The notes beneath the pieces are model-generated. The model worked only from the letters and a program-made list of their open reading frames with translations, made no database searches and was not told the origin of the DNA. A program made the position numbers and the translations under genes. Shown here piece after piece: positions 1 through 44,646 of a stretch of 44,646 nt of DNA (the stretch's first letter is position 1; each line of letters starts with the position of its first letter). The stretch is from Opitutaceae bacterium (lineage in GTDB: Bacteria > Verrucomicrobiota > Verrucomicrobiia > Opitutales > Opitutaceae): NCBI GenBank assembly GCA_016794725.1, contig JAEUGZ010000067.1, positions 1-44,646 of the forward strand. Direction: 5' to 3'.

Positions 1-2
1 CG

Positions 3-209
3 TTTCTCGCCTCACCTCCGAAGCTGCCAGCAGGCACCCCCGCCCGCGTACCGCTCGGGGGTGAGGGCCTCACGGCGGAACGGGTTTCCCTTCTGGTGGG
101 CCTGAACCCCAGTGACGCAGCCGCCGTGCGGAACGCACTCACCTCCCAGATCGAGTACGATCCACAGCCACCCGGCGAGGTCCTGCTCGCCCTCGTCGCG
201 GCTCCTTAG
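3..209 (+). CDS. C-terminal fragment of an unknown protein (5' end outside window)
   Basis: An open frame runs from the window edge to a TAG at 207-209, giving 68 codons with no internal stop and no methionine. The encoded tail is rich in Ala, Pro, Leu and Val and ends in a hydrophobic LLALVAAP. The amino-acid usage looks like real GC-rich coding sequence, and the inverted-repeat element starts just after the stop, as expected at a gene end. I do not recognise a family. It would be convergent with the glycosidase-like gene that ends at 391. Confidence 0.5.
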   Translation, partial: FLASPPKLPAGTPARVPLGGEGLTAERVSLLVGLNPSDAAAVRNALTSQIEYDPQPPGEVLLALVAAP

Positions 210-223
210 CCGGAACCATTCAG

Positions 224-375
224 TTGAACCACGAATGGACACGAACGGACACCAATTCTCGGGGGTGACAAGAGGAGCCGACGACCTTAATTTGGTTCAA
301 CCAAAAGCGAACCGATCCGTCGCAACTTTCGGCGACTGTTTTCATTCGTGTAAATTCGTGTCCATTCGTGGTCAC
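224..375. repeat. Inverted-repeat element 1 (CGAAT-type), between convergent genes
   Basis: An 18-base arm ACCACGAATGGACACGAA at 228-245 is repeated as an exact inverted copy, TTCGTGTCCATTCGTGGT, at 355-372, separated by about 110 bases. Weaker copies of the same 9-10 base word (ACGAACGGAC, ATTCGTGTAA) extend each arm. The element fills almost the whole gap between two convergent gene ends (209 and 391). It belongs to the same architectural family as the elements at 18489-18634 and 21172-21310, with CGAAT in place of CGGAT. It could act as a folded bidirectional RNA end, or be a non-autonomous mobile repeat. Confidence 0.85.
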
Positions 376-390
376 TCGTCTCAAGAATTT

Positions 391-2610
391 TCATTTGGGC
401 TGTAAGTCGATCCGCACGTCTCCCCCAGGCCATCCCTCGGGCAGGCGAAGCCTTCCATCGGGATCGGGGACCATCGCACGTCCATCGAGTGACGCAGTCG
501 TAATGGATCCGGAACCGGAGACGTACAGGTGGATACGACCGTCACGAAAACGGAGATCGGCGCGGCAGGGCGGCTGACCGGGAAACAGGGCTGGCTTGAT
601 GGACAATCGCCCGGACTCGAACCGAAGTCCCAGCAGATGACGCACGACAAACACGCCCACTTCGGCGGAGGTCCAAGGCAGAATTCCCGCTGTCGGTGCT
701 TGTGATCGGACAATTGGCACCTCCTCAAACCAGGCCCCGGTGCGGCCGCCTGGCACCTCGTGAAGCCAGCGGAGGGTGCGGCGGCTGCGCTCGAACAGCC
801 CGGCGTCGTGCTGGGCGCGTAGGATGAAACCGCTGGCGAATGTCCAGGGTCCAGGCTGGTCGCACTGCCCGCTCGAGTGGTAGCGTTCGTACCCGCCTCC
901 CCACCACCGCGCGCTCCATAGTTCCTCCATCGCAGCCAAGGTCGCCCGCCCGAGTGCAGATTCGGGCGGGACGATACCAAGCAGCAACGGCAGCATCGTG
1001 GAGGAGTCGGGCTCCAGCAGGTTGACGCGTTCGGCTTTCAAGGGAACGTCGGAGGCGGACGCCGGAAACTGCACGGTGCGCACGCGCTCTCCGGTCAGGG
1101 TGCGCCGCTTGATCAGCCTACCCTGATCCACCAGCCCGAAACGAGGGTGCCTCAGCACCGTCTCTTCCAGACCATCCGCCTCGGCCCTCCACCCGTCCGC
1201 CCTTTCCGGCACCCCGAGAGCCTGACTCAGGCTGGCGGCAGCACGCAGGCCTGAAATCAAATACGCCTGATAGGCGAGTTCGTATCCATCCTCGAGTGTA
1301 CGCTCCCAGAATTCACGGCGATTGTGCACCATGCCTCCCTGCCCGCGGTAGGCGGCACGCAGGGGCCGTTCGATCAAATTCACCAGTTTCTCCCGATGCT
1401 CGTGAACCAACGTTTCATCGCCGGCCCAGTCGCAATAAGCTTTCAGCGCCAGCAGCAATTCCCCCATTTGGTCGAACTGTTCGCGATCCGGATCCTCGAA
1501 CCGGCCGGCAATCATGGTATTGCCTTCCGGGTTCACCATCGCGGTGAGCACATGCGCCAGTGCGCTGCGAGCCAGCTCAAAGTGCCCGGTATGGACCAGA
1601 CCCATGACCGTGTTGGAGGTGTCACGCACCCACTGAGCACCGTATTCAAACATGCCGGCATCCATGACACCGTTGTCGGCCACCATGGCCGGGAGGCCGA
1701 TCCGGACCCGATCAAACAACTCTGCGACGACGGTGTCGTCCGTGGTTACCTGTGACGACCGCTTCCACTGCAGTTGCGTTTGCTCGAGTGCTTCCGCCCG
1801 GATGCGCCGGTCGGGAGGCCGGACCCCGAAGTCAAGTCCCACCCACGATTCAATCGTTGCCGTTTCCCCCGGGCCCAGCGGAATCGCTTCAACGTCGATA
1901 CCATCGACCCGGGGACGCAGCCGCCCTTGGGTCGACAGGACTCGCAGCCAGAGTGTCCCTCCATCATCCAGCGCGGTGGCGACCTCCTGACCGTTTTCCA
2001 CGCGACCCGCCGCCGGCAGGTGGAGCCGAACGCTGAGCGCCTCCGCGCCACCCAGATTGACGGACTTGAGTTCGACCTGTCGAAGGAGCACGCCATCATC
2101 AGCCAGGGCTGCGATGCGCTCGGTCACGAGCACTCCTCCCGCCCACCACTGGGCCTCGACCACAGGCACCCCCTGCCACCAGCACCATCGAGTCCTCGTT
2201 TGATGCCCCCAGGCCGTGAACACATGACCGCCCAGCACCACCTCCAATCCACTGCGGACGAACCCGTTCCCGTGATCGAAGTGAAAGGCGCGCTCCTTGC
2301 GTCCAGTTTGGCGATTATTCTGCGCGTCAAAGAGCAGGTAGAGAAACGAGGGTGCGAGGTCCGAGCGATCCGCCTGCACGATCATTTTTGCCCGGCCGCT
2401 CCTCAAAACGAAGTACTCTCGCCCCTCCACGAACGACTGCTTGAGCCAGCTCTCGAGCCCGGTTTCCCAGCGAGTCGAACCACCCGCGGCCTCCGCCGGG
2501 TCTGCCCCCAGGACGAAGCCGAACATCAATCCCAACGCTATCCACCTGCTCCCCGGCCGCTGTTTGAGGAGACATCGCCGTGGAGCAATCACGTCTCTCG
2601 CCGCGCTCAT
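391..2610 (-). CDS. Secreted six-hairpin glycosidase-like protein
   Basis: 739 residues. The N-terminus has a basic stretch, a hydrophobic core around residues 22-36 and an AEAAGG-type cleavage region, so it is probably exported. A beta-rich N-terminal part (about 45-290) precedes an alpha-helical part (about 300-650) with the WVRDTSNT, EGNTMIAGRFEDPDREQFDQ and WTFASGF segments typical of (alpha/alpha)6-barrel glycosidases (GH15/GH63/GH94-like superfamily). A small C-terminal beta domain (about 655-739) ends it. The exact GH family and substrate cannot be told by eye. Its ATG overlaps the stop of the upstream DUF1638 gene (ATGA at 2607-2610), so it is probably translated from the same mRNA as the UroD-family genes. 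Confidence 0.75.
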   Translation of the reverse strand: MSAARDVIAPRRCLLKQRPGSRWIALGLMFGFVLGADPAEAAGGSTRWETGLESWLKQSFVEGREYFVLRSGRAKMIVQADRSDLAPSFLYLLFDAQNNRQTGRKERAFHFDHGNGFVRSGLEVVLGGHVFTAWGHQTRTRWCWWQGVPVVEAQWWAGGVLVTERIAALADDGVLLRQVELKSVNLGGAEALSVRLHLPAAGRVENGQEVATALDDGGTLWLRVLSTQGRLRPRVDGIDVEAIPLGPGETATIESWVGLDFGVRPPDRRIRAEALEQTQLQWKRSSQVTTDDTVVAELFDRVRIGLPAMVADNGVMDAGMFEYGAQWVRDTSNTVMGLVHTGHFELARSALAHVLTAMVNPEGNTMIAGRFEDPDREQFDQMGELLLALKAYCDWAGDETLVHEHREKLVNLIERPLRAAYRGQGGMVHNRREFWERTLEDGYELAYQAYLISGLRAAASLSQALGVPERADGWRAEADGLEETVLRHPRFGLVDQGRLIKRRTLTGERVRTVQFPASASDVPLKAERVNLLEPDSSTMLPLLLGIVPPESALGRATLAAMEELWSARWWGGGYERYHSSGQCDQPGPWTFASGFILRAQHDAGLFERSRRTLRWLHEVPGGRTGAWFEEVPIVRSQAPTAGILPWTSAEVGVFVVRHLLGLRFESGRLSIKPALFPGQPPCRADLRFRDGRIHLYVSGSGSITTASLDGRAMVPDPDGRLRLPEGWPGGDVRIDLQPK

Positions 2611-3341
2611 GTCATGGAGATTCCCGACGTCGCGAGCATTCCATCGGGCCCGAGCTGCGTGGCCATTCCGGGAGCGAGCACCACAAACCGTTCGCTGTCC
2701 CAGGGTCCGGTCAACAACGCTCGCAACCAGCGATCATCGCCGCGGATCGACTCAAATCGCCACGAGAGGTGCTTGGCGCAGTCTCGGCAGTACGCTTCGC
2801 CGGCACGGTCACCGGTGATGTCAATGTAGGTGGCGCAGCCGTGGTGAACATAGGTCTCTCGATCCGCGGCCACCATGTCCTCGACCACGTCAGGATCATC
2901 CGGATAACGCTCCGCGTAGTGGGCACGGACTTTCGCCTCCCGATCAGGCCCCGGCACCCGCCGACCCCGGATCCAGCCCGGGCTGTAGAAGTAGACCCCG
3001 GGATTTGCGGCGAGGTAGCGTTCGTACGCAGGCCGGTCACCAAACAGGATTGAAATGCAGTCGTGGGCCCGCGGCAGCACGAGCCGGCACCGTTGGGATC
3101 GAATTCCAATCAAGCCGTTCCCGCACAGCCCATACGCCAGCAGGATGCTCGTCACAACGGGATCGGCTTCCAGGCGGTCAATCGCACCCTGGATGGCGAA
3201 CCTCATCTTCTCCGGGTGATCGTGCAATCCCATCTCCAACCAGGCCACGCGTGGTGGCGGGATCATCGGTGAACCGGCAAACAAGGCGGCAAACTCCGCC
3301 TGAAAAACATCGCAGGCCACAAGGGCGGTGGAGGGGCTCAT
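2607..3341 (-). CDS. DUF1638-family protein
   Basis: 244 residues from the ATG at 3341, chosen because it gives a 4-base ATGA overlap with the preceding gene and starts directly at the conserved strand (ALVACDVF). Cys/His motifs resemble DUF1638: LHDH at 39-42, YGLCGNGL at 70-77, RAHDC at 91-95, HHGC at 166-169 and CRDC at 185-188. These could bind a metal. DUF1638 genes are known mainly beside corrinoid-dependent methyltransferase genes in anaerobes and have no firm biochemical role. Here the gene lies between two UroD-family genes and a glycosidase-like gene, all leftward, and overlaps both direct neighbours by 4 bases. Confidence 0.7.
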   Translation of the reverse strand: MSPSTALVACDVFQAEFAALFAGSPMIPPPRVAWLEMGLHDHPEKMRFAIQGAIDRLEADPVVTSILLAYGLCGNGLIGIRSQRCRLVLPRAHDCISILFGDRPAYERYLAANPGVYFYSPGWIRGRRVPGPDREAKVRAHYAERYPDDPDVVEDMVAADRETYVHHGCATYIDITGDRAGEAYCRDCAKHLSWRFESIRGDDRWLRALLTGPWDSERFVVLAPGMATQLGPDGMLATSGISMT

Positions 3342-4363
3342 GGGGACAGGCTGGAGGACTGGAGTGGCCTGCAGAGGGTGTGCAGGTTCTCCAACGGCGT
3401 GCCGGAGGGCACTTCGCATCCGGCGCAGACCATGAAACGCTCGCCCGACACCCGCTGACAGCGACGCACCCCGTCGCTCACCTGGGCGACGCGTCCAAAC
3501 CGAAGGATGGACACGGGATCAAGATTGCCCGCCAGGACCACGTGCGGTGGGAAAACCGCTCGGGCCGCAGCCATGTCCACGACGTGATCGCAGTCCAGGA
3601 TATCGATCGGCAGTTTGCTCAGCTGGGTCCAGAGGTGACGCGTCGGACCGCAGATATGAAGCCTGACCCGAGCACCCGCCGCCTGGATGGCCTGCATCAG
3701 GCGCAGTTGCCGGGGGTAGATACTCTCGGCGTGGACGGGACCGCTGATTTGGCTGCAGACCGCGTCCCCGACCCCGATGGTGTCGGCCCCGGCGTCAATT
3801 TGAGCTCGGGCAAACCGAATCGAGGTCTCGGTGCACAGGTCCATCAGCTCTCCGGCCCAGGCCGGCTCCTCCAGCAAATCCACCAGAAACTCCGACATGC
3901 CGCGAAGGTCCGCCGCCAGCGCAGCGGGTCCCTCCACCCAGCCAAGAATACTGTAGCGATCACCCACCCGCTTCCGGTAGAGACGGACCGCCTCAATGCG
4001 GTCGCGCATGCGAGTCGACGTCAACGGATCCGGTACCGCGATCCGGCCGGCAATCGGTGCACCCGGCGCAAGGTCGGCCAACGGAGGTTTCACGCACTCA
4101 GGCACACCGTCGCGATGATAGCGGATCTCCGCGCCAAAGGCCGAGGTCTCGCGATAGGGGTCCGAGATCGTGCTGACCTGGTCCAGCTCAAAGTCCTCGG
4201 CGCAGCGCAGATTCGCCTCGACCAGGACGTGGTGATCCTTGGCGAACTCACCGTAGTGACTGCCGATGTACTCGGCGGCAAACTGCATCAGAATGGGAAT
4301 GCGGGGGACCACATCCGGCACGCCCCCTGACAAAACGGCATCGTATCGCTCGCGCGGAGTCAT
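3338..4363 (-). CDS. UroD-family protein, MtaA-like (HxC zinc motif kept)
   Basis: 341 residues, normal length for the uroporphyrinogen decarboxylase/MtaA/CmuA superfamily (PF01208, TIM barrel). Starts MTPRERYDAVL as family members do. His236-x-Cys238 (HICG) and CAGCEVPSGTPLEN at 313-326 match the His-x-Cys...Cys zinc site of MtaA/MtbA-type methylcobamide:thiol methyltransferases. True HemE is unlikely because the arginine-rich N-terminal substrate loop is missing and these zinc ligands are present. It may move methyl groups or act on a cofactor; the substrate is unknown. It overlaps the DUF1638 gene by 4 bases (3338-3341) and lies 90 bases after the second UroD-family gene. Confidence 0.75.
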   Translation of the reverse strand: MTPRERYDAVLSGGVPDVVPRIPILMQFAAEYIGSHYGEFAKDHHVLVEANLRCAEDFELDQVSTISDPYRETSAFGAEIRYHRDGVPECVKPPLADLAPGAPIAGRIAVPDPLTSTRMRDRIEAVRLYRKRVGDRYSILGWVEGPAALAADLRGMSEFLVDLLEEPAWAGELMDLCTETSIRFARAQIDAGADTIGVGDAVCSQISGPVHAESIYPRQLRLMQAIQAAGARVRLHICGPTRHLWTQLSKLPIDILDCDHVVDMAAARAVFPPHVVLAGNLDPVSILRFGRVAQVSDGVRRCQRVSGERFMVCAGCEVPSGTPLENLHTLCRPLQSSSLSP

Positions 4364-4453
4364 GGCGACGTTGGGAGGGCCCTGCGATCAGGCTTCGGTG
4401 GGTCGTCCTTTGCCGGTGAAGTCGACGCGACCGCGCGCTCCGCCGTCCGCTGA

Positions 4454-5521
4454 CTAGAGGTAATCGGCGCCATGGGCGTGGACGGTCTCAATCAGGGCAA
4501 ACACATTGTCGAGCGGAGTGCCCGCCTGGACGAAGTGGCAGGACGAGCAGATGTAGCCACCCCCGCGGCCGAGGGTTTCCAGGCAACGCCGGACCTCGGC
4601 GCGCACGTCGTCGGGCGTGCCAAAGGGGATCACCGACTGGTTTTCAACTCCTCCGTGAAACACCACGCGACTCCCGTAGGCGGCCTTCAGTCGCTCGCGG
4701 TCCATGCCCTTGCAGATATGCTGAATGGGATTCAGCACATCGATTCCGGCTTCGATCAGCGAAGGCACGAGGTCGAACGCCGCACCATCGGTGTGAAAAA
4801 GCACCTTGCGACCGTGGCGATGCACCACATCGCACCATACCCGCAGTCGCGAATCAAAGAGACGACGCCATGCGGGCAGTGAGATCAGCAGGCCTTCCTG
4901 CGAAGCCATGTCGTCGCTGATGAACACCAGATCGAGAAGTTCCCCCGTTTCCTTCAACAGTCGCTCCATCATCTCCGTCTGAATGCGTTGAATACGGTCC
5001 AACGCGGGTTCCAGAAAGTCCGGTGCATCGATGAGGTCCATCATCGCATTCTCCAGGCCGCGCAACTGGCAGTAGATCTCGAATACCGAAATCCAGGGTC
5101 CAATCGTGGCAAAACCCAGGTCGCGCGCCCGCCGTGCGAGTCGCAAGGATCCGGCGTAGTCAAAGCGCGAGGGATCCGGCCAGCGACTGTAGTCATCCAG
5201 CTGCCGCACATCCGACAGTTCGGCAAACGGGGGATTCATGAACTCCTCATACCGCGCTTTGCCCGCCTGAACGGAACGCGTCTCCACGCCCCAAATGGTC
5301 CGACCGGTTCCCTTCTCGGGATCGATGTCCTCACTCCCAAAGCCGGGAAACACCATGACAATCTTGTCCAGTCCGAACCGACGATAGACCTCCAACTCAT
5401 CCTCGCAGTTGAAGTGCCGTTTGGCATCGGCCAGCACCTCAGGGGAGAGCCAGATATCGACCGGGACCCGGTCGAGTGGACGACGATTCAAGGCAGCCAG
5501 GACGCGTTCGTGGGGGGTCAT
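4454..5521 (-). CDS. UroD-family protein, HxD variant
   Basis: 355 residues from the ATG at 5521, which gives the family-typical start MTPHERVLAALNRR; an open extension upstream has no family features. Fold-typical segments include ISDDMASQEG (201-210) and a C-terminal CSSCHFVQAGTPLDN (325-339). At the metal-site position it reads His243-Thr-Asp245 where the MtaA-like neighbour has His-x-Cys, so the two are paralogues with different chemistry rather than duplicates. First gene of the leftward cassette with the MtaA-like, DUF1638 and glycosidase-like genes. Substrate unknown. Confidence 0.75.
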   Translation of the reverse strand: MTPHERVLAALNRRPLDRVPVDIWLSPEVLADAKRHFNCEDELEVYRRFGLDKIVMVFPGFGSEDIDPEKGTGRTIWGVETRSVQAGKARYEEFMNPPFAELSDVRQLDDYSRWPDPSRFDYAGSLRLARRARDLGFATIGPWISVFEIYCQLRGLENAMMDLIDAPDFLEPALDRIQRIQTEMMERLLKETGELLDLVFISDDMASQEGLLISLPAWRRLFDSRLRVWCDVVHRHGRKVLFHTDGAAFDLVPSLIEAGIDVLNPIQHICKGMDRERLKAAYGSRVVFHGGVENQSVIPFGTPDDVRAEVRRCLETLGRGGGYICSSCHFVQAGTPLDNVFALIETVHAHGADYL

Positions 5522-5950
5522 AATGAAGGGTGAAGGGAGCTGCACCGAGCTAGTGGAGCCGCCCGCTCCGCGCCGGCCAGGCACGCATACGGGACGCCCG
5601 GTCCCGTCCGGGTTCGTGTGGGGCGACAACGTCCTTGTAGCGGCGTCTCATTGATTTCGGTTCTCTCTAGGGTTTTGCACCAGGCGGTGCGCCCACCGGG
5701 GTGGTCGGCTCTGGAAGACAGGCTAGCACCCCCTCCGGCCCCCGGCTCGTCATCGCGTGTCAAACCCTCACCACCTTTTGTCGAAACAAGGCACCTACCG
5801 GTCGTGCCCTGCGCCGAGCCGCGCCGAGGCCGAGATCCGTCACTCAACCGGGCGCCAAGCTCTCCCCTTGCCCTCGACTGGTTCAGGTCATCATGCTGGA
5901 TGCTCGGAACCGCTCACGTCCTCCGCCTCTGGGCGCTCTCATTCTCTCTC
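5522..5950. other. Divergent intergenic region, no gene seen
   Basis: About 430 bases between the leftward UroD cassette and the rightward sugar-isomerase gene. It must hold promoters in both directions. Open frames run through it from either side but show no protein-like features. I see no strong -10/-35 pair, operator or hairpin. Confidence 0.5.
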
Positions 5951-6835
5951 ATGCTGCTTTTTCCCGGATCTTTCACATTCATTTCTGACGAAGTCTCTCA
6001 GGACGTTTCCCGCGTCATCGCGTTCGCTCAACGTCGAGGCATCACCGGCATCGAATTGCGCAGTATGTTCGGAAAGTCGTTTCGCGATCTCACTCCAGAG
6101 GATGTGAAGCAGATCAAGTCGCACCTTGCTGATGCGGGTCTCTCGGTCCATGGCTGCGCCACCCCGGTATTCAAGTGCGGACTTGACGATATCGCAGCAC
6201 ACCACGAGCACCGCGACGTATTCCGGAGGAGTGTGGACGTGGCCCTGACCCTGGGTTGCCCTCTCCTGCGGGTGTTCACGTTTCTCCGCAAACCTTCACC
6301 GCCTTCCCATGAAGACGTGATCCGAATCGCCGAGCACCTGATGTCACTGCTCGATCTTCTGCCGGAGGGTCTCCGACTCGGGGTGGAAAACGAGGCGTCC
6401 TGTCTCATTGGCACCGGTGCCGAGTCCGCCGCCTTGCTCGCCCAACTTCCCGATCCGCGCGTCGGACTCATCTGGGATCCCTGCAATGTCCTCTACATTC
6501 CGGAGCATCGTGGAGCCGCCACCGAAGGATTCGACCGTCTGGCAGCGCGTGTCGTTCATATCCATGCCAAAGATGCGGCTCGGACTGCTTCGGGGGTCGA
6601 GGCGCGGTGCATGGGAAATGGCGATGTCGGCTGGGCCCGGCATATCCGAGATCTCCACCAGTTCAACTTCCAAGGGCTCGTCTCGCTTGAAACTCATTGG
6701 CGGCGCCAGGCGCTCGACAGCGACTCCCTGCACCTGCCCGGAGGCTACCAGTTTTCGTTTGGTGGTGAAGAAGCCAGCGAGCTTTGCTTTGACGCCCTGC
6801 AGCGCCTCTTCATAGGCAGCGCTCCGGCACCCTAA
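5951..6835 (+). CDS. Sugar phosphate isomerase/epimerase-like TIM barrel protein
   Basis: 294 residues from the ATG at 5951. The frame stays open upstream, and an ATG at 5900 would add a short hydrophobic leader, so export cannot be ruled out. Signatures of the xylose-isomerase-like TIM barrel (PF01261): GITGIELR near the N-terminus, a metal-ligand Glu in GVENEAS, WDPCNVLY, HIHAKDA, and a GNGDVGW plus SLETHW ending. Members isomerise, epimerise or eliminate on free, phosphorylated or keto sugars and bind a divalent metal; the substrate is not readable here. Followed in the same direction by an alcohol dehydrogenase and a second TIM barrel of this superfamily. Confidence 0.75.
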   Translation: MLLFPGSFTFISDEVSQDVSRVIAFAQRRGITGIELRSMFGKSFRDLTPEDVKQIKSHLADAGLSVHGCATPVFKCGLDDIAAHHEHRDVFRRSVDVALTLGCPLLRVFTFLRKPSPPSHEDVIRIAEHLMSLLDLLPEGLRLGVENEASCLIGTGAESAALLAQLPDPRVGLIWDPCNVLYIPEHRGAATEGFDRLAARVVHIHAKDAARTASGVEARCMGNGDVGWARHIRDLHQFNFQGLVSLETHWRRQALDSDSLHLPGGYQFSFGGEEASELCFDALQRLFIGSAPAP

Positions 6836-7030
6836 ACTGGCCCCCCTCGGATCCACACGCCACTGTCCGCCAACGGGAGGTTCGCGCTTGTCCCGGCGTC
6901 ACGAAGAGGTCCTGCTCATGAAGCCCGGCGCTGCCACGGATGTGCCAGCACTCGTTCCAAGTGTCACCCCACCGGACGCTCCCGCCGCGCACGGTGCACT
7001 CCGTTGAACAGTCTCCCCATCTCAATCACC

Positions 7031-8059
7031 ATGAAAGCATTGGTCAAGTTCCAGCCCGGGCCCGGACACGTTGAGTTGCGGGACGTTCCGGAACCGACAC
7101 CCGCCGATCATCAGGTAAAGCTGGAAGTCACGGCCTGCGGGATATGCGGAACCGACCTGCATGTGCTGCATGACACCTTTCGTAATTTTCCGCCGGTCAC
7201 ACTCGGCCACGAATTTGTTGGCCGGGTGGTCGAAGAGGGAGCGGCGGTGAAGGGAACGGTGGACCGCTCGGGCCGGTATGCCGTGCTCGGTGCCACGGCC
7301 GTCCGGTGTGGCCGGTGTCGGTGGTGTCTGAGCGGCGACTTCATGCTCTGCCCGGACCGCCGGGGCATGGGACATGGCGTCAGCGGTGCGTTTACCCGCT
7401 ATACCTGTGTCCGCCCCGATCAGCTGTTCCGGCTCGAGGATTCGACTCCCGAAGAGGAGGGGGCTTTGGTGGAACCGCTCGCCGCCGCCGTTCATGCGGT
7501 CGGCGAAATCACCGAGGTGCGGCCCGGCGACATCGCCCTGGTCTCCGGTCCCGGTCCAATTGGACTCCTCTGCCTGCTGGTGCTGCTGCACCGCGGAATT
7601 AGGACCCTGGTCGCCGGCACCAGCCAGGATGGGGCTCGCCTCGCGCTGGCCCGATCGCTCGGAGCCTGGCGCACCATCGACGTCCAAAAGGAGTCGCTGG
7701 CGGAAGTGGTCCGTGCGGAGACCGAGGGCAGCGGGGTCGACGTGGCCTTCGAAGTGGCGGGAGTCGAGGCGTCAGCCCGCGCCTGCCTTGAATCGCTCCG
7801 GCCTCTGGGCAGCTACACGCAGGTGGGGCACTTCGGCCGCGACATCACCGTCCCGTTTGACCGGATCGGCTTCAAGCAACTGCGCGTGGCGGGATCCGTC
7901 GGCTACACCGTCGCCACCTGGGTGCGCACCCTGAGGCTGCTGGGTGAGGGTCTGCGCCCGTCACGGATTGTCACCCACCGATTCCGCCTCGAGGACTGGC
8001 AGGCCGCCTTCGAGCTCTTCGAACAGAAGGAAGCCACCAAGGTGCTCCTGCGTCCCTGA
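7031..8059 (+). CDS. Zinc-dependent medium-chain alcohol dehydrogenase
   Basis: 342 residues from the ATG at 7031, where the family start MKALV is found. Catalytic zinc ligands are visible as Cys39 (CGICGTD), His60-Glu61 (GHE) and Glu148. The structural-zinc lobe has four cysteines at 93, 96, 99 and 107. The NAD(P)-binding loop is SGPGPIGLL (172-180). Closest in feel to the threonine, sorbitol and galactitol-phosphate dehydrogenase group, which oxidise a secondary hydroxyl of a polyol or sugar acid. Between two sugar-isomerase-like genes it probably oxidises or reduces a sugar intermediate. The 195 bases upstream contain only a doubtful 29-codon frame. Confidence 0.85.
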   Translation: MKALVKFQPGPGHVELRDVPEPTPADHQVKLEVTACGICGTDLHVLHDTFRNFPPVTLGHEFVGRVVEEGAAVKGTVDRSGRYAVLGATAVRCGRCRWCLSGDFMLCPDRRGMGHGVSGAFTRYTCVRPDQLFRLEDSTPEEEGALVEPLAAAVHAVGEITEVRPGDIALVSGPGPIGLLCLLVLLHRGIRTLVAGTSQDGARLALARSLGAWRTIDVQKESLAEVVRAETEGSGVDVAFEVAGVEASARACLESLRPLGSYTQVGHFGRDITVPFDRIGFKQLRVAGSVGYTVATWVRTLRLLGEGLRPSRIVTHRFRLEDWQAAFELFEQKEATKVLLRP

Positions 8060-8095
8060 GCGCCCAATCCTATCCGATCCGACAATCGATTGATC

Positions 8096-8114
8096 GTAAC
8101 CCATCGGTTGTTAC
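8096..8114. promoter_or_regulatory. Imperfect palindrome upstream of the IolE-like gene
   Basis: GTAACCCATCGGTTGTTAC has outer arms GTAAC/GTTAC and an inner AACC-CATC-GGTT. It ends 17 bases before the chosen GTG start at 8132, a position where a bound repressor would block transcription or initiation. The word CGGTTGTT occurs again in a symmetric site at 10272-10285. Candidate operator only. Confidence 0.3.
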
Positions 8115-8131
8115 CCGTTCTCCCCTCCCCC

Positions 8132-9181
8132 GTGAACTCCATTCAAGGTCCAGGACTGTTCCTCGCCCAGTTCATCCGTGATCACGCTCCGTACCATTCG
8201 CTCGACGCCATCTGCCGGTGGGCCGCCTCGCTCGGCTATCGCGGAGTGCAGATGCCCGCCTGGGAGGCGCGCTTCATCGACCTTCCCCTCGCGGCGGAGT
8301 CACAGGCATATTGTGACGATTGGCGCGGCACCCTCGACCGACATGGGTTGCAGCTGACCGAACTGAATGCCGGCATCGCCGGGCAAGTGATGGGAATACA
8401 CCCTGCCTATGAAGTCGCCTTCCAGGCGTTCTATCCCCCGGGCTTGAACGATCTCGCGCGTGTGGAGTGGGCCACCGGACAACTGCGGCTTTCCCTGCGC
8501 GCCGCCGCGCGCCTGGGCACCACCTGCGTACCGGTGCTCTCCGGCGGGTTGGCCTGGCACCTGGCCTACCCTTGGCCGCAACGCCCAGCCGGCCTGATCG
8601 AGGAGGCGTTCCGGGAGCTGGCCCGCCGCTGGCGTCCCCTGCTCGACTACGCCCAAGAACTCGGACTGACCTTCGGCTACGAGTTGCACCCTGGCTCCGA
8701 TCTCTTCGACGGCAGCACGTTTGAGCGCTTTCTCGGCGCGGTGAACGAACACCCGGCCGCGGCGCTCAACTACGACCCCAGCCATTTTCTGCTCCAGCAA
8801 CTCGACTATTGCGATTTCATCCGCCGCTATGGCGCCCGCATCAAGGGCTTTCACGTAAAGGACGCCGAGTTTCGACCAGATGGCCGTTGTGGGGTCTATG
8901 GCGGATACGAACCCTGGGCCACCCGCGCGGGCCGGTTTCGTTCACCAGGAGACGGACAGGTCGACTTCAAGCGGGTCTTTACCCTGCTGACCGAGGTGGG
9001 TTATCGCGGTTGGGCGGTCATGGAATGGGAGTGTGCACTCAAGTCACCTGAACAAGGTGCGCGCGAAGGCGCGGCCTTCATCGCCCGGCATCTGATCGAG
9101 GCCTCTACGGTGGCATTCGACGACTTCGCGGGCGGGAACCAGGACGCAGGCATCAATCGACGTATCCTGGGACTGCCCTGA
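8132..9181 (+). CDS. IolE-like sugar isomerase/epimerase TIM barrel protein
   Basis: 349 residues from a GTG at 8132. This start is preferred over an upstream TTG at 8090 because the family begins with an xxIQGPGxFLAQF segment directly after the initiator. Metal/active-site segments: GYELHPGSD (Glu), NYDPSHF (Asp/His), GFHVKDAEF (His/Asp) and MEWEC (Glu), all as in PF01261 inosose-dehydratase/xylose-isomerase-like enzymes. The C-terminal extension (AFDDFAGGNQD) is common in this subgroup. It follows the dehydrogenase by 72 bases, so the two may share a transcript. Probably acts on a keto-sugar or cyclitol; the reaction is not known. Confidence 0.8.
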   Translation: MNSIQGPGLFLAQFIRDHAPYHSLDAICRWAASLGYRGVQMPAWEARFIDLPLAAESQAYCDDWRGTLDRHGLQLTELNAGIAGQVMGIHPAYEVAFQAFYPPGLNDLARVEWATGQLRLSLRAAARLGTTCVPVLSGGLAWHLAYPWPQRPAGLIEEAFRELARRWRPLLDYAQELGLTFGYELHPGSDLFDGSTFERFLGAVNEHPAAALNYDPSHFLLQQLDYCDFIRRYGARIKGFHVKDAEFRPDGRCGVYGGYEPWATRAGRFRSPGDGQVDFKRVFTLLTEVGYRGWAVMEWECALKSPEQGAREGAAFIARHLIEASTVAFDDFAGGNQDAGINRRILGLP

Positions 9182-9187
9182 GGCCTC

Positions 9188-9207
9188 TTGCCCAACCGAG
9201 CGGGCAA
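9188..9207. terminator. Weak hairpin between convergent genes
   Basis: TTGCCC (9188-9193) pairs with GGGCAA (9202-9207) across an 8-base loop, between the ends of convergent genes at 9181 and 9260. There is no clear U-run, so it is only a possible terminator. Confidence 0.25.
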
Positions 9208-9259
9208 AGTCACTCGCCGCCGCGACGGGAAACCTCCGCGATGACGTCACCTTCCATGG

Positions 9260-10126
9260 TCACGCCGTCCCGCCGGACGTAAGGCAGGACTCGATCGCTG
9301 ATTTTGGTACGCTGGCTGCAGTCGGAGCGGCAAGATGGCGCTCCGCCAACTGGCGCAGTTGGCTGAACTGGGCGTTCATGGCCTCCCGCATGATAATGAC
9401 ATCCGCCGCGTTGATCAGCCAGTTCATGCCCGCCGCCAGGTACCGCTCCAAGACATCCTCAGGCAGCCGGAGCAGCTGAAAGTGAAGCCCCACGCCAATC
9501 GACTTCGCCCGGCAACGACGAACCACCGACTCCACCGCGGCGACGAAGCGAGGATGGGTATATTCGGTCGGAATGCCCATCGAGGTGGTGATGTCGTGCG
9601 GCCCAAGGAAGACGGCATCGACACCTGGCACCGCCAACAGCTCATCCAGGCGTTCAATCGCAGGGACGCTTTCCACACCGATGATCACGTACTTGTCACG
9701 ATTGAAGGTTTCCAGGTAGCGGGAGGTGGCCTCGGGCAAGGCGACGCCTCGCTCGATCCAATCGTGCAGGAGCTGACCCTTGATGGGACGATACTTGACG
9801 GCTCCGACAATCCGGCGCACCTCCTCCACGGTCTCCACATACGGTACGACAATGCCCTCCGCCCCGCCATCCAGCATGGTGGCGATACTCACCGGATCGG
9901 GTGATGGAACCCGCACAATCGGGGAAATGCCCTTCGCCAGGTAGTACTGGCACATCATTCCCACCTCGGTCCGCCCCAAGGGAATGTGCTCGGTGCAGAT
10001 GAAGGCGAAATCCATCGCCATCTCTGCGGCAAGGGCTGCCGAAGTCGGGTTCATGAGGCTCAGAATGTGGGTTCCGACCACACATCGACCCTGGTGCAGG
10101 TTCTCTTTGATTTGGAATCCAGTCAT
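9260..10126 (-). CDS. HpcH/HpaI-family aldolase
   Basis: 288 residues from the ATG at 10126 (MTGFQIKENLHQG), normal length for the family; upstream codons look non-coding. Signatures of 2-keto-3-deoxy-acid class II aldolases: DFAFICTEH near the N-terminus, a GAEGIVVPYVET loop, the metal-ligand Glu in IGVESVPAI and the Asp in FLGPHDITTSMG. Such enzymes cleave 2-keto-3-deoxy sugar acids or 4-hydroxy-2-oxo acids to pyruvate plus an aldehyde with a divalent metal. It would suit the end of a non-phosphorylative or keto-sugar pathway fed by the neighbouring isomerases and dehydrogenase. It is transcribed leftward, divergent from the DUF1080 gene. Confidence 0.85.
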   Translation of the reverse strand: MTGFQIKENLHQGRCVVGTHILSLMNPTSAALAAEMAMDFAFICTEHIPLGRTEVGMMCQYYLAKGISPIVRVPSPDPVSIATMLDGGAEGIVVPYVETVEEVRRIVGAVKYRPIKGQLLHDWIERGVALPEATSRYLETFNRDKYVIIGVESVPAIERLDELLAVPGVDAVFLGPHDITTSMGIPTEYTHPRFVAAVESVVRRCRAKSIGVGLHFQLLRLPEDVLERYLAAGMNWLINAADVIIMREAMNAQFSQLRQLAERHLAAPTAASVPKSAIESCLTSGGTA

Positions 10127-10271
10127 GTTCAAGGGCTCAGCCGGGTCCCCACGTGGCACTCCATCGGGCGATCCAGCACTTGCCACGGAAGCGTCACCTC
10201 GCCAGCCGTTCTCATCAAGGACACTGCACTGGTCCGAACTCCTAACCTGATTCCCATCACCTCAACCGGGC

Positions 10272-10285
10272 AACAAACGGTTGTT
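10272..10285. promoter_or_regulatory. Short symmetric site in the aldolase/DUF1080 divergent region
   Basis: AACAA-ACGG-TTGTT, a 5-base inverted repeat with a 4-base centre, lies in the 261-base gap between the leftward aldolase (start 10126) and the rightward DUF1080 gene (start 10388). It shares CGGTTGTT with the palindrome at 8096-8114. Candidate operator; short enough to be chance. Confidence 0.25.
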
Positions 10286-10387
10286 TCGCGCCGGAGTCGC
10301 CGCTAGGGATTCTTTTCGTGGCTTCCTGGCCACACCAGTTCCCAAGACCTAGATTCTCCGCGGCCGCCGCACTGCCCCCATGCCCTC

Positions 10388-11176
10388 ATGAACAGATTCT
10401 ATCCCTTCATCAGCGCGACCCTGACCCTGATTTCGATTCCGCTGACCATGGGCGCACAACCGCCAGCGGCGGCAGAGGTCGTGTCGCCCGCCTACGTCCC
10501 CCGGCAGAGCGATCGACCCCTCCCGCTCGTGGGCGAGGAGCCGGGATTCAGGTCCATCTTCAATGGAGAATCGCTTGAAGGGTGGCAGGGGGATCCAACC
10601 TACTGGCGAGTCGAACAGGGATCACTCGTGGGCGAAATCCGACCGGAAACGGTCATCAAGAGCAACACGTTCATCATCTGGACGGGCGGCAAGCCGGGAA
10701 ACTTCGAGCTCAAGCTCGACTACCGCATTTCCACCGCGGGCAACAGCGGCATCAACTACCGCAGCCAGATCGTGCCCGACACCGTCACTCCGACCAACGC
10801 CTTCGCGATGCGCGGTTACCAGTGTGACATCGACGGACGCAAGCGGTACGTGGGAAACAACTACGAAGAAAAAGGCCGTCTCTTTCTCGCCGTGCGCGGC
10901 CAGCTCACACGGGTGGTCGGCGGAAGACCGCCCATCCTGGTCGCCCAAATCGGGGACGAGACGGAGCTCGCCCGGGTCGTCTCCGATGATTGGAACTCCG
11001 TCCACCTCATCGTGCGCGGAAACCAGCTCACCCACATTGTCAACGGACGCGTCATGAGCGTGGTGCTCGACGATGATTCCGCCCACCGACCGGTCGATGG
11101 ACAGATCGGCGTGCAGGTCCACGTCGGGCCACCGATGAAGGTGGAGTATCGAAATATTCGACTGAAGACGGAGTGA
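10388..11176 (+). CDS. Secreted DUF1080 protein (3-keto-disaccharide hydrolase-like)
   Basis: 262 residues with an N-terminal signal sequence (hydrophobic residues 5-22, cleavage near MGAQP). One DUF1080 (PF06439) laminin-G-like beta sandwich spans about 52-260, beginning FRSIFNGESLEGWQG and containing NFELKLDYR, GNSGINYRS and DWNSVHLIVRGNQLTHIVNG, all hallmark strands. Characterised relatives hydrolyse 3-keto-glycosides after a sugar hydroxyl has been oxidised. Isomerase-like TIM barrels, a dehydrogenase and an aldolase in the preceding 5 kb fit such a route, but no Gfo/Idh/MocA oxidoreductase is in this window. A second, diverged DUF1080 gene lies at 35500-36282. Confidence 0.85.
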   Translation: MNRFYPFISATLTLISIPLTMGAQPPAAAEVVSPAYVPRQSDRPLPLVGEEPGFRSIFNGESLEGWQGDPTYWRVEQGSLVGEIRPETVIKSNTFIIWTGGKPGNFELKLDYRISTAGNSGINYRSQIVPDTVTPTNAFAMRGYQCDIDGRKRYVGNNYEEKGRLFLAVRGQLTRVVGGRPPILVAQIGDETELARVVSDDWNSVHLIVRGNQLTHIVNGRVMSVVLDDDSAHRPVDGQIGVQVHVGPPMKVEYRNIRLKTE

Positions 11177-11223
11177 GTCCAGCGCCCCACAGAGGCCGAC
11201 CGCTACGGCCAACTGCGCCCCCC

Positions 11224-12027
11224 TCACCGGGCAACTTCAGCTGCGAGGCGATCGAGGTTCTGCTCGTTCGATGGTTCGACAATCGGACGGACCACGCTTG
11301 CCACCGACGGATCATCGAAGACCTGCTCCCAGGCAATTCGGGTGCCCGTGGTGGTCTTTTCGAGTAAAAGGGTGAGGACAAACGTCGGTGCAGAGATGTG
11401 TCGGATCACGATCCGCCGATTCGCGTCGATCGTGTCGAAGACACACTCATTGGGGTAGATGCGGCCGTCGGGCCCAATCATCTTGAAGACCCACTTGCCG
11501 TTGGGCCTGAACTCAAACGAGTCGAATGTGTTCGTGAAGCCATGCGGGCCCCACCACCGCGCGAGGCGGACCGGATCCTGCATGGCCGCAAACACCTGAG
11601 CGGGAGACGCAGCGAGATCTCGCATGGTCTGAAAGGTACTCGCAGCCCGGCGGCGGACCTCGCTCTGCCTCACCATCTCGCTCAAGTCGGCGGCGGGTCG
11701 GATTTCCCACGGTCCGAACTTCGCTCCCGGGTGCTTTGAAATCAATTCGACCGCATGGTCGAGGTCGCGCGCCTCGAGGATCAGGATGCCGCCGAGCTGC
11801 TCCTTGCTTTCTACAAACGGCCCGTCCGTAGCCACCACCCGACCGTTGGCATACCGCAATGTCTTCGCCGTCTCCGGCGGTTGCAGCGCTTCGCCGCCTT
11901 TGAAATGCCCGTTTGCACGGAGCTGATCGTCGTAGATGAAGCAGCTGTCCATCATTGCCTGTTGATCGGCCACCGGAGCGGCGGCGAAGGCATGGGAGTC
12001 AATATAGCCGAGACAGATGAATTTCAT
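11224..12027 (-). CDS. YCII-domain/SRPBCC (AHSA1) fusion protein
   Basis: 267 residues from the ATG at 12027 (MKFICLGYID). Residues about 1-120 are a YCII/DGPF-type domain: SCFIYDDQLRANGHF, then VVATDGPFVESKEQLGG and a closing GAKFGPWEIRP. Residues about 130-267 are an SRPBCC/AHSA1 ligand-binding fold: SPAQVFAAMQDPVRLARWWGP, FDSFEFRPNGKW, and a GTRIAWEQVFDD strand. The domains are usually separate proteins, both often encoded next to ECF sigma factor genes; here they are one chain, and no sigma factor gene is visible nearby. Function unknown, probably small-molecule binding or stress related. Confidence 0.8.
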   Translation of the reverse strand: MKFICLGYIDSHAFAAAPVADQQAMMDSCFIYDDQLRANGHFKGGEALQPPETAKTLRYANGRVVATDGPFVESKEQLGGILILEARDLDHAVELISKHPGAKFGPWEIRPAADLSEMVRQSEVRRRAASTFQTMRDLAASPAQVFAAMQDPVRLARWWGPHGFTNTFDSFEFRPNGKWVFKMIGPDGRIYPNECVFDTIDANRRIVIRHISAPTFVLTLLLEKTTTGTRIAWEQVFDDPSVASVVRPIVEPSNEQNLDRLAAEVAR

Positions 12028-12105
12028 GGTGAAAAGGGAGACGGGCCCGGAATTGAGCACGGTTCACGACCTAGCCGAACAACCGGAACCCATTTCGACA
12101 CCGCT

Positions 12106-12123
12106 GGCGCGAATTTTCGCGCC
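12106..12123. promoter_or_regulatory. GC-rich palindrome upstream of the YCII-SRPBCC gene
   Basis: GGCGCGAATTTTCGCGCC: 8-base arms GGCGCGAA/TTCGCGCC around a TT centre, 79 bases upstream of the leftward start at 12027. As DNA it could be a dimeric repressor site. A 2-base loop is too tight for a full RNA hairpin, so a terminator role is less likely. Confidence 0.35.
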
Positions 12124-12133
12124 CAAGCCACGA

Positions 12134-12165
12134 TTGAACCGCGGAAGGACACGGATCGCCACGGA
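12134..12165. repeat. Degenerate half copy of the dispersed inverted repeat
   Basis: TTGAACCGCGGAAGGACACG and the following ATCGCCACGGA match one arm of the elements at 18489-18634 and 21172-21310 (TTGAACCACGGATGGACACG type). No matching right arm is found nearby, so this looks like a decayed or truncated copy. Confidence 0.5.
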
Positions 12166-12422
12166 AATGAATCTCAATTGCAGATTCAAGGCCGCAAGCG
12201 GTACACGAGTGTCTCCCCACGTTTCAGATTCCTACCTGACCATTTCCAGTCAGTGACTTACGATACATTGTCCGTCTCCGCCTTCCCGTGCGGTTCCATC
12301 AGGAGCACGCCCTCCCGTGCACGCGATCGGGCACACGAGCCCTAAGACGCAACTCGATCGACGCGCCTGCGGGTCATTCGTATTCAACTGAAACCGCCCA
12401 GGCCAACGGCAGGATTCGAAGG

Positions 12423-14345
12423 TCACATATGCTCTTCGTAGGTGATTTCGATTTTTGCGGCAAAGGCCTTCTTCTTGCCGGCCCCTTGGAAACGGATGCT
12501 GTGTGTGAGTTCGTCGTAGACGTAACCGTTCTCCGGATCGGCCGCCATTTCCTCTCCGTCGACAAGGACACGCAGGCTCTTCTTGTAGAGGGTTGCCGTG
12601 CCCTGGATCGGCTCCAGCGCGACCGCCACGGTGTCCGCGATCCGGTCACCGAGTGCCGCCAGCGGGCCCGAAAAATCGGACTCAATGTTCAGCACGGTTC
12701 CGCCTGTGAGTTCGGCCGCGCGGCGATGCGAGACATTGGTGGGCGCCACCACCGCGTGCATCTCGAGCTTTCCGCGCATGTTGCCCTTGGCGATGATGAA
12801 GGGTCGCAGGACCCAGTAGTTGATGTAGCCGTCCAGCGTCTGCCGGGCGGATGGGTTGCGAGCATTGGCCTGATCCAGCAGGTCAGGCAGTTTCCCATTC
12901 TCGATCCACTCCGCCTGACGCGTTCCGTTCCTCCCTTCTTTCCACGTGGCCATGCGCGTCTCCTCCTCGTCCATGAAAAAGACCACGATGGTGGTCGCAT
13001 CCGGACGCAGCAGCGCGTGCTGCTTGTTGTAGTAACCGGCGACGAAGTTGTACACGGACGTGAACGCGGTGCGATTGCTGTCACCATTTGTGCCGACTTT
13101 CACCAGCTCGGCAAAGACGCCATCGGGAGTCTGGGGCGTGACCCAGGGTTGCATCATGCCGGGGAGCGTCACCAGGTTGCCATTACTTGCGACCCGCTTC
13201 GTCACCTGCTTTGGCCGATCGCGGCGGTCCAGCACCGGCTTGCCCGCGGCATCGAGCTGCACCGAACGCACTTCCTTGAAGTACGGTTGATCCTCGGACC
13301 GGCGGCGGGAATCCGCATTGACGAAGTCGGTGGTGAGCACCCCGATCCGGTAATCGAGATTCCGCGAATGGAACAACTGCCGGAATCGGTTCAAGTTCTC
13401 CGCAATGCGCCCTTGGTGAGCGGCCATCGAGGGTGAATTGTTGATCACAAACACCAGGTCCACTTCGCGGCTGCGGGACCGGTCCACGGCCATGTGCTTC
13501 ACGGTGCGGATCGGCTCGACCTTGACCGTGACCCCGTTGTCCACGCCCAACTGCGGATTGTTTTCGTCGACCGTATAGTACTTGAATCGGTCCTCGCCGA
13601 TGAAGCCCGGATTAGGGGCATAGGTGAGCTGGCCGGTGGAGCGATCCAGCTTGGCCGAGCCGTTCTGCGGCTTCGCCTTTTCGTCCAGCACATAGACCAC
13701 CTTGGGGGCTTCGATGCCGATCCGGTCGGCCGGTGACATGAAATCCTCATGGCTGGGCAACTTTTGGGTCACCACCAGATTGGGTCGAGTCGCGAGGGAG
13801 ACGCCTCGCACATTCAGGAAACGGTCACGGGCCGCGCTCACTTCGAATTGCTGAAGCTCGACCGCGGGAGGCGGCTTCACGGTGATCACCACCTTGTTCT
13901 TGAACACCAGTCCCGTGGTTTCGTTGCGAACCGTGTAGCTAAACGAATCCTCGCCCGCGTAGTCCTCATTGGGACGATAGGCAAAGTAACCGAGTCGCGA
14001 CGTCTTGGTCTTGAAAAAATCCGATTCATCCTCCCCACCCGCCAACCCAACCCGCCCGGATAATGGCTCCTCGGTGATGGTATAAACCAAGTCGGTGCGT
14101 GAGTCGGGACTGACAATCTCGGATACCACGGCGAGTTGCCCGTGCACCCCGGTGCCCTCCGATTCGACCTTCATGGGGTTGGTCGAGACGATCGCATCCT
14201 TGTCGTTTGCCGAACTGGCCTTGGCCCTTGGCTCATCGGCCGCAAAGACTGGAGCAATCGCCACCACCCATGCGAAGCACAAGAGGCGCAACCACAGGGG
14301 TGAGCGGACTGCGAGACCAATGGTGGTGAAGGTTATACGGCGCAT
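12423..14345 (-). CDS. Secreted VWA protein with two beta-sandwich repeats and an altered MIDAS
   Basis: 640 residues. Signal peptide 1-36 (hydrophobic 17-34, cleavage near VFAAD). Two cadherin/Ig-like motifs of the 'YRPNxDYAGEDSFSYTV' type lie at about 120-139 and 241-259 (TYAPNPGFIGEDRFKYYTV). A von Willebrand factor A-like domain runs from about 294 (EVDLVFVINNSPSM) to about 590. The MIDAS signature DxSxS reads NNSPS at 302-306, so the first Asp is Asn and metal binding may be weakened. The C-terminal 50 residues form a further strand-rich segment. Probably an extracellular adhesion or matrix protein; ligand unknown. It stands alone between two long intergenic stretches. Confidence 0.8.
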   Translation of the reverse strand: MRRITFTTIGLAVRSPLWLRLLCFAWVVAIAPVFAADEPRAKASSANDKDAIVSTNPMKVESEGTGVHGQLAVVSEIVSPDSRTDLVYTITEEPLSGRVGLAGGEDESDFFKTKTSRLGYFAYRPNEDYAGEDSFSYTVRNETTGLVFKNKVVITVKPPPAVELQQFEVSAARDRFLNVRGVSLATRPNLVVTQKLPSHEDFMSPADRIGIEAPKVVYVLDEKAKPQNGSAKLDRSTGQLTYAPNPGFIGEDRFKYYTVDENNPQLGVDNGVTVKVEPIRTVKHMAVDRSRSREVDLVFVINNSPSMAAHQGRIAENLNRFRQLFHSRNLDYRIGVLTTDFVNADSRRRSEDQPYFKEVRSVQLDAAGKPVLDRRDRPKQVTKRVASNGNLVTLPGMMQPWVTPQTPDGVFAELVKVGTNGDSNRTAFTSVYNFVAGYYNKQHALLRPDATTIVVFFMDEEETRMATWKEGRNGTRQAEWIENGKLPDLLDQANARNPSARQTLDGYINYWVLRPFIIAKGNMRGKLEMHAVVAPTNVSHRRAAELTGGTVLNIESDFSGPLAALGDRIADTVAVALEPIQGTATLYKKSLRVLVDGEEMAADPENGYVYDELTHSIRFQGAGKKKAFAAKIEITYEEHM

Positions 14346-14897
14346 AGGGTAATCGTCACGTTAGATGCAGGTAGGTTCCGCCGGGTATCGGTGAACATCG
14401 GAGAGTCAATTCGTTTGCGGTCGAAACAAGTTGGCACAAACCACCTCAGGGTCTTTCGCAAGCAAACATTTAATCGATTGATCGTGAGACAATGGCGGCA
14501 CTCCCGGAATGGTGCGAAATCTCAACCGCGGACGTGAACTGACCGAGGCATCGAAGAACCAAACATTTTATTAATCAACACGTTAATCTCCGCTACCCCA
14601 GGTCCAACGCTCCCAGGCCTCAAGTCGCTCGTTGAAACTCGGCGTGGCCAGGGCCCTGTTCTCGGCAGCGGCGTCTGCTTCAAAAATCGCGCAACGACCG
14701 CAAGGGTTCGTCATAAGGTCTCCGCTGTTCGATCGCCGAAACGGACGCCTGAACGTCGTCTACGGCAGCCGACACTCGATGGGATCACGATGCGGTCAAC
14801 CGTCGACCGCTATCTGACTCGCCGCAACCGGCTACTGCACGACGATTCAGCATCGTCGAGAACCCCTTCAGCGCCGGTTTGATCCTCTTCCTTTCCC
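14346..14897. other. Divergent intergenic region with direct AT-rich repeats
   Basis: About 550 bases between the leftward VWA gene and the rightward SGNH hydrolase gene. Two direct copies of CAAACATTT followed by TA-rich sequence occur at 14463 and 14560, about 97 bases apart, in otherwise GC-rich DNA. They may mark regulatory sites or promoters of the VWA gene. No convincing gene is present. Confidence 0.45.
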
Positions 14898-15911
14898 ATG
14901 CGACCCGCCACCCGGTTCCATTTCCTGGGCCGATGTCTGTCGACCCTTCTCGTCGCGTTCAGCGTCCTGTTTCCTTTGTCCGGCGGTGCCCGCGAGAGCA
15001 GCTCCTCCTCGCCGCGCACTTTGCGCGTGCTGTTCCTCGGGAACAGTTTCACGAACCGCCATACGCTCGCCCGAATAATCAAAGACATGGCCGAGGCCGG
15101 AGATCCCAATCTCAAACTCAACTACGTCAGCGTGATCTACGCCGGCCGAACGCTCGCCGATCACTGGAAATTTGCTTCTCAAAACTACATCCAGGTTGCA
15201 ACGCTCACCGCCGAGGAGCAGGCACGCACGATCGCTTCCCTAACCGCGCTCGCGGCCGGGGAGCCCAAAAATGGCCACCTCAAGAGTGCAGTCACCCGAC
15301 ATACGACCCTGGCCAGGGATCTGGAGAACTTGCGCCAGCCCTGGGACGTGGTGGTGCTGCAATCCTACAAGGATGATGTCGACGGCGAACAATCCTCCTA
15401 TTGTCAGTACGTCCAGAAATTCGCCGCACTGGCCAAGGCCGCCGGTGCACGCGTGGTGCTTTACGAGACGACTCCCAACACCCAGAACAAACGCCCGGTC
15501 TCCGTGCCACCTGACCAGGCTCCCATCGTCGCCAAGGCCCGCGTGATGGCTGAACTCGCCCGACGGGTCGGAGGAACGGTGGTGCCGATGTCGAGCGTCG
15601 CACTGCGGTGCCAGGTCACGCAGCCTCAATTCACGCTGCGCTACCTCAATGACGCACACCCCAACCAGACCATGGCCTATCTGACCGCGTGCACATTTTA
15701 CGGCGTACTGTTTGACCGAAGCCCCGAAGGGCTGCCGGTCGATACCGTCACGGAAACGCGGCCGGGTACCAACCCGGACCAGGATCCCGATGGACACCCA
15801 CTCTCGAGGACATTTTCAGCGCAGGAGCGGCTCCAGTTGCAGAAAGCCGCATGGGATGGCCTGCAGTGGTTTCGAGCGACAACGGCTGAGTCCCGGAACC
15901 AAGCACCGTGA
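14898..15911 (+). CDS. Secreted SGNH/GDSL-family hydrolase
   Basis: 337 residues. Signal sequence 1-31 (hydrophobic 15-28, then GGARES). Block I of the SGNH fold is FLGNSFTNRHTL, with Ser as nucleophile in the GNS form. Block V is the near C-terminal NDAHPN, supplying the Asp-x-x-His pair. DVVVLQSYKDD resembles block III. The GNSFT form recalls DUF4886-like carbohydrate esterases/lipases in polysaccharide loci. Likely removes acyl groups from a glycan in the periplasm or outside the cell, although no polysaccharide gene is directly adjacent on its strand. The stop is followed by 173 bases before the convergent small membrane protein. Confidence 0.75.
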   Translation: MRPATRFHFLGRCLSTLLVAFSVLFPLSGGARESSSSSPRTLRVLFLGNSFTNRHTLARIIKDMAEAGDPNLKLNYVSVIYAGRTLADHWKFASQNYIQVATLTAEEQARTIASLTALAAGEPKNGHLKSAVTRHTTLARDLENLRQPWDVVVLQSYKDDVDGEQSSYCQYVQKFAALAKAAGARVVLYETTPNTQNKRPVSVPPDQAPIVAKARVMAELARRVGGTVVPMSSVALRCQVTQPQFTLRYLNDAHPNQTMAYLTACTFYGVLFDRSPEGLPVDTVTETRPGTNPDQDPDGHPLSRTFSAQERLQLQKAAWDGLQWFRATTAESRNQAP

Positions 15912-16084
15912 ATCGCAGCCGCGCGCCCGTAGTGCAAAGCTCCAGACGCGCGGATTCCGCATCGAGAACGCGACCGACCACCCGCGCTGGGACATCCGTC
16001 GGAGCGAGCTCAGGGTCGACAAACGAGCCCGGGTGGTAGGTACCGTTCCGTGCCCATCCCAATTCGGACGCACGCCGTTCGGCG

Positions 16085-16279
16085 TTACCTGGCCCGACGG
16101 GCAAGGTAAAGCATCGTCCCACCGAACGCGGCGAGGCAACCGCCCCACGCAAGATTGATGTTAATCCCAAGCGAATGTCGGGCGTAAATCGAGGGATCGG
16201 ACACCATGCCGAAAACGACGAGAATAATCCCGAGGACGAGAAACAAATATCCCACCGGCTGGCGGACATCGAGTTGCAT
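16085..16279 (-). CDS. Small two-helix membrane protein linked to the SSS transporter
   Basis: 64 residues with two predicted membrane helices, about 11-26 (YLFLVLGIILVVFGMV) and 43-59 (LAWGGCLAAFGGTMLYL), joined by a loop ending in SLGININL, and a basic tail (RRAR). It starts 19 bases after the SSS transporter stop on the same strand, so it is almost certainly co-transcribed. I recall similar short proteins beside SSS transporters in Verrucomicrobiota but no assigned function. It could be an accessory subunit. Confidence 0.7.
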   Translation of the reverse strand: MQLDVRQPVGYLFLVLGIILVVFGMVSDPSIYARHSLGININLAWGGCLAAFGGTMLYLARRAR

Positions 16280-16298
16280 GAACTGAGCAGGTTGAGGG

Positions 16299-18077
16299 TT
16301 ACCAAAAAACGATGTTCAGGAGAACTGTGCTACCGAGCACCACCACCGCGAGCGGCATCGGGCGGGCATACCACGGAGCATGATGGTCGTCGGTTGGTTT
16401 CTCGGTGAGCGAATAGACCAAGCCGCGCAGTTCCTCGTCGGTTTTATTCGGACGGGTGGCCAGCGAGATCGCGATCGTGCCGATGAAACATCCGGTGAAG
16501 GCGAAGATCGCCATCCAAAAACTCTGGGCCATCGAGCTGGCAAACAGGTGGCGCACGCCGATCCAGCCGCCCTTGAGTATTCCCACCGTCTCTCCGGCTG
16601 CGAGCGTGCTGGCGTGAAACAAGATGGCCGCAATCGTGCCGAGCAGGAGACCGAAGAACGCGCCGTGGCCGGTCGCGCGCCGCCAAAACATCCCCAGCAG
16701 AAACGTCGCGAACAACGGAGCGTTCACGAAACCGCAGATCAGCTGGAGCAGGTCCATGATATTGTTGAATTTCGCCGCCGCATACGCGAAGACGGCACTG
16801 ATCAACAATCCGAATACCGTCGTGAGCCGGCCGACTTTCACCAGGTGCGCGTCACTGGCATCGGGTTTGAACCACCGCAGGTAGAGATCGTAGGTCCACA
16901 CCGTGTTGAAGGCAGTCACATTGCCCGCCATGCCGGACATGAACGACGCCATCATCGCGGTGAGACCGATTCCGAGCATGCCGTTGGGGAAGTACTTCGC
17001 GAGCATCGCGGGCATCACCATGTTGTAGTCCGGCGTCCCGTCCGCCGTCACGGGCAATGCGATGTCGGCGGTGCCGCCGCGGTGAAAGAGCGCGATCGCG
17101 AGCATGCCCGGCAAGACAACGAGCGCGGGGAAGAGCATCTTCGGAATCGCGGCGATCACCGGCGTGCGGCGCGCGGCGTTCATGTCCTTCGCCGCCATCG
17201 CGCGCTGGATCACGAGGAAGTCCGTGCACCAGTACCCGAATGACAGCACGAACCCCAAACCCATGACCAAGCCAAACCACTCGATCCCGATCGGGTTCGA
17301 CTGCGGTTCACCCATGTGCGCCCACGACGAACTCCACGCACCGGGCATGCCTTTCGATTCCGAATAGGCGCCAAGCTGCGTCATCAACCCGTCCCATCCG
17401 CCAATGTCCTTCAACCCAAGCAACACCAACGGCAGGAGTCCGAGCACGAGGAGGAAAAATTGCAGCACCTCATTGTAGATCGCGGACGTCAGACCGCCGG
17501 AGTAAATGTAGACCAGCACGATGAGACTGGAGATCGCGATACACGCGTCGAAATTCCACCCGAGAATCGCATTGAGCAGTTTCGCGAGGGCGAACATCGA
17601 GATGCCGGAAAAAAGCACCGTCATGAAGGCAAACGACAGCGCGTTGAACGTGCGCGTCTTTTCGTCGAAACGCAGCTTGAGGTATTCCGGCACGGAGCGC
17701 GCCTTCGAGCCGTAATAAAACGGCATCATAAAAAGTCCTACGAAGAGCATGGCGGGCACCGCACCGAGCCAGTAGAAGTGACTCGTCGCGATGCCGTATT
17801 TCGCTCCCGAAGCGGCCATGCCCATCACTTCCTGCGCGCCGACATTGGCGCCGATAAAACCCAGCGCGCAAATCCACGCGGGCAGCGAGCGCCCCGATTC
17901 GAAAAAGTCCGCGCTCGTTTTCAGGTATTTGCGCAGCACCCAACCGATGCCCAGGACGAAGACAAAATAGGTTCCGAGAATCAGGTAATCGACGGCGGCG
18001 AGTTCGAGAAAGACGCGACCCGTCGAGGGAGAGGCAATGACCGCACCCGCGGCAGCGAAGATCAGCGTTGAGACCAT
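16299..18077 (-). CDS. Sodium:solute symporter (SSS family), probably for a sugar or sugar acid
   Basis: 592 residues, within the SSS range. Starts with a hydrophobic helix, then DYLILGTYFVFVLGIGW and the SSS hallmark RSLPAWICALGFIGANVGAQEVMGMAA (about 83-109). About 13-14 membrane helices are visible, with IYSGGLTSAIYNE and FMSGMAGNVTAFNTVWTYDLY as sodium-site-like segments, and a final helix (VVVLGSTVLLNIVFW). Family members import sugars, uronates or other solutes with sodium. Downstream of GH28 on the same strand and sharing its upstream palindrome, a galacturonate or oligogalacturonide substrate is plausible. Followed by the small membrane protein. Confidence 0.9.
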   Translation of the reverse strand: MVSTLIFAAAGAVIASPSTGRVFLELAAVDYLILGTYFVFVLGIGWVLRKYLKTSADFFESGRSLPAWICALGFIGANVGAQEVMGMAASGAKYGIATSHFYWLGAVPAMLFVGLFMMPFYYGSKARSVPEYLKLRFDEKTRTFNALSFAFMTVLFSGISMFALAKLLNAILGWNFDACIAISSLIVLVYIYSGGLTSAIYNEVLQFFLLVLGLLPLVLLGLKDIGGWDGLMTQLGAYSESKGMPGAWSSSWAHMGEPQSNPIGIEWFGLVMGLGFVLSFGYWCTDFLVIQRAMAAKDMNAARRTPVIAAIPKMLFPALVVLPGMLAIALFHRGGTADIALPVTADGTPDYNMVMPAMLAKYFPNGMLGIGLTAMMASFMSGMAGNVTAFNTVWTYDLYLRWFKPDASDAHLVKVGRLTTVFGLLISAVFAYAAAKFNNIMDLLQLICGFVNAPLFATFLLGMFWRRATGHGAFFGLLLGTIAAILFHASTLAAGETVGILKGGWIGVRHLFASSMAQSFWMAIFAFTGCFIGTIAISLATRPNKTDEELRGLVYSLTEKPTDDHHAPWYARPMPLAVVVLGSTVLLNIVFW

Positions 18078-18213
18078 GGGGAGTTGTTTGGGGGTGAGTC
18101 GTCGGAAAAAAGGGAAGCCGGCCTAACCGGGGCAAAGCACCGGCCCCGTCGCTTCCGCCAGCACGTAACCGAGCAACAGGCCAAACGCTGAAGCGAGGGC
18201 ATCGGTTGGTAAA

Positions 18214-18243
18214 GAAATCTTTCTCTATTTTACGAAACCTTTC
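18214..18243 (-). promoter_or_regulatory. Paired GAAA-NN-TTTC palindromes upstream of the SSS gene
   Basis: Two 10-base palindromes, GAAATCTTTC at 18214-18223 and GAAACCTTTC at 18234-18243, lie exactly 20 bases apart (two helical turns), 137 bases upstream of the SSS start. On the coding strand they read GAAAGGTTTC then GAAAGATTTC, with TAAAAT between them, a possible -10 box. The same GAGAAAGATTTC word occurs upstream of the GH28 gene. This looks like an operator for a dimeric regulator binding one DNA face. The regulator gene is not in the window. Confidence 0.55.
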
Positions 18244-18488
18244 TATGATCACAGGCACCCTTTGCTCTTCGGGAGGCTCGACACAAAACGTTGATGAGAC
18301 GATATTTCCGACTCAGATTAGGCGAATCCCCATCGGCAAGAGAAACGTCTTCTTCGCCTTGCACCATCGCCTGCATCTTCTTTCCTGGCGAAACCCCATT
18401 CCGCCGTAGCGCAATTCCACCGCACCCACACGCCGTCGGGACTCAAGCTCCGGCAGCCATGACTCTCTTGGCCGATCACTCCCAAAAA

Positions 18489-18634
18489 CCGTTCATCAAC
18501 CACGGATGAACACGGATCAACACGGATCCAAACGAGTTGAGCCAAAGTGGGCACTCCCCTGGAAGGTGAAGAACTGCATGGCCATCGAATCCGCGTTTAT
18601 CTGCGTCCATCCGCGGTTGATGAACGGATCGATC
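18489..18634. repeat. Inverted-repeat element 2 (CGGAT-type)
   Basis: CCGTTCATCAACC at 18489-18501 is repeated as an exact inverted copy at 18615-18627. The arms continue imperfectly through ACGGATGAACACGGATCAAC on the left and its counterpart from 18589 on the right. The inner segment has AAACGAGTTGAGCCAAAG, also found inverted in element 3. The right end GGATCGAT (18627-18634) matches the outer end of element 3. The element starts about 30 bases downstream of the GH28 stop, on its 3' side. Confidence 0.85.
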
Positions 18635-18665
18635 CGTTTCAACTGCGGAAAATAGGATCATCCAG

Positions 18666-20315
18666 TCACGGCACCGATCGTAGCTCGGGACTGCGATCGA
18701 CCACGAGACCGGTGACATCGGGCTTCACCACCCATGGATTGCGCTCCGCACCGGAAAGGCGCACGGACGAAAACTCAGCGCCTTTCACATCTTCCAACAT
18801 CATCACCGGACGGAGATCCGGTTTCTCGAAGCGCATCTCGATGCGGTGGACGTTGAGGTTGGCTGCGTGCCGCACCCAGAGACCGGACGCAGGCATCACA
18901 CCCCAGTAGGTCGGCTCCGGGTAGCCGCGCTCATCCTCGGGCATCGCGCGTTCACCCTGTTCCTTCGTGCCGCCGCCAAGATAGCCGAGGTAAATGTTTT
19001 CCAACCACAGGTCTTCGATCGGATGACCCGGCAGTCCGGCGATCAAGATGCCGCCCTCCGCCGAGACGTTGTGCGCGATGATGTTCGAAATACGAATGCG
19101 CCGGGCCTTGCCGACGTTCGTGCCTTCCGGGGCGCGCAGCCGCGCGCCGAGGCGGACGTAAATCGGTGCGTTGAGCACATCGCGCAGAGTGAGGTTGGTG
19201 ATTGCGATGTCTTCGAGCAGAGCCCCGTCAACGCTTTCCAGGGCCAGTCCACGGGAGTAGTCGAAAACGCAGTTCGAGATCGTGATGTTGCGGAAACCGC
19301 CGTTGGATTCGGTGCCCAGCTTGATGCGCCCGGTAGGACGGTCCTCGGTGTATCCGCGCACCCGACGCGAACGCGTGCCATCGAGGAGCGAGCCCTCATC
19401 ATACCCGCTGACGTGACAGTTGGTGATGGTGACATTCTCCGTCATACGCGCGTAGCCGAGTCCGTAGCTGCTCTTGAGGCAGATCGCGTCGTCGTAGGGC
19501 GCGTTGACGGTGCAGTTGCTCATGCGGACATTCTGGCAGGCGTCAATGTCCACGCCGTCGCGGTTGGTATCGATACGAAGATTGTCGATCGTCCAGTTGT
19601 CCACGCCGGTGGCGAGGATCGCGAAGTGCCCGCCGTGATAAATCGTGAAGTCGCGAAACGTGACATTGCGGCAGTTTTTCAGAGCGATGGCCTTGTTGCC
19701 GACCCCGGCGGGCAGCGAGTCCTTGCCGGGATGCCCGAACGGTCCGGGTTTGATCTCCGCGAGCCGTGCCAGCGCGGCAGCGGGCAGCGCGAGATCGGGA
19801 CGCTTTTCTCGAGATCGCTCCTCCGGAAGGAAGTCGCGGCGCCGACCGCGATCCCCGCGACTCAGGCCGCGTCCGTAGATTGTGCCCGGCCCGATGATGC
19901 TCACATCGGTCACGCCCTCGCCCCAGATCAGGCTGTTGCTCCAGTGCGAGTGACCGAAGTCCTGATACTGGTTCACGCCATCGTTCGGCTCCGGCGCGTC
20001 GTAACCGACAGAGAGATCCGGGCTCGGCTCTGCGGCGATCAACGTCGCGCCCGGCCCGAGGTGCAGCGTCAGGCGACTGCGCACCTGCAGTGAAAAGCTG
20101 AGGTAATTGCCCGCCGGAAAGAAAACCGTTCCACCACCATCGGCCACCGCCGCCGAGATCGCGCGGCGGATCGCGGCGGTGTCGTCGGTCGCACCGTCGC
20201 CTCGAGCACCGAACTCCCGTACGTCGACTGGCTTCGCGGCGAGCGGGCCGCGCACCGCAACCGCCACAAGTAGAAGCCCGACTGCCCATCCAGGGCGGAA
20301 ACAAGATGTGATCAT
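18666..20315 (-). CDS. Secreted GH28-family (polygalacturonase-like) glycoside hydrolase
   Basis: 549 residues with a signal peptide (hydrophobic 10-25, cleavage near PLAAKP). The mature start VDVREFGARGDGATDDTAAIRRAI is the pectate-lyase superfamily opening of right-handed beta-helix enzymes. GH28-like catalytic segments follow in order: NRDGVDIDACQNVRMSNC, YDDAICLKSS with the paired Asp residues, and RIKLGTESNGG. The usual NTD is NRD here. Likely hydrolyses galacturonan or a rhamnogalacturonan-type polysaccharide in the periplasm or outside. It lies upstream of the SSS transporter on the same strand and shares its candidate operator, suggesting a pectin-use regulon. Confidence 0.85.
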   Translation of the reverse strand: MITSCFRPGWAVGLLLVAVAVRGPLAAKPVDVREFGARGDGATDDTAAIRRAISAAVADGGGTVFFPAGNYLSFSLQVRSRLTLHLGPGATLIAAEPSPDLSVGYDAPEPNDGVNQYQDFGHSHWSNSLIWGEGVTDVSIIGPGTIYGRGLSRGDRGRRRDFLPEERSREKRPDLALPAAALARLAEIKPGPFGHPGKDSLPAGVGNKAIALKNCRNVTFRDFTIYHGGHFAILATGVDNWTIDNLRIDTNRDGVDIDACQNVRMSNCTVNAPYDDAICLKSSYGLGYARMTENVTITNCHVSGYDEGSLLDGTRSRRVRGYTEDRPTGRIKLGTESNGGFRNITISNCVFDYSRGLALESVDGALLEDIAITNLTLRDVLNAPIYVRLGARLRAPEGTNVGKARRIRISNIIAHNVSAEGGILIAGLPGHPIEDLWLENIYLGYLGGGTKEQGERAMPEDERGYPEPTYWGVMPASGLWVRHAANLNVHRIEMRFEKPDLRPVMMLEDVKGAEFSSVRLSGAERNPWVVKPDVTGLVVDRSPELRSVP

Positions 20316-20542
20316 AAAGTGAGTGCCGTCACAACGCCCGTGCCGTGTACCGGCAGGCCAAGGTCGGTCTTGTCCGCCAAGGTCGGGCCCCCCCGTGCCG
20401 TTGCGGGCCGAAGGGAGGATGCGTCAGAAGCGTGAGTATCAGGCGCCACGCGAAGGGGGATGGCGATCATCAGACACCGGCCCGCTGCGCCAAGCACGGC
20501 GAGCCGATGCTCGAAAGTCTCGTCGAGGGAGCTCGTTGTAAA

Positions 20543-20571
20543 GAAAGTTTCCTTCAATCAGGAAATCTTTC
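20543..20571 (-). promoter_or_regulatory. Paired GAAA-TTTC palindromes upstream of the GH28 gene
   Basis: GAAAGTTTC at 20543-20551 and GAAATCTTTC at 20562-20571 have centres about 19.5 bases apart, 228 bases upstream of the GH28 start. The second is identical over GAAATCTTTCTC to a site before the SSS gene. The sequence is AT-rich in a GC-rich surround and present only at these two leftward genes, as expected for a shared regulator of pectin genes. A TTGAGA overlaps one site on the coding strand but no good -10 is seen. Confidence 0.55.
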
Positions 20572-21171
20572 TCAACCAGGCCGCCCATACCTTTCAGAAC
20601 CGGGGTTCACCGGTCCAGCCCCATGGGCTCAGCCGATTCTGGCCCGGAAGCCGCAGGAACTTTCAGGTAATGGAGGGCAACTTCGGCGAGAAGTCGCCCC
20701 GCCCTTCTGAAAAGTCCCTCCCGCGGGTCAAGGCTGGGTAGAAGGGCTCACTGCCTCCGTCGGGTTCGCCGTCACATCCGCCACTGACACACGGTCGCTC
20801 CCAAACACCTGGGAGCGTTTCAACGCCCCTGCAAACGGGATCCGCCCCCACTGATCGTTCTGTTTGCGAGCAGCGACTTACCGCAGTCTCGGACAGTGGA
20901 TTCCGACGTGGGAGAGCCATGAGTACGGTCACACCGCCATGGAATCAGATTTGCGCCAGTTTCAGCTCAGGACGTAGCCTCAATCACCCCGTCCCGCGCC
21001 CGCCTTGCTTGGGACTGCCGCTATCCTCTTGGTTCTCGATGTTGCCGCCCGCTTCATATTCAATCGATGACGACGCGCCGTCAGAGAAGCAGTGTGGGGC
21101 CCACCGCGCGGACTGTGATTTCTCCGCGGCGAGGCAGCGCGACTTTCAAACTATTACCGCAGCTGAAGACA

Positions 21172-21310
21172 ATCGATCCGTTCATAAACCACGGATGGAC
21201 AAAGATAAACGCGGATCCGGAGCAGGCATGGTCGTCACTCATCAGTTGAATACTAGCTTTGGCGTAACTCGTTTGTATCCGCGTCGATCCGTGTCCATCC
21301 GTGGTTCAAT
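21172..21310. repeat. Inverted-repeat element 3 (CGGAT-type), upstream of the sulfatase gene
   Basis: AACCACGGATGGAC at 21187-21200 has an exact inverted partner, GTCCATCCGTGGTT, at 21293-21306. Outer and inner sequence aligns with element 2 in opposite orientation: ATCGATCCGTTCAT at the left end, and CAAACGAGTTACGCCAAAG on the reverse strand in the middle. It ends 37 bases before the sulfatase ATG, so if transcribed it would fold in that leader. Confidence 0.85.
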
Positions 21311-21347
21311 TGCGGATTTTGGATTCAATCTCCCACGACCACACACC

Positions 21348-22733
21348 ATGAATCGGAATTCCTCCAGGCCATGCCGCATCACCACTTTCTGCGCCCTGTT
21401 TCTCATCGGAGTGATCCTACAAGGGACAGCCGCCCGCGGCGCCCGCCCGCTCAACCTGGTCGTCCTCTACGCTGATGACTGGCGCCACGACACCCTCGGG
21501 GCGGCCGGTCATGCGGTGGTCAAAACTCCACATCTGGACCGGCTCGCGGCGCAAGGCGTCCGCTTCACTCACAACTATGTGACCACGTCGATTTGCGGAG
21601 TCAGCCGCGCCACGCTTTTCACGGGGCAGTGGATGTCGCGCCATGGCAACTCCGCCTTTGGCGCCTTCAAGACCCCCTGGGAGGAAACCTATCCAGGAAT
21701 GCTCCGCTCCCACGGCTACCACGTCGGCCACGTCGGCAAATGGCACAATGGCAAATTTCCGGGTGACCGTTTCGACTTCGGCCGCTCCTATTCCGGGACC
21801 TACTGGATGACCGCGCCCGATGGCAGCAAGATTCATGTCACCCAGAAGAACGAGGACGACTCGCTGGAGTTCCTCCGTTCCCGGCCCCGAGAGAAGCCCT
21901 TTTGCCTCACGCTCGCGTTCTTTGCCACCCATGCCGAGGACCAGAATCCCCTTCAGTACCTGCCGCAGCCTGCGAGTCTCGCACGCTACGAGGGACTGTC
22001 CATTCCAGTCCCTCCCACGGCCACCGATGAGGCGTTCCGCCGCCTGCCCGCGTTCCTGGCCAACGAGAAAAACGAGGGTCGGAACCGCTGGCACTGGCGT
22101 TTCGACACACCGGAAAAGTACCAGACGATGATGAAGAACTACTACCGGCTTGTCACGGAAGTCGATGCCGTGTGCGGCCGGGTGATGGAGGAACTTCGCC
22201 GGCAGGGCGTACTTGAGCAGACCCTGGTAATCTTCACCGGCGACAACGGGTATTTCCACGGCGAACACGGACTGGCCGACAAGTGGTACCCCTACGAGGA
22301 GAGCATCCGCACTCCGTTGATTGTCTGGGATCCCCGTTTGCCGGCCGATCGGCGCGGTCGCACGAACGGGTCCATGACTCTCAACACCGACCTCGCTCCC
22401 ACCCTGCTGGCCGCCGCGGGACTGCCGGCACCGCCCCATGCCCAGGGTTCGGACCTGTCGCCGTTGTATCTAACGGAACCCCACGCCGCCTGGAGGACGG
22501 AGTTCTTCTACGAGCACGCAACCCTTCGAGACCCGTCCTTTATTCCCTCCTCCGAGGCCCTCGTGCGAAAAGAAGAGAAGTACATCCTGTGGCCTGATTT
22601 CGGTCGGGAGCAATACTTCGCCCTACGCGACGATCCGTACGAGCAAAACGACCGGATCGGCGACCCGGCGCTGCAGTCGCGTATCGCGGACCTGCGGCGA
22701 CGATTTGCCGAGCTGAAAACAGCAGCCCGCTGA
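21348..22733 (+). CDS. Secreted type I sulfatase
   Basis: 461 residues from the ATG at 21348, which opens a signal peptide (hydrophobic 11-27, then AARGARP). The frame is open further upstream but runs through the repeat element, so the later start is preferred. Metal ligands: Asp43-Asp44 (YADDWRHD) and the [10 protein letters not shown] loop. The formylglycine site is Cys83-Gly-Val-Ser-Arg87 in [14 protein letters not shown]: Cys and Arg are kept, but the usual Pro/Ala at +2 is Val. Overall shape (about 460 residues, [15 protein letters not shown]) fits glycan sulfatases that desulfate algal or animal polysaccharides. It needs an anaerobic- or FGE-type maturase encoded elsewhere. Confidence 0.88.
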
Positions 22734-23262
22734 GCGGCGGTTCAGTGGTAGCCCCTTTCGTCTCCAGAATGAGGGCCGTCACACCGGCAGCCCAGTTCCG
22801 GCTGCGCGGCAAGGCAATTGCTGTCACAATGAACCACGCGACGAAAATCGGCGTCCCCGACAATCGACGTTGAATCTCGGCTCCCGGGTCGACCGAGGTC
22901 CTGCGAACGGAAGGGGACATCGCAACTTGTCCGCCAGCCGGGCGGCGCCACCCCGCCTGAGATCCTGCGGCCACTTGTCCCGCTCCCCCGGCGGACGCAA
23001 ACAAGCGGGAGAGCGCATGGCTGGTGCACCCGGCAGACCCGTTCCCACCGAACGCGCCATCGGCATCCGTTCACCGACTGCCCCGACCAAACAGAGTTGC
23101 GGACGGACCGTCGCCCCCACGTAGCACCGTCCCTACGCTCCCCCGCCAAACAACAACCTTGCATCCAGCTCCGGTTCCCCGGGTTGAGCCGGGAGGTCGC
23201 AACCCGCCGCAGAAGCGCTGCGGATTGCAGCTCAGATTTCGATCTGGGAGCATCCTCAAAAC
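22734..23262. other. Intergenic region before the tRNA, no gene seen
   Basis: About 530 bases between the sulfatase stop and the tRNA terminator. Frames here have Arg/Gly/Pro-rich translations without recognisable motifs. Short inverted words occur (for example CGTAG...CTACG near 23120-23136, and CGCAG...CTGCG near 23211-23223), but no structured RNA can be named. Confidence 0.5.
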
Positions 23263-23297
23263 AAAAACCCCGGCAACCACTTGGTTAACCGGGGTTT
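23263..23297 (-). terminator. Rho-independent terminator of tRNA-Gly
   Basis: AAACCCCGG (23265-23273) pairs perfectly with CCGGGGTTT (23289-23297); inside, AACC/GGTT adds a short inner stem. Read leftward the hairpin is followed by a T-rich run (TTTTTGTTTT). It begins 10 bases after the tRNA 3' end. Confidence 0.9.
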
Positions 23298-23306
23298 CCA
23301 TTAAAA

Positions 23307-23382
<76 letters not shown>

Positions 23383-23397
23383 AGACAGGAGGGGGAA

Positions 23398-23424
23398 GAG
23401 ATAGAGTGGGAACTCGATCGTCAA
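23398..23424 (-). promoter_or_regulatory. Candidate promoter of tRNA-Gly
   Basis: On the reverse strand TTGACG (23419-23424) lies 15 bases before TATCTC (23398-23403), about 16-20 bases ahead of the tRNA 5' end. The -35 is a 5/6 match, but the spacer is short and the -10 is weak. Confidence 0.35.
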
Positions 23425-23459
23425 CAGGTTTTTTGGCTCAAAAGTACCCGGGCGGTGAT

Positions 23460-24905
23460 TCAGGACTCAGAAACGTCTAAATCAGGCCACTGGGCCAGTT
23501 TACGATGGAGCGTGCGGCGGCTGATGCCCATGAGTTGGGCGGCCCGGGTTCGATTTCCGCGGGCCTTGATCAGGGCCTCGTGGAGCAGGCGTTTCTCGTT
23601 TTCTTCGACCGAAAGTGTCCGATCCGAGGCTCCGGTCCATCCGGGACTCAGCCCGGGATTGGCAGACGCACCCGCCTCCCCACTCGGCAAAGCCAGGAGG
23701 TTGGATCCCGAATTCAAGGCCAGTGCGGGTTCAGCCCCACGGAACTTCGGCTCGAGGTCGTACTCTGTCATCTTGCGACCGTGCTGAAGCACCACCGCGT
23801 TCTCGGCGAAATTGCGTAGTTCACGGATGTTCCCGGGCCAGGGATAGGCCTGAAGGTGCCGCATGGCCGCCGGATCAACGACCAGGGGCGCAAACCCATT
23901 CTCCGCTGAGAAGTGCTTCAGAAAGTGCGCGAGCAGCAGAGGGATGTCGTCGGCGCGCTCCCTTAGCGCCGGAAGGGTGATGCGTACAACATTGAGGCGA
24001 AAATAGAGATCTTCGCGGAATTTCCCGTCCCTCACCATGCGCTCCAAAGAGCGGTTGGTCGCCGCGACCAGGCGCACGTCCAGCTCAAGGGGCTTGTTCC
24101 CGCCCACCCGCTCGACCGTCTTGGTCTCGAGAAACCGCAGCAGTTTGACCTGCGTGCTCGCGGTAATCTCTCCAATTTCATCGAGGAAAAGTGTTCCTCC
24201 GTCGGCCGATTCAAAGCGCCCGATGCGACGCTCGGTTGCTCCGGTGAACGCACCTCGCTCGTGACCGAAAATCTCGCTCTCCAGCAGGCTTTCCGAGAGG
24301 GCTGCGCAGTGCACCGCCACAAACGGCGCCCGGGCCCGGGGGCTGACCTGATGAATCGCCTGGGCGATCAACTCCTTTCCGGTACCGCTCTCGCCTTCGA
24401 TCAGGATGGTCGCCTTCGACGGTGCCACCAAGCGGACCCGTTCCAGCACTTCCTCCAGTTTAGGCGAATGACCGACGATGCCTTCGATGTTGAACTTGTC
24501 ATCCAAACGCTCGTGCAGCTGCTTCACTTCCACTTCGAGGGTCTTGTTCTTCAGGGCTCGCTGCACCAATATCTCGAGTCGCTCGATGTTGACGGGCTTG
24601 GTCAGAAAATCCACGGCCCCGCGTTTCATTGCCTCCACCGCCGTATCAATGTTCCCATACGCGGTCATCATGATCACTGCAGGCCGTCCAGGCATGGTCA
24701 GCGCCTTGTCGATCACCTTGAGACCGCTTTTTCCCCCTGGCATGCGCAGGTCGGTCAGAACGACATCGAACTCCTGCGACTCCATGAGGTTGAACGCCTC
24801 ATCCGCGTTGCTCGCGACTGATACGTCGTAGTTTTCCTCAAGGGCCTGCTGCAGCCCCTCGCGGGTGTGTTTTTCGTCGTCGACGATAAGTACGCTCGGG
24901 ACCAT
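23460..24905 (-). CDS. NtrC-family sigma-54-dependent response regulator
   Basis: 481 residues from the ATG at 24905 ([12 protein letters not shown]). Receiver domain about 4-118 with Asp9-Asp10, phosphoacceptor Asp52 (TDLRMP) and Lys103 (LTKP). AAA+ domain about 140-370 with Walker A GESGTGKE (171-178), the sigma-54-contacting GAFTGA loop (218-223) and Walker [12 protein letters not shown]. Fis-type helix-turn-helix at the C-terminus ([20 protein letters not shown]). All catalytic residues are present, so it should hydrolyse ATP and open sigma-54 promoters when phosphorylated by the kinase gene 153 bases upstream. I saw no clear -24/-12 promoter in the window, so its targets are probably elsewhere. 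Confidence 0.93.
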
Positions 24906-25058
24906 GGGGTGATTCACAGGGCGCGCCTCGAACCGGTCAAGCGCGCAGGGGGACCGGCCCCGAACCTCATGCGCCGGCTCACCCTGCTCAAATGCCTTCC
25001 TTTGAAACAAATGCAACTCGCCAGCTCAGAATCCGCTCCGGCACACCGGAACGGCCCG

Positions 25059-26243
25059 CTAGGTGAGCATGCGCACGCGTCGGTCTTTTCGGGGAAATTG
25101 CAGGGTCACCACGGTGCCCACACCCTCTTTGCTTTCGATTCCGACCTGACCGCCGTGTTCGCGGAGGATGCGCTGCACAATCATCAGGCCCAGTCCGTGC
25201 CCGCCGGCCTTGGTGGTGTGGTAGGGCTGAAACATCCGCACCAGGTCCGCCTGCTTGATTCCGCTGCCGGTGTCGCCAAATACGACGCTGACAAAATCGT
25301 CGTCCGCCGCCGCACCGATGCGCAACCGCCCCCCCGGCGACATCGCTTCCATGGCATTCTTGATGATGTTGAAGAAAACCTGCTTCACCTGATTCCGATC
25401 AGCCATGACGACCGGCAGGCGCGCCTGCGTCTCTGCCTCCACCTGGATGCCACGATCCTCCAATTCGTTCTGTTGGAAACGGAGCACGTCGGCCAGAACT
25501 TCCGCAAGATCGGTTTCAACGAGGCTCGGCGGACTGGGACGGAGGGCCTCGAGAAAATTGCTGATGATTCCGTCGAGGCGTTGCACTTCAGCCTGGCAGA
25601 CGGCAACCGACTCCGCCAGCGCCAGGGCGTCCTTGTCCTTGGCCGACGGACGGAGCTTCTTGATGCGCCGGTCCATGAGCTGCAGGTGGATCGTGAGCGA
25701 ATTGAGAGGATTGCCGAGTTCGTGCGCGACACTGGCCGCGAGGAGCAGCACCGAAGACGTCCTTTCATTCTCGATACGCTGTTCCGTCGACTCCTTGTCC
25801 CGGGTGATGTCGGTCAAAATGACAACGAACTTTCGCCCACCGGTCTTCTTGGCCTCGGACTTGAAGGGCACCATGTAGAGCCGGACAATCTTCGGCTCAG
25901 GGTAGGTCAGCTCAAACTCGCGGGCCATGACCGGCAGGGCCGCATCGTCATCCATGAGGACGCCCAGGGACGGCCGCAGTCCGGGCACAAGTCGCCACAG
26001 GGTTTGCCCGGCCAGCTCATCCTCGGAGCCGAGCCCGATCAACCGGTGAGTCGCAGCGTTGGCGTAAGCGATTACTCCTTCGGCATCGATCACGAGGACG
26101 CCTTCCTGAAGCACATTGAAGATGTCCTCGAACAAGGCCCGTTCCCGGGCCAATCGTTGCACGAGGTTGGTCAGATTGATCGTGTCGAGCTGGTCAAGCC
26201 GGCCGAGCACGCGATCCAACGAGGTGTTGCGCTTGGTCGCCAT
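25059..26243 (-). CDS. Soluble PAS-domain sensor histidine kinase
   Basis: 394 residues without a signal or membrane helix, so cytoplasmic. A PAS domain spans about 40-148 (EGVLVIDAEGVIAYANAA, FVVILTDITRDKE). HisKA follows with His174 (SVAHELGNPLNSL). The ATPase domain has the N-box NIIKNAMEAM, G1 DTGSGI and G2 GGHGLGLMI. It starts 12 bases after the rnhB stop and is followed by the NtrC-type regulator, its obvious partner. The signal is unknown; cytoplasmic PAS kinases of this type often sense redox, nitrogen or metabolic state. Confidence 0.92.
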   Translation of the reverse strand: MATKRNTSLDRVLGRLDQLDTINLTNLVQRLARERALFEDIFNVLQEGVLVIDAEGVIAYANAATHRLIGLGSEDELAGQTLWRLVPGLRPSLGVLMDDDAALPVMAREFELTYPEPKIVRLYMVPFKSEAKKTGGRKFVVILTDITRDKESTEQRIENERTSSVLLLAASVAHELGNPLNSLTIHLQLMDRRIKKLRPSAKDKDALALAESVAVCQAEVQRLDGIISNFLEALRPSPPSLVETDLAEVLADVLRFQQNELEDRGIQVEAETQARLPVVMADRNQVKQVFFNIIKNAMEAMSPGGRLRIGAAADDDFVSVVFGDTGSGIKQADLVRMFQPYHTTKAGGHGLGLMIVQRILREHGGQVGIESKEGVGTVVTLQFPRKDRRVRMLT

Positions 26244-26255
26244 GGGGAAGGTGGT

Positions 26256-27017
26256 TCAGGAGTCGCCGAGAAAGTCCATCTGTGCCGGGTCGGTCTGGCC
26301 GGCCATCAGCTTGCGAAGGAACATTTCCCGATGCTGCCGCGAAGGACCGAGCCGAAGCACCGCGTCCCGGTGTTCGTCGGTGCCATAACCCTTGTGTTGG
26401 GCAAACCCATAGCCTGGGATTTCTGTGTCCATCGCCGTCATGATTCGATCGCGGGTCACTTTCGCGACAATCGAAGCCATGGCGATGCACAAGGAGCGGG
26501 CGTCACCGGTCACCACGGCCACATGGGGATACGGAAAATGCTTCAGCGGCAGTCCGTCGATGAGAATTTTCGCCGAAACCTGGGGCTGGTAGGATGCGAT
26601 CTCTTCGGCCGAGGCAAACAAGTCCGGCTCCACGGTGCGGACAAATGCAGAGGGCGGGTGAATGCCCTCCAAGGCGCGACGCATGGCGAGTTTCGTGGCG
26701 CCGAGGATATTGTGGATCTCGATCTCCGACACATCCGCCAGGCCGCAGTTGGCGTGAATCAGTCCGTCGTTCGCCAGTTCCTCGAAGCTGTTCCACAGCG
26801 ATTCCCGCTCCGCCGGCGTCAGCTGCTTTGAGTCATTGATCCGACGCACATTCGTATCCACCCAGCGGCTGTTGAGGAAATCACGCGTCACCACCACCGC
26901 GGCCGCCACCACCGGTCCGGCGAGGGCGCCCCGCCCCACCTCGTCGACGCCGATCAGCTCTGACACCCCCTCGAGGTGCTTGAGATCGAAGCCGCGCAGC
27001 TGGCGTCGTTTGGCCAT
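26256..27017 (-). CDS. rnhB: Ribonuclease HII
   Basis: 253 residues, a little longer than the family norm of about 200-230. The active-site opening is GVDEVGRGALAGPVVAAAV with Asp25-Glu26; INDSKQLTPAERESLW and SIVAKVTRDRIM carry the other conserved residues. It cuts RNA in DNA hybrids, including single misinserted ribonucleotides, in the cytoplasm. It sits 21 bases after the RNase HIII gene and 12 bases before the histidine kinase, so all four leftward genes may be one operon. Confidence 0.93.
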   Translation of the reverse strand: MAKRRQLRGFDLKHLEGVSELIGVDEVGRGALAGPVVAAAVVVTRDFLNSRWVDTNVRRINDSKQLTPAERESLWNSFEELANDGLIHANCGLADVSEIEIHNILGATKLAMRRALEGIHPPSAFVRTVEPDLFASAEEIASYQPQVSAKILIDGLPLKHFPYPHVAVVTGDARSLCIAMASIVAKVTRDRIMTAMDTEIPGYGFAQHKGYGTDEHRDAVLRLGPSRQHREMFLRKLMAGQTDPAQMDFLGDS

Positions 27018-27038
27018 GGGTACGACTCAAGAGGAGCG

Positions 27039-28049
27039 TCACCACTCCATTTTCTCTTTGGGAGCGGGCAAAGGAAGTTCGTCCAACTTGCCCGCCGCCT
27101 GCACCACCTCGTAGGCCGTGCGGAAGTGCAGTTTGGCAAAATCACCCAGCGCCTTTGCACCGAATCGCGCAATGATCTCGGCACCCTGTTTCTTCACCTG
27201 GGAGCTGGCGCCTTTCTGAAGCTTTTCCCCAAAGCGAAGCGACAGTTTGTGCATTTCCCGCACGTATGCGGCCCGGGCCACCACGGACGCTGCAGCCACC
27301 ACCGGATCTTCTTCCGCCTTGGTGCGCATTTTCAGTTCAAACTCCTTCACGCCCTTTTTCGCCAGTTCGCGCTGGACCAGGGGTTGTTCAGAAAACTGGT
27401 CAAGCAACCCCCAGGCCACGGGACGCTCGGCGAGCGCCTGCTGCAACGCCGTGCCATGCAGCCAGGCCAAAAGCAGGTTCAGATTCGCCCGAGGACGCGA
27501 CATCAACTCGTTGTATTTGGGCATGCTGCAATAGCACGTCTTCACCACGACCCCATGCGTAGCCCGGATCAGCTCGTCGAGTTTCAGGATCTGGCTCTCG
27601 GAAATCTTCTTGGAATCCTGCACGCCTGCCTTCCGCCAAGCCTCGATCATTGTCTTCTGGCCAATGACCGTTGCCGCAATGACGGGGCCGAAAAAGTCAC
27701 CCTTGCCGCTCTCATCCAAACCAGCATGAGCCTCAAACCACTCCGGATGAAGTACTTCGTCATAACCCAGCTTGGGCGCCTTGGTGACTTCCGGTTCGAT
27801 CGTCATTGTGACGAAGTCTTCCGTGCCCTTGCCGGCAATCACAACTTTCCCGCTGTTGTAAGCCGTGACATTGCAATCGGTTCCTTTGAACGCATATCGA
27901 GCATACTCCACTTCAAACGGAGCCCATCCGCGCTTCACCAGGATCTCCCGCAGCCTGCCCATCTGCGCATCATCTAGCTTTACCGTATAGGTGCTCAGCT
28001 TTTTGGGAGAGTCGGCGGCGGCATCATCGTCGCGTCTTTTCTTCGGCAT
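27039..28049 (-). CDS. rnhC: Ribonuclease HIII
   Basis: 336 residues from the ATG at 28049 (MPKKRRDDD); an open upstream extension would run into the mutY start. An N-terminal TBP-like substrate-binding domain (about 18-88, TYTVKLDD...GKVVIAGKGTEDF) is diagnostic of RNase HIII. The catalytic domain begins AGLDESGKGDFFGPV with Asp112-Glu113, followed by DSKKISES and EDPVVAAASVVARAAYV. It resolves RNA-DNA hybrids such as R-loops and Okazaki primers. Few genomes carry HIII next to HII; here they are 21 bases apart. Confidence 0.92.
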   Translation of the reverse strand: MPKKRRDDDAAADSPKKLSTYTVKLDDAQMGRLREILVKRGWAPFEVEYARYAFKGTDCNVTAYNSGKVVIAGKGTEDFVTMTIEPEVTKAPKLGYDEVLHPEWFEAHAGLDESGKGDFFGPVIAATVIGQKTMIEAWRKAGVQDSKKISESQILKLDELIRATHGVVVKTCYCSMPKYNELMSRPRANLNLLLAWLHGTALQQALAERPVAWGLLDQFSEQPLVQRELAKKGVKEFELKMRTKAEEDPVVAAASVVARAAYVREMHKLSLRFGEKLQKGASSQVKKQGAEIIARFGAKALGDFAKLHFRTAYEVVQAAGKLDELPLPAPKEKMEW

Positions 28050-28143
28050 GGTGGTGTAAGACCCGCGATCAGGCACGAATTCATCAGAAAAATGAACCCA
28101 AGACTTCTGACCCGACCGTTTTTGTGTCTTTTCGTCTCCCAAC
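28050..28143. promoter_or_regulatory. Divergent promoter region rnhC/mutY
   Basis: 94 bases separate the start codons of two divergent nucleic-acid repair genes, so promoters for both must lie here or overlap the genes. AT-rich patches (GAATTCATCAGAAAAATGAA and GTTTTTGTGTCTTTT) are present, but I cannot assign convincing -10/-35 boxes. Confidence 0.4.
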
Positions 28144-29211
28144 GTGCCACCCACCGATCCGGACTCGATCCAACACGCAACTGAAGCTTTCCAGAACGCG
28201 CTTCTGACCTGGTACCGAAAACACCAGCGAGCGCTGCCGTGGAGGACGCAACCATCTCTTTATAAAACAGTTGTCAGTGAGTTCATGCTGCAGCAAACGC
28301 AGGTGAAAACCATGTTGCCCTACTTTGCCCGGTGGTTGGCGGCTTTTCCGGATTTTCCGAGCCTGGCAAGCGCGGGAGAAGAGGTGGTCCTCAAACAGTG
28401 GGAGGGCCTGGGGTACTACTCGCGCGCGCGCAATCTACATAAACTTGCGAAAACTTGGGTAACCCTGGATCCCCCTCCCACCGATACGGAAGGTTGGCAG
28501 GCGCTTCCTGGAGTGGGACCCTACACGGCGGCTGCAGTGGTTAGCATGACCTTCGGTACGCCGGCAGCGTGCGTGGATGGCAACGTGGTCCGGATCCTCG
28601 CTCGCCTTACGGCGGACTCGACTCCGTTTCGAGACAGTGCGAGCGCGGCGAAAGCTTTGCGACCGCTGGCGGAGCAGCTGCTCAGCCGCAGCAATCCCGG
28701 CGATCACAACCAGGCCATGATGGAACTCGGCGCCACGGTCTGCCACCGTCAATCGCCTCTTTGTCTCACCTGTCCGGTTCGGCGCTTCTGCCGAGCCTCG
28801 CGCCAGGGCGAACCCGAGGCCTTTCCCCGGTTAGCGGCAAAGAAGATAGAACAAAGGTCCGTTGTTCGCGTCTGGCACGAGAAGGCCGGTCGCCTGCTCC
28901 TGCATCGCGCCCACGAACAGGCGAAACGCCTCGCCAACCTGCATGAACTGCCCACTCCCCTTCACCTCGGATTGGACGAGGAGTCGGTCACGGCAGGATC
29001 CACGCTGATGGCCGTCAAGAAGCGCGGCATCACTCGCTACGCCATCACTGAATCCATTTACCGAATGGAGGCCCTGCCGACTCCCGAGTTCACCTCGTCC
29101 GAGCTGGTTTGGGTGAACCTTGCCCAACTGGAATCCATCACCCTGTCGGGCCCTCACAAACGCTGGATCGGTGAACTGGTCGGCAAAGGCGGTCCCGACC
29201 CTGCGCGCTAG
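28144..29211 (+). CDS. mutY: A/G-specific adenine glycosylase MutY
   Basis: 355 residues from a GTG at 28144; no ATG fits before the catalytic domain. Catalytic Glu46 (SEFMLQQTQV), helix-hairpin-helix LPGVGPYTAAAV (121-132) and Asp145 (VDGNVVRI) are present. The [4Fe-4S] cluster cysteines are 200, 207, 210 and 216 in the family spacing C-x6-C-x2-C-x5-C. A NUDIX-like 8-oxoguanine recognition domain follows from about 235. It removes adenine mispaired with 8-oxoguanine. Divergent from the rnhC-rnhB-kinase-regulator group. Confidence 0.95.
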   Translation: MPPTDPDSIQHATEAFQNALLTWYRKHQRALPWRTQPSLYKTVVSEFMLQQTQVKTMLPYFARWLAAFPDFPSLASAGEEVVLKQWEGLGYYSRARNLHKLAKTWVTLDPPPTDTEGWQALPGVGPYTAAAVVSMTFGTPAACVDGNVVRILARLTADSTPFRDSASAAKALRPLAEQLLSRSNPGDHNQAMMELGATVCHRQSPLCLTCPVRRFCRASRQGEPEAFPRLAAKKIEQRSVVRVWHEKAGRLLLHRAHEQAKRLANLHELPTPLHLGLDEESVTAGSTLMAVKKRGITRYAITESIYRMEALPTPEFTSSELVWVNLAQLESITLSGPHKRWIGELVGKGGPDPAR

Positions 29212-29244
29212 GCTGCGTCGGCGGTCGCCTCCGTAACCCCGCCG

Positions 29245-30237
29245 CTACGGCTTCTTCTCCGCGGGAGCTTTCCCCGTCGCCGCCGGCGGTCCCGACCCTG
29301 GGCCAAAGGGAGGAGGCGGCAAATAGGGTGGCAACGTATTGGCCTGCGGTGTCACCCGATCGATATTGGGGGTCACATCCGCATCCACCCGGCCAAGTGC
29401 CCAGTTCAAACCACCCGCCAGCACCGACTTGAAGGCGGGACTGGTCCAGATGTCCTCCCGGTGTCCCATGCTCGTGTAGAACACGCGGCCGCGGCCATGG
29501 AGGCGCGCCCAGGTGGCCGGGTACCGCGGACGCTCGTAGTCCGAACCTTTCATACCGGCGGTCTCCTGCACCAGCAGGACATGCAAATCGGGCGAGAAGT
29601 TTTTCAATGAATACCACTCTTCATGGGGGCCAAAGTCCGCCCCAATGGCCTCCATGCCCGGAAAGCGCGGATCGACGAGAATCATGCGGGCGGGCTGTTG
29701 GGCACCGTGCTTGATGAACGACGCACCGATCATCTTGCCGTAGGGATCCACTCGATCACCGTCGCTCTGAAATCGCGCCGGTCCGTGATCCTTGTTGCCG
29801 GGCGGATGAAACGTGTCGGTCGCGCTGTGGGTTCCAACGAATCCCTTGCCCTGCTCAATCGCACGTAGAAAGGCGGCCTTGCCCTCCGCCGTCATGGGCG
29901 GATTGCCATCCCCCCGTTTCTCATCGTTTTTCGCCAGGGTCAGATCGCCGCTGGTGTAGAAAAAATAGGCATCGAACTGGGCGAGGTACGAGTCGCTGAA
30001 AAGACTGCCATCCTTCGAAAAGGTGAACTCGATGTTGTACTTTTCGCCCAGCTCCTGAAGCACCGCGAACGCAAAGCCAGGCCTGCCGTCCGCCAGCTTG
30101 AGCTTGATTGCGTCATGCTCGAAACCCGAGGCCTTGCTGAAGAACAGGACCTTCTTGCGGGGAAAGTCAGCAGCGAGGCCTGCCGTGGCCAACAGGCAGC
30201 CCAAAAGTACAAAACGGACACGCGCAGGGAAAAACAT
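29245..30237 (-). CDS. Secreted ThuA-like protein
   Basis: 330 residues from the ATG at 30237, giving a signal peptide (FVLLGCLLATAGLAADF). ThuA fold (PF06283, class I glutamine-amidotransferase-like): KVLFFSKASGFEHDAI, YFFYTSGDLTL, GKGFVGTHSATDTFH, and VFYTSMGHREDIW with the typical conserved Gly-His. The C-terminal 45 residues are Pro-rich (LPPYLPPPPFGPGSGPP) and probably unfolded. ThuA proteins are linked genetically to trehalose and 3-keto-sugar use; the molecular role is uncertain. Two DUF1080 genes in the same window fit that theme. Confidence 0.85.
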   Translation of the reverse strand: MFFPARVRFVLLGCLLATAGLAADFPRKKVLFFSKASGFEHDAIKLKLADGRPGFAFAVLQELGEKYNIEFTFSKDGSLFSDSYLAQFDAYFFYTSGDLTLAKNDEKRGDGNPPMTAEGKAAFLRAIEQGKGFVGTHSATDTFHPPGNKDHGPARFQSDGDRVDPYGKMIGASFIKHGAQQPARMILVDPRFPGMEAIGADFGPHEEWYSLKNFSPDLHVLLVQETAGMKGSDYERPRYPATWARLHGRGRVFYTSMGHREDIWTSPAFKSVLAGGLNWALGRVDADVTPNIDRVTPQANTLPPYLPPPPFGPGSGPPAATGKAPAEKKP

Positions 30238-30432
30238 CGGGAATGGGGTCGGAATAGATGGGTCTCGCCAACCGGTCAATCGGATGAGCTTTGATTCCCG
30301 CGTTCAACCGCAATCCGAGCCGCCGACGCTGAACGTAAACAAGACCGGTTGAACCCCGTTCCGCGATCCCATGCGGTCCGCCATCGACTTGATTCCGGCG
30401 AGCACTACGGTCGAACCCGTCCCTCGTTTCCC

Positions 30433-31755
30433 ATGAACTTCTCCCCCATCGGTCGATGGTTGATCCTCCTCGCCGGTCTGCTCCCGGCCTACTCGCAACC
30501 GGCAAACAAGGTCACAGCCTTTGTGGGTGCCTCCGTTTTGCCGATGGATTCAGAACGGATCCTGTCGGATCAGGTCGTGATTGTCGAAGGCGATCGCATT
30601 GCCAGCCTGGGCTCCCGTGCGACCACTCCGGTTCCCGCTGGAGCGAACGTCATTGAGGCGAGCGGCAAATTCCTCATGCCGGGTTTGGGGGAAATGCACG
30701 GCCACAATCCCCCCATCGGATCAAGTCCGGCCTACGTGGAGAGCATCTATTTCCTCTTTCTCGCCAACGGCGTCACCACCGTCCGCGGCATGCTCGGCTG
30801 GCCGGGACAAATCGAGCTGCGTGACCAGGTCAAGTCGGGCAAGATCCTCGGACCATCGCTGATCCTGGCAGGACCGAGTTTCAGCGGCGCGACGGTCACG
30901 TCGCCGCAGGCCGCCGAACAGCGGGTGCGTGATCAGAAGCGCGAGGGATGGGATCTGATCAAGGTGCACCCCGGACTGCGGCGTGACAGCTATGATGCCA
31001 TGGCCACAGTGGCCGATCAGTTGGGACTCAGGTTCGCCGGACACATCCCCACCGAGGTCGGCCTGATTCACGCCATCGAACGCCGCCAGGAGACAATCGA
31101 TCATCTCGACGGGTACATGGAGTATTTGAACGGAGGAGACGGTCCGCTCGATCCCCGGAAGCTCGCCTCAGTGGTACAACTCACGCGCGAGACTCAAACC
31201 CGGGTCGTGCCGACGATGGTGCTTTGGGAGACAATTCTCGGGTCGGCTGACCTGCGGGTGATGGAAGCCTACCCTGAGTTGCGTTACATGCCAAAAGCCG
31301 AAGTCGACCGCTGGAAACGCTCCTATCGTGCGCGTCAGGACGATGCCAAATTTGACCGGGCCCGCGCTTTGCGCCTCGCTGCCAACCGAAAGGTCCTGCT
31401 CAAGGCCCTGCACGATGGCGGAGTTGACATTCTTTTTGGGACGGACGCGCCTCAACAATTTAGCGTTCCGGGCTTTTCCGTCCATCGTGAGCTGCGCGCC
31501 ATGGTTGAAGCCGGCCTGCCACCTTTCGCCGCTTTGCAGTCCGCCACACGCCAGGTGGGTACCTATTTGAAGACCACGGATCGCTTCGGGGTTGTTGCTC
31601 CTGGACAGAGGGCCGACCTCGTCCTTCTCGACGCCAACCCACTCGACGCCATCGGAAACTTCAGCCGTCAGGCCGGCGTCATGGTGCGCGGCCGGTGGCT
31701 CGATGCCACCACGATCCGCGAACGCCTCGCCTTACTCGCAGCGACCCAACAGTGA
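30433..31755 (+). CDS. Secreted metal-dependent amidohydrolase
   Basis: 440 residues from the ATG at 30433 with a signal peptide (WLILLAGLLPAYSQP). Amidohydrolase superfamily: N-terminal beta-sandwich FVGASVLPMDSERILSDQVV, metal site His89-Gly-His91 (GEMHGHNPP), KVHPGL, FAGHIPTEVG, DHLDG, and the final catalytic Asp in FGTDAPQ. C-terminal GVVAPGQRADLVLLDANPLD is the usual closing strand. Imidazolonepropionase/prolidase-like members hydrolyse amide or cyclic amide bonds; the substrate is not evident. A 4-base GTGA overlap with a possible GTG start of the methyltransferase suggests coupling. Confidence 0.88.
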   Translation: MNFSPIGRWLILLAGLLPAYSQPANKVTAFVGASVLPMDSERILSDQVVIVEGDRIASLGSRATTPVPAGANVIEASGKFLMPGLGEMHGHNPPIGSSPAYVESIYFLFLANGVTTVRGMLGWPGQIELRDQVKSGKILGPSLILAGPSFSGATVTSPQAAEQRVRDQKREGWDLIKVHPGLRRDSYDAMATVADQLGLRFAGHIPTEVGLIHAIERRQETIDHLDGYMEYLNGGDGPLDPRKLASVVQLTRETQTRVVPTMVLWETILGSADLRVMEAYPELRYMPKAEVDRWKRSYRARQDDAKFDRARALRLAANRKVLLKALHDGGVDILFGTDAPQQFSVPGFSVHRELRAMVEAGLPPFAALQSATRQVGTYLKTTDRFGVVAPGQRADLVLLDANPLDAIGNFSRQAGVMVRGRWLDATTIRERLALLAATQQ

Positions 31756-31796
31756 CTGGTCGAGACTCCGACCCCGCTCAGGCAACCCTCAGGGTC

Positions 31797-32507
31797 ATGT
31801 CCTCGCCATTTGAGCGCTTGGCCAAGTCCGCCAGCCAACGCTACCGCAGCGCGGGCGTGACGGCCTGGCAGTTTGCGCGGGGAAAACTGCTCGGCGATCC
31901 CGTGTACAGGGCGGTCTGGGAAGGCCCGTGGATCCGAGAGGGAACGGTGGTGGATCTGGGTTGCGGACAGGGACTGATGCTCTCGCTCTTCGCGGCGGCC
32001 CGAGAGCAGAGCGACCTCTATCCGAACCATGTCGCTCGGGACCAATGCAGGTTGATCGGCATCGAAACCCGCAGTCATGTCGCGAGCATCGCGCAAAACG
32101 CACTGGGTCACCACGCCGTCATTGTTAGCGGAGATGCCCGCTCGGTCACAATTCCCAGATGTCGCACACTTCTGCTTTTCGATGTCCTGCATATGATGAA
32201 TGCGTCTGACCAGGAGGCGCTCCTGCTTCAGGCTCTCGCCGCGCTGGAGGACTTGGGTGTGATCATTGTTCGCGAGGCAGACGCGAACGCAGGCTGGCGT
32301 TTTCGTCTCGTGCAGTGGGCAAATCGTGCCAAAGCCCTCCTGAAAGGCTACTCCTCACGGTCTTTCCACTTCCGCTCGGGAGCCGGATGGAGGTCGTGGT
32401 TGGAGGGGCACGGTCTCAAGGTGGAATCCTCGCCGATGTACGCCGGCACACCGTTTGGCAATCACCTGTTCGTCGCCCGGCGCAAGGACATCTCGACTGG
32501 GGTGTAG
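31797..32507 (+). CDS. Class I SAM-dependent methyltransferase
   Basis: 236 residues from the ATG at 31797 (MSSPFERLAKSASQRY). Alternatively a GTG at 31752 overlaps the amidohydrolase stop by 4 bases and adds 15 residues. Glycine-rich SAM loop is VVDLGCGQGLMLSL (about 48-61). Later motifs are LIGIETRSHVASIAQ and TLLLFDVLHMMNA, then a helical region and a final beta hairpin (NHLFVARRK). The opening ARGKLLGDPVYRAV is typical of methyltransferases found with lipid or polyketide-like fatty-acid genes, but no such genes are here. Substrate unknown. Confidence 0.8.
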   Translation: MSSPFERLAKSASQRYRSAGVTAWQFARGKLLGDPVYRAVWEGPWIREGTVVDLGCGQGLMLSLFAAAREQSDLYPNHVARDQCRLIGIETRSHVASIAQNALGHHAVIVSGDARSVTIPRCRTLLLFDVLHMMNASDQEALLLQALAALEDLGVIIVREADANAGWRFRLVQWANRAKALLKGYSSRSFHFRSGAGWRSWLEGHGLKVESSPMYAGTPFGNHLFVARRKDISTGV

Positions 32508-32542
32508 ATTGAGTCTTTCTCTCCTTGAACAGTTCCAAGTCC

Positions 32543-33466
32543 ATGAATCACCTCTCCTTCACACCCATCCTCGGCTTGCTGGCAGTCAGCGCACTTACCC
32601 TGGGGGCACAAACGGCACCGCCGCCGGCCCCGGTCGAGTCCCTTTCCAAGCCGGCTCGCGTGGACTTTCCGCAACCGAGTCCAAATGGGATCGTGAAGCA
32701 ACGCGTTGGCCGGACTGACATCGAGATTGTCTACGGCCGACCCAGTGTGCGAGGTCGCCCGATCTTTGGCAGTCTCGTGCCATTCGGCCAAGTGTGGCGC
32801 ACAGGCGCCAATCAGGCAACAAAGGTCTCGTTCAGCACCGCGGTCACTCTCAACGGCGTCGCCGTACCCGCGGGGGTGTACGAGTTGTTCACCCTGCCCG
32901 ATGTCACCTCCTGGACGATCATTGTCCACAAGGCCATGTCACAGTGGGGCGCCTACAAGTACGATGCCAAGAATGACGTGGTCCGTTTTCAGGCCACCCC
33001 GCTGCCACTCGCAACCCCCGTCGAAACCTTCACTTTGCAGATCGGAGACTTGCGCGACACTTCGGCGACGCTCTCACTGCTTTGGGACAGCACTCAGGTC
33101 CCTATTCACATTGAAGTGGATCTCGTCCCTTCCGTGGTTGCTGAAATCAAGGCAGCGTTCGAGGCTCCAGGACCCAAGACCGCGGGTTTGTACTTCGGGG
33201 CGGCCCAATTTTATCACGAGCACCGGCTCGATGATTCGCAGGCCCTAAAATGGGTGGGCGAGGCCGTACGCCTGAATCCGAAAGCACCCTACATGATGCT
33301 GCTCAAGGCCCGCCTTCACCAGCGGCTCAACCAGCCCGCCGAAGCGCGGACAGCAGCGCAGGCGTCAATCGAGCTGGGACTCGCCGCCGAGGGTCCCACG
33401 AGCAGCATTGCCGTTCAGGCTCGCCTGATTCTGACCGCGCTGGGGCAGCCAGCCCCTTCACCCTGA
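32543..33466 (+). CDS. Secreted DUF2911 protein with TPR-like tail
   Basis: 307 residues from the ATG at 32543. Signal peptide 1-20 (ILGLLAVSALTLGAQ). DUF2911 core at about 55-200: VYGRPSVRGRPIFGSLVPFGQVWRTGANQAT, VPAGVYELFTLPD, WTIIVHK and WGAYKYDAKNDVV. Residues about 220-305 are helical pairs of TPR character (YFGAAQFYHEH, ALKWVGEAVRLNPKAPYMMLLKARLHQ). Such proteins are common in Verrucomicrobiota and Bacteroidota; function unknown. Transcribed in the same direction as the methyltransferase, 35 bases after it. Confidence 0.85.
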   Translation: MNHLSFTPILGLLAVSALTLGAQTAPPPAPVESLSKPARVDFPQPSPNGIVKQRVGRTDIEIVYGRPSVRGRPIFGSLVPFGQVWRTGANQATKVSFSTAVTLNGVAVPAGVYELFTLPDVTSWTIIVHKAMSQWGAYKYDAKNDVVRFQATPLPLATPVETFTLQIGDLRDTSATLSLLWDSTQVPIHIEVDLVPSVVAEIKAAFEAPGPKTAGLYFGAAQFYHEHRLDDSQALKWVGEAVRLNPKAPYMMLLKARLHQRLNQPAEARTAAQASIELGLAAEGPTSSIAVQARLILTALGQPAPSP

Positions 33467-33470
33467 CGTT

Positions 33471-33493
33471 CCGGCGCGGGGCCTCCGCGCCGG
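33471..33493. terminator. Strong GC hairpin between convergent genes
   Basis: CCGGCGCGG (33471-33479) pairs perfectly with CCGCGCCGG (33485-33493) over a 5-base loop, 4 bases after the DUF2911 stop and before the convergent DUF5069 stop at 33512. There is no U-run, so it may terminate weakly or protect RNA ends in both directions. Confidence 0.5.
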
Positions 33494-33511
33494 CGCGGTG
33501 GTGCGAAGCGG

Positions 33512-33958
33512 CTACTTGAGCACGCTGTTGTGAAATGCCGTCCAATCGTCGAGGGCATTCAACTCGACGGCTGAACCCTGAACCGAACCATTGTCCGGAT
33601 ACCCCGCCGCGCCGAGGATCTCCTTGCGAAGATCGTCGCTGTGGTGGTAGCCCAGGATGGACTGGTTTAGCTTGTAGACGGAAGCGCGGTCCAGTTTTAC
33701 GCCGGGCTGCTCCTTCACCCAGGCTTCAAACTGACCGTAGCTCGGCTTTTTTTCCGCGACATAGGCCTTGACCGCATCGGCCGACAAACCAAGGCCAGCG
33801 ATGACCATCGAATCAAAGCCCTTGCCGATCCCGGGGTAGCCGGGCGCGAGTTTTCCACGGGCCTCAAGAGAGACCTTCAGCCAAAGCCGGGGCAGGTGCA
33901 ACACGCCCAGCGGACCGGACACATTGCAGGGAATCATCGGAATAATGGAATCACTCAT
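33512..33958 (-). CDS. DUF5069 protein
   Basis: 148 residues from the ATG at 33958 (MSDSIIPMIPCNVSGPLGVLHLPRLWLK). The opening 'GPLGVLHLPRLWLKVSLEARGKL' and the central 'GFDSMVIAGLGL' are typical of DUF5069, a small alpha-helical cytoplasmic family frequent in Verrucomicrobiota and Planctomycetota. No signal, metal motif or known domain partner is visible. Transcribed alone, divergent from trmO. Function unknown. Confidence 0.8.
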   Translation of the reverse strand: MSDSIIPMIPCNVSGPLGVLHLPRLWLKVSLEARGKLAPGYPGIGKGFDSMVIAGLGLSADAVKAYVAEKKPSYGQFEAWVKEQPGVKLDRASVYKLNQSILGYHHSDDLRKEILGAAGYPDNGSVQGSAVELNALDDWTAFHNSVLK

Positions 33959-34171
33959 GGTTGTGCGTATAGACCGCATTGGGGGGACGACCTCGTGCCC
34001 GCGGTGAAGCGACGAGGAGGGGAAAGTCCCAAGACTAGGGGCGGCCCTTCTGGTTGCAATCTCCGGACCAAAAAAACTCTGCCGAGCTGAGGTTTCAGTC
34101 GCAAGGGATCGCCAAACGCTCCTCTACTTGAACGAGCGACTGCTTTTCTCCCGCATCTCGATCATCACGTC

Positions 34172-35029
34172 GTGAACGATCCCCTCCCCCCTTCCGCCGT
34201 CAATCCAGCCGGCGGCCCATCGCCCAGCCTGACCATGGAACCGATCGGGTTCGTTCGCACCGGCAAACGGGTGAAGTTTCACGCCCTGCACCAACCCGAG
34301 GAAACCCGCTCGGAGGAGAACATTCTCGAGCTGATCCCGAATCGGCGCCTTGAAGCCGGCCTCCGTGATCTGGCGGGCTTTTCCCGGATCTGGTTGCTGT
34401 GGTGGTTTCATCGGAACACCACCTGGCGTCCCTCTGTCCTTCCTCCGCGGGGCCCGGCCAAGCGCCGGGGAGTATTCGCCACCCGTTCACCTCATCGCCC
34501 CAATCCACTCGGCCTTACGCCCGTGCAGCTGACCGCAATCCGAGGCCGCTGTCTTCACCTCGGACCCTGCGATCTGGTCGACGGAACCCCGGTGTTTGAC
34601 ATCAAGCCTTACATTCCTGCCTACGACTCTTTCCCCGACGCCTCCGCAGGCTGGCTCGACGAGGTCGAGACCGGCCTGCGCCAACCTCCCGCATTTGCCG
34701 TGCACTTCGCTCCTCTGGCCTCGACTCAGGTCGCCTGGCTGCGTCGCACCTGGTCGATCGATTTCACCGAGCGACTGACGGAGCTGCTTTCACGCGACCC
34801 TTCGCCGCACCGTTCTCGGCGTATCCGAAAACGCGTGACGGGTGTTCTTGAAATCGGGTGCGGAGCCTGGAGAGCCACGTTCGAGGTGCTGGCCGGGATC
34901 GTCACCGTCCAGACCATTGAACCGGCCTATCCCCGACGGTTTCTCGTCGATCCGGCCCGCGCCGGCATCGCCGATTGCGACGCGCAACTGGCCTTTCTGG
35001 AGCAATGGCCGGAGTCGGCAGGACCTTAG
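34172..35029 (+). CDS. trmO: tRNA (N6-threonylcarbamoyladenosine37-N6)-methyltransferase TrmO
   Basis: 285 residues from a GTG at 34172; an ATG at 34235 (MEPIGFVRTG) would give 264 residues and is about as likely, since the first 21 residues are low complexity. TrmO/TsaA hallmarks are clear: IGFVRTG opening, FSRIWLLWWFH, GVFATRSPHRPNPLGLTPVQL, and VFDIKPYIPAYDSFP. It methylates t6A at position 37 of ANN-decoding tRNAs using SAM, in a beta-barrel fold unlike classical methyltransferases. A C-terminal extension of about 80 residues (from PHRSRRIRKRV) resembles that of longer bacterial TrmO proteins. Confidence 0.88.
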   Translation: MNDPLPPSAVNPAGGPSPSLTMEPIGFVRTGKRVKFHALHQPEETRSEENILELIPNRRLEAGLRDLAGFSRIWLLWWFHRNTTWRPSVLPPRGPAKRRGVFATRSPHRPNPLGLTPVQLTAIRGRCLHLGPCDLVDGTPVFDIKPYIPAYDSFPDASAGWLDEVETGLRQPPAFAVHFAPLASTQVAWLRRTWSIDFTERLTELLSRDPSPHRSRRIRKRVTGVLEIGCGAWRATFEVLAGIVTVQTIEPAYPRRFLVDPARAGIADCDAQLAFLEQWPESAGP

Positions 35030-35044
35030 CCGCTCTCCCATCGC

Positions 35045-35377
35045 TCAACCAACGCGGATGAGCTCGATGTCGAACACCAACGTGGCGTTGGGTGGGATCG
35101 CCCCCGGATATCCGTCAGCCCCGTAGGCCAGGTGAGGCGGAAGGGTCAGTTTAACTTTGTCGCCTTCCCGCAAGGTGGCGACCCCGAGGTCCCAACCGGC
35201 AATCACCTGCCCGCCTCCGAGCACAAAGGTGAAGGGGTCATCGCGATCGACCGAGCTGTCAAATACCTGGCCGTCCATGAATCTGCCGGTGTAGTGAACC
35301 GTCACCAACTCGCCCTTGCGGGCCGGTCGTCCCTTGCCTTCAACGAGGCGTTCAATCTGCAAGTCCTGGAGTGCCAT
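35045..35377 (-). CDS. FKBP-type peptidyl-prolyl isomerase
   Basis: 110 residues from the ATG at 35377 (MALQDLQIERL), a single minimal FKBP domain without signal peptide, so cytoplasmic. Active-site residues are present: VTVHYTGRFMDGQVFDSS (Tyr, Phe, Asp), FTFVLGGGQVIAGWDLGVATL (Val-Ile, Trp), LAYGADGYPGAIPPNATLVFDIEL (Tyr, Phe). It catalyses cis-trans isomerisation before proline. Convergent with trmO, 15 bases between stops. Confidence 0.93.
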   Translation of the reverse strand: MALQDLQIERLVEGKGRPARKGELVTVHYTGRFMDGQVFDSSVDRDDPFTFVLGGGQVIAGWDLGVATLREGDKVKLTLPPHLAYGADGYPGAIPPNATLVFDIELIRVG

Positions 35378-35499
35378 CGGATGAGCCTTCAGCACAGCCG
35401 GCCCGCGTCAAGCCCAGGGACGCAACCCGACTGCCCTCACTCGATTTCGCCGGCATTCCGGCATGGACGAGGCCACGCGATTCCAGGTAGCTTCCCAGC

Positions 35500-36282
35500 A
35501 TGCTTTCTCGAACCCTCGGCGTCGCTGCTGCTTTGTTCTTTGTCATGGTTCCGGCCAGTTCCCAGCTGGTCGCAGCAATCGGGCTGGGCGCCCCTCCCCT
35601 GGCTGGGGCGGAGGTGTTGTTTGACGGCACCCGCGGCATGCTCGATTCCAAGTGGACCTATTGGACAGGTCCGCGATTTGCGTCATCCCTTCCGATCAAA
35701 TGGAAAATCGTCGACGATCCCGTGGATCGCGGCTCGGTCCTGATGACCGACGACCCCGCCGCGAGCGGTGGCAAATATGGGGCCGCAGACATTGTGACCA
35801 AAAAAGCCTACCGCGACTTTCGATTGCACATTGAGTTTCTCGTGATGAATGAGAAGGGCAACAGCGGGGTCTACCTTCAAAACCGCTACGAGATTCAGGT
35901 TTGCGATGGGGATCGGACCAAACACGGAATGGGAGCCGTCATCAACGAGACCGACTCACCCTATCATGCCTACCGTGGCCTGCGTCAATGGAACGCCTAC
36001 GACCTCGTTTTTCGCGCGGCGCGTTTCAAAGACGGAAAGCGCATCGAGCCAGCCATGGTGACGCTCTATTTCAATGGGATCAAAGTGCACCAGGACCAAC
36101 AGATCCAGCAGGTCTGGGGTGGCGCCACTTCTGGAATCGACGGCGGAAACGACCGCGGCAAGGGCATCACCGATACACCCGGAGGCCTGAAGCTGCAGTG
36201 TGAGGGCCACGACGTGCGCTATCGAAACGTGTGGATCAAAGAATTGGAACTCGCCTCCCCGTCCACCGACTTTTCCAACTAG
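35500..36282 (+). CDS. Secreted DUF1080 protein, second copy
   Basis: 260 residues with a signal peptide (VAAALFFVMVPASSQLVAA). DUF1080 laminin-G-like fold from about 36: VLFDGTRGMLDSKWTYW, YRDFRLHIEFLV, GNSGVYLQNRYEIQV, NAYDLVFRAARF and LYFNGIKVHQD, ending GLKLQCEGHDVRYRNVWIKEL. Only moderately similar to the protein at 10388-11176; the GNSGVYLQ...YEIQV form is the more widespread DUF1080 type. Presumed to act on a keto-glycoside or other glycan outside the cytoplasm. No catabolic genes adjoin it. Confidence 0.85.
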   Translation: MLSRTLGVAAALFFVMVPASSQLVAAIGLGAPPLAGAEVLFDGTRGMLDSKWTYWTGPRFASSLPIKWKIVDDPVDRGSVLMTDDPAASGGKYGAADIVTKKAYRDFRLHIEFLVMNEKGNSGVYLQNRYEIQVCDGDRTKHGMGAVINETDSPYHAYRGLRQWNAYDLVFRAARFKDGKRIEPAMVTLYFNGIKVHQDQQIQQVWGGATSGIDGGNDRGKGITDTPGGLKLQCEGHDVRYRNVWIKELELASPSTDFSN

Positions 36283-36291
36283 GATCGAGGA

Positions 36292-37716
36292 TCAATCACG
36301 GTCACGGGAGGTACCTCGGTTGTCGCCGGCCGGGCGATCACCACGCGAAGCCGCCGGTGGGGGACTGGAGGCCCGGGATGACGATGAAGATTCCTGGCGG
36401 TAACCCTCAGATCGTGTCGGAGGCGCAGAGACCGAAGGTGTGGACGTACGAGGAGCGCTTGCACGGCTCTCCGAAGCGACCGGCCCTGAATAGTTGCGCG
36501 ACGGCGCGGTGCTCGCCTGAGGTGCCTGATACTCGCGGGTACGGGTGGACTGCGACGGGGGAGTCGAGGTGCGTGTGGATTCGGACCTGCTCTGCGGAGG
36601 GCGGTACGAATCACGCGAACGGTCGCGCGAGTCAGGGCCCCGATCGGCAGGATTGGGAGGGGGCGCGCTTCGAGTCGTCTCGACCGACGTGCTGGCGACA
36701 TTTGATACCCGCCCGCGATCCGAATATCGTGGCGCGGGAGAGCTGGCTGGCGGCGCGTAGCGAGCCGACGAGTCGCGCCGGCTGGGCGCACTAGAATAAT
36801 TCACCGTTGCCACCGCCGGCGCCCTGCGAGCTGAGACTTCGCGGGGCCGATAGCTCGGCTGCCAGGCACGCCACTGCGGACGCTCAAATCGATCCGGGGC
36901 ACACCAAGCCACCGACACCGAAACGGCAGGTCGGTGATAGCTCGTCCAATAGTGAGACCGATGGGGACTGTGAACGTACCGTACCGTGCGGAAACGCCAG
37001 TCACAGTCATAGGCAAGCCAGTAGCCAACAGGGAATCCTATGCCAAATGTCAGGTAGGTTGCCGGGCGCGCGTAGATCCCGCCCACGTAAAGAATCGCCG
37101 GATCATAGGTGGGAACATAGATGACATCGGGAGACGCGGGAACGATGCGAATGTCCTCCTCTTCCACCACCACAGTCTGTTGGGGCGTATCCACCAGCAC
37201 ACCGCTCGCCTTGGCCCGGGCGCGAACCCGTTGAATGGCCGTCATGACCGCGGCAGGTTGCTGCATGAACGCTTCGCCCAATTGCTTCGTCCATTCGAGG
37301 TTCTCGTCCATCCACGCAACCAGCGTGGGATAGCGGGCAAGCAGCTTCACCGCATCGTCCCAAGCCTGGTTGTCAAAGGCCGTCGCCTGCGGATTCGCCT
37401 TGAGGTACCGCGACGCCAGCACGATGTCGGAAGGTGAGGTGGAAGCCGGCAAAATCAGGGCCACCAGCGGATCCGGATAAAGCGCCAGCGGCGCCACCAG
37501 TTTCTCCAGCTCCTGGTCAGACGGCACCGGGGCGACCGGCGGGACAGCCTCCGGAGCGGTCACGGATTGCGGCGAAGCATCGACCGGAGCCGGTGCCTGA
37601 CCGACCGGAACGGGAGCCGGAGGTGTGGCGGCGCCGGGCGCTGGCGCAGGCTCAGCAACCAGCCAAGTAGCGCCCGACAGCAGGAGAACACTGAGGGTAC
37701 GGTGGCACGACTTCAT
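36292..37716 (-). CDS. Exported DUF3300 protein with long Ser/Arg/Pro tail
   Basis: 474 residues. Signal peptide about 1-22, Pro/Ala-rich spacer 23-68, then DUF3300 (about 70-260: EKLVAPLALYPDPLVALILPAST, NQAWDDAVKLLARYPTLVAWMDENLEWTKQLGEAF, VVEEEDIRIVPASPDVIYVPTYDP). Residues about 310-474 are low complexity, rich in Ser, Arg, Pro and Thr, with Tyr at intervals and many Arg-Asp pairs, and are probably disordered. Function of DUF3300 is unknown; export and the tail suggest an envelope or surface role. Confidence 0.85.
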   Translation of the reverse strand: MKSCHRTLSVLLLSGATWLVAEPAPAPGAATPPAPVPVGQAPAPVDASPQSVTAPEAVPPVAPVPSDQELEKLVAPLALYPDPLVALILPASTSPSDIVLASRYLKANPQATAFDNQAWDDAVKLLARYPTLVAWMDENLEWTKQLGEAFMQQPAAVMTAIQRVRARAKASGVLVDTPQQTVVVEEEDIRIVPASPDVIYVPTYDPAILYVGGIYARPATYLTFGIGFPVGYWLAYDCDWRFRTVRYVHSPHRSHYWTSYHRPAVSVSVAWCAPDRFERPQWRAWQPSYRPREVSARRAPAVATVNYSSAPSRRDSSARYAPPASSPAPRYSDRGRVSNVASTSVETTRSAPPPNPADRGPDSRDRSRDSYRPPQSRSESTRTSTPPSQSTRTREYQAPQASTAPSRNYSGPVASESRASAPRTSTPSVSAPPTRSEGYRQESSSSSRASSPPPAASRGDRPAGDNRGTSRDRD

Positions 37717-37896
37717 GGGGTGAGGGTGTTCTCAAGATAGGACCCTGGCGAGGTTTGCTTGTGCCGTCATTTTCGTCGAAGCCGCAAGTCCCGGTCCCAA
37801 AACTCCCATGCTCATGCGCAATCGCCGGTTCGACATGTTAGTAGTCTCCTCCCTTTACGCGCCGCGGCATTCCTGCGTAGGTCAATTTCGGCGCGC

Positions 37897-38208
37897 ATGA
37901 AGCACTCCACCGCACCTGCTCCCGCTCCCTCCAAGGATCCGCTCCACGGCAAGACCCTTGAGCGTATCCTGACTGACCTGGTGGCGGCGCTTGGATGGAA
38001 GAAAATGGCGCAAACCATTCCAATCAGGTGCTTTATGTTCGACCCCAGCATCAAGTCCAGTCTGGTGTTCCTTCGCCGGACTCCCTGGGCGAGAAAGCAG
38101 GTTGAAGACCTTTTTTTGCGCAGCGGGCTCGGCGGGTCTGAGGTTAACCCACGTACAGTCAACGAAATAAACGCGCCTGGCGCAACGGGTGGGAACCGCT
38201 CAGAATGA
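37897..38208 (+). CDS. VF530-family (DUF2132) small protein
   Basis: 103 residues from the ATG at 37897. The core [17 protein letters not shown], then [29 protein letters not shown], is a clear VF530 domain (PF09905), a helical fold named from a Vibrio protein and suspected to bind DNA. The last 30 residues ([16 protein letters not shown]) are not conserved. The stop overlaps the next start by ATGA (38205-38208), so the downstream degenerate receiver protein is probably translated in tandem and may be a partner. Confidence 0.8.
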
Positions 38209-38660
38209 CCCCCAGTTTGGCCAATTCGACTGCGGAACGCTCGGTCCGGACGATCAACGCCGGAACCCGTGGCACGCTCTTCTGGGTCGATTCATCGGAG
38301 GTCGGATCTCCCTCCCTGTGCAGAGCATTGGAGAGCGTTGGTTGGGAAGTTCGCCGCTTCTCGCTTCCTTTTGCGGCCCTGGCGACACTCGCCGCCCGGC
38401 AGGATCCCCACGATACAGTGATCTTGAACGTCAACCTCGATGGCCTGTTGGGCATCCGATTTGCCGACGAGCTGCGCTCTGTTGGATTTCCGGGCAAGTT
38501 CATCGTATTGTCCGCCGACGCCAATCCCGTGGTCACCCTCGCTTTTCTGGAACGGTGTGCGGACCGGATCCTGCCTCAACCCGTGCTGGCATCAACTTTG
38601 CGCGAGGCGATCGAACAGCTCCTCGAACCCGATTGGGTCGCCTACCCGGAAGCGCGGTGA
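38205..38660 (+). CDS. Stand-alone degenerate receiver (pseudo-receiver) protein
   Basis: 151 residues; the fold of a CheY-like receiver is visible at about 23-140: [51 protein letters not shown]. The phosphoacceptor Asp is Asn75 (ILNVNLDG), the invariant Lys is Gln125 (LPQP), and the acidic pair is reduced to Asp29-Ser30; the switch Ser103 remains. It probably cannot be phosphorylated and works by protein contact. Translationally coupled to the VF530 protein through an ATGA overlap. No output domain. Confidence 0.7.
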
Positions 38661-38726
38661 GCGCAAGTTCGGCCCGGCGCTGAACCTGCCCTTGCCGTAG
38701 GCGCTGGAGTTCCGTTGTCTCGAGGG

Positions 38727-39275
38727 ATGAACGCCCGTCTCGAGGACCATCCTGTTCTCTCCCTTGTGCGTCCGCATCCGAGCCTTTGGACCTACTACCT
38801 GCTCCGCAGTCTCGTGATCCTGCCTCTCTTTCCGGTTCTGGCGACCGTGGCCTGGTTCCGATACCACACGATGCGGTATCGCTTTTCAGCCGAGGGGATC
38901 TCCATGAGCTGGGGCCTGCTATTCCGCAGGGAGATCATTATTCAGTATTCGAGAATACAGGACATTCACCTCCACTCCAATCTGGTCGAGCGCTGGCTTG
39001 GGCTGTGTCGCGTTCAGATCCAGACCGCCAGCGGCAACTCGGGAGCTGAAATGACCTTGGAAGGGTTTCGGGAGTTCGAGTTGATCCGCGATTTTCTCTA
39101 CACGCGTATGCGTGGAGTCCAGTCAACCAGCGAGGGCCGGATCGCCTCTGCTCCGTCCATCACCGCTCCCGAGACCGGGGTGGTGGAGGCGCTGAAGGCG
39201 GTGGCCCACGAGGTTCGCGAGCTTCGTCTCGCCCTCGCTTCGAGACCACACGAGGGAAGGTCCACCGATGTTTGA
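38727..39275 (+). CDS. bPH2-domain (DUF304) membrane protein A
   Basis: 182 residues from the ATG at 38727 (a TTG 12 bases upstream is also in frame). Membrane segment about 23-43 (YYLLRSLVILPLFPVLATVAWF), then a bacterial PH (bPH2) domain about 46-125: RYRFSAEGISMSWGLLFRREIIIQYSRIQDIHLHSNLVERWLGLCRVQIQTASG. The tail (155-182) is a charged helix. Such proteins are inner-membrane with the PH domain in the cytoplasm; role unknown. The stop overlaps the start of the second bPH2 gene by 8 bases. Confidence 0.83.
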   Translation: MNARLEDHPVLSLVRPHPSLWTYYLLRSLVILPLFPVLATVAWFRYHTMRYRFSAEGISMSWGLLFRREIIIQYSRIQDIHLHSNLVERWLGLCRVQIQTASGNSGAEMTLEGFREFELIRDFLYTRMRGVQSTSEGRIASAPSITAPETGVVEALKAVAHEVRELRLALASRPHEGRSTDV

Positions 39276-40227
39276 ACGCATCCGCTCCCTCCTGCTCAAG
39301 GCCCTGCGCGTGCCCTTGGCGCCCGCCGCGCCGGCGGGTGCCCCGGGTTCGTTGCGATCCTTCCGAGCCGGCCGGCGCTACTATCAGTTCCGGCTCGCAC
39401 GGTGGGCCGTCGCCCAGGTGGCCGCACTCGCCGGCATCCTCTTCTCCCTCGGCTTTTTTCAATACGTACGAAACGAGGCGGCTGCTCTGCGCAATCCACC
39501 GGCGGAATCAGGCCCGCCCACGCCGACCGCACCGACGGCACCCGCCCAGGAGACAGCGTCTCCCACTGCACCCTCCTCCCCGGCGGCGGTCGAGCCGGCC
39601 TCCGGTCCCTCCGCGACTGGGAAAAAGTCCCGGTCCAAATCACGCCAGAGAGACGTTCGGCAGAATCTGTCCCAGGTCGCTGAAAGGACTCCACCCTGGG
39701 TTTTCTCAGTCATGACGGTCGTTGAGATACTGGTGCTGGCGGGTTTTGTCGCCTCGCTTCCGGTGACCTACACCGCAGTGCGTCTCGACTACGAGCTTCG
39801 CTGGTACCTCGTGACGGACCGAAGTCTGCGGATTCGTGAAGGCATATACGGCCTGCATGAAATGACGATGAGTTTTGCCAACCTTCAGCAGGTCGAAGTC
39901 ACCCAGGGGCCGCTGCAACGTCTGCTCGGGATTGCCGACGTCCGAGTGCAGTCGGCCGGAGGCGGCGGCGACGAGTCGGGACCGGACCGCCGCCGGACCG
40001 ACTCACTCCACACCGCCGTGTTTCACGGCGTGGACAACGCGACTGAAATTCGCGATTTGATCCTCGAGCGGCTCCGGCTCTTCAGGGAAGCGGGACTCGG
40101 TGACCCGGACGACACTCCCGCATCCACCCCGCCCGACTCGAACCTCTTGCACCAAGTCGTGCTTACCCTCCTGGAAGAGACACGTTTGCTCCGCTCCTCC
40201 TGGGAGTCTCGGCGCTCGGGTCCATGA
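39268..40227 (+). CDS. bPH2-domain membrane protein B with Pro/Ala linker
   Basis: 319 residues. Basic N-terminus, membrane helix about 46-65 (WAVAQVAALAGILFSLGFFQ), then a Pro/Ala/Thr-rich linker of about 50 residues (75-125) ending in a basic KKSRSKSRQRD. A second helix lies at about 143-165 (VFSVMTVVEILVLAGFVASLP), and a bPH2 domain at about 168-275 (ELRWYLVTDRSLRIREGIYGLHEMTMSFANLQQVEVTQGPLQRLLGIADVRVQSAGGGG). The C-terminus is a charged helix like that of protein A. Overlaps protein A by 8 bases, so the two probably form one membrane assembly. Confidence 0.83.
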   Translation: MFERIRSLLLKALRVPLAPAAPAGAPGSLRSFRAGRRYYQFRLARWAVAQVAALAGILFSLGFFQYVRNEAAALRNPPAESGPPTPTAPTAPAQETASPTAPSSPAAVEPASGPSATGKKSRSKSRQRDVRQNLSQVAERTPPWVFSVMTVVEILVLAGFVASLPVTYTAVRLDYELRWYLVTDRSLRIREGIYGLHEMTMSFANLQQVEVTQGPLQRLLGIADVRVQSAGGGGDESGPDRRRTDSLHTAVFHGVDNATEIRDLILERLRLFREAGLGDPDDTPASTPPDSNLLHQVVLTLLEETRLLRSSWESRRSGP

Positions 40228-40258
40228 TTCAACCGGCTCTCTTGCGTCCGGGATCCTC

Positions 40259-41179
40259 GTGAGGTCCTCCACCCTTCGGACGGGTGCCCTCCTTGGCGCG
40301 ATGGCAGTCGGCGCACTGCTACCGGGCGCACATGTTGCCGCCGGCGCGATCCGCTGGCTGATCATCACTCTGCTCTTTCTCGTCTTCCTGCAAACACCGC
40401 TCAGGCTGAATATCGTTCATCGTTCCCACGGCTGGCTCGTGGTTGCCAATGTGGCCATGAGTGGTGCCGGCTGGTTGGCTGGCTGGCTTATTGGGGGACG
40501 GGATGTGGCTCTGGCCCTGTTCTTTGCCGGCATCACGCCAACGGCCACGGCAGCCCCCGTGATCGTGGGGTTTCTCAAAGGCCGTGTGGACTACGTGGTC
40601 GCCGCGTTTCTCATCACTAATTTCTCCATTGCGATCGCGCTTCCGGTGCTGCTTCCGTTCGTAATCGGTCGAATAGAGCCCGCCCTTTTCCTTCAGGTGT
40701 TTTCCAGTGTTGCCCAGGTCGTTTTCGCGCCATTGATCGCAGCATGGGTGGTCCGGCGGATACATCCTCCCGCCAAGGCCTGGCCCGAACGGCTGCAGGG
40801 GTTTTCTTTCACCCTGTGGCTGATCTCCCTTTTTCTGATTACAGCCAACACCTCACACTTTGTCCGCACTCCGCCCGTCGCACCCGTCGCGCTCTTGTTC
40901 AAGATCGGCACGCTGACGGCCCTGTTATGCGCCGCCAATTTCTGGCTGGGACGACGAATCGGTGGAGTGCACTTCGGGCGGGAGGCCAGTCAATCCCTTG
41001 GTCAAAAGAACACGACCTTCACGCTTTACCTAGCCCTGACCTATGCGAGTCCGCTCGTGGCCCTCGGTCCCACGTTCTACATTCTCTGGCACAACCTCTG
41101 GAACTCGTGGCAGCTGCATCGGGGAACTCCTCGCAGTTCGCCGGAATCACTCACTCCACCAATGCCTGGTAGATCATGA
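40259..41179 (+). CDS. Bile acid:sodium symporter (BASS) family-like transporter
   Basis: 306 residues from a GTG at 40259, just after the bPH2 gene (stop 40227); the first in-frame ATG (40301) would lose part of helix 1. About nine hydrophobic helices are visible, for example AIRWLIITLLFLVFL, VALALFFAGITPTATAAPVIVGFL and VDYVVAAFLITNFSIAIALPVLLPFV. The TPTATAAPV and TNFSIA segments recall the crossed helices of the BASS fold. Exchanges sodium with organic anions in relatives; the substrate here is unknown. The 3' end overlaps the convergent beta-lactamase-like gene by 29 bases. Confidence 0.75.
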   Translation: MRSSTLRTGALLGAMAVGALLPGAHVAAGAIRWLIITLLFLVFLQTPLRLNIVHRSHGWLVVANVAMSGAGWLAGWLIGGRDVALALFFAGITPTATAAPVIVGFLKGRVDYVVAAFLITNFSIAIALPVLLPFVIGRIEPALFLQVFSSVAQVVFAPLIAAWVVRRIHPPAKAWPERLQGFSFTLWLISLFLITANTSHFVRTPPVAPVALLFKIGTLTALLCAANFWLGRRIGGVHFGREASQSLGQKNTTFTLYLALTYASPLVALGPTFYILWHNLWNSWQLHRGTPRSSPESLTPPMPGRS

Positions 41180-42425
41180 CCTTGAACTTCTGATTGAGAT
41201 CGAGGCTGCCGGCCGGACGCAGTTGCGTCATGAAGATTCCCACCATGCGTTCCTTCGGATCGATGAAGTACTGCGGATAGTAGGCACTCCCCCACCCGTA
41301 TGCTCCCTCGCTACCCAGTTCGCCGAAGAAGCCGGGATCCTGATTCACCCAGAATCCGAGGCCAAAAGCCGAGGTGTCCCGGCGGTACAGGTCCCCGGTG
41401 TGGTTTGCGTGCATCAATTCCACTGACTTCGGAGAGAGCACACGAACGCCGTCCAGCACTCCCCGTCCGAGGAGCATTTGCAGAAACCGACCGTAATCCT
41501 GCGCGGTGGAGAGCAGCCCGGCCCCGCCGGAGAAGCATTTGCGCGGTCCCTTGACGTAGTCGCTCTGTTCAACGGTCTCGTTCAGAACCAGCGCACCTTT
41601 CTCGACTCCATACACGGGAGCGAGTCGGCCGGCTTTTTCCAGTGGAAGAAAAAACGACGTGTCCACCATCTTGAGCGGCCGGCAGATGCGTTCCTCGATG
41701 AACCGATCAAGCGGTTGTCCGGAAACGACCTCGACCAGATAGCCCAGGACGTCGGTGGCATAGCCGTACTGCCAGGCTTCTCCCGGATGACCGTGCAACG
41801 GTAGTGTCGCCAGTCGATTGATACAATCGCCAATCGTCTCGTCCTTGTCCGCAAAGTACCATCCGTGCAATCCGGCCTTTTTGTACAGCTCCACCGCCAG
41901 ACCGTCACCGTAGGTCAGGCCTGCCGTGTGCGTAAGGAGGTCGCGGATCTGAATCGGTCGCTTGGCGGGGACGGTGACAAACGGGGTGCCCGCAGGTACA
42001 TCCGGTCCGGGAGCGACCGCCACCTGGGAGGATTTGAAGGCCGGTATGTACTTTGACACCGGGTCATGGAGCATGAATTTTCCCTCCTCATAGAGGATCA
42101 TGACGGCAACCGACGTGATTGCCTTGCTCATCGACGCAATGCGAAAGATGGCGTCCGGCTGCATCGGCCGCTTGGCCCCTGTATCAAGCCAGCCATAGGG
42201 TTGGTTGCGGACCGTCTTGCCATCGCGCGTCAGGTAGAGAACCCCACCCGCAAGCTGGCCTCGGTCGATGTGCCCTTGGATCAGGACGTCCAGGCGGTTG
42301 AGTCGCGCTGCATCAAATCCCGCCACCCTGCTTTGTCCTCCGGGGGCGGAGCCAACGGGCCGCGTGAGCAGCACTCCTGCGACCAAGGAAAGAACTGCAA
42401 GACGGTGAAGGGGACGGAACATCAT
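41151..42425 (-). CDS. Exported serine hydrolase, beta-lactamase/penicillin-binding class C-like
   Basis: 424 residues from the ATG at 42425 (a second ATG follows at once), giving a signal peptide (LHRLAVLSLVAGVLLTRPVGSAP). Motif 1 Ser98-x-x-Lys101 (ASMSK), motif 2 in YGYATDVLGYLVEVVSG with Tyr, and GAYGWGSAYYPQYFIDPKE towards the C-terminus. FMTQLRPAGSLDLNQKF closes the fold. Class C beta-lactamase-like proteins of this type are mostly esterases or D,D-peptidases rather than resistance enzymes; the substrate cannot be told. Confidence 0.85.
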   Translation of the reverse strand: MMFRPLHRLAVLSLVAGVLLTRPVGSAPGGQSRVAGFDAARLNRLDVLIQGHIDRGQLAGGVLYLTRDGKTVRNQPYGWLDTGAKRPMQPDAIFRIASMSKAITSVAVMILYEEGKFMLHDPVSKYIPAFKSSQVAVAPGPDVPAGTPFVTVPAKRPIQIRDLLTHTAGLTYGDGLAVELYKKAGLHGWYFADKDETIGDCINRLATLPLHGHPGEAWQYGYATDVLGYLVEVVSGQPLDRFIEERICRPLKMVDTSFFLPLEKAGRLAPVYGVEKGALVLNETVEQSDYVKGPRKCFSGGAGLLSTAQDYGRFLQMLLGRGVLDGVRVLSPKSVELMHANHTGDLYRRDTSAFGLGFWVNQDPGFFGELGSEGAYGWGSAYYPQYFIDPKERMVGIFMTQLRPAGSLDLNQKFKVMIYQALVE

Positions 42426-42544
42426 AAGCTTTGTCACGCTGCCCGGTGAGCGCGTGGGGTACAAATCGAAACCGGCGCGGCGCAGGCCCAACTGCGCTTT
42501 CATTTCGCCATTTCGGTGGTTTGGCATTCAATCTCACATACGGC

Positions 42545-43795
42545 ATGATCGCGCCTTTGCGGAAACTCGTTTGCACCCTCCTCATGGGCTTCCTGTGCCA
42601 GTGTCCATCGTTTTCCGCGCCGTCACTTCCGCCGATGTCAGGTTCGTTCAGCGGGACACTCGTCTGGGCGGGTTGCCCACCGGTGGTTTGGACGTGCGAG
42701 GCAACACCTGCGGAGGCCGGACGACTGCAGGCGCGCGTTGGCCTGGAAGGAAAGGGATTGCTCGCGCGCGCTGTGCTTCGCTACGAACCGGGCACGGCGC
42801 TCGCAACCTGGACCTTGGAAGAGGCGGAAATCGATCTTGGAGTCTGGTTCAAGCCGCTCCTGGCCCGGCTGGCTCCGACGTGGCGTGACGATGATCTGCA
42901 AGTACGCGGCCGATTGTTGGCTAGATCCCGTGGTGTGCGAAGCGATGAGGGACTTTCGGGTACAGTCGCCCTTCAGTGGCTGGACGGTGCCATGGACAGC
43001 GCATCGCGATCGATCGACGTCACCGGGATCGAACTTCGGCTTCAGATCGACGACCTCGCCCGTCCCGCAAGCCCACGGGGGCAGTCTCTGCAGTTTGCAC
43101 GCGCTGGGGTGGCAGGCGTGGAGATCAAGAATGGAAAGTGCGATTTTCAGATCGAAAACGGCAATCGAGTGAGGGTCGCGTCCGCCGTCGTCGAAACACT
43201 GGGTGGGCGGCTGAGCGCGGATCCATTCTCCTTCACCGTGTCGGACCAGGGAGTGTCGTCAATCAAGGCCCAAATCTCCGCCAAGGAGGTGGCTCTCGCA
43301 GAAGTGGCCCTGTTCCTTCCGAAGGTGATCCTGGAAGCACACGGCAAGGTCAGCGGAGGCTTGGGGATTAGCTGGGATCCGCAGACTGGCATCGCTCTGG
43401 GGGTGGGAAGCCTGCGACTCGACCGCCTCGACGCGGTGGAGATCCGGCTCTTCCCCCAACCTGGTTTTCTGACGGATCGTGTTCCGGAGACCCTTTCACT
43501 GCTACCTGCATGGACGGGCGCGCTTGGCCGGCTTCTAACGGTGACCAATCCGGCGCGCCAGGTGCTCAGAGCGATCGAGATGGGCGAACTGCCGCTGGTC
43601 GTCGACGAACTCGAGCTCCGCACCCAACCCAATGGCGACGATCTGGGCCGCACCGCACGGGTGGCAATGAGTGCGCGTCCGAAGGTGCCGGGTGTGGTGG
43701 AATCCGTCAGCTTTGAGGTCAACGTCTCCGGCCCGCTCGATCAGGTTCTGCGAATTGGAATGGAGAACTCTATATCAAGTATCACTAATAAATGA
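42545..43795 (+). CDS. Short YdbH-like (AsmA-related) envelope protein
   Basis: 416 residues from the ATG at 42545, giving a signal/anchor helix (LRKLVCTLLMGFLCQCPSFSA). The rest is all-beta, with the dicarboxylate-transport-domain character of YdbH (PF11739) in the C-terminal half: GVAGVEIKNGKCDFQIENG, IKAQISAKEVALAEVALFLPKVILEAHGKVSGGLGISWDPQ. E. coli YdbH is about twice as long. The last codons are AT-rich (ATATCAAGTATCACTAATAAA), unlike the rest. Followed by ynbE- and ydbL-like genes, which supports the call. In E. coli the YdbH/YnbE pair bridges the membranes for phospholipid transport. Confidence 0.72.
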   Translation: MIAPLRKLVCTLLMGFLCQCPSFSAPSLPPMSGSFSGTLVWAGCPPVVWTCEATPAEAGRLQARVGLEGKGLLARAVLRYEPGTALATWTLEEAEIDLGVWFKPLLARLAPTWRDDDLQVRGRLLARSRGVRSDEGLSGTVALQWLDGAMDSASRSIDVTGIELRLQIDDLARPASPRGQSLQFARAGVAGVEIKNGKCDFQIENGNRVRVASAVVETLGGRLSADPFSFTVSDQGVSSIKAQISAKEVALAEVALFLPKVILEAHGKVSGGLGISWDPQTGIALGVGSLRLDRLDAVEIRLFPQPGFLTDRVPETLSLLPAWTGALGRLLTVTNPARQVLRAIEMGELPLVVDELELRTQPNGDDLGRTARVAMSARPKVPGVVESVSFEVNVSGPLDQVLRIGMENSISSITNK

Positions 43796-43830
43796 TCATC
43801 AACTTTTTAAGAAATTTTAAATCCCATTCT
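43767..43830. other. AT-rich island at the ydbH end and ydbH-ynbE gap
   Basis: About 64 bases that are roughly three quarters A/T in a GC-rich surround, spanning the last codons of the ydbH-like gene and the start of the 113-base gap before ynbE. AACTTTTTAAGAAATTTTAA is a TTAA-rich core. Could be a promoter region for ynbE-ydbL, or the scar of an insertion or truncation. Confidence 0.5.
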
Positions 43831-43908
43831 CCGTTAGTCGTCCTCCGGGCGACGAAACTTTGCCGGTAATTGCTAGTCTCAATCGGTGGTTCACTCATAC
43901 TCATCTTC

Positions 43909-44100
43909 ATGCGCAGGATCGTCCTTCTCACCGCCCTTTCCCCACTTTTGCTGGCGGGCTGCATCCATGTATCCATGGATCCAATCAAAGTGCATGCCGT
44001 GGTCGACGTGAACGTGAAGGTGGACCGGGCGCTGACTGACTTCTTTGGCGACCTCGACCAGAAATCGACCGTAATTGCCACCCCATCCGCCAAACTTTGA
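43909..44100 (+). CDS. ynbE: YnbE-like lipoprotein
   Basis: 63 residues from the ATG at 43909. Type II signal peptide with lipobox LLAGC, the Cys becoming the lipidated residue. The mature part contains HVSMDPIKVHAVVDVNVKVD followed by RALTDFFGDLD, the YnbE pattern (short strand that pairs with YdbH, then a tail). In E. coli YnbE is an outer-membrane lipoprotein that multimerises and extends YdbH by beta augmentation into an intermembrane bridge. It sits between the ydbH-like and ydbL-like genes. Confidence 0.8.
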   Translation: MRRIVLLTALSPLLLAGCIHVSMDPIKVHAVVDVNVKVDRALTDFFGDLDQKSTVIATPSAKL

Positions 44101-44105
44101 TTTCC

Positions 44106-44483
44106 ATGAAACGCATCCTGCTTTGTTTCGCCCTGTTCGTCTCGCTGTTCGGCTCGGTCGTGGTGACCCGTGCCGAGGATCTCGCTGCGATCAAGTCGCG
44201 CATGGAACAGAGACTTCCCGCGCTCGACGCGCTGAGAAAGAAGGGCGCGATCGGAGAAAACAACCGCGGACTCACCGAGGTTCGTCAAAATGTGGACGAC
44301 GCAGGGACCGTTTCTGCGGCGGAAAACCGGGATCGACTGTTGGTCTATGCCGAAATCGGCAAGGGGCAAGGCGGAGCTTCCGTAGAACAGGTCGGAAGGC
44401 TGCGCGCCCGCCAAATCGCCAAGAGCAGTACGCCGGGCGTCTGGCTGCAACAAGAGTCCGGCGAGTGGTACCAGAAGAAGTAG
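44106..44483 (+). CDS. ydbL: YdbL-like (DUF1318) periplasmic protein
   Basis: 125 residues from the ATG at 44106, only 5 bases after the ynbE stop. Signal peptide 1-23 (LLCFALFVSLFGSVVVTRAED). The mature protein has the DUF1318 pattern: MEQRLPALDALRKKGAIGENNRGL, VSAAENRDRLLVYAEIGKGQGGASVEQVGRLRARQIAKSSTPGVWLQ and a short final WYQKK. E. coli YdbL assists the YdbH-YnbE complex, probably as a periplasmic chaperone. Family, order and spacing match the E. coli operon. Confidence 0.82.
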   Translation: MKRILLCFALFVSLFGSVVVTRAEDLAAIKSRMEQRLPALDALRKKGAIGENNRGLTEVRQNVDDAGTVSAAENRDRLLVYAEIGKGQGGASVEQVGRLRARQIAKSSTPGVWLQQESGEWYQKK

Positions 44484-44521
44484 TACCCATTCGGTCCGCC
44501 TGATCGCATCGCCGGTCGGGG

Positions 44522-44646
44522 CTAGACGCGGGTCTTTTTGAAGCCAAGCAGGCGCATGAACCAGCGGCCGAGGCGGCTGGCGTAGGTGGTCTGGCGGCCT
44601 TCGATGGTGACCTGGGCGCGCATGCCTTCGACGGTGAGTTGTTCGG
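44522..44646 (-). CDS. C-terminal fragment of a possible HlyD-type membrane-fusion protein
   Basis: The frame enters from the right window edge and ends at TAG (44522-44524): 40 codons. The sequence contains VEGMRAQVTIEGRQTTY, recalling the 'GMxxxVxI' strand closing the beta domain of HlyD-like adaptors, then an amphipathic basic tail (SRLGRWFMRLLGFKKTRV). With so little sequence the family is a guess. Convergent with ydbL, 38 bases between stops. Confidence 0.4.
   Translation of the reverse strand, partial: EQLTVEGMRAQVTIEGRQTTYASRLGRWFMRLLGFKKTRV

Follow-up and report, generated by a model that had tools for sequence, protein, structure and literature searches.

The four leftward genes at the start of the analysed stretch of DNA (44,646 nucleotides, here called the window) probably belong to a B12-dependent demethylation system of known type from which they have been displaced, since the partners that carry B12 are encoded in other parts of the genome. 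The cassette is likely to supply the substrate-specific and helper parts of a corrinoid-dependent methyl-transfer system, the core of which is encoded elsewhere in the genome. The reading of these genes as a one-carbon or demethylation module, put forward in an earlier note, was supported by gene clusters of relatives, by the DUF1638 tree, by co-occurrence of DUF1638 with RACo (corrinoid reductive activase) and by invariant motifs.

Gene layout and conservation

The cassette consists of uroA, uroB, a DUF1638 gene and a gene for a secreted protein; every coordinate was rechecked and found correct, and the leftward orientation with two ATGA overlaps was borne out by the sequence. The uroA–uroB gap is 90 bp. 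The secreted-protein gene (391–2610) falls outside the interval given in the earlier note (2607–5521). The features are as follows (L177 is a close relative).

391..2610, minus strand: probable secreted glycoside hydrolase with a weak resemblance to glucoamylase (GH15) (739 aa; sub-threshold NCBIfam matches)
2607..2610, minus strand: ATGA stop/start overlap of DUF1638 and hydrolase genes (sequence; conserved in L177)
2607..3341, minus strand: DUF1638 protein, predicted to assist in corrinoid reactivation (244 aa; PF07796)
3338..3341, minus strand: ATGA stop/start overlap of uroB and DUF1638 genes (sequence; conserved in L177)
3338..4363, minus strand: uroB, MtaA-like UroD methyltransferase (341 aa; PF01208; triad H236, C238, C316)
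4454..5521, minus strand: uroA, UroD-superfamily methyltransferase, predicted MT1 (substrate:corrinoid) (355 aa; PF01208; motif; structure model)
5951..6835, plus strand: divergent xylose-isomerase-like TIM-barrel (PF01261) protein (Pfam; L177 has a 77% identical protein at the corresponding position)
7031..8059, plus strand: zinc alcohol/polyol dehydrogenase, threonine- and keto-inositol-dehydrogenase-like (93% identical in L177)
8090..9181, plus strand: isomerase/dehydratase-like TIM barrel, distant IolE match (91% identical in L177)
9260..10186, minus strand: HpcH/HpaI-family 2-keto-3-deoxy sugar-acid aldolase-like protein (89% identical in L177)

L177 has the identical order of the four genes and both ATGA overlaps (70–84% protein identity), and because gene order and overlaps recur there the cassette is not a chance arrangement of open reading frames. 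In this relative the divergent block of sugar-catabolic genes is also retained, and the corrinoid loci are split in the same way. Within Verrucomicrobiota the whole four-gene set was found together in this one close relative; the hydrolase (70% identical, in the same place) is otherwise almost absent from the phylum and is not a conserved partner beyond L177. Its GH15-like match reached 21.2 bits against a cut-off of 820.7, below family membership, and a Pfam search with it returned no match.

The two UroD-family proteins

Both proteins by sequence, and UroA also by its modelled fold, are UroD-superfamily methyltransferases with conserved putative metal-site residues, and the contrast between the paralogues noted earlier was confirmed (His236-Ile-Cys238 in uroB, His243-Thr-Asp245 in uroA). 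These residues do not vary freely: the His-Cys-Cys triad of uroB is invariant across 12 orthologues and the metal motif of uroA across 13. Against Pfam URO-D (PF01208, cut-off 23.9) uroB scored 184.6 bits and uroA 86.7 bits; uroB stayed under the subfamily cut-off of NCBIfam mtaA_cmuA (140.8 against 235.4 bits), as did uroA under the curated cut-off of the NCBIfam soluble CoM methyltransferase (MtaA/MtbA) model, with a score of 49.3. Identity between uroB and MtaA is 26% over 224 positions, and the AF2 model of UroA (pLDDT 90) had MtaA structures as top Foldseek matches (4ay8/4ay7, E 2e-15). Identity of either protein with HemE was rejected because of the low scores (uroB 60.4 bits against the TIGR01464 cut-off of 302.95, uroA not listed) and a far better UroD match on contig C508 (PF01208, 378.8 bits), the likely hemE.

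According to a published rule, a His-Cys-Cys site serves S substrates and a carboxylate O substrates (PMC10418091). On sequence grounds uroB is predicted to have a thiol-type site and to be a methyl-corrinoid:thiol methyltransferase or S-demethylase. By this S/Se rule the triad also fits a different account, in which uroB and DUF1638 would act on methionine or methyl-thio compounds, in the manner of type 1 mlp clusters or a split methionine synthase, with no functional tie to the adjacent sugar genes. In Phaeobacter, methionine synthesis that depends on B12 requires DUF1638 (PMC5764234), and in L186 a homocysteine S-methyltransferase gene adjoins the genes for a corrinoid protein (CoP) and uroA. 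We hold this account to be possible but rather unlikely, given that uroA carries Asp instead of the Cys ligand, that the sugar-catabolic block is conserved together with the cassette in L177, and that the genome encodes a separate full MetH with an activation-like C-terminal region (judged by eye).

The His-Cys-Cys zinc triad is incomplete in uroA, where Asp245 replaces the first Cys; the motif is accompanied by a C328-H329 pair, and the third metal ligand is ambiguous (C328 in one alignment, H329 in another). By the published rule this His-Asp plus Cys-His site is predicted to be of the O-methyl type. A carboxylate at the metal site would also suit a role on lignin-type plant methoxyaromatics instead of sugars, as in the OdmB, MtvB and MtoB systems, and the UroD superfamily is known to include O-demethylases that act on methoxyaromatics (PMC13222342); the neighbouring genes are sugar-type, not aromatic, and this alternative was judged unlikely.

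DUF1638

The DUF1638 protein (117 bits against PF07796, gathering cut-off 27) is encoded in this cassette as the single copy genome-wide, and has the conserved residues C10, E16, H40, C73, H93, D94 and C95. Of 288 Verrucomicrobiota genomes, 74 have DUF1638, and RACo is present in 72 of these (hypergeometric p about 3e-39); all 14 genomes with uroA have both. At 61 of the 80 named DUF1638 loci a CoP, RACo, UroD or MtaB lies within 9 kb; occurrence of DUF1638 with a RamA-like protein has been described (PMC12478193). In the DUF1638 tree the proteins of the window and of L177 lie inside an 11-row clade (support 100/100) that contains the eight rows labelled as integrated-type. Alignment A2 excludes a DUF1638-profile match in L246 (5359–7389), in fact a hydantoinase-type protein without a Pfam DUF1638 match. 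The structure model is confident (pLDDT 95) and had no match with E <= 0.001 in a Foldseek search of the PDB. The best VIA match of residues 1–99, to a nitrogenase-like DPOR chain (Z 6.3, rmsd 3.6, 96 aligned), is within the tool's stated noise range, and therefore no fold is claimed. PDB sequence searches with DUF1638 and with the hydrolase gave nothing useful.

Corrinoid genes in the genome and in relatives

The window has no corrinoid protein and no RACo, as had been stated from the letters alone; a profile search of all contigs placed the matches on C391, C464, C605 and C281. Matches to PF02607 (corrinoid protein) are confined to C391, C464 and C605, so that the cassette itself is without a cognate CoP. 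Other contigs encode two stand-alone corrinoid proteins, two RACo, a methyl-THF:corrinoid methyltransferase and MetF, and thus corrinoid protein, RACo and MT2 are all present in trans. On C464 a uro-CoP pair faces RACo-uro; C391 and C281 together give uro-CoP-MetF-MT2-amidohydrolase-RACo, a join confirmed by an intact copy in relative G288.

In the Opitutales relatives L178 and L060, orthologues of both UroDs and DUF1638 are clustered with a corrinoid protein and RACo (percentages are identities).

L178: MT2-amidohydrolase-CoP-uroA(54%)-uroC464a(53%)-uroB(59%)-DUF1638(51%)-RACo
L060: uroB-uroA-AraC-CoP-uro-CobW-DUF1638-RACo

The arrangement in L180 and L182 is similar to this undivided type. 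In the cultured relative Ereboglobus sp. PH5-10, locus L199 combines DUF1638-RACo with MetH. The majority of fetched uroA/uroB orthologues lie away from corrinoid genes (L157–L165, L167, L169–L176), and some could therefore serve another role.

The earlier suggestion of a module that works without the standard corrinoid set was not supported, given the corrinoid genes on other contigs and the single-cluster relatives. A corrinoid-free one-carbon module, in which the UroDs would move methyl groups as MetE-type enzymes do, is favoured by the lack of CoP and RACo in the cassette, by the same fold in MetE and by the many orthologues away from corrinoid genes; it was rejected as improbable because the genome encodes complete corrinoid sets, a single cluster in relatives combines CoP and RACo with uroA, uroB and DUF1638, and DUF1638 is nearly confined to RACo genomes. 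That the cassette is a decaying, functionless leftover of an undivided operon is very improbable: the locus has lost CoP and RACo and derives from the undivided type by the DUF1638 tree, but the frames are intact, motifs and overlaps are conserved, L177 has the same order at 77–84% identity, and the sole DUF1638 of the genome sits here.

Proposed mechanism and substrate

In the favoured corrinoid-dependent reading, the His/Asp site of UroA would bind an O-methylated substrate, whose methyl group the enzyme would transfer to the Co(I) of a corrinoid protein. The likeliest partner is the protein of C464; this partner is inferred because the cassette itself has none. The His-Cys-Cys protein uroB would take the methyl group from methyl-Co(III) to a thiol, e.g. 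homocysteine; alternatively, MT2 of C281 may transfer it to THF for MetF. Oxidised Co(I) would be re-reduced by RACo (C464 or C281) with DUF1638 as a required helper, as genomic association and the need for it in Phaeobacter suggest.

A tie between the cassette and sugar catabolism is plausible: the divergent genes for a dehydrogenase, an isomerase and an aldolase are conserved, and glycosidases adjoin uroA in several lineages. A rhamnosidase (PF17389) lies within about 9 kb of uroA at three of 14 loci (0.45 expected, p 0.011, family picked post hoc), a modest excess that is at most suggestive of a rhamnosidase-specific link. The earlier idea of a methyl-sugar role involving the glycosidase remains plausible in its link to sugar catabolism; its glycosidase part was weakened by the sub-threshold family match and the near-absence of the gene outside the close relative. 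Tentatively, the substrate may be a methylated sugar or cyclitol; the secreted hydrolase would deliver part of it, and the divergent genes for a dehydrogenase, an isomerase and an aldolase would serve to process it. It is a doubtful generalization that Verrucomicrobiota UroA is a corrinoid-dependent O-demethylase for methylated sugars or cyclitols in glycan and polyol loci, with its core in trans and DUF1638 as essential activation helper. A literature search of limited coverage found no account of methylated sugars or inositols being demethylated by corrinoid enzymes; this absence is not proof. For DUF1638, to which the literature found assigns no mechanism, the locus offers a testable setting: a single copy, apart from the CoP and RACo that it probably serves.

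Comparison with known systems

The MtaABC, OdmABCD/MtvABC, MtgBC and CdmBCA systems share with this genome UroD-fold methyltransferases, CoP, RACo and a THF methyltransferase. Unlike in three-component systems of the MtaABC type, the genes for the substrate side and for DUF1638 lie apart from CoP and RACo, and uroA and uroB fall under the curated MtaA cut-offs. The split methionine synthase of Phaeobacter/Ruegeria (PMC5764234, PMC12478193) likewise ties DUF1638 to a DUF4445/RACo protein and to corrinoid methyl transfer, whereas the DUF1638 gene of the cassette shares overlaps with a UroD gene and the hydrolase gene and lies at a distance from RACo. Type 1 mlp gene clusters (PMC10418091) resemble the cassette in having several MtaA-like UroDs and in the His-Cys-Cys site of uroB; they are defined by Mlp2 and Mlp3, CoP and Ram in one cluster, whereas here CoP and RACo lie on other contigs, the cassette is without Ram, the second UroD has Asp for Cys, and DUF1638 and sugar genes are added. 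In marine bacteria a P450 demethylates 6-O-methyl-D-galactose oxidatively with release of formaldehyde (PMC10033563); removal of methyl from a methylated sugar is a possible shared goal, and the P450 route differs in its oxygenase chemistry, its formaldehyde product and its lack of a corrinoid. Should methylated sugars or cyclitols prove to be substrates of UroA, the enzyme would be the corrinoid counterpart of this route, for a step that is otherwise P450-only in the literature found.

Genes of the window cassette and their conservation

The window contig belongs to a genome of 6.78 Mb in 641 contigs. The four leftward genes and two ATGA overlaps reported in the earlier note were confirmed exactly in the sequence; in transcription order the uroB/DUF1638 overlap is the first, and uroA and uroB are separated by 90 bp.

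Cassette genes, in transcription order
4454-5521, leftward: uroA, URO-D (Pfam)
3338-4363, leftward: uroB, URO-D (Pfam)
2607-3341, leftward: DUF1638 gene, DUF1638 (Pfam)
391-2610, leftward: putative secreted hydrolase, 739 aa

The last gene had been called a secreted glycosidase. Its start is signal-peptide-like, but its glucoamylase-type matches were weak and below threshold, so 'glycosidase' is a probable label and not a family assignment. Pectin-type glycan genes are also present in the window: a BT4146-like rhamnogalacturonidase above cut-off (18666-20315, minus strand) and an arylsulfatase-like gene (20919-22733, plus strand).

The four-gene order recurs in L177, a locus of a related Opitutaceae MAG, where both overlaps are kept as well (identity: uroA 82%, uroB 84%, DUF1638 77%, hydrolase 70%). 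L177 also shares the divergent block next to the cassette, which comprises a TIM-barrel gene, a zinc dehydrogenase gene, an IolE-like and an HpaI-like gene (77–93% identity). Beyond L177 the hydrolase hardly occurs, with a single distant match among 288 genomes. Orthologues of uroA in other lineages adjoin different glycosidases (GH106 in L157, GH78 in L164 and L166), or have GH38, sulfatase and sugar transporter genes as neighbours (L160). Rhamnosidases occurred near uroA in 3 of 14 loci against 0.45 expected, a modest, post hoc excess. On this evidence a sugar or cyclitol is a reasonable guess for the substrate, not more. In L166 a fatty-acid-desaturase/Rieske/ferredoxin-reductase fusion (Pfam; 10036-12330, minus strand) adjoins uroA; a gene beside uroA in L186 (8696-10822, minus strand) resembles it, judged from its first residues only.

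Predicted metal sites and UroA model

The HxC/HxD difference between the paralogues is fixed among orthologues (counts include the window proteins): H236, C238 and C316 are invariant in 12 uroB sequences, and H243, D245, C328 and H329 in 13 uroA sequences, the third uroA ligand being C328 or H329 depending on the alignment used. S-methyltransferases of the UroD superfamily have a His-Cys-Cys site, and O-methyl enzymes carry carboxylates or non-ligands instead of one or both Cys (PMC10418091); this rule would make uroB a thiol-type and uroA an O-type enzyme. With the UroA model (pLDDT 90), MtaA was the top Foldseek match (E 2e-15), and VIA-align Z scores against the UroD family overall were 27–29, with about 310 residues aligned.

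Corrinoid genes elsewhere in the genome

Searches of the same genome returned 8 URO-D, 3 B12-binding_2, 1 DUF1638 and 2 corrinoid reductive activase (RACo) matches.

Relevant contigs
C464: UroD and 226-aa corrinoid protein on one strand; RACo and another UroD facing on the opposite strand
C391: UroD, corrinoid protein, start of MetF
C281: end of the same MetF, methyl-THF:corrinoid methyltransferase (MT2), amidohydrolase, RACo
C605: separate MetH
C508: UroD, probably the uroporphyrinogen decarboxylase proper

C391 and C281 (loci L013 and L071) overlap within MetF and form one operon, uro-CoP-MetF-MT2-amidohydrolase-RACo (CoP, corrinoid protein), of which the relative G288 has an uninterrupted copy (L262). 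With corrinoid protein, RACo, MT2 and MetF encoded on C464, C391 and C281, the earlier suggestion of a module that dispenses with the standard corrinoid set is not supported.

DUF1638 and its neighbourhoods

In 40 DUF1638 loci of other Verrucomicrobiota genomes and in 80 named loci, genes for UroD, MtaB, RACo or a corrinoid protein repeatedly lie next to DUF1638; at least one of them is within 9 kb in 61 of the 80 (RACo in 48, corrinoid protein in 38). The Opitutales MAG locus L178 reads MT2-amidohydrolase-CoP-uroA-uroC464a-uroB-DUF1638-RACo (uroC464a, a UroD type named after C464), and L180, L182 and L060 resemble it. L059 couples DUF1638, corrinoid protein and RACo to MtaB, so DUF1638 is not restricted to a single substrate. 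RACo was present in 72 of 74 DUF1638 genomes, compared with 105 of all 288 phylum genomes (p about 3e-39, indicative since genomes were counted as independent), and both genes in 14/14 genomes with close uroA orthologues. In L189, L195, L203 and L213 one corrinoid protein, DUF1638 and RACo lie amid arrays of varied UroD paralogues, which number as many as about ten; a single corrinoid protein may serve many methyltransferases there.

Price and co-workers found that Phaeobacter needs genes for a DUF1638 and a RamA-like protein for B12-dependent methionine synthesis, and put forward no specific role for DUF1638 (PMC5764234); later proteomics tied both proteins to glycine betaine demethylation (PMC12478193). 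Seven DUF1638 residues (C10, E16, H40, C73, H93, D94, C95) are fully or almost fully conserved and look like a metal or thiol site; the predicted fold gave no confident structural relative. L066 (9417-11015, minus strand) and L183 (1788-3377, plus strand) encode DUF1638 joined in one protein with a CobW/G3E GTPase domain, the DUF1638 protein of L210 (225-1817, plus strand) has a CobW-like N-terminus, and stand-alone CobW genes precede DUF1638 in L060 and L180, which suggests metal or corrinoid handling; in methanogens COG0523 (CobW) genes adjoin corrinoid methyltransferases (PMC2770081). Hydantoinase-A-type (ASKHA-like) domains are fused to DUF1638 in L086 (9284-12163, plus strand) and L094 (9113-12115, plus strand). 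Metal or corrinoid handling in activation is our best guess for its role.

Proposed origin of the split

In the DUF1638 tree the window and L177 proteins fall in an 11-row clade with undivided operons (support 100/100), apart from those of C464-type loci. In relatives such loci (L189, L195, L203, L213 and others) carry DUF1638 between corrinoid protein and RACo; this DUF1638 was not found in the present genome or G288. The simplest account is a double loss, and the likely direction of events is this: the cassette's ancestor would have been an undivided operon from which the corrinoid protein and RACo disappeared, and the C464 locus would have shed its DUF1638, leaving one DUF1638 to serve all corrinoid proteins. 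What the data show is the gene content, its conservation, the co-occurrence with RACo, the invariant motifs and the descent of DUF1638; that the cassette acts in trans, which way the methyl group flows, what the substrate is (a question of interest) and what DUF1638 does are inferred. The cassette is probably a displaced part of a corrinoid methyltransferase system of known kind, and its genomic split is unusual.
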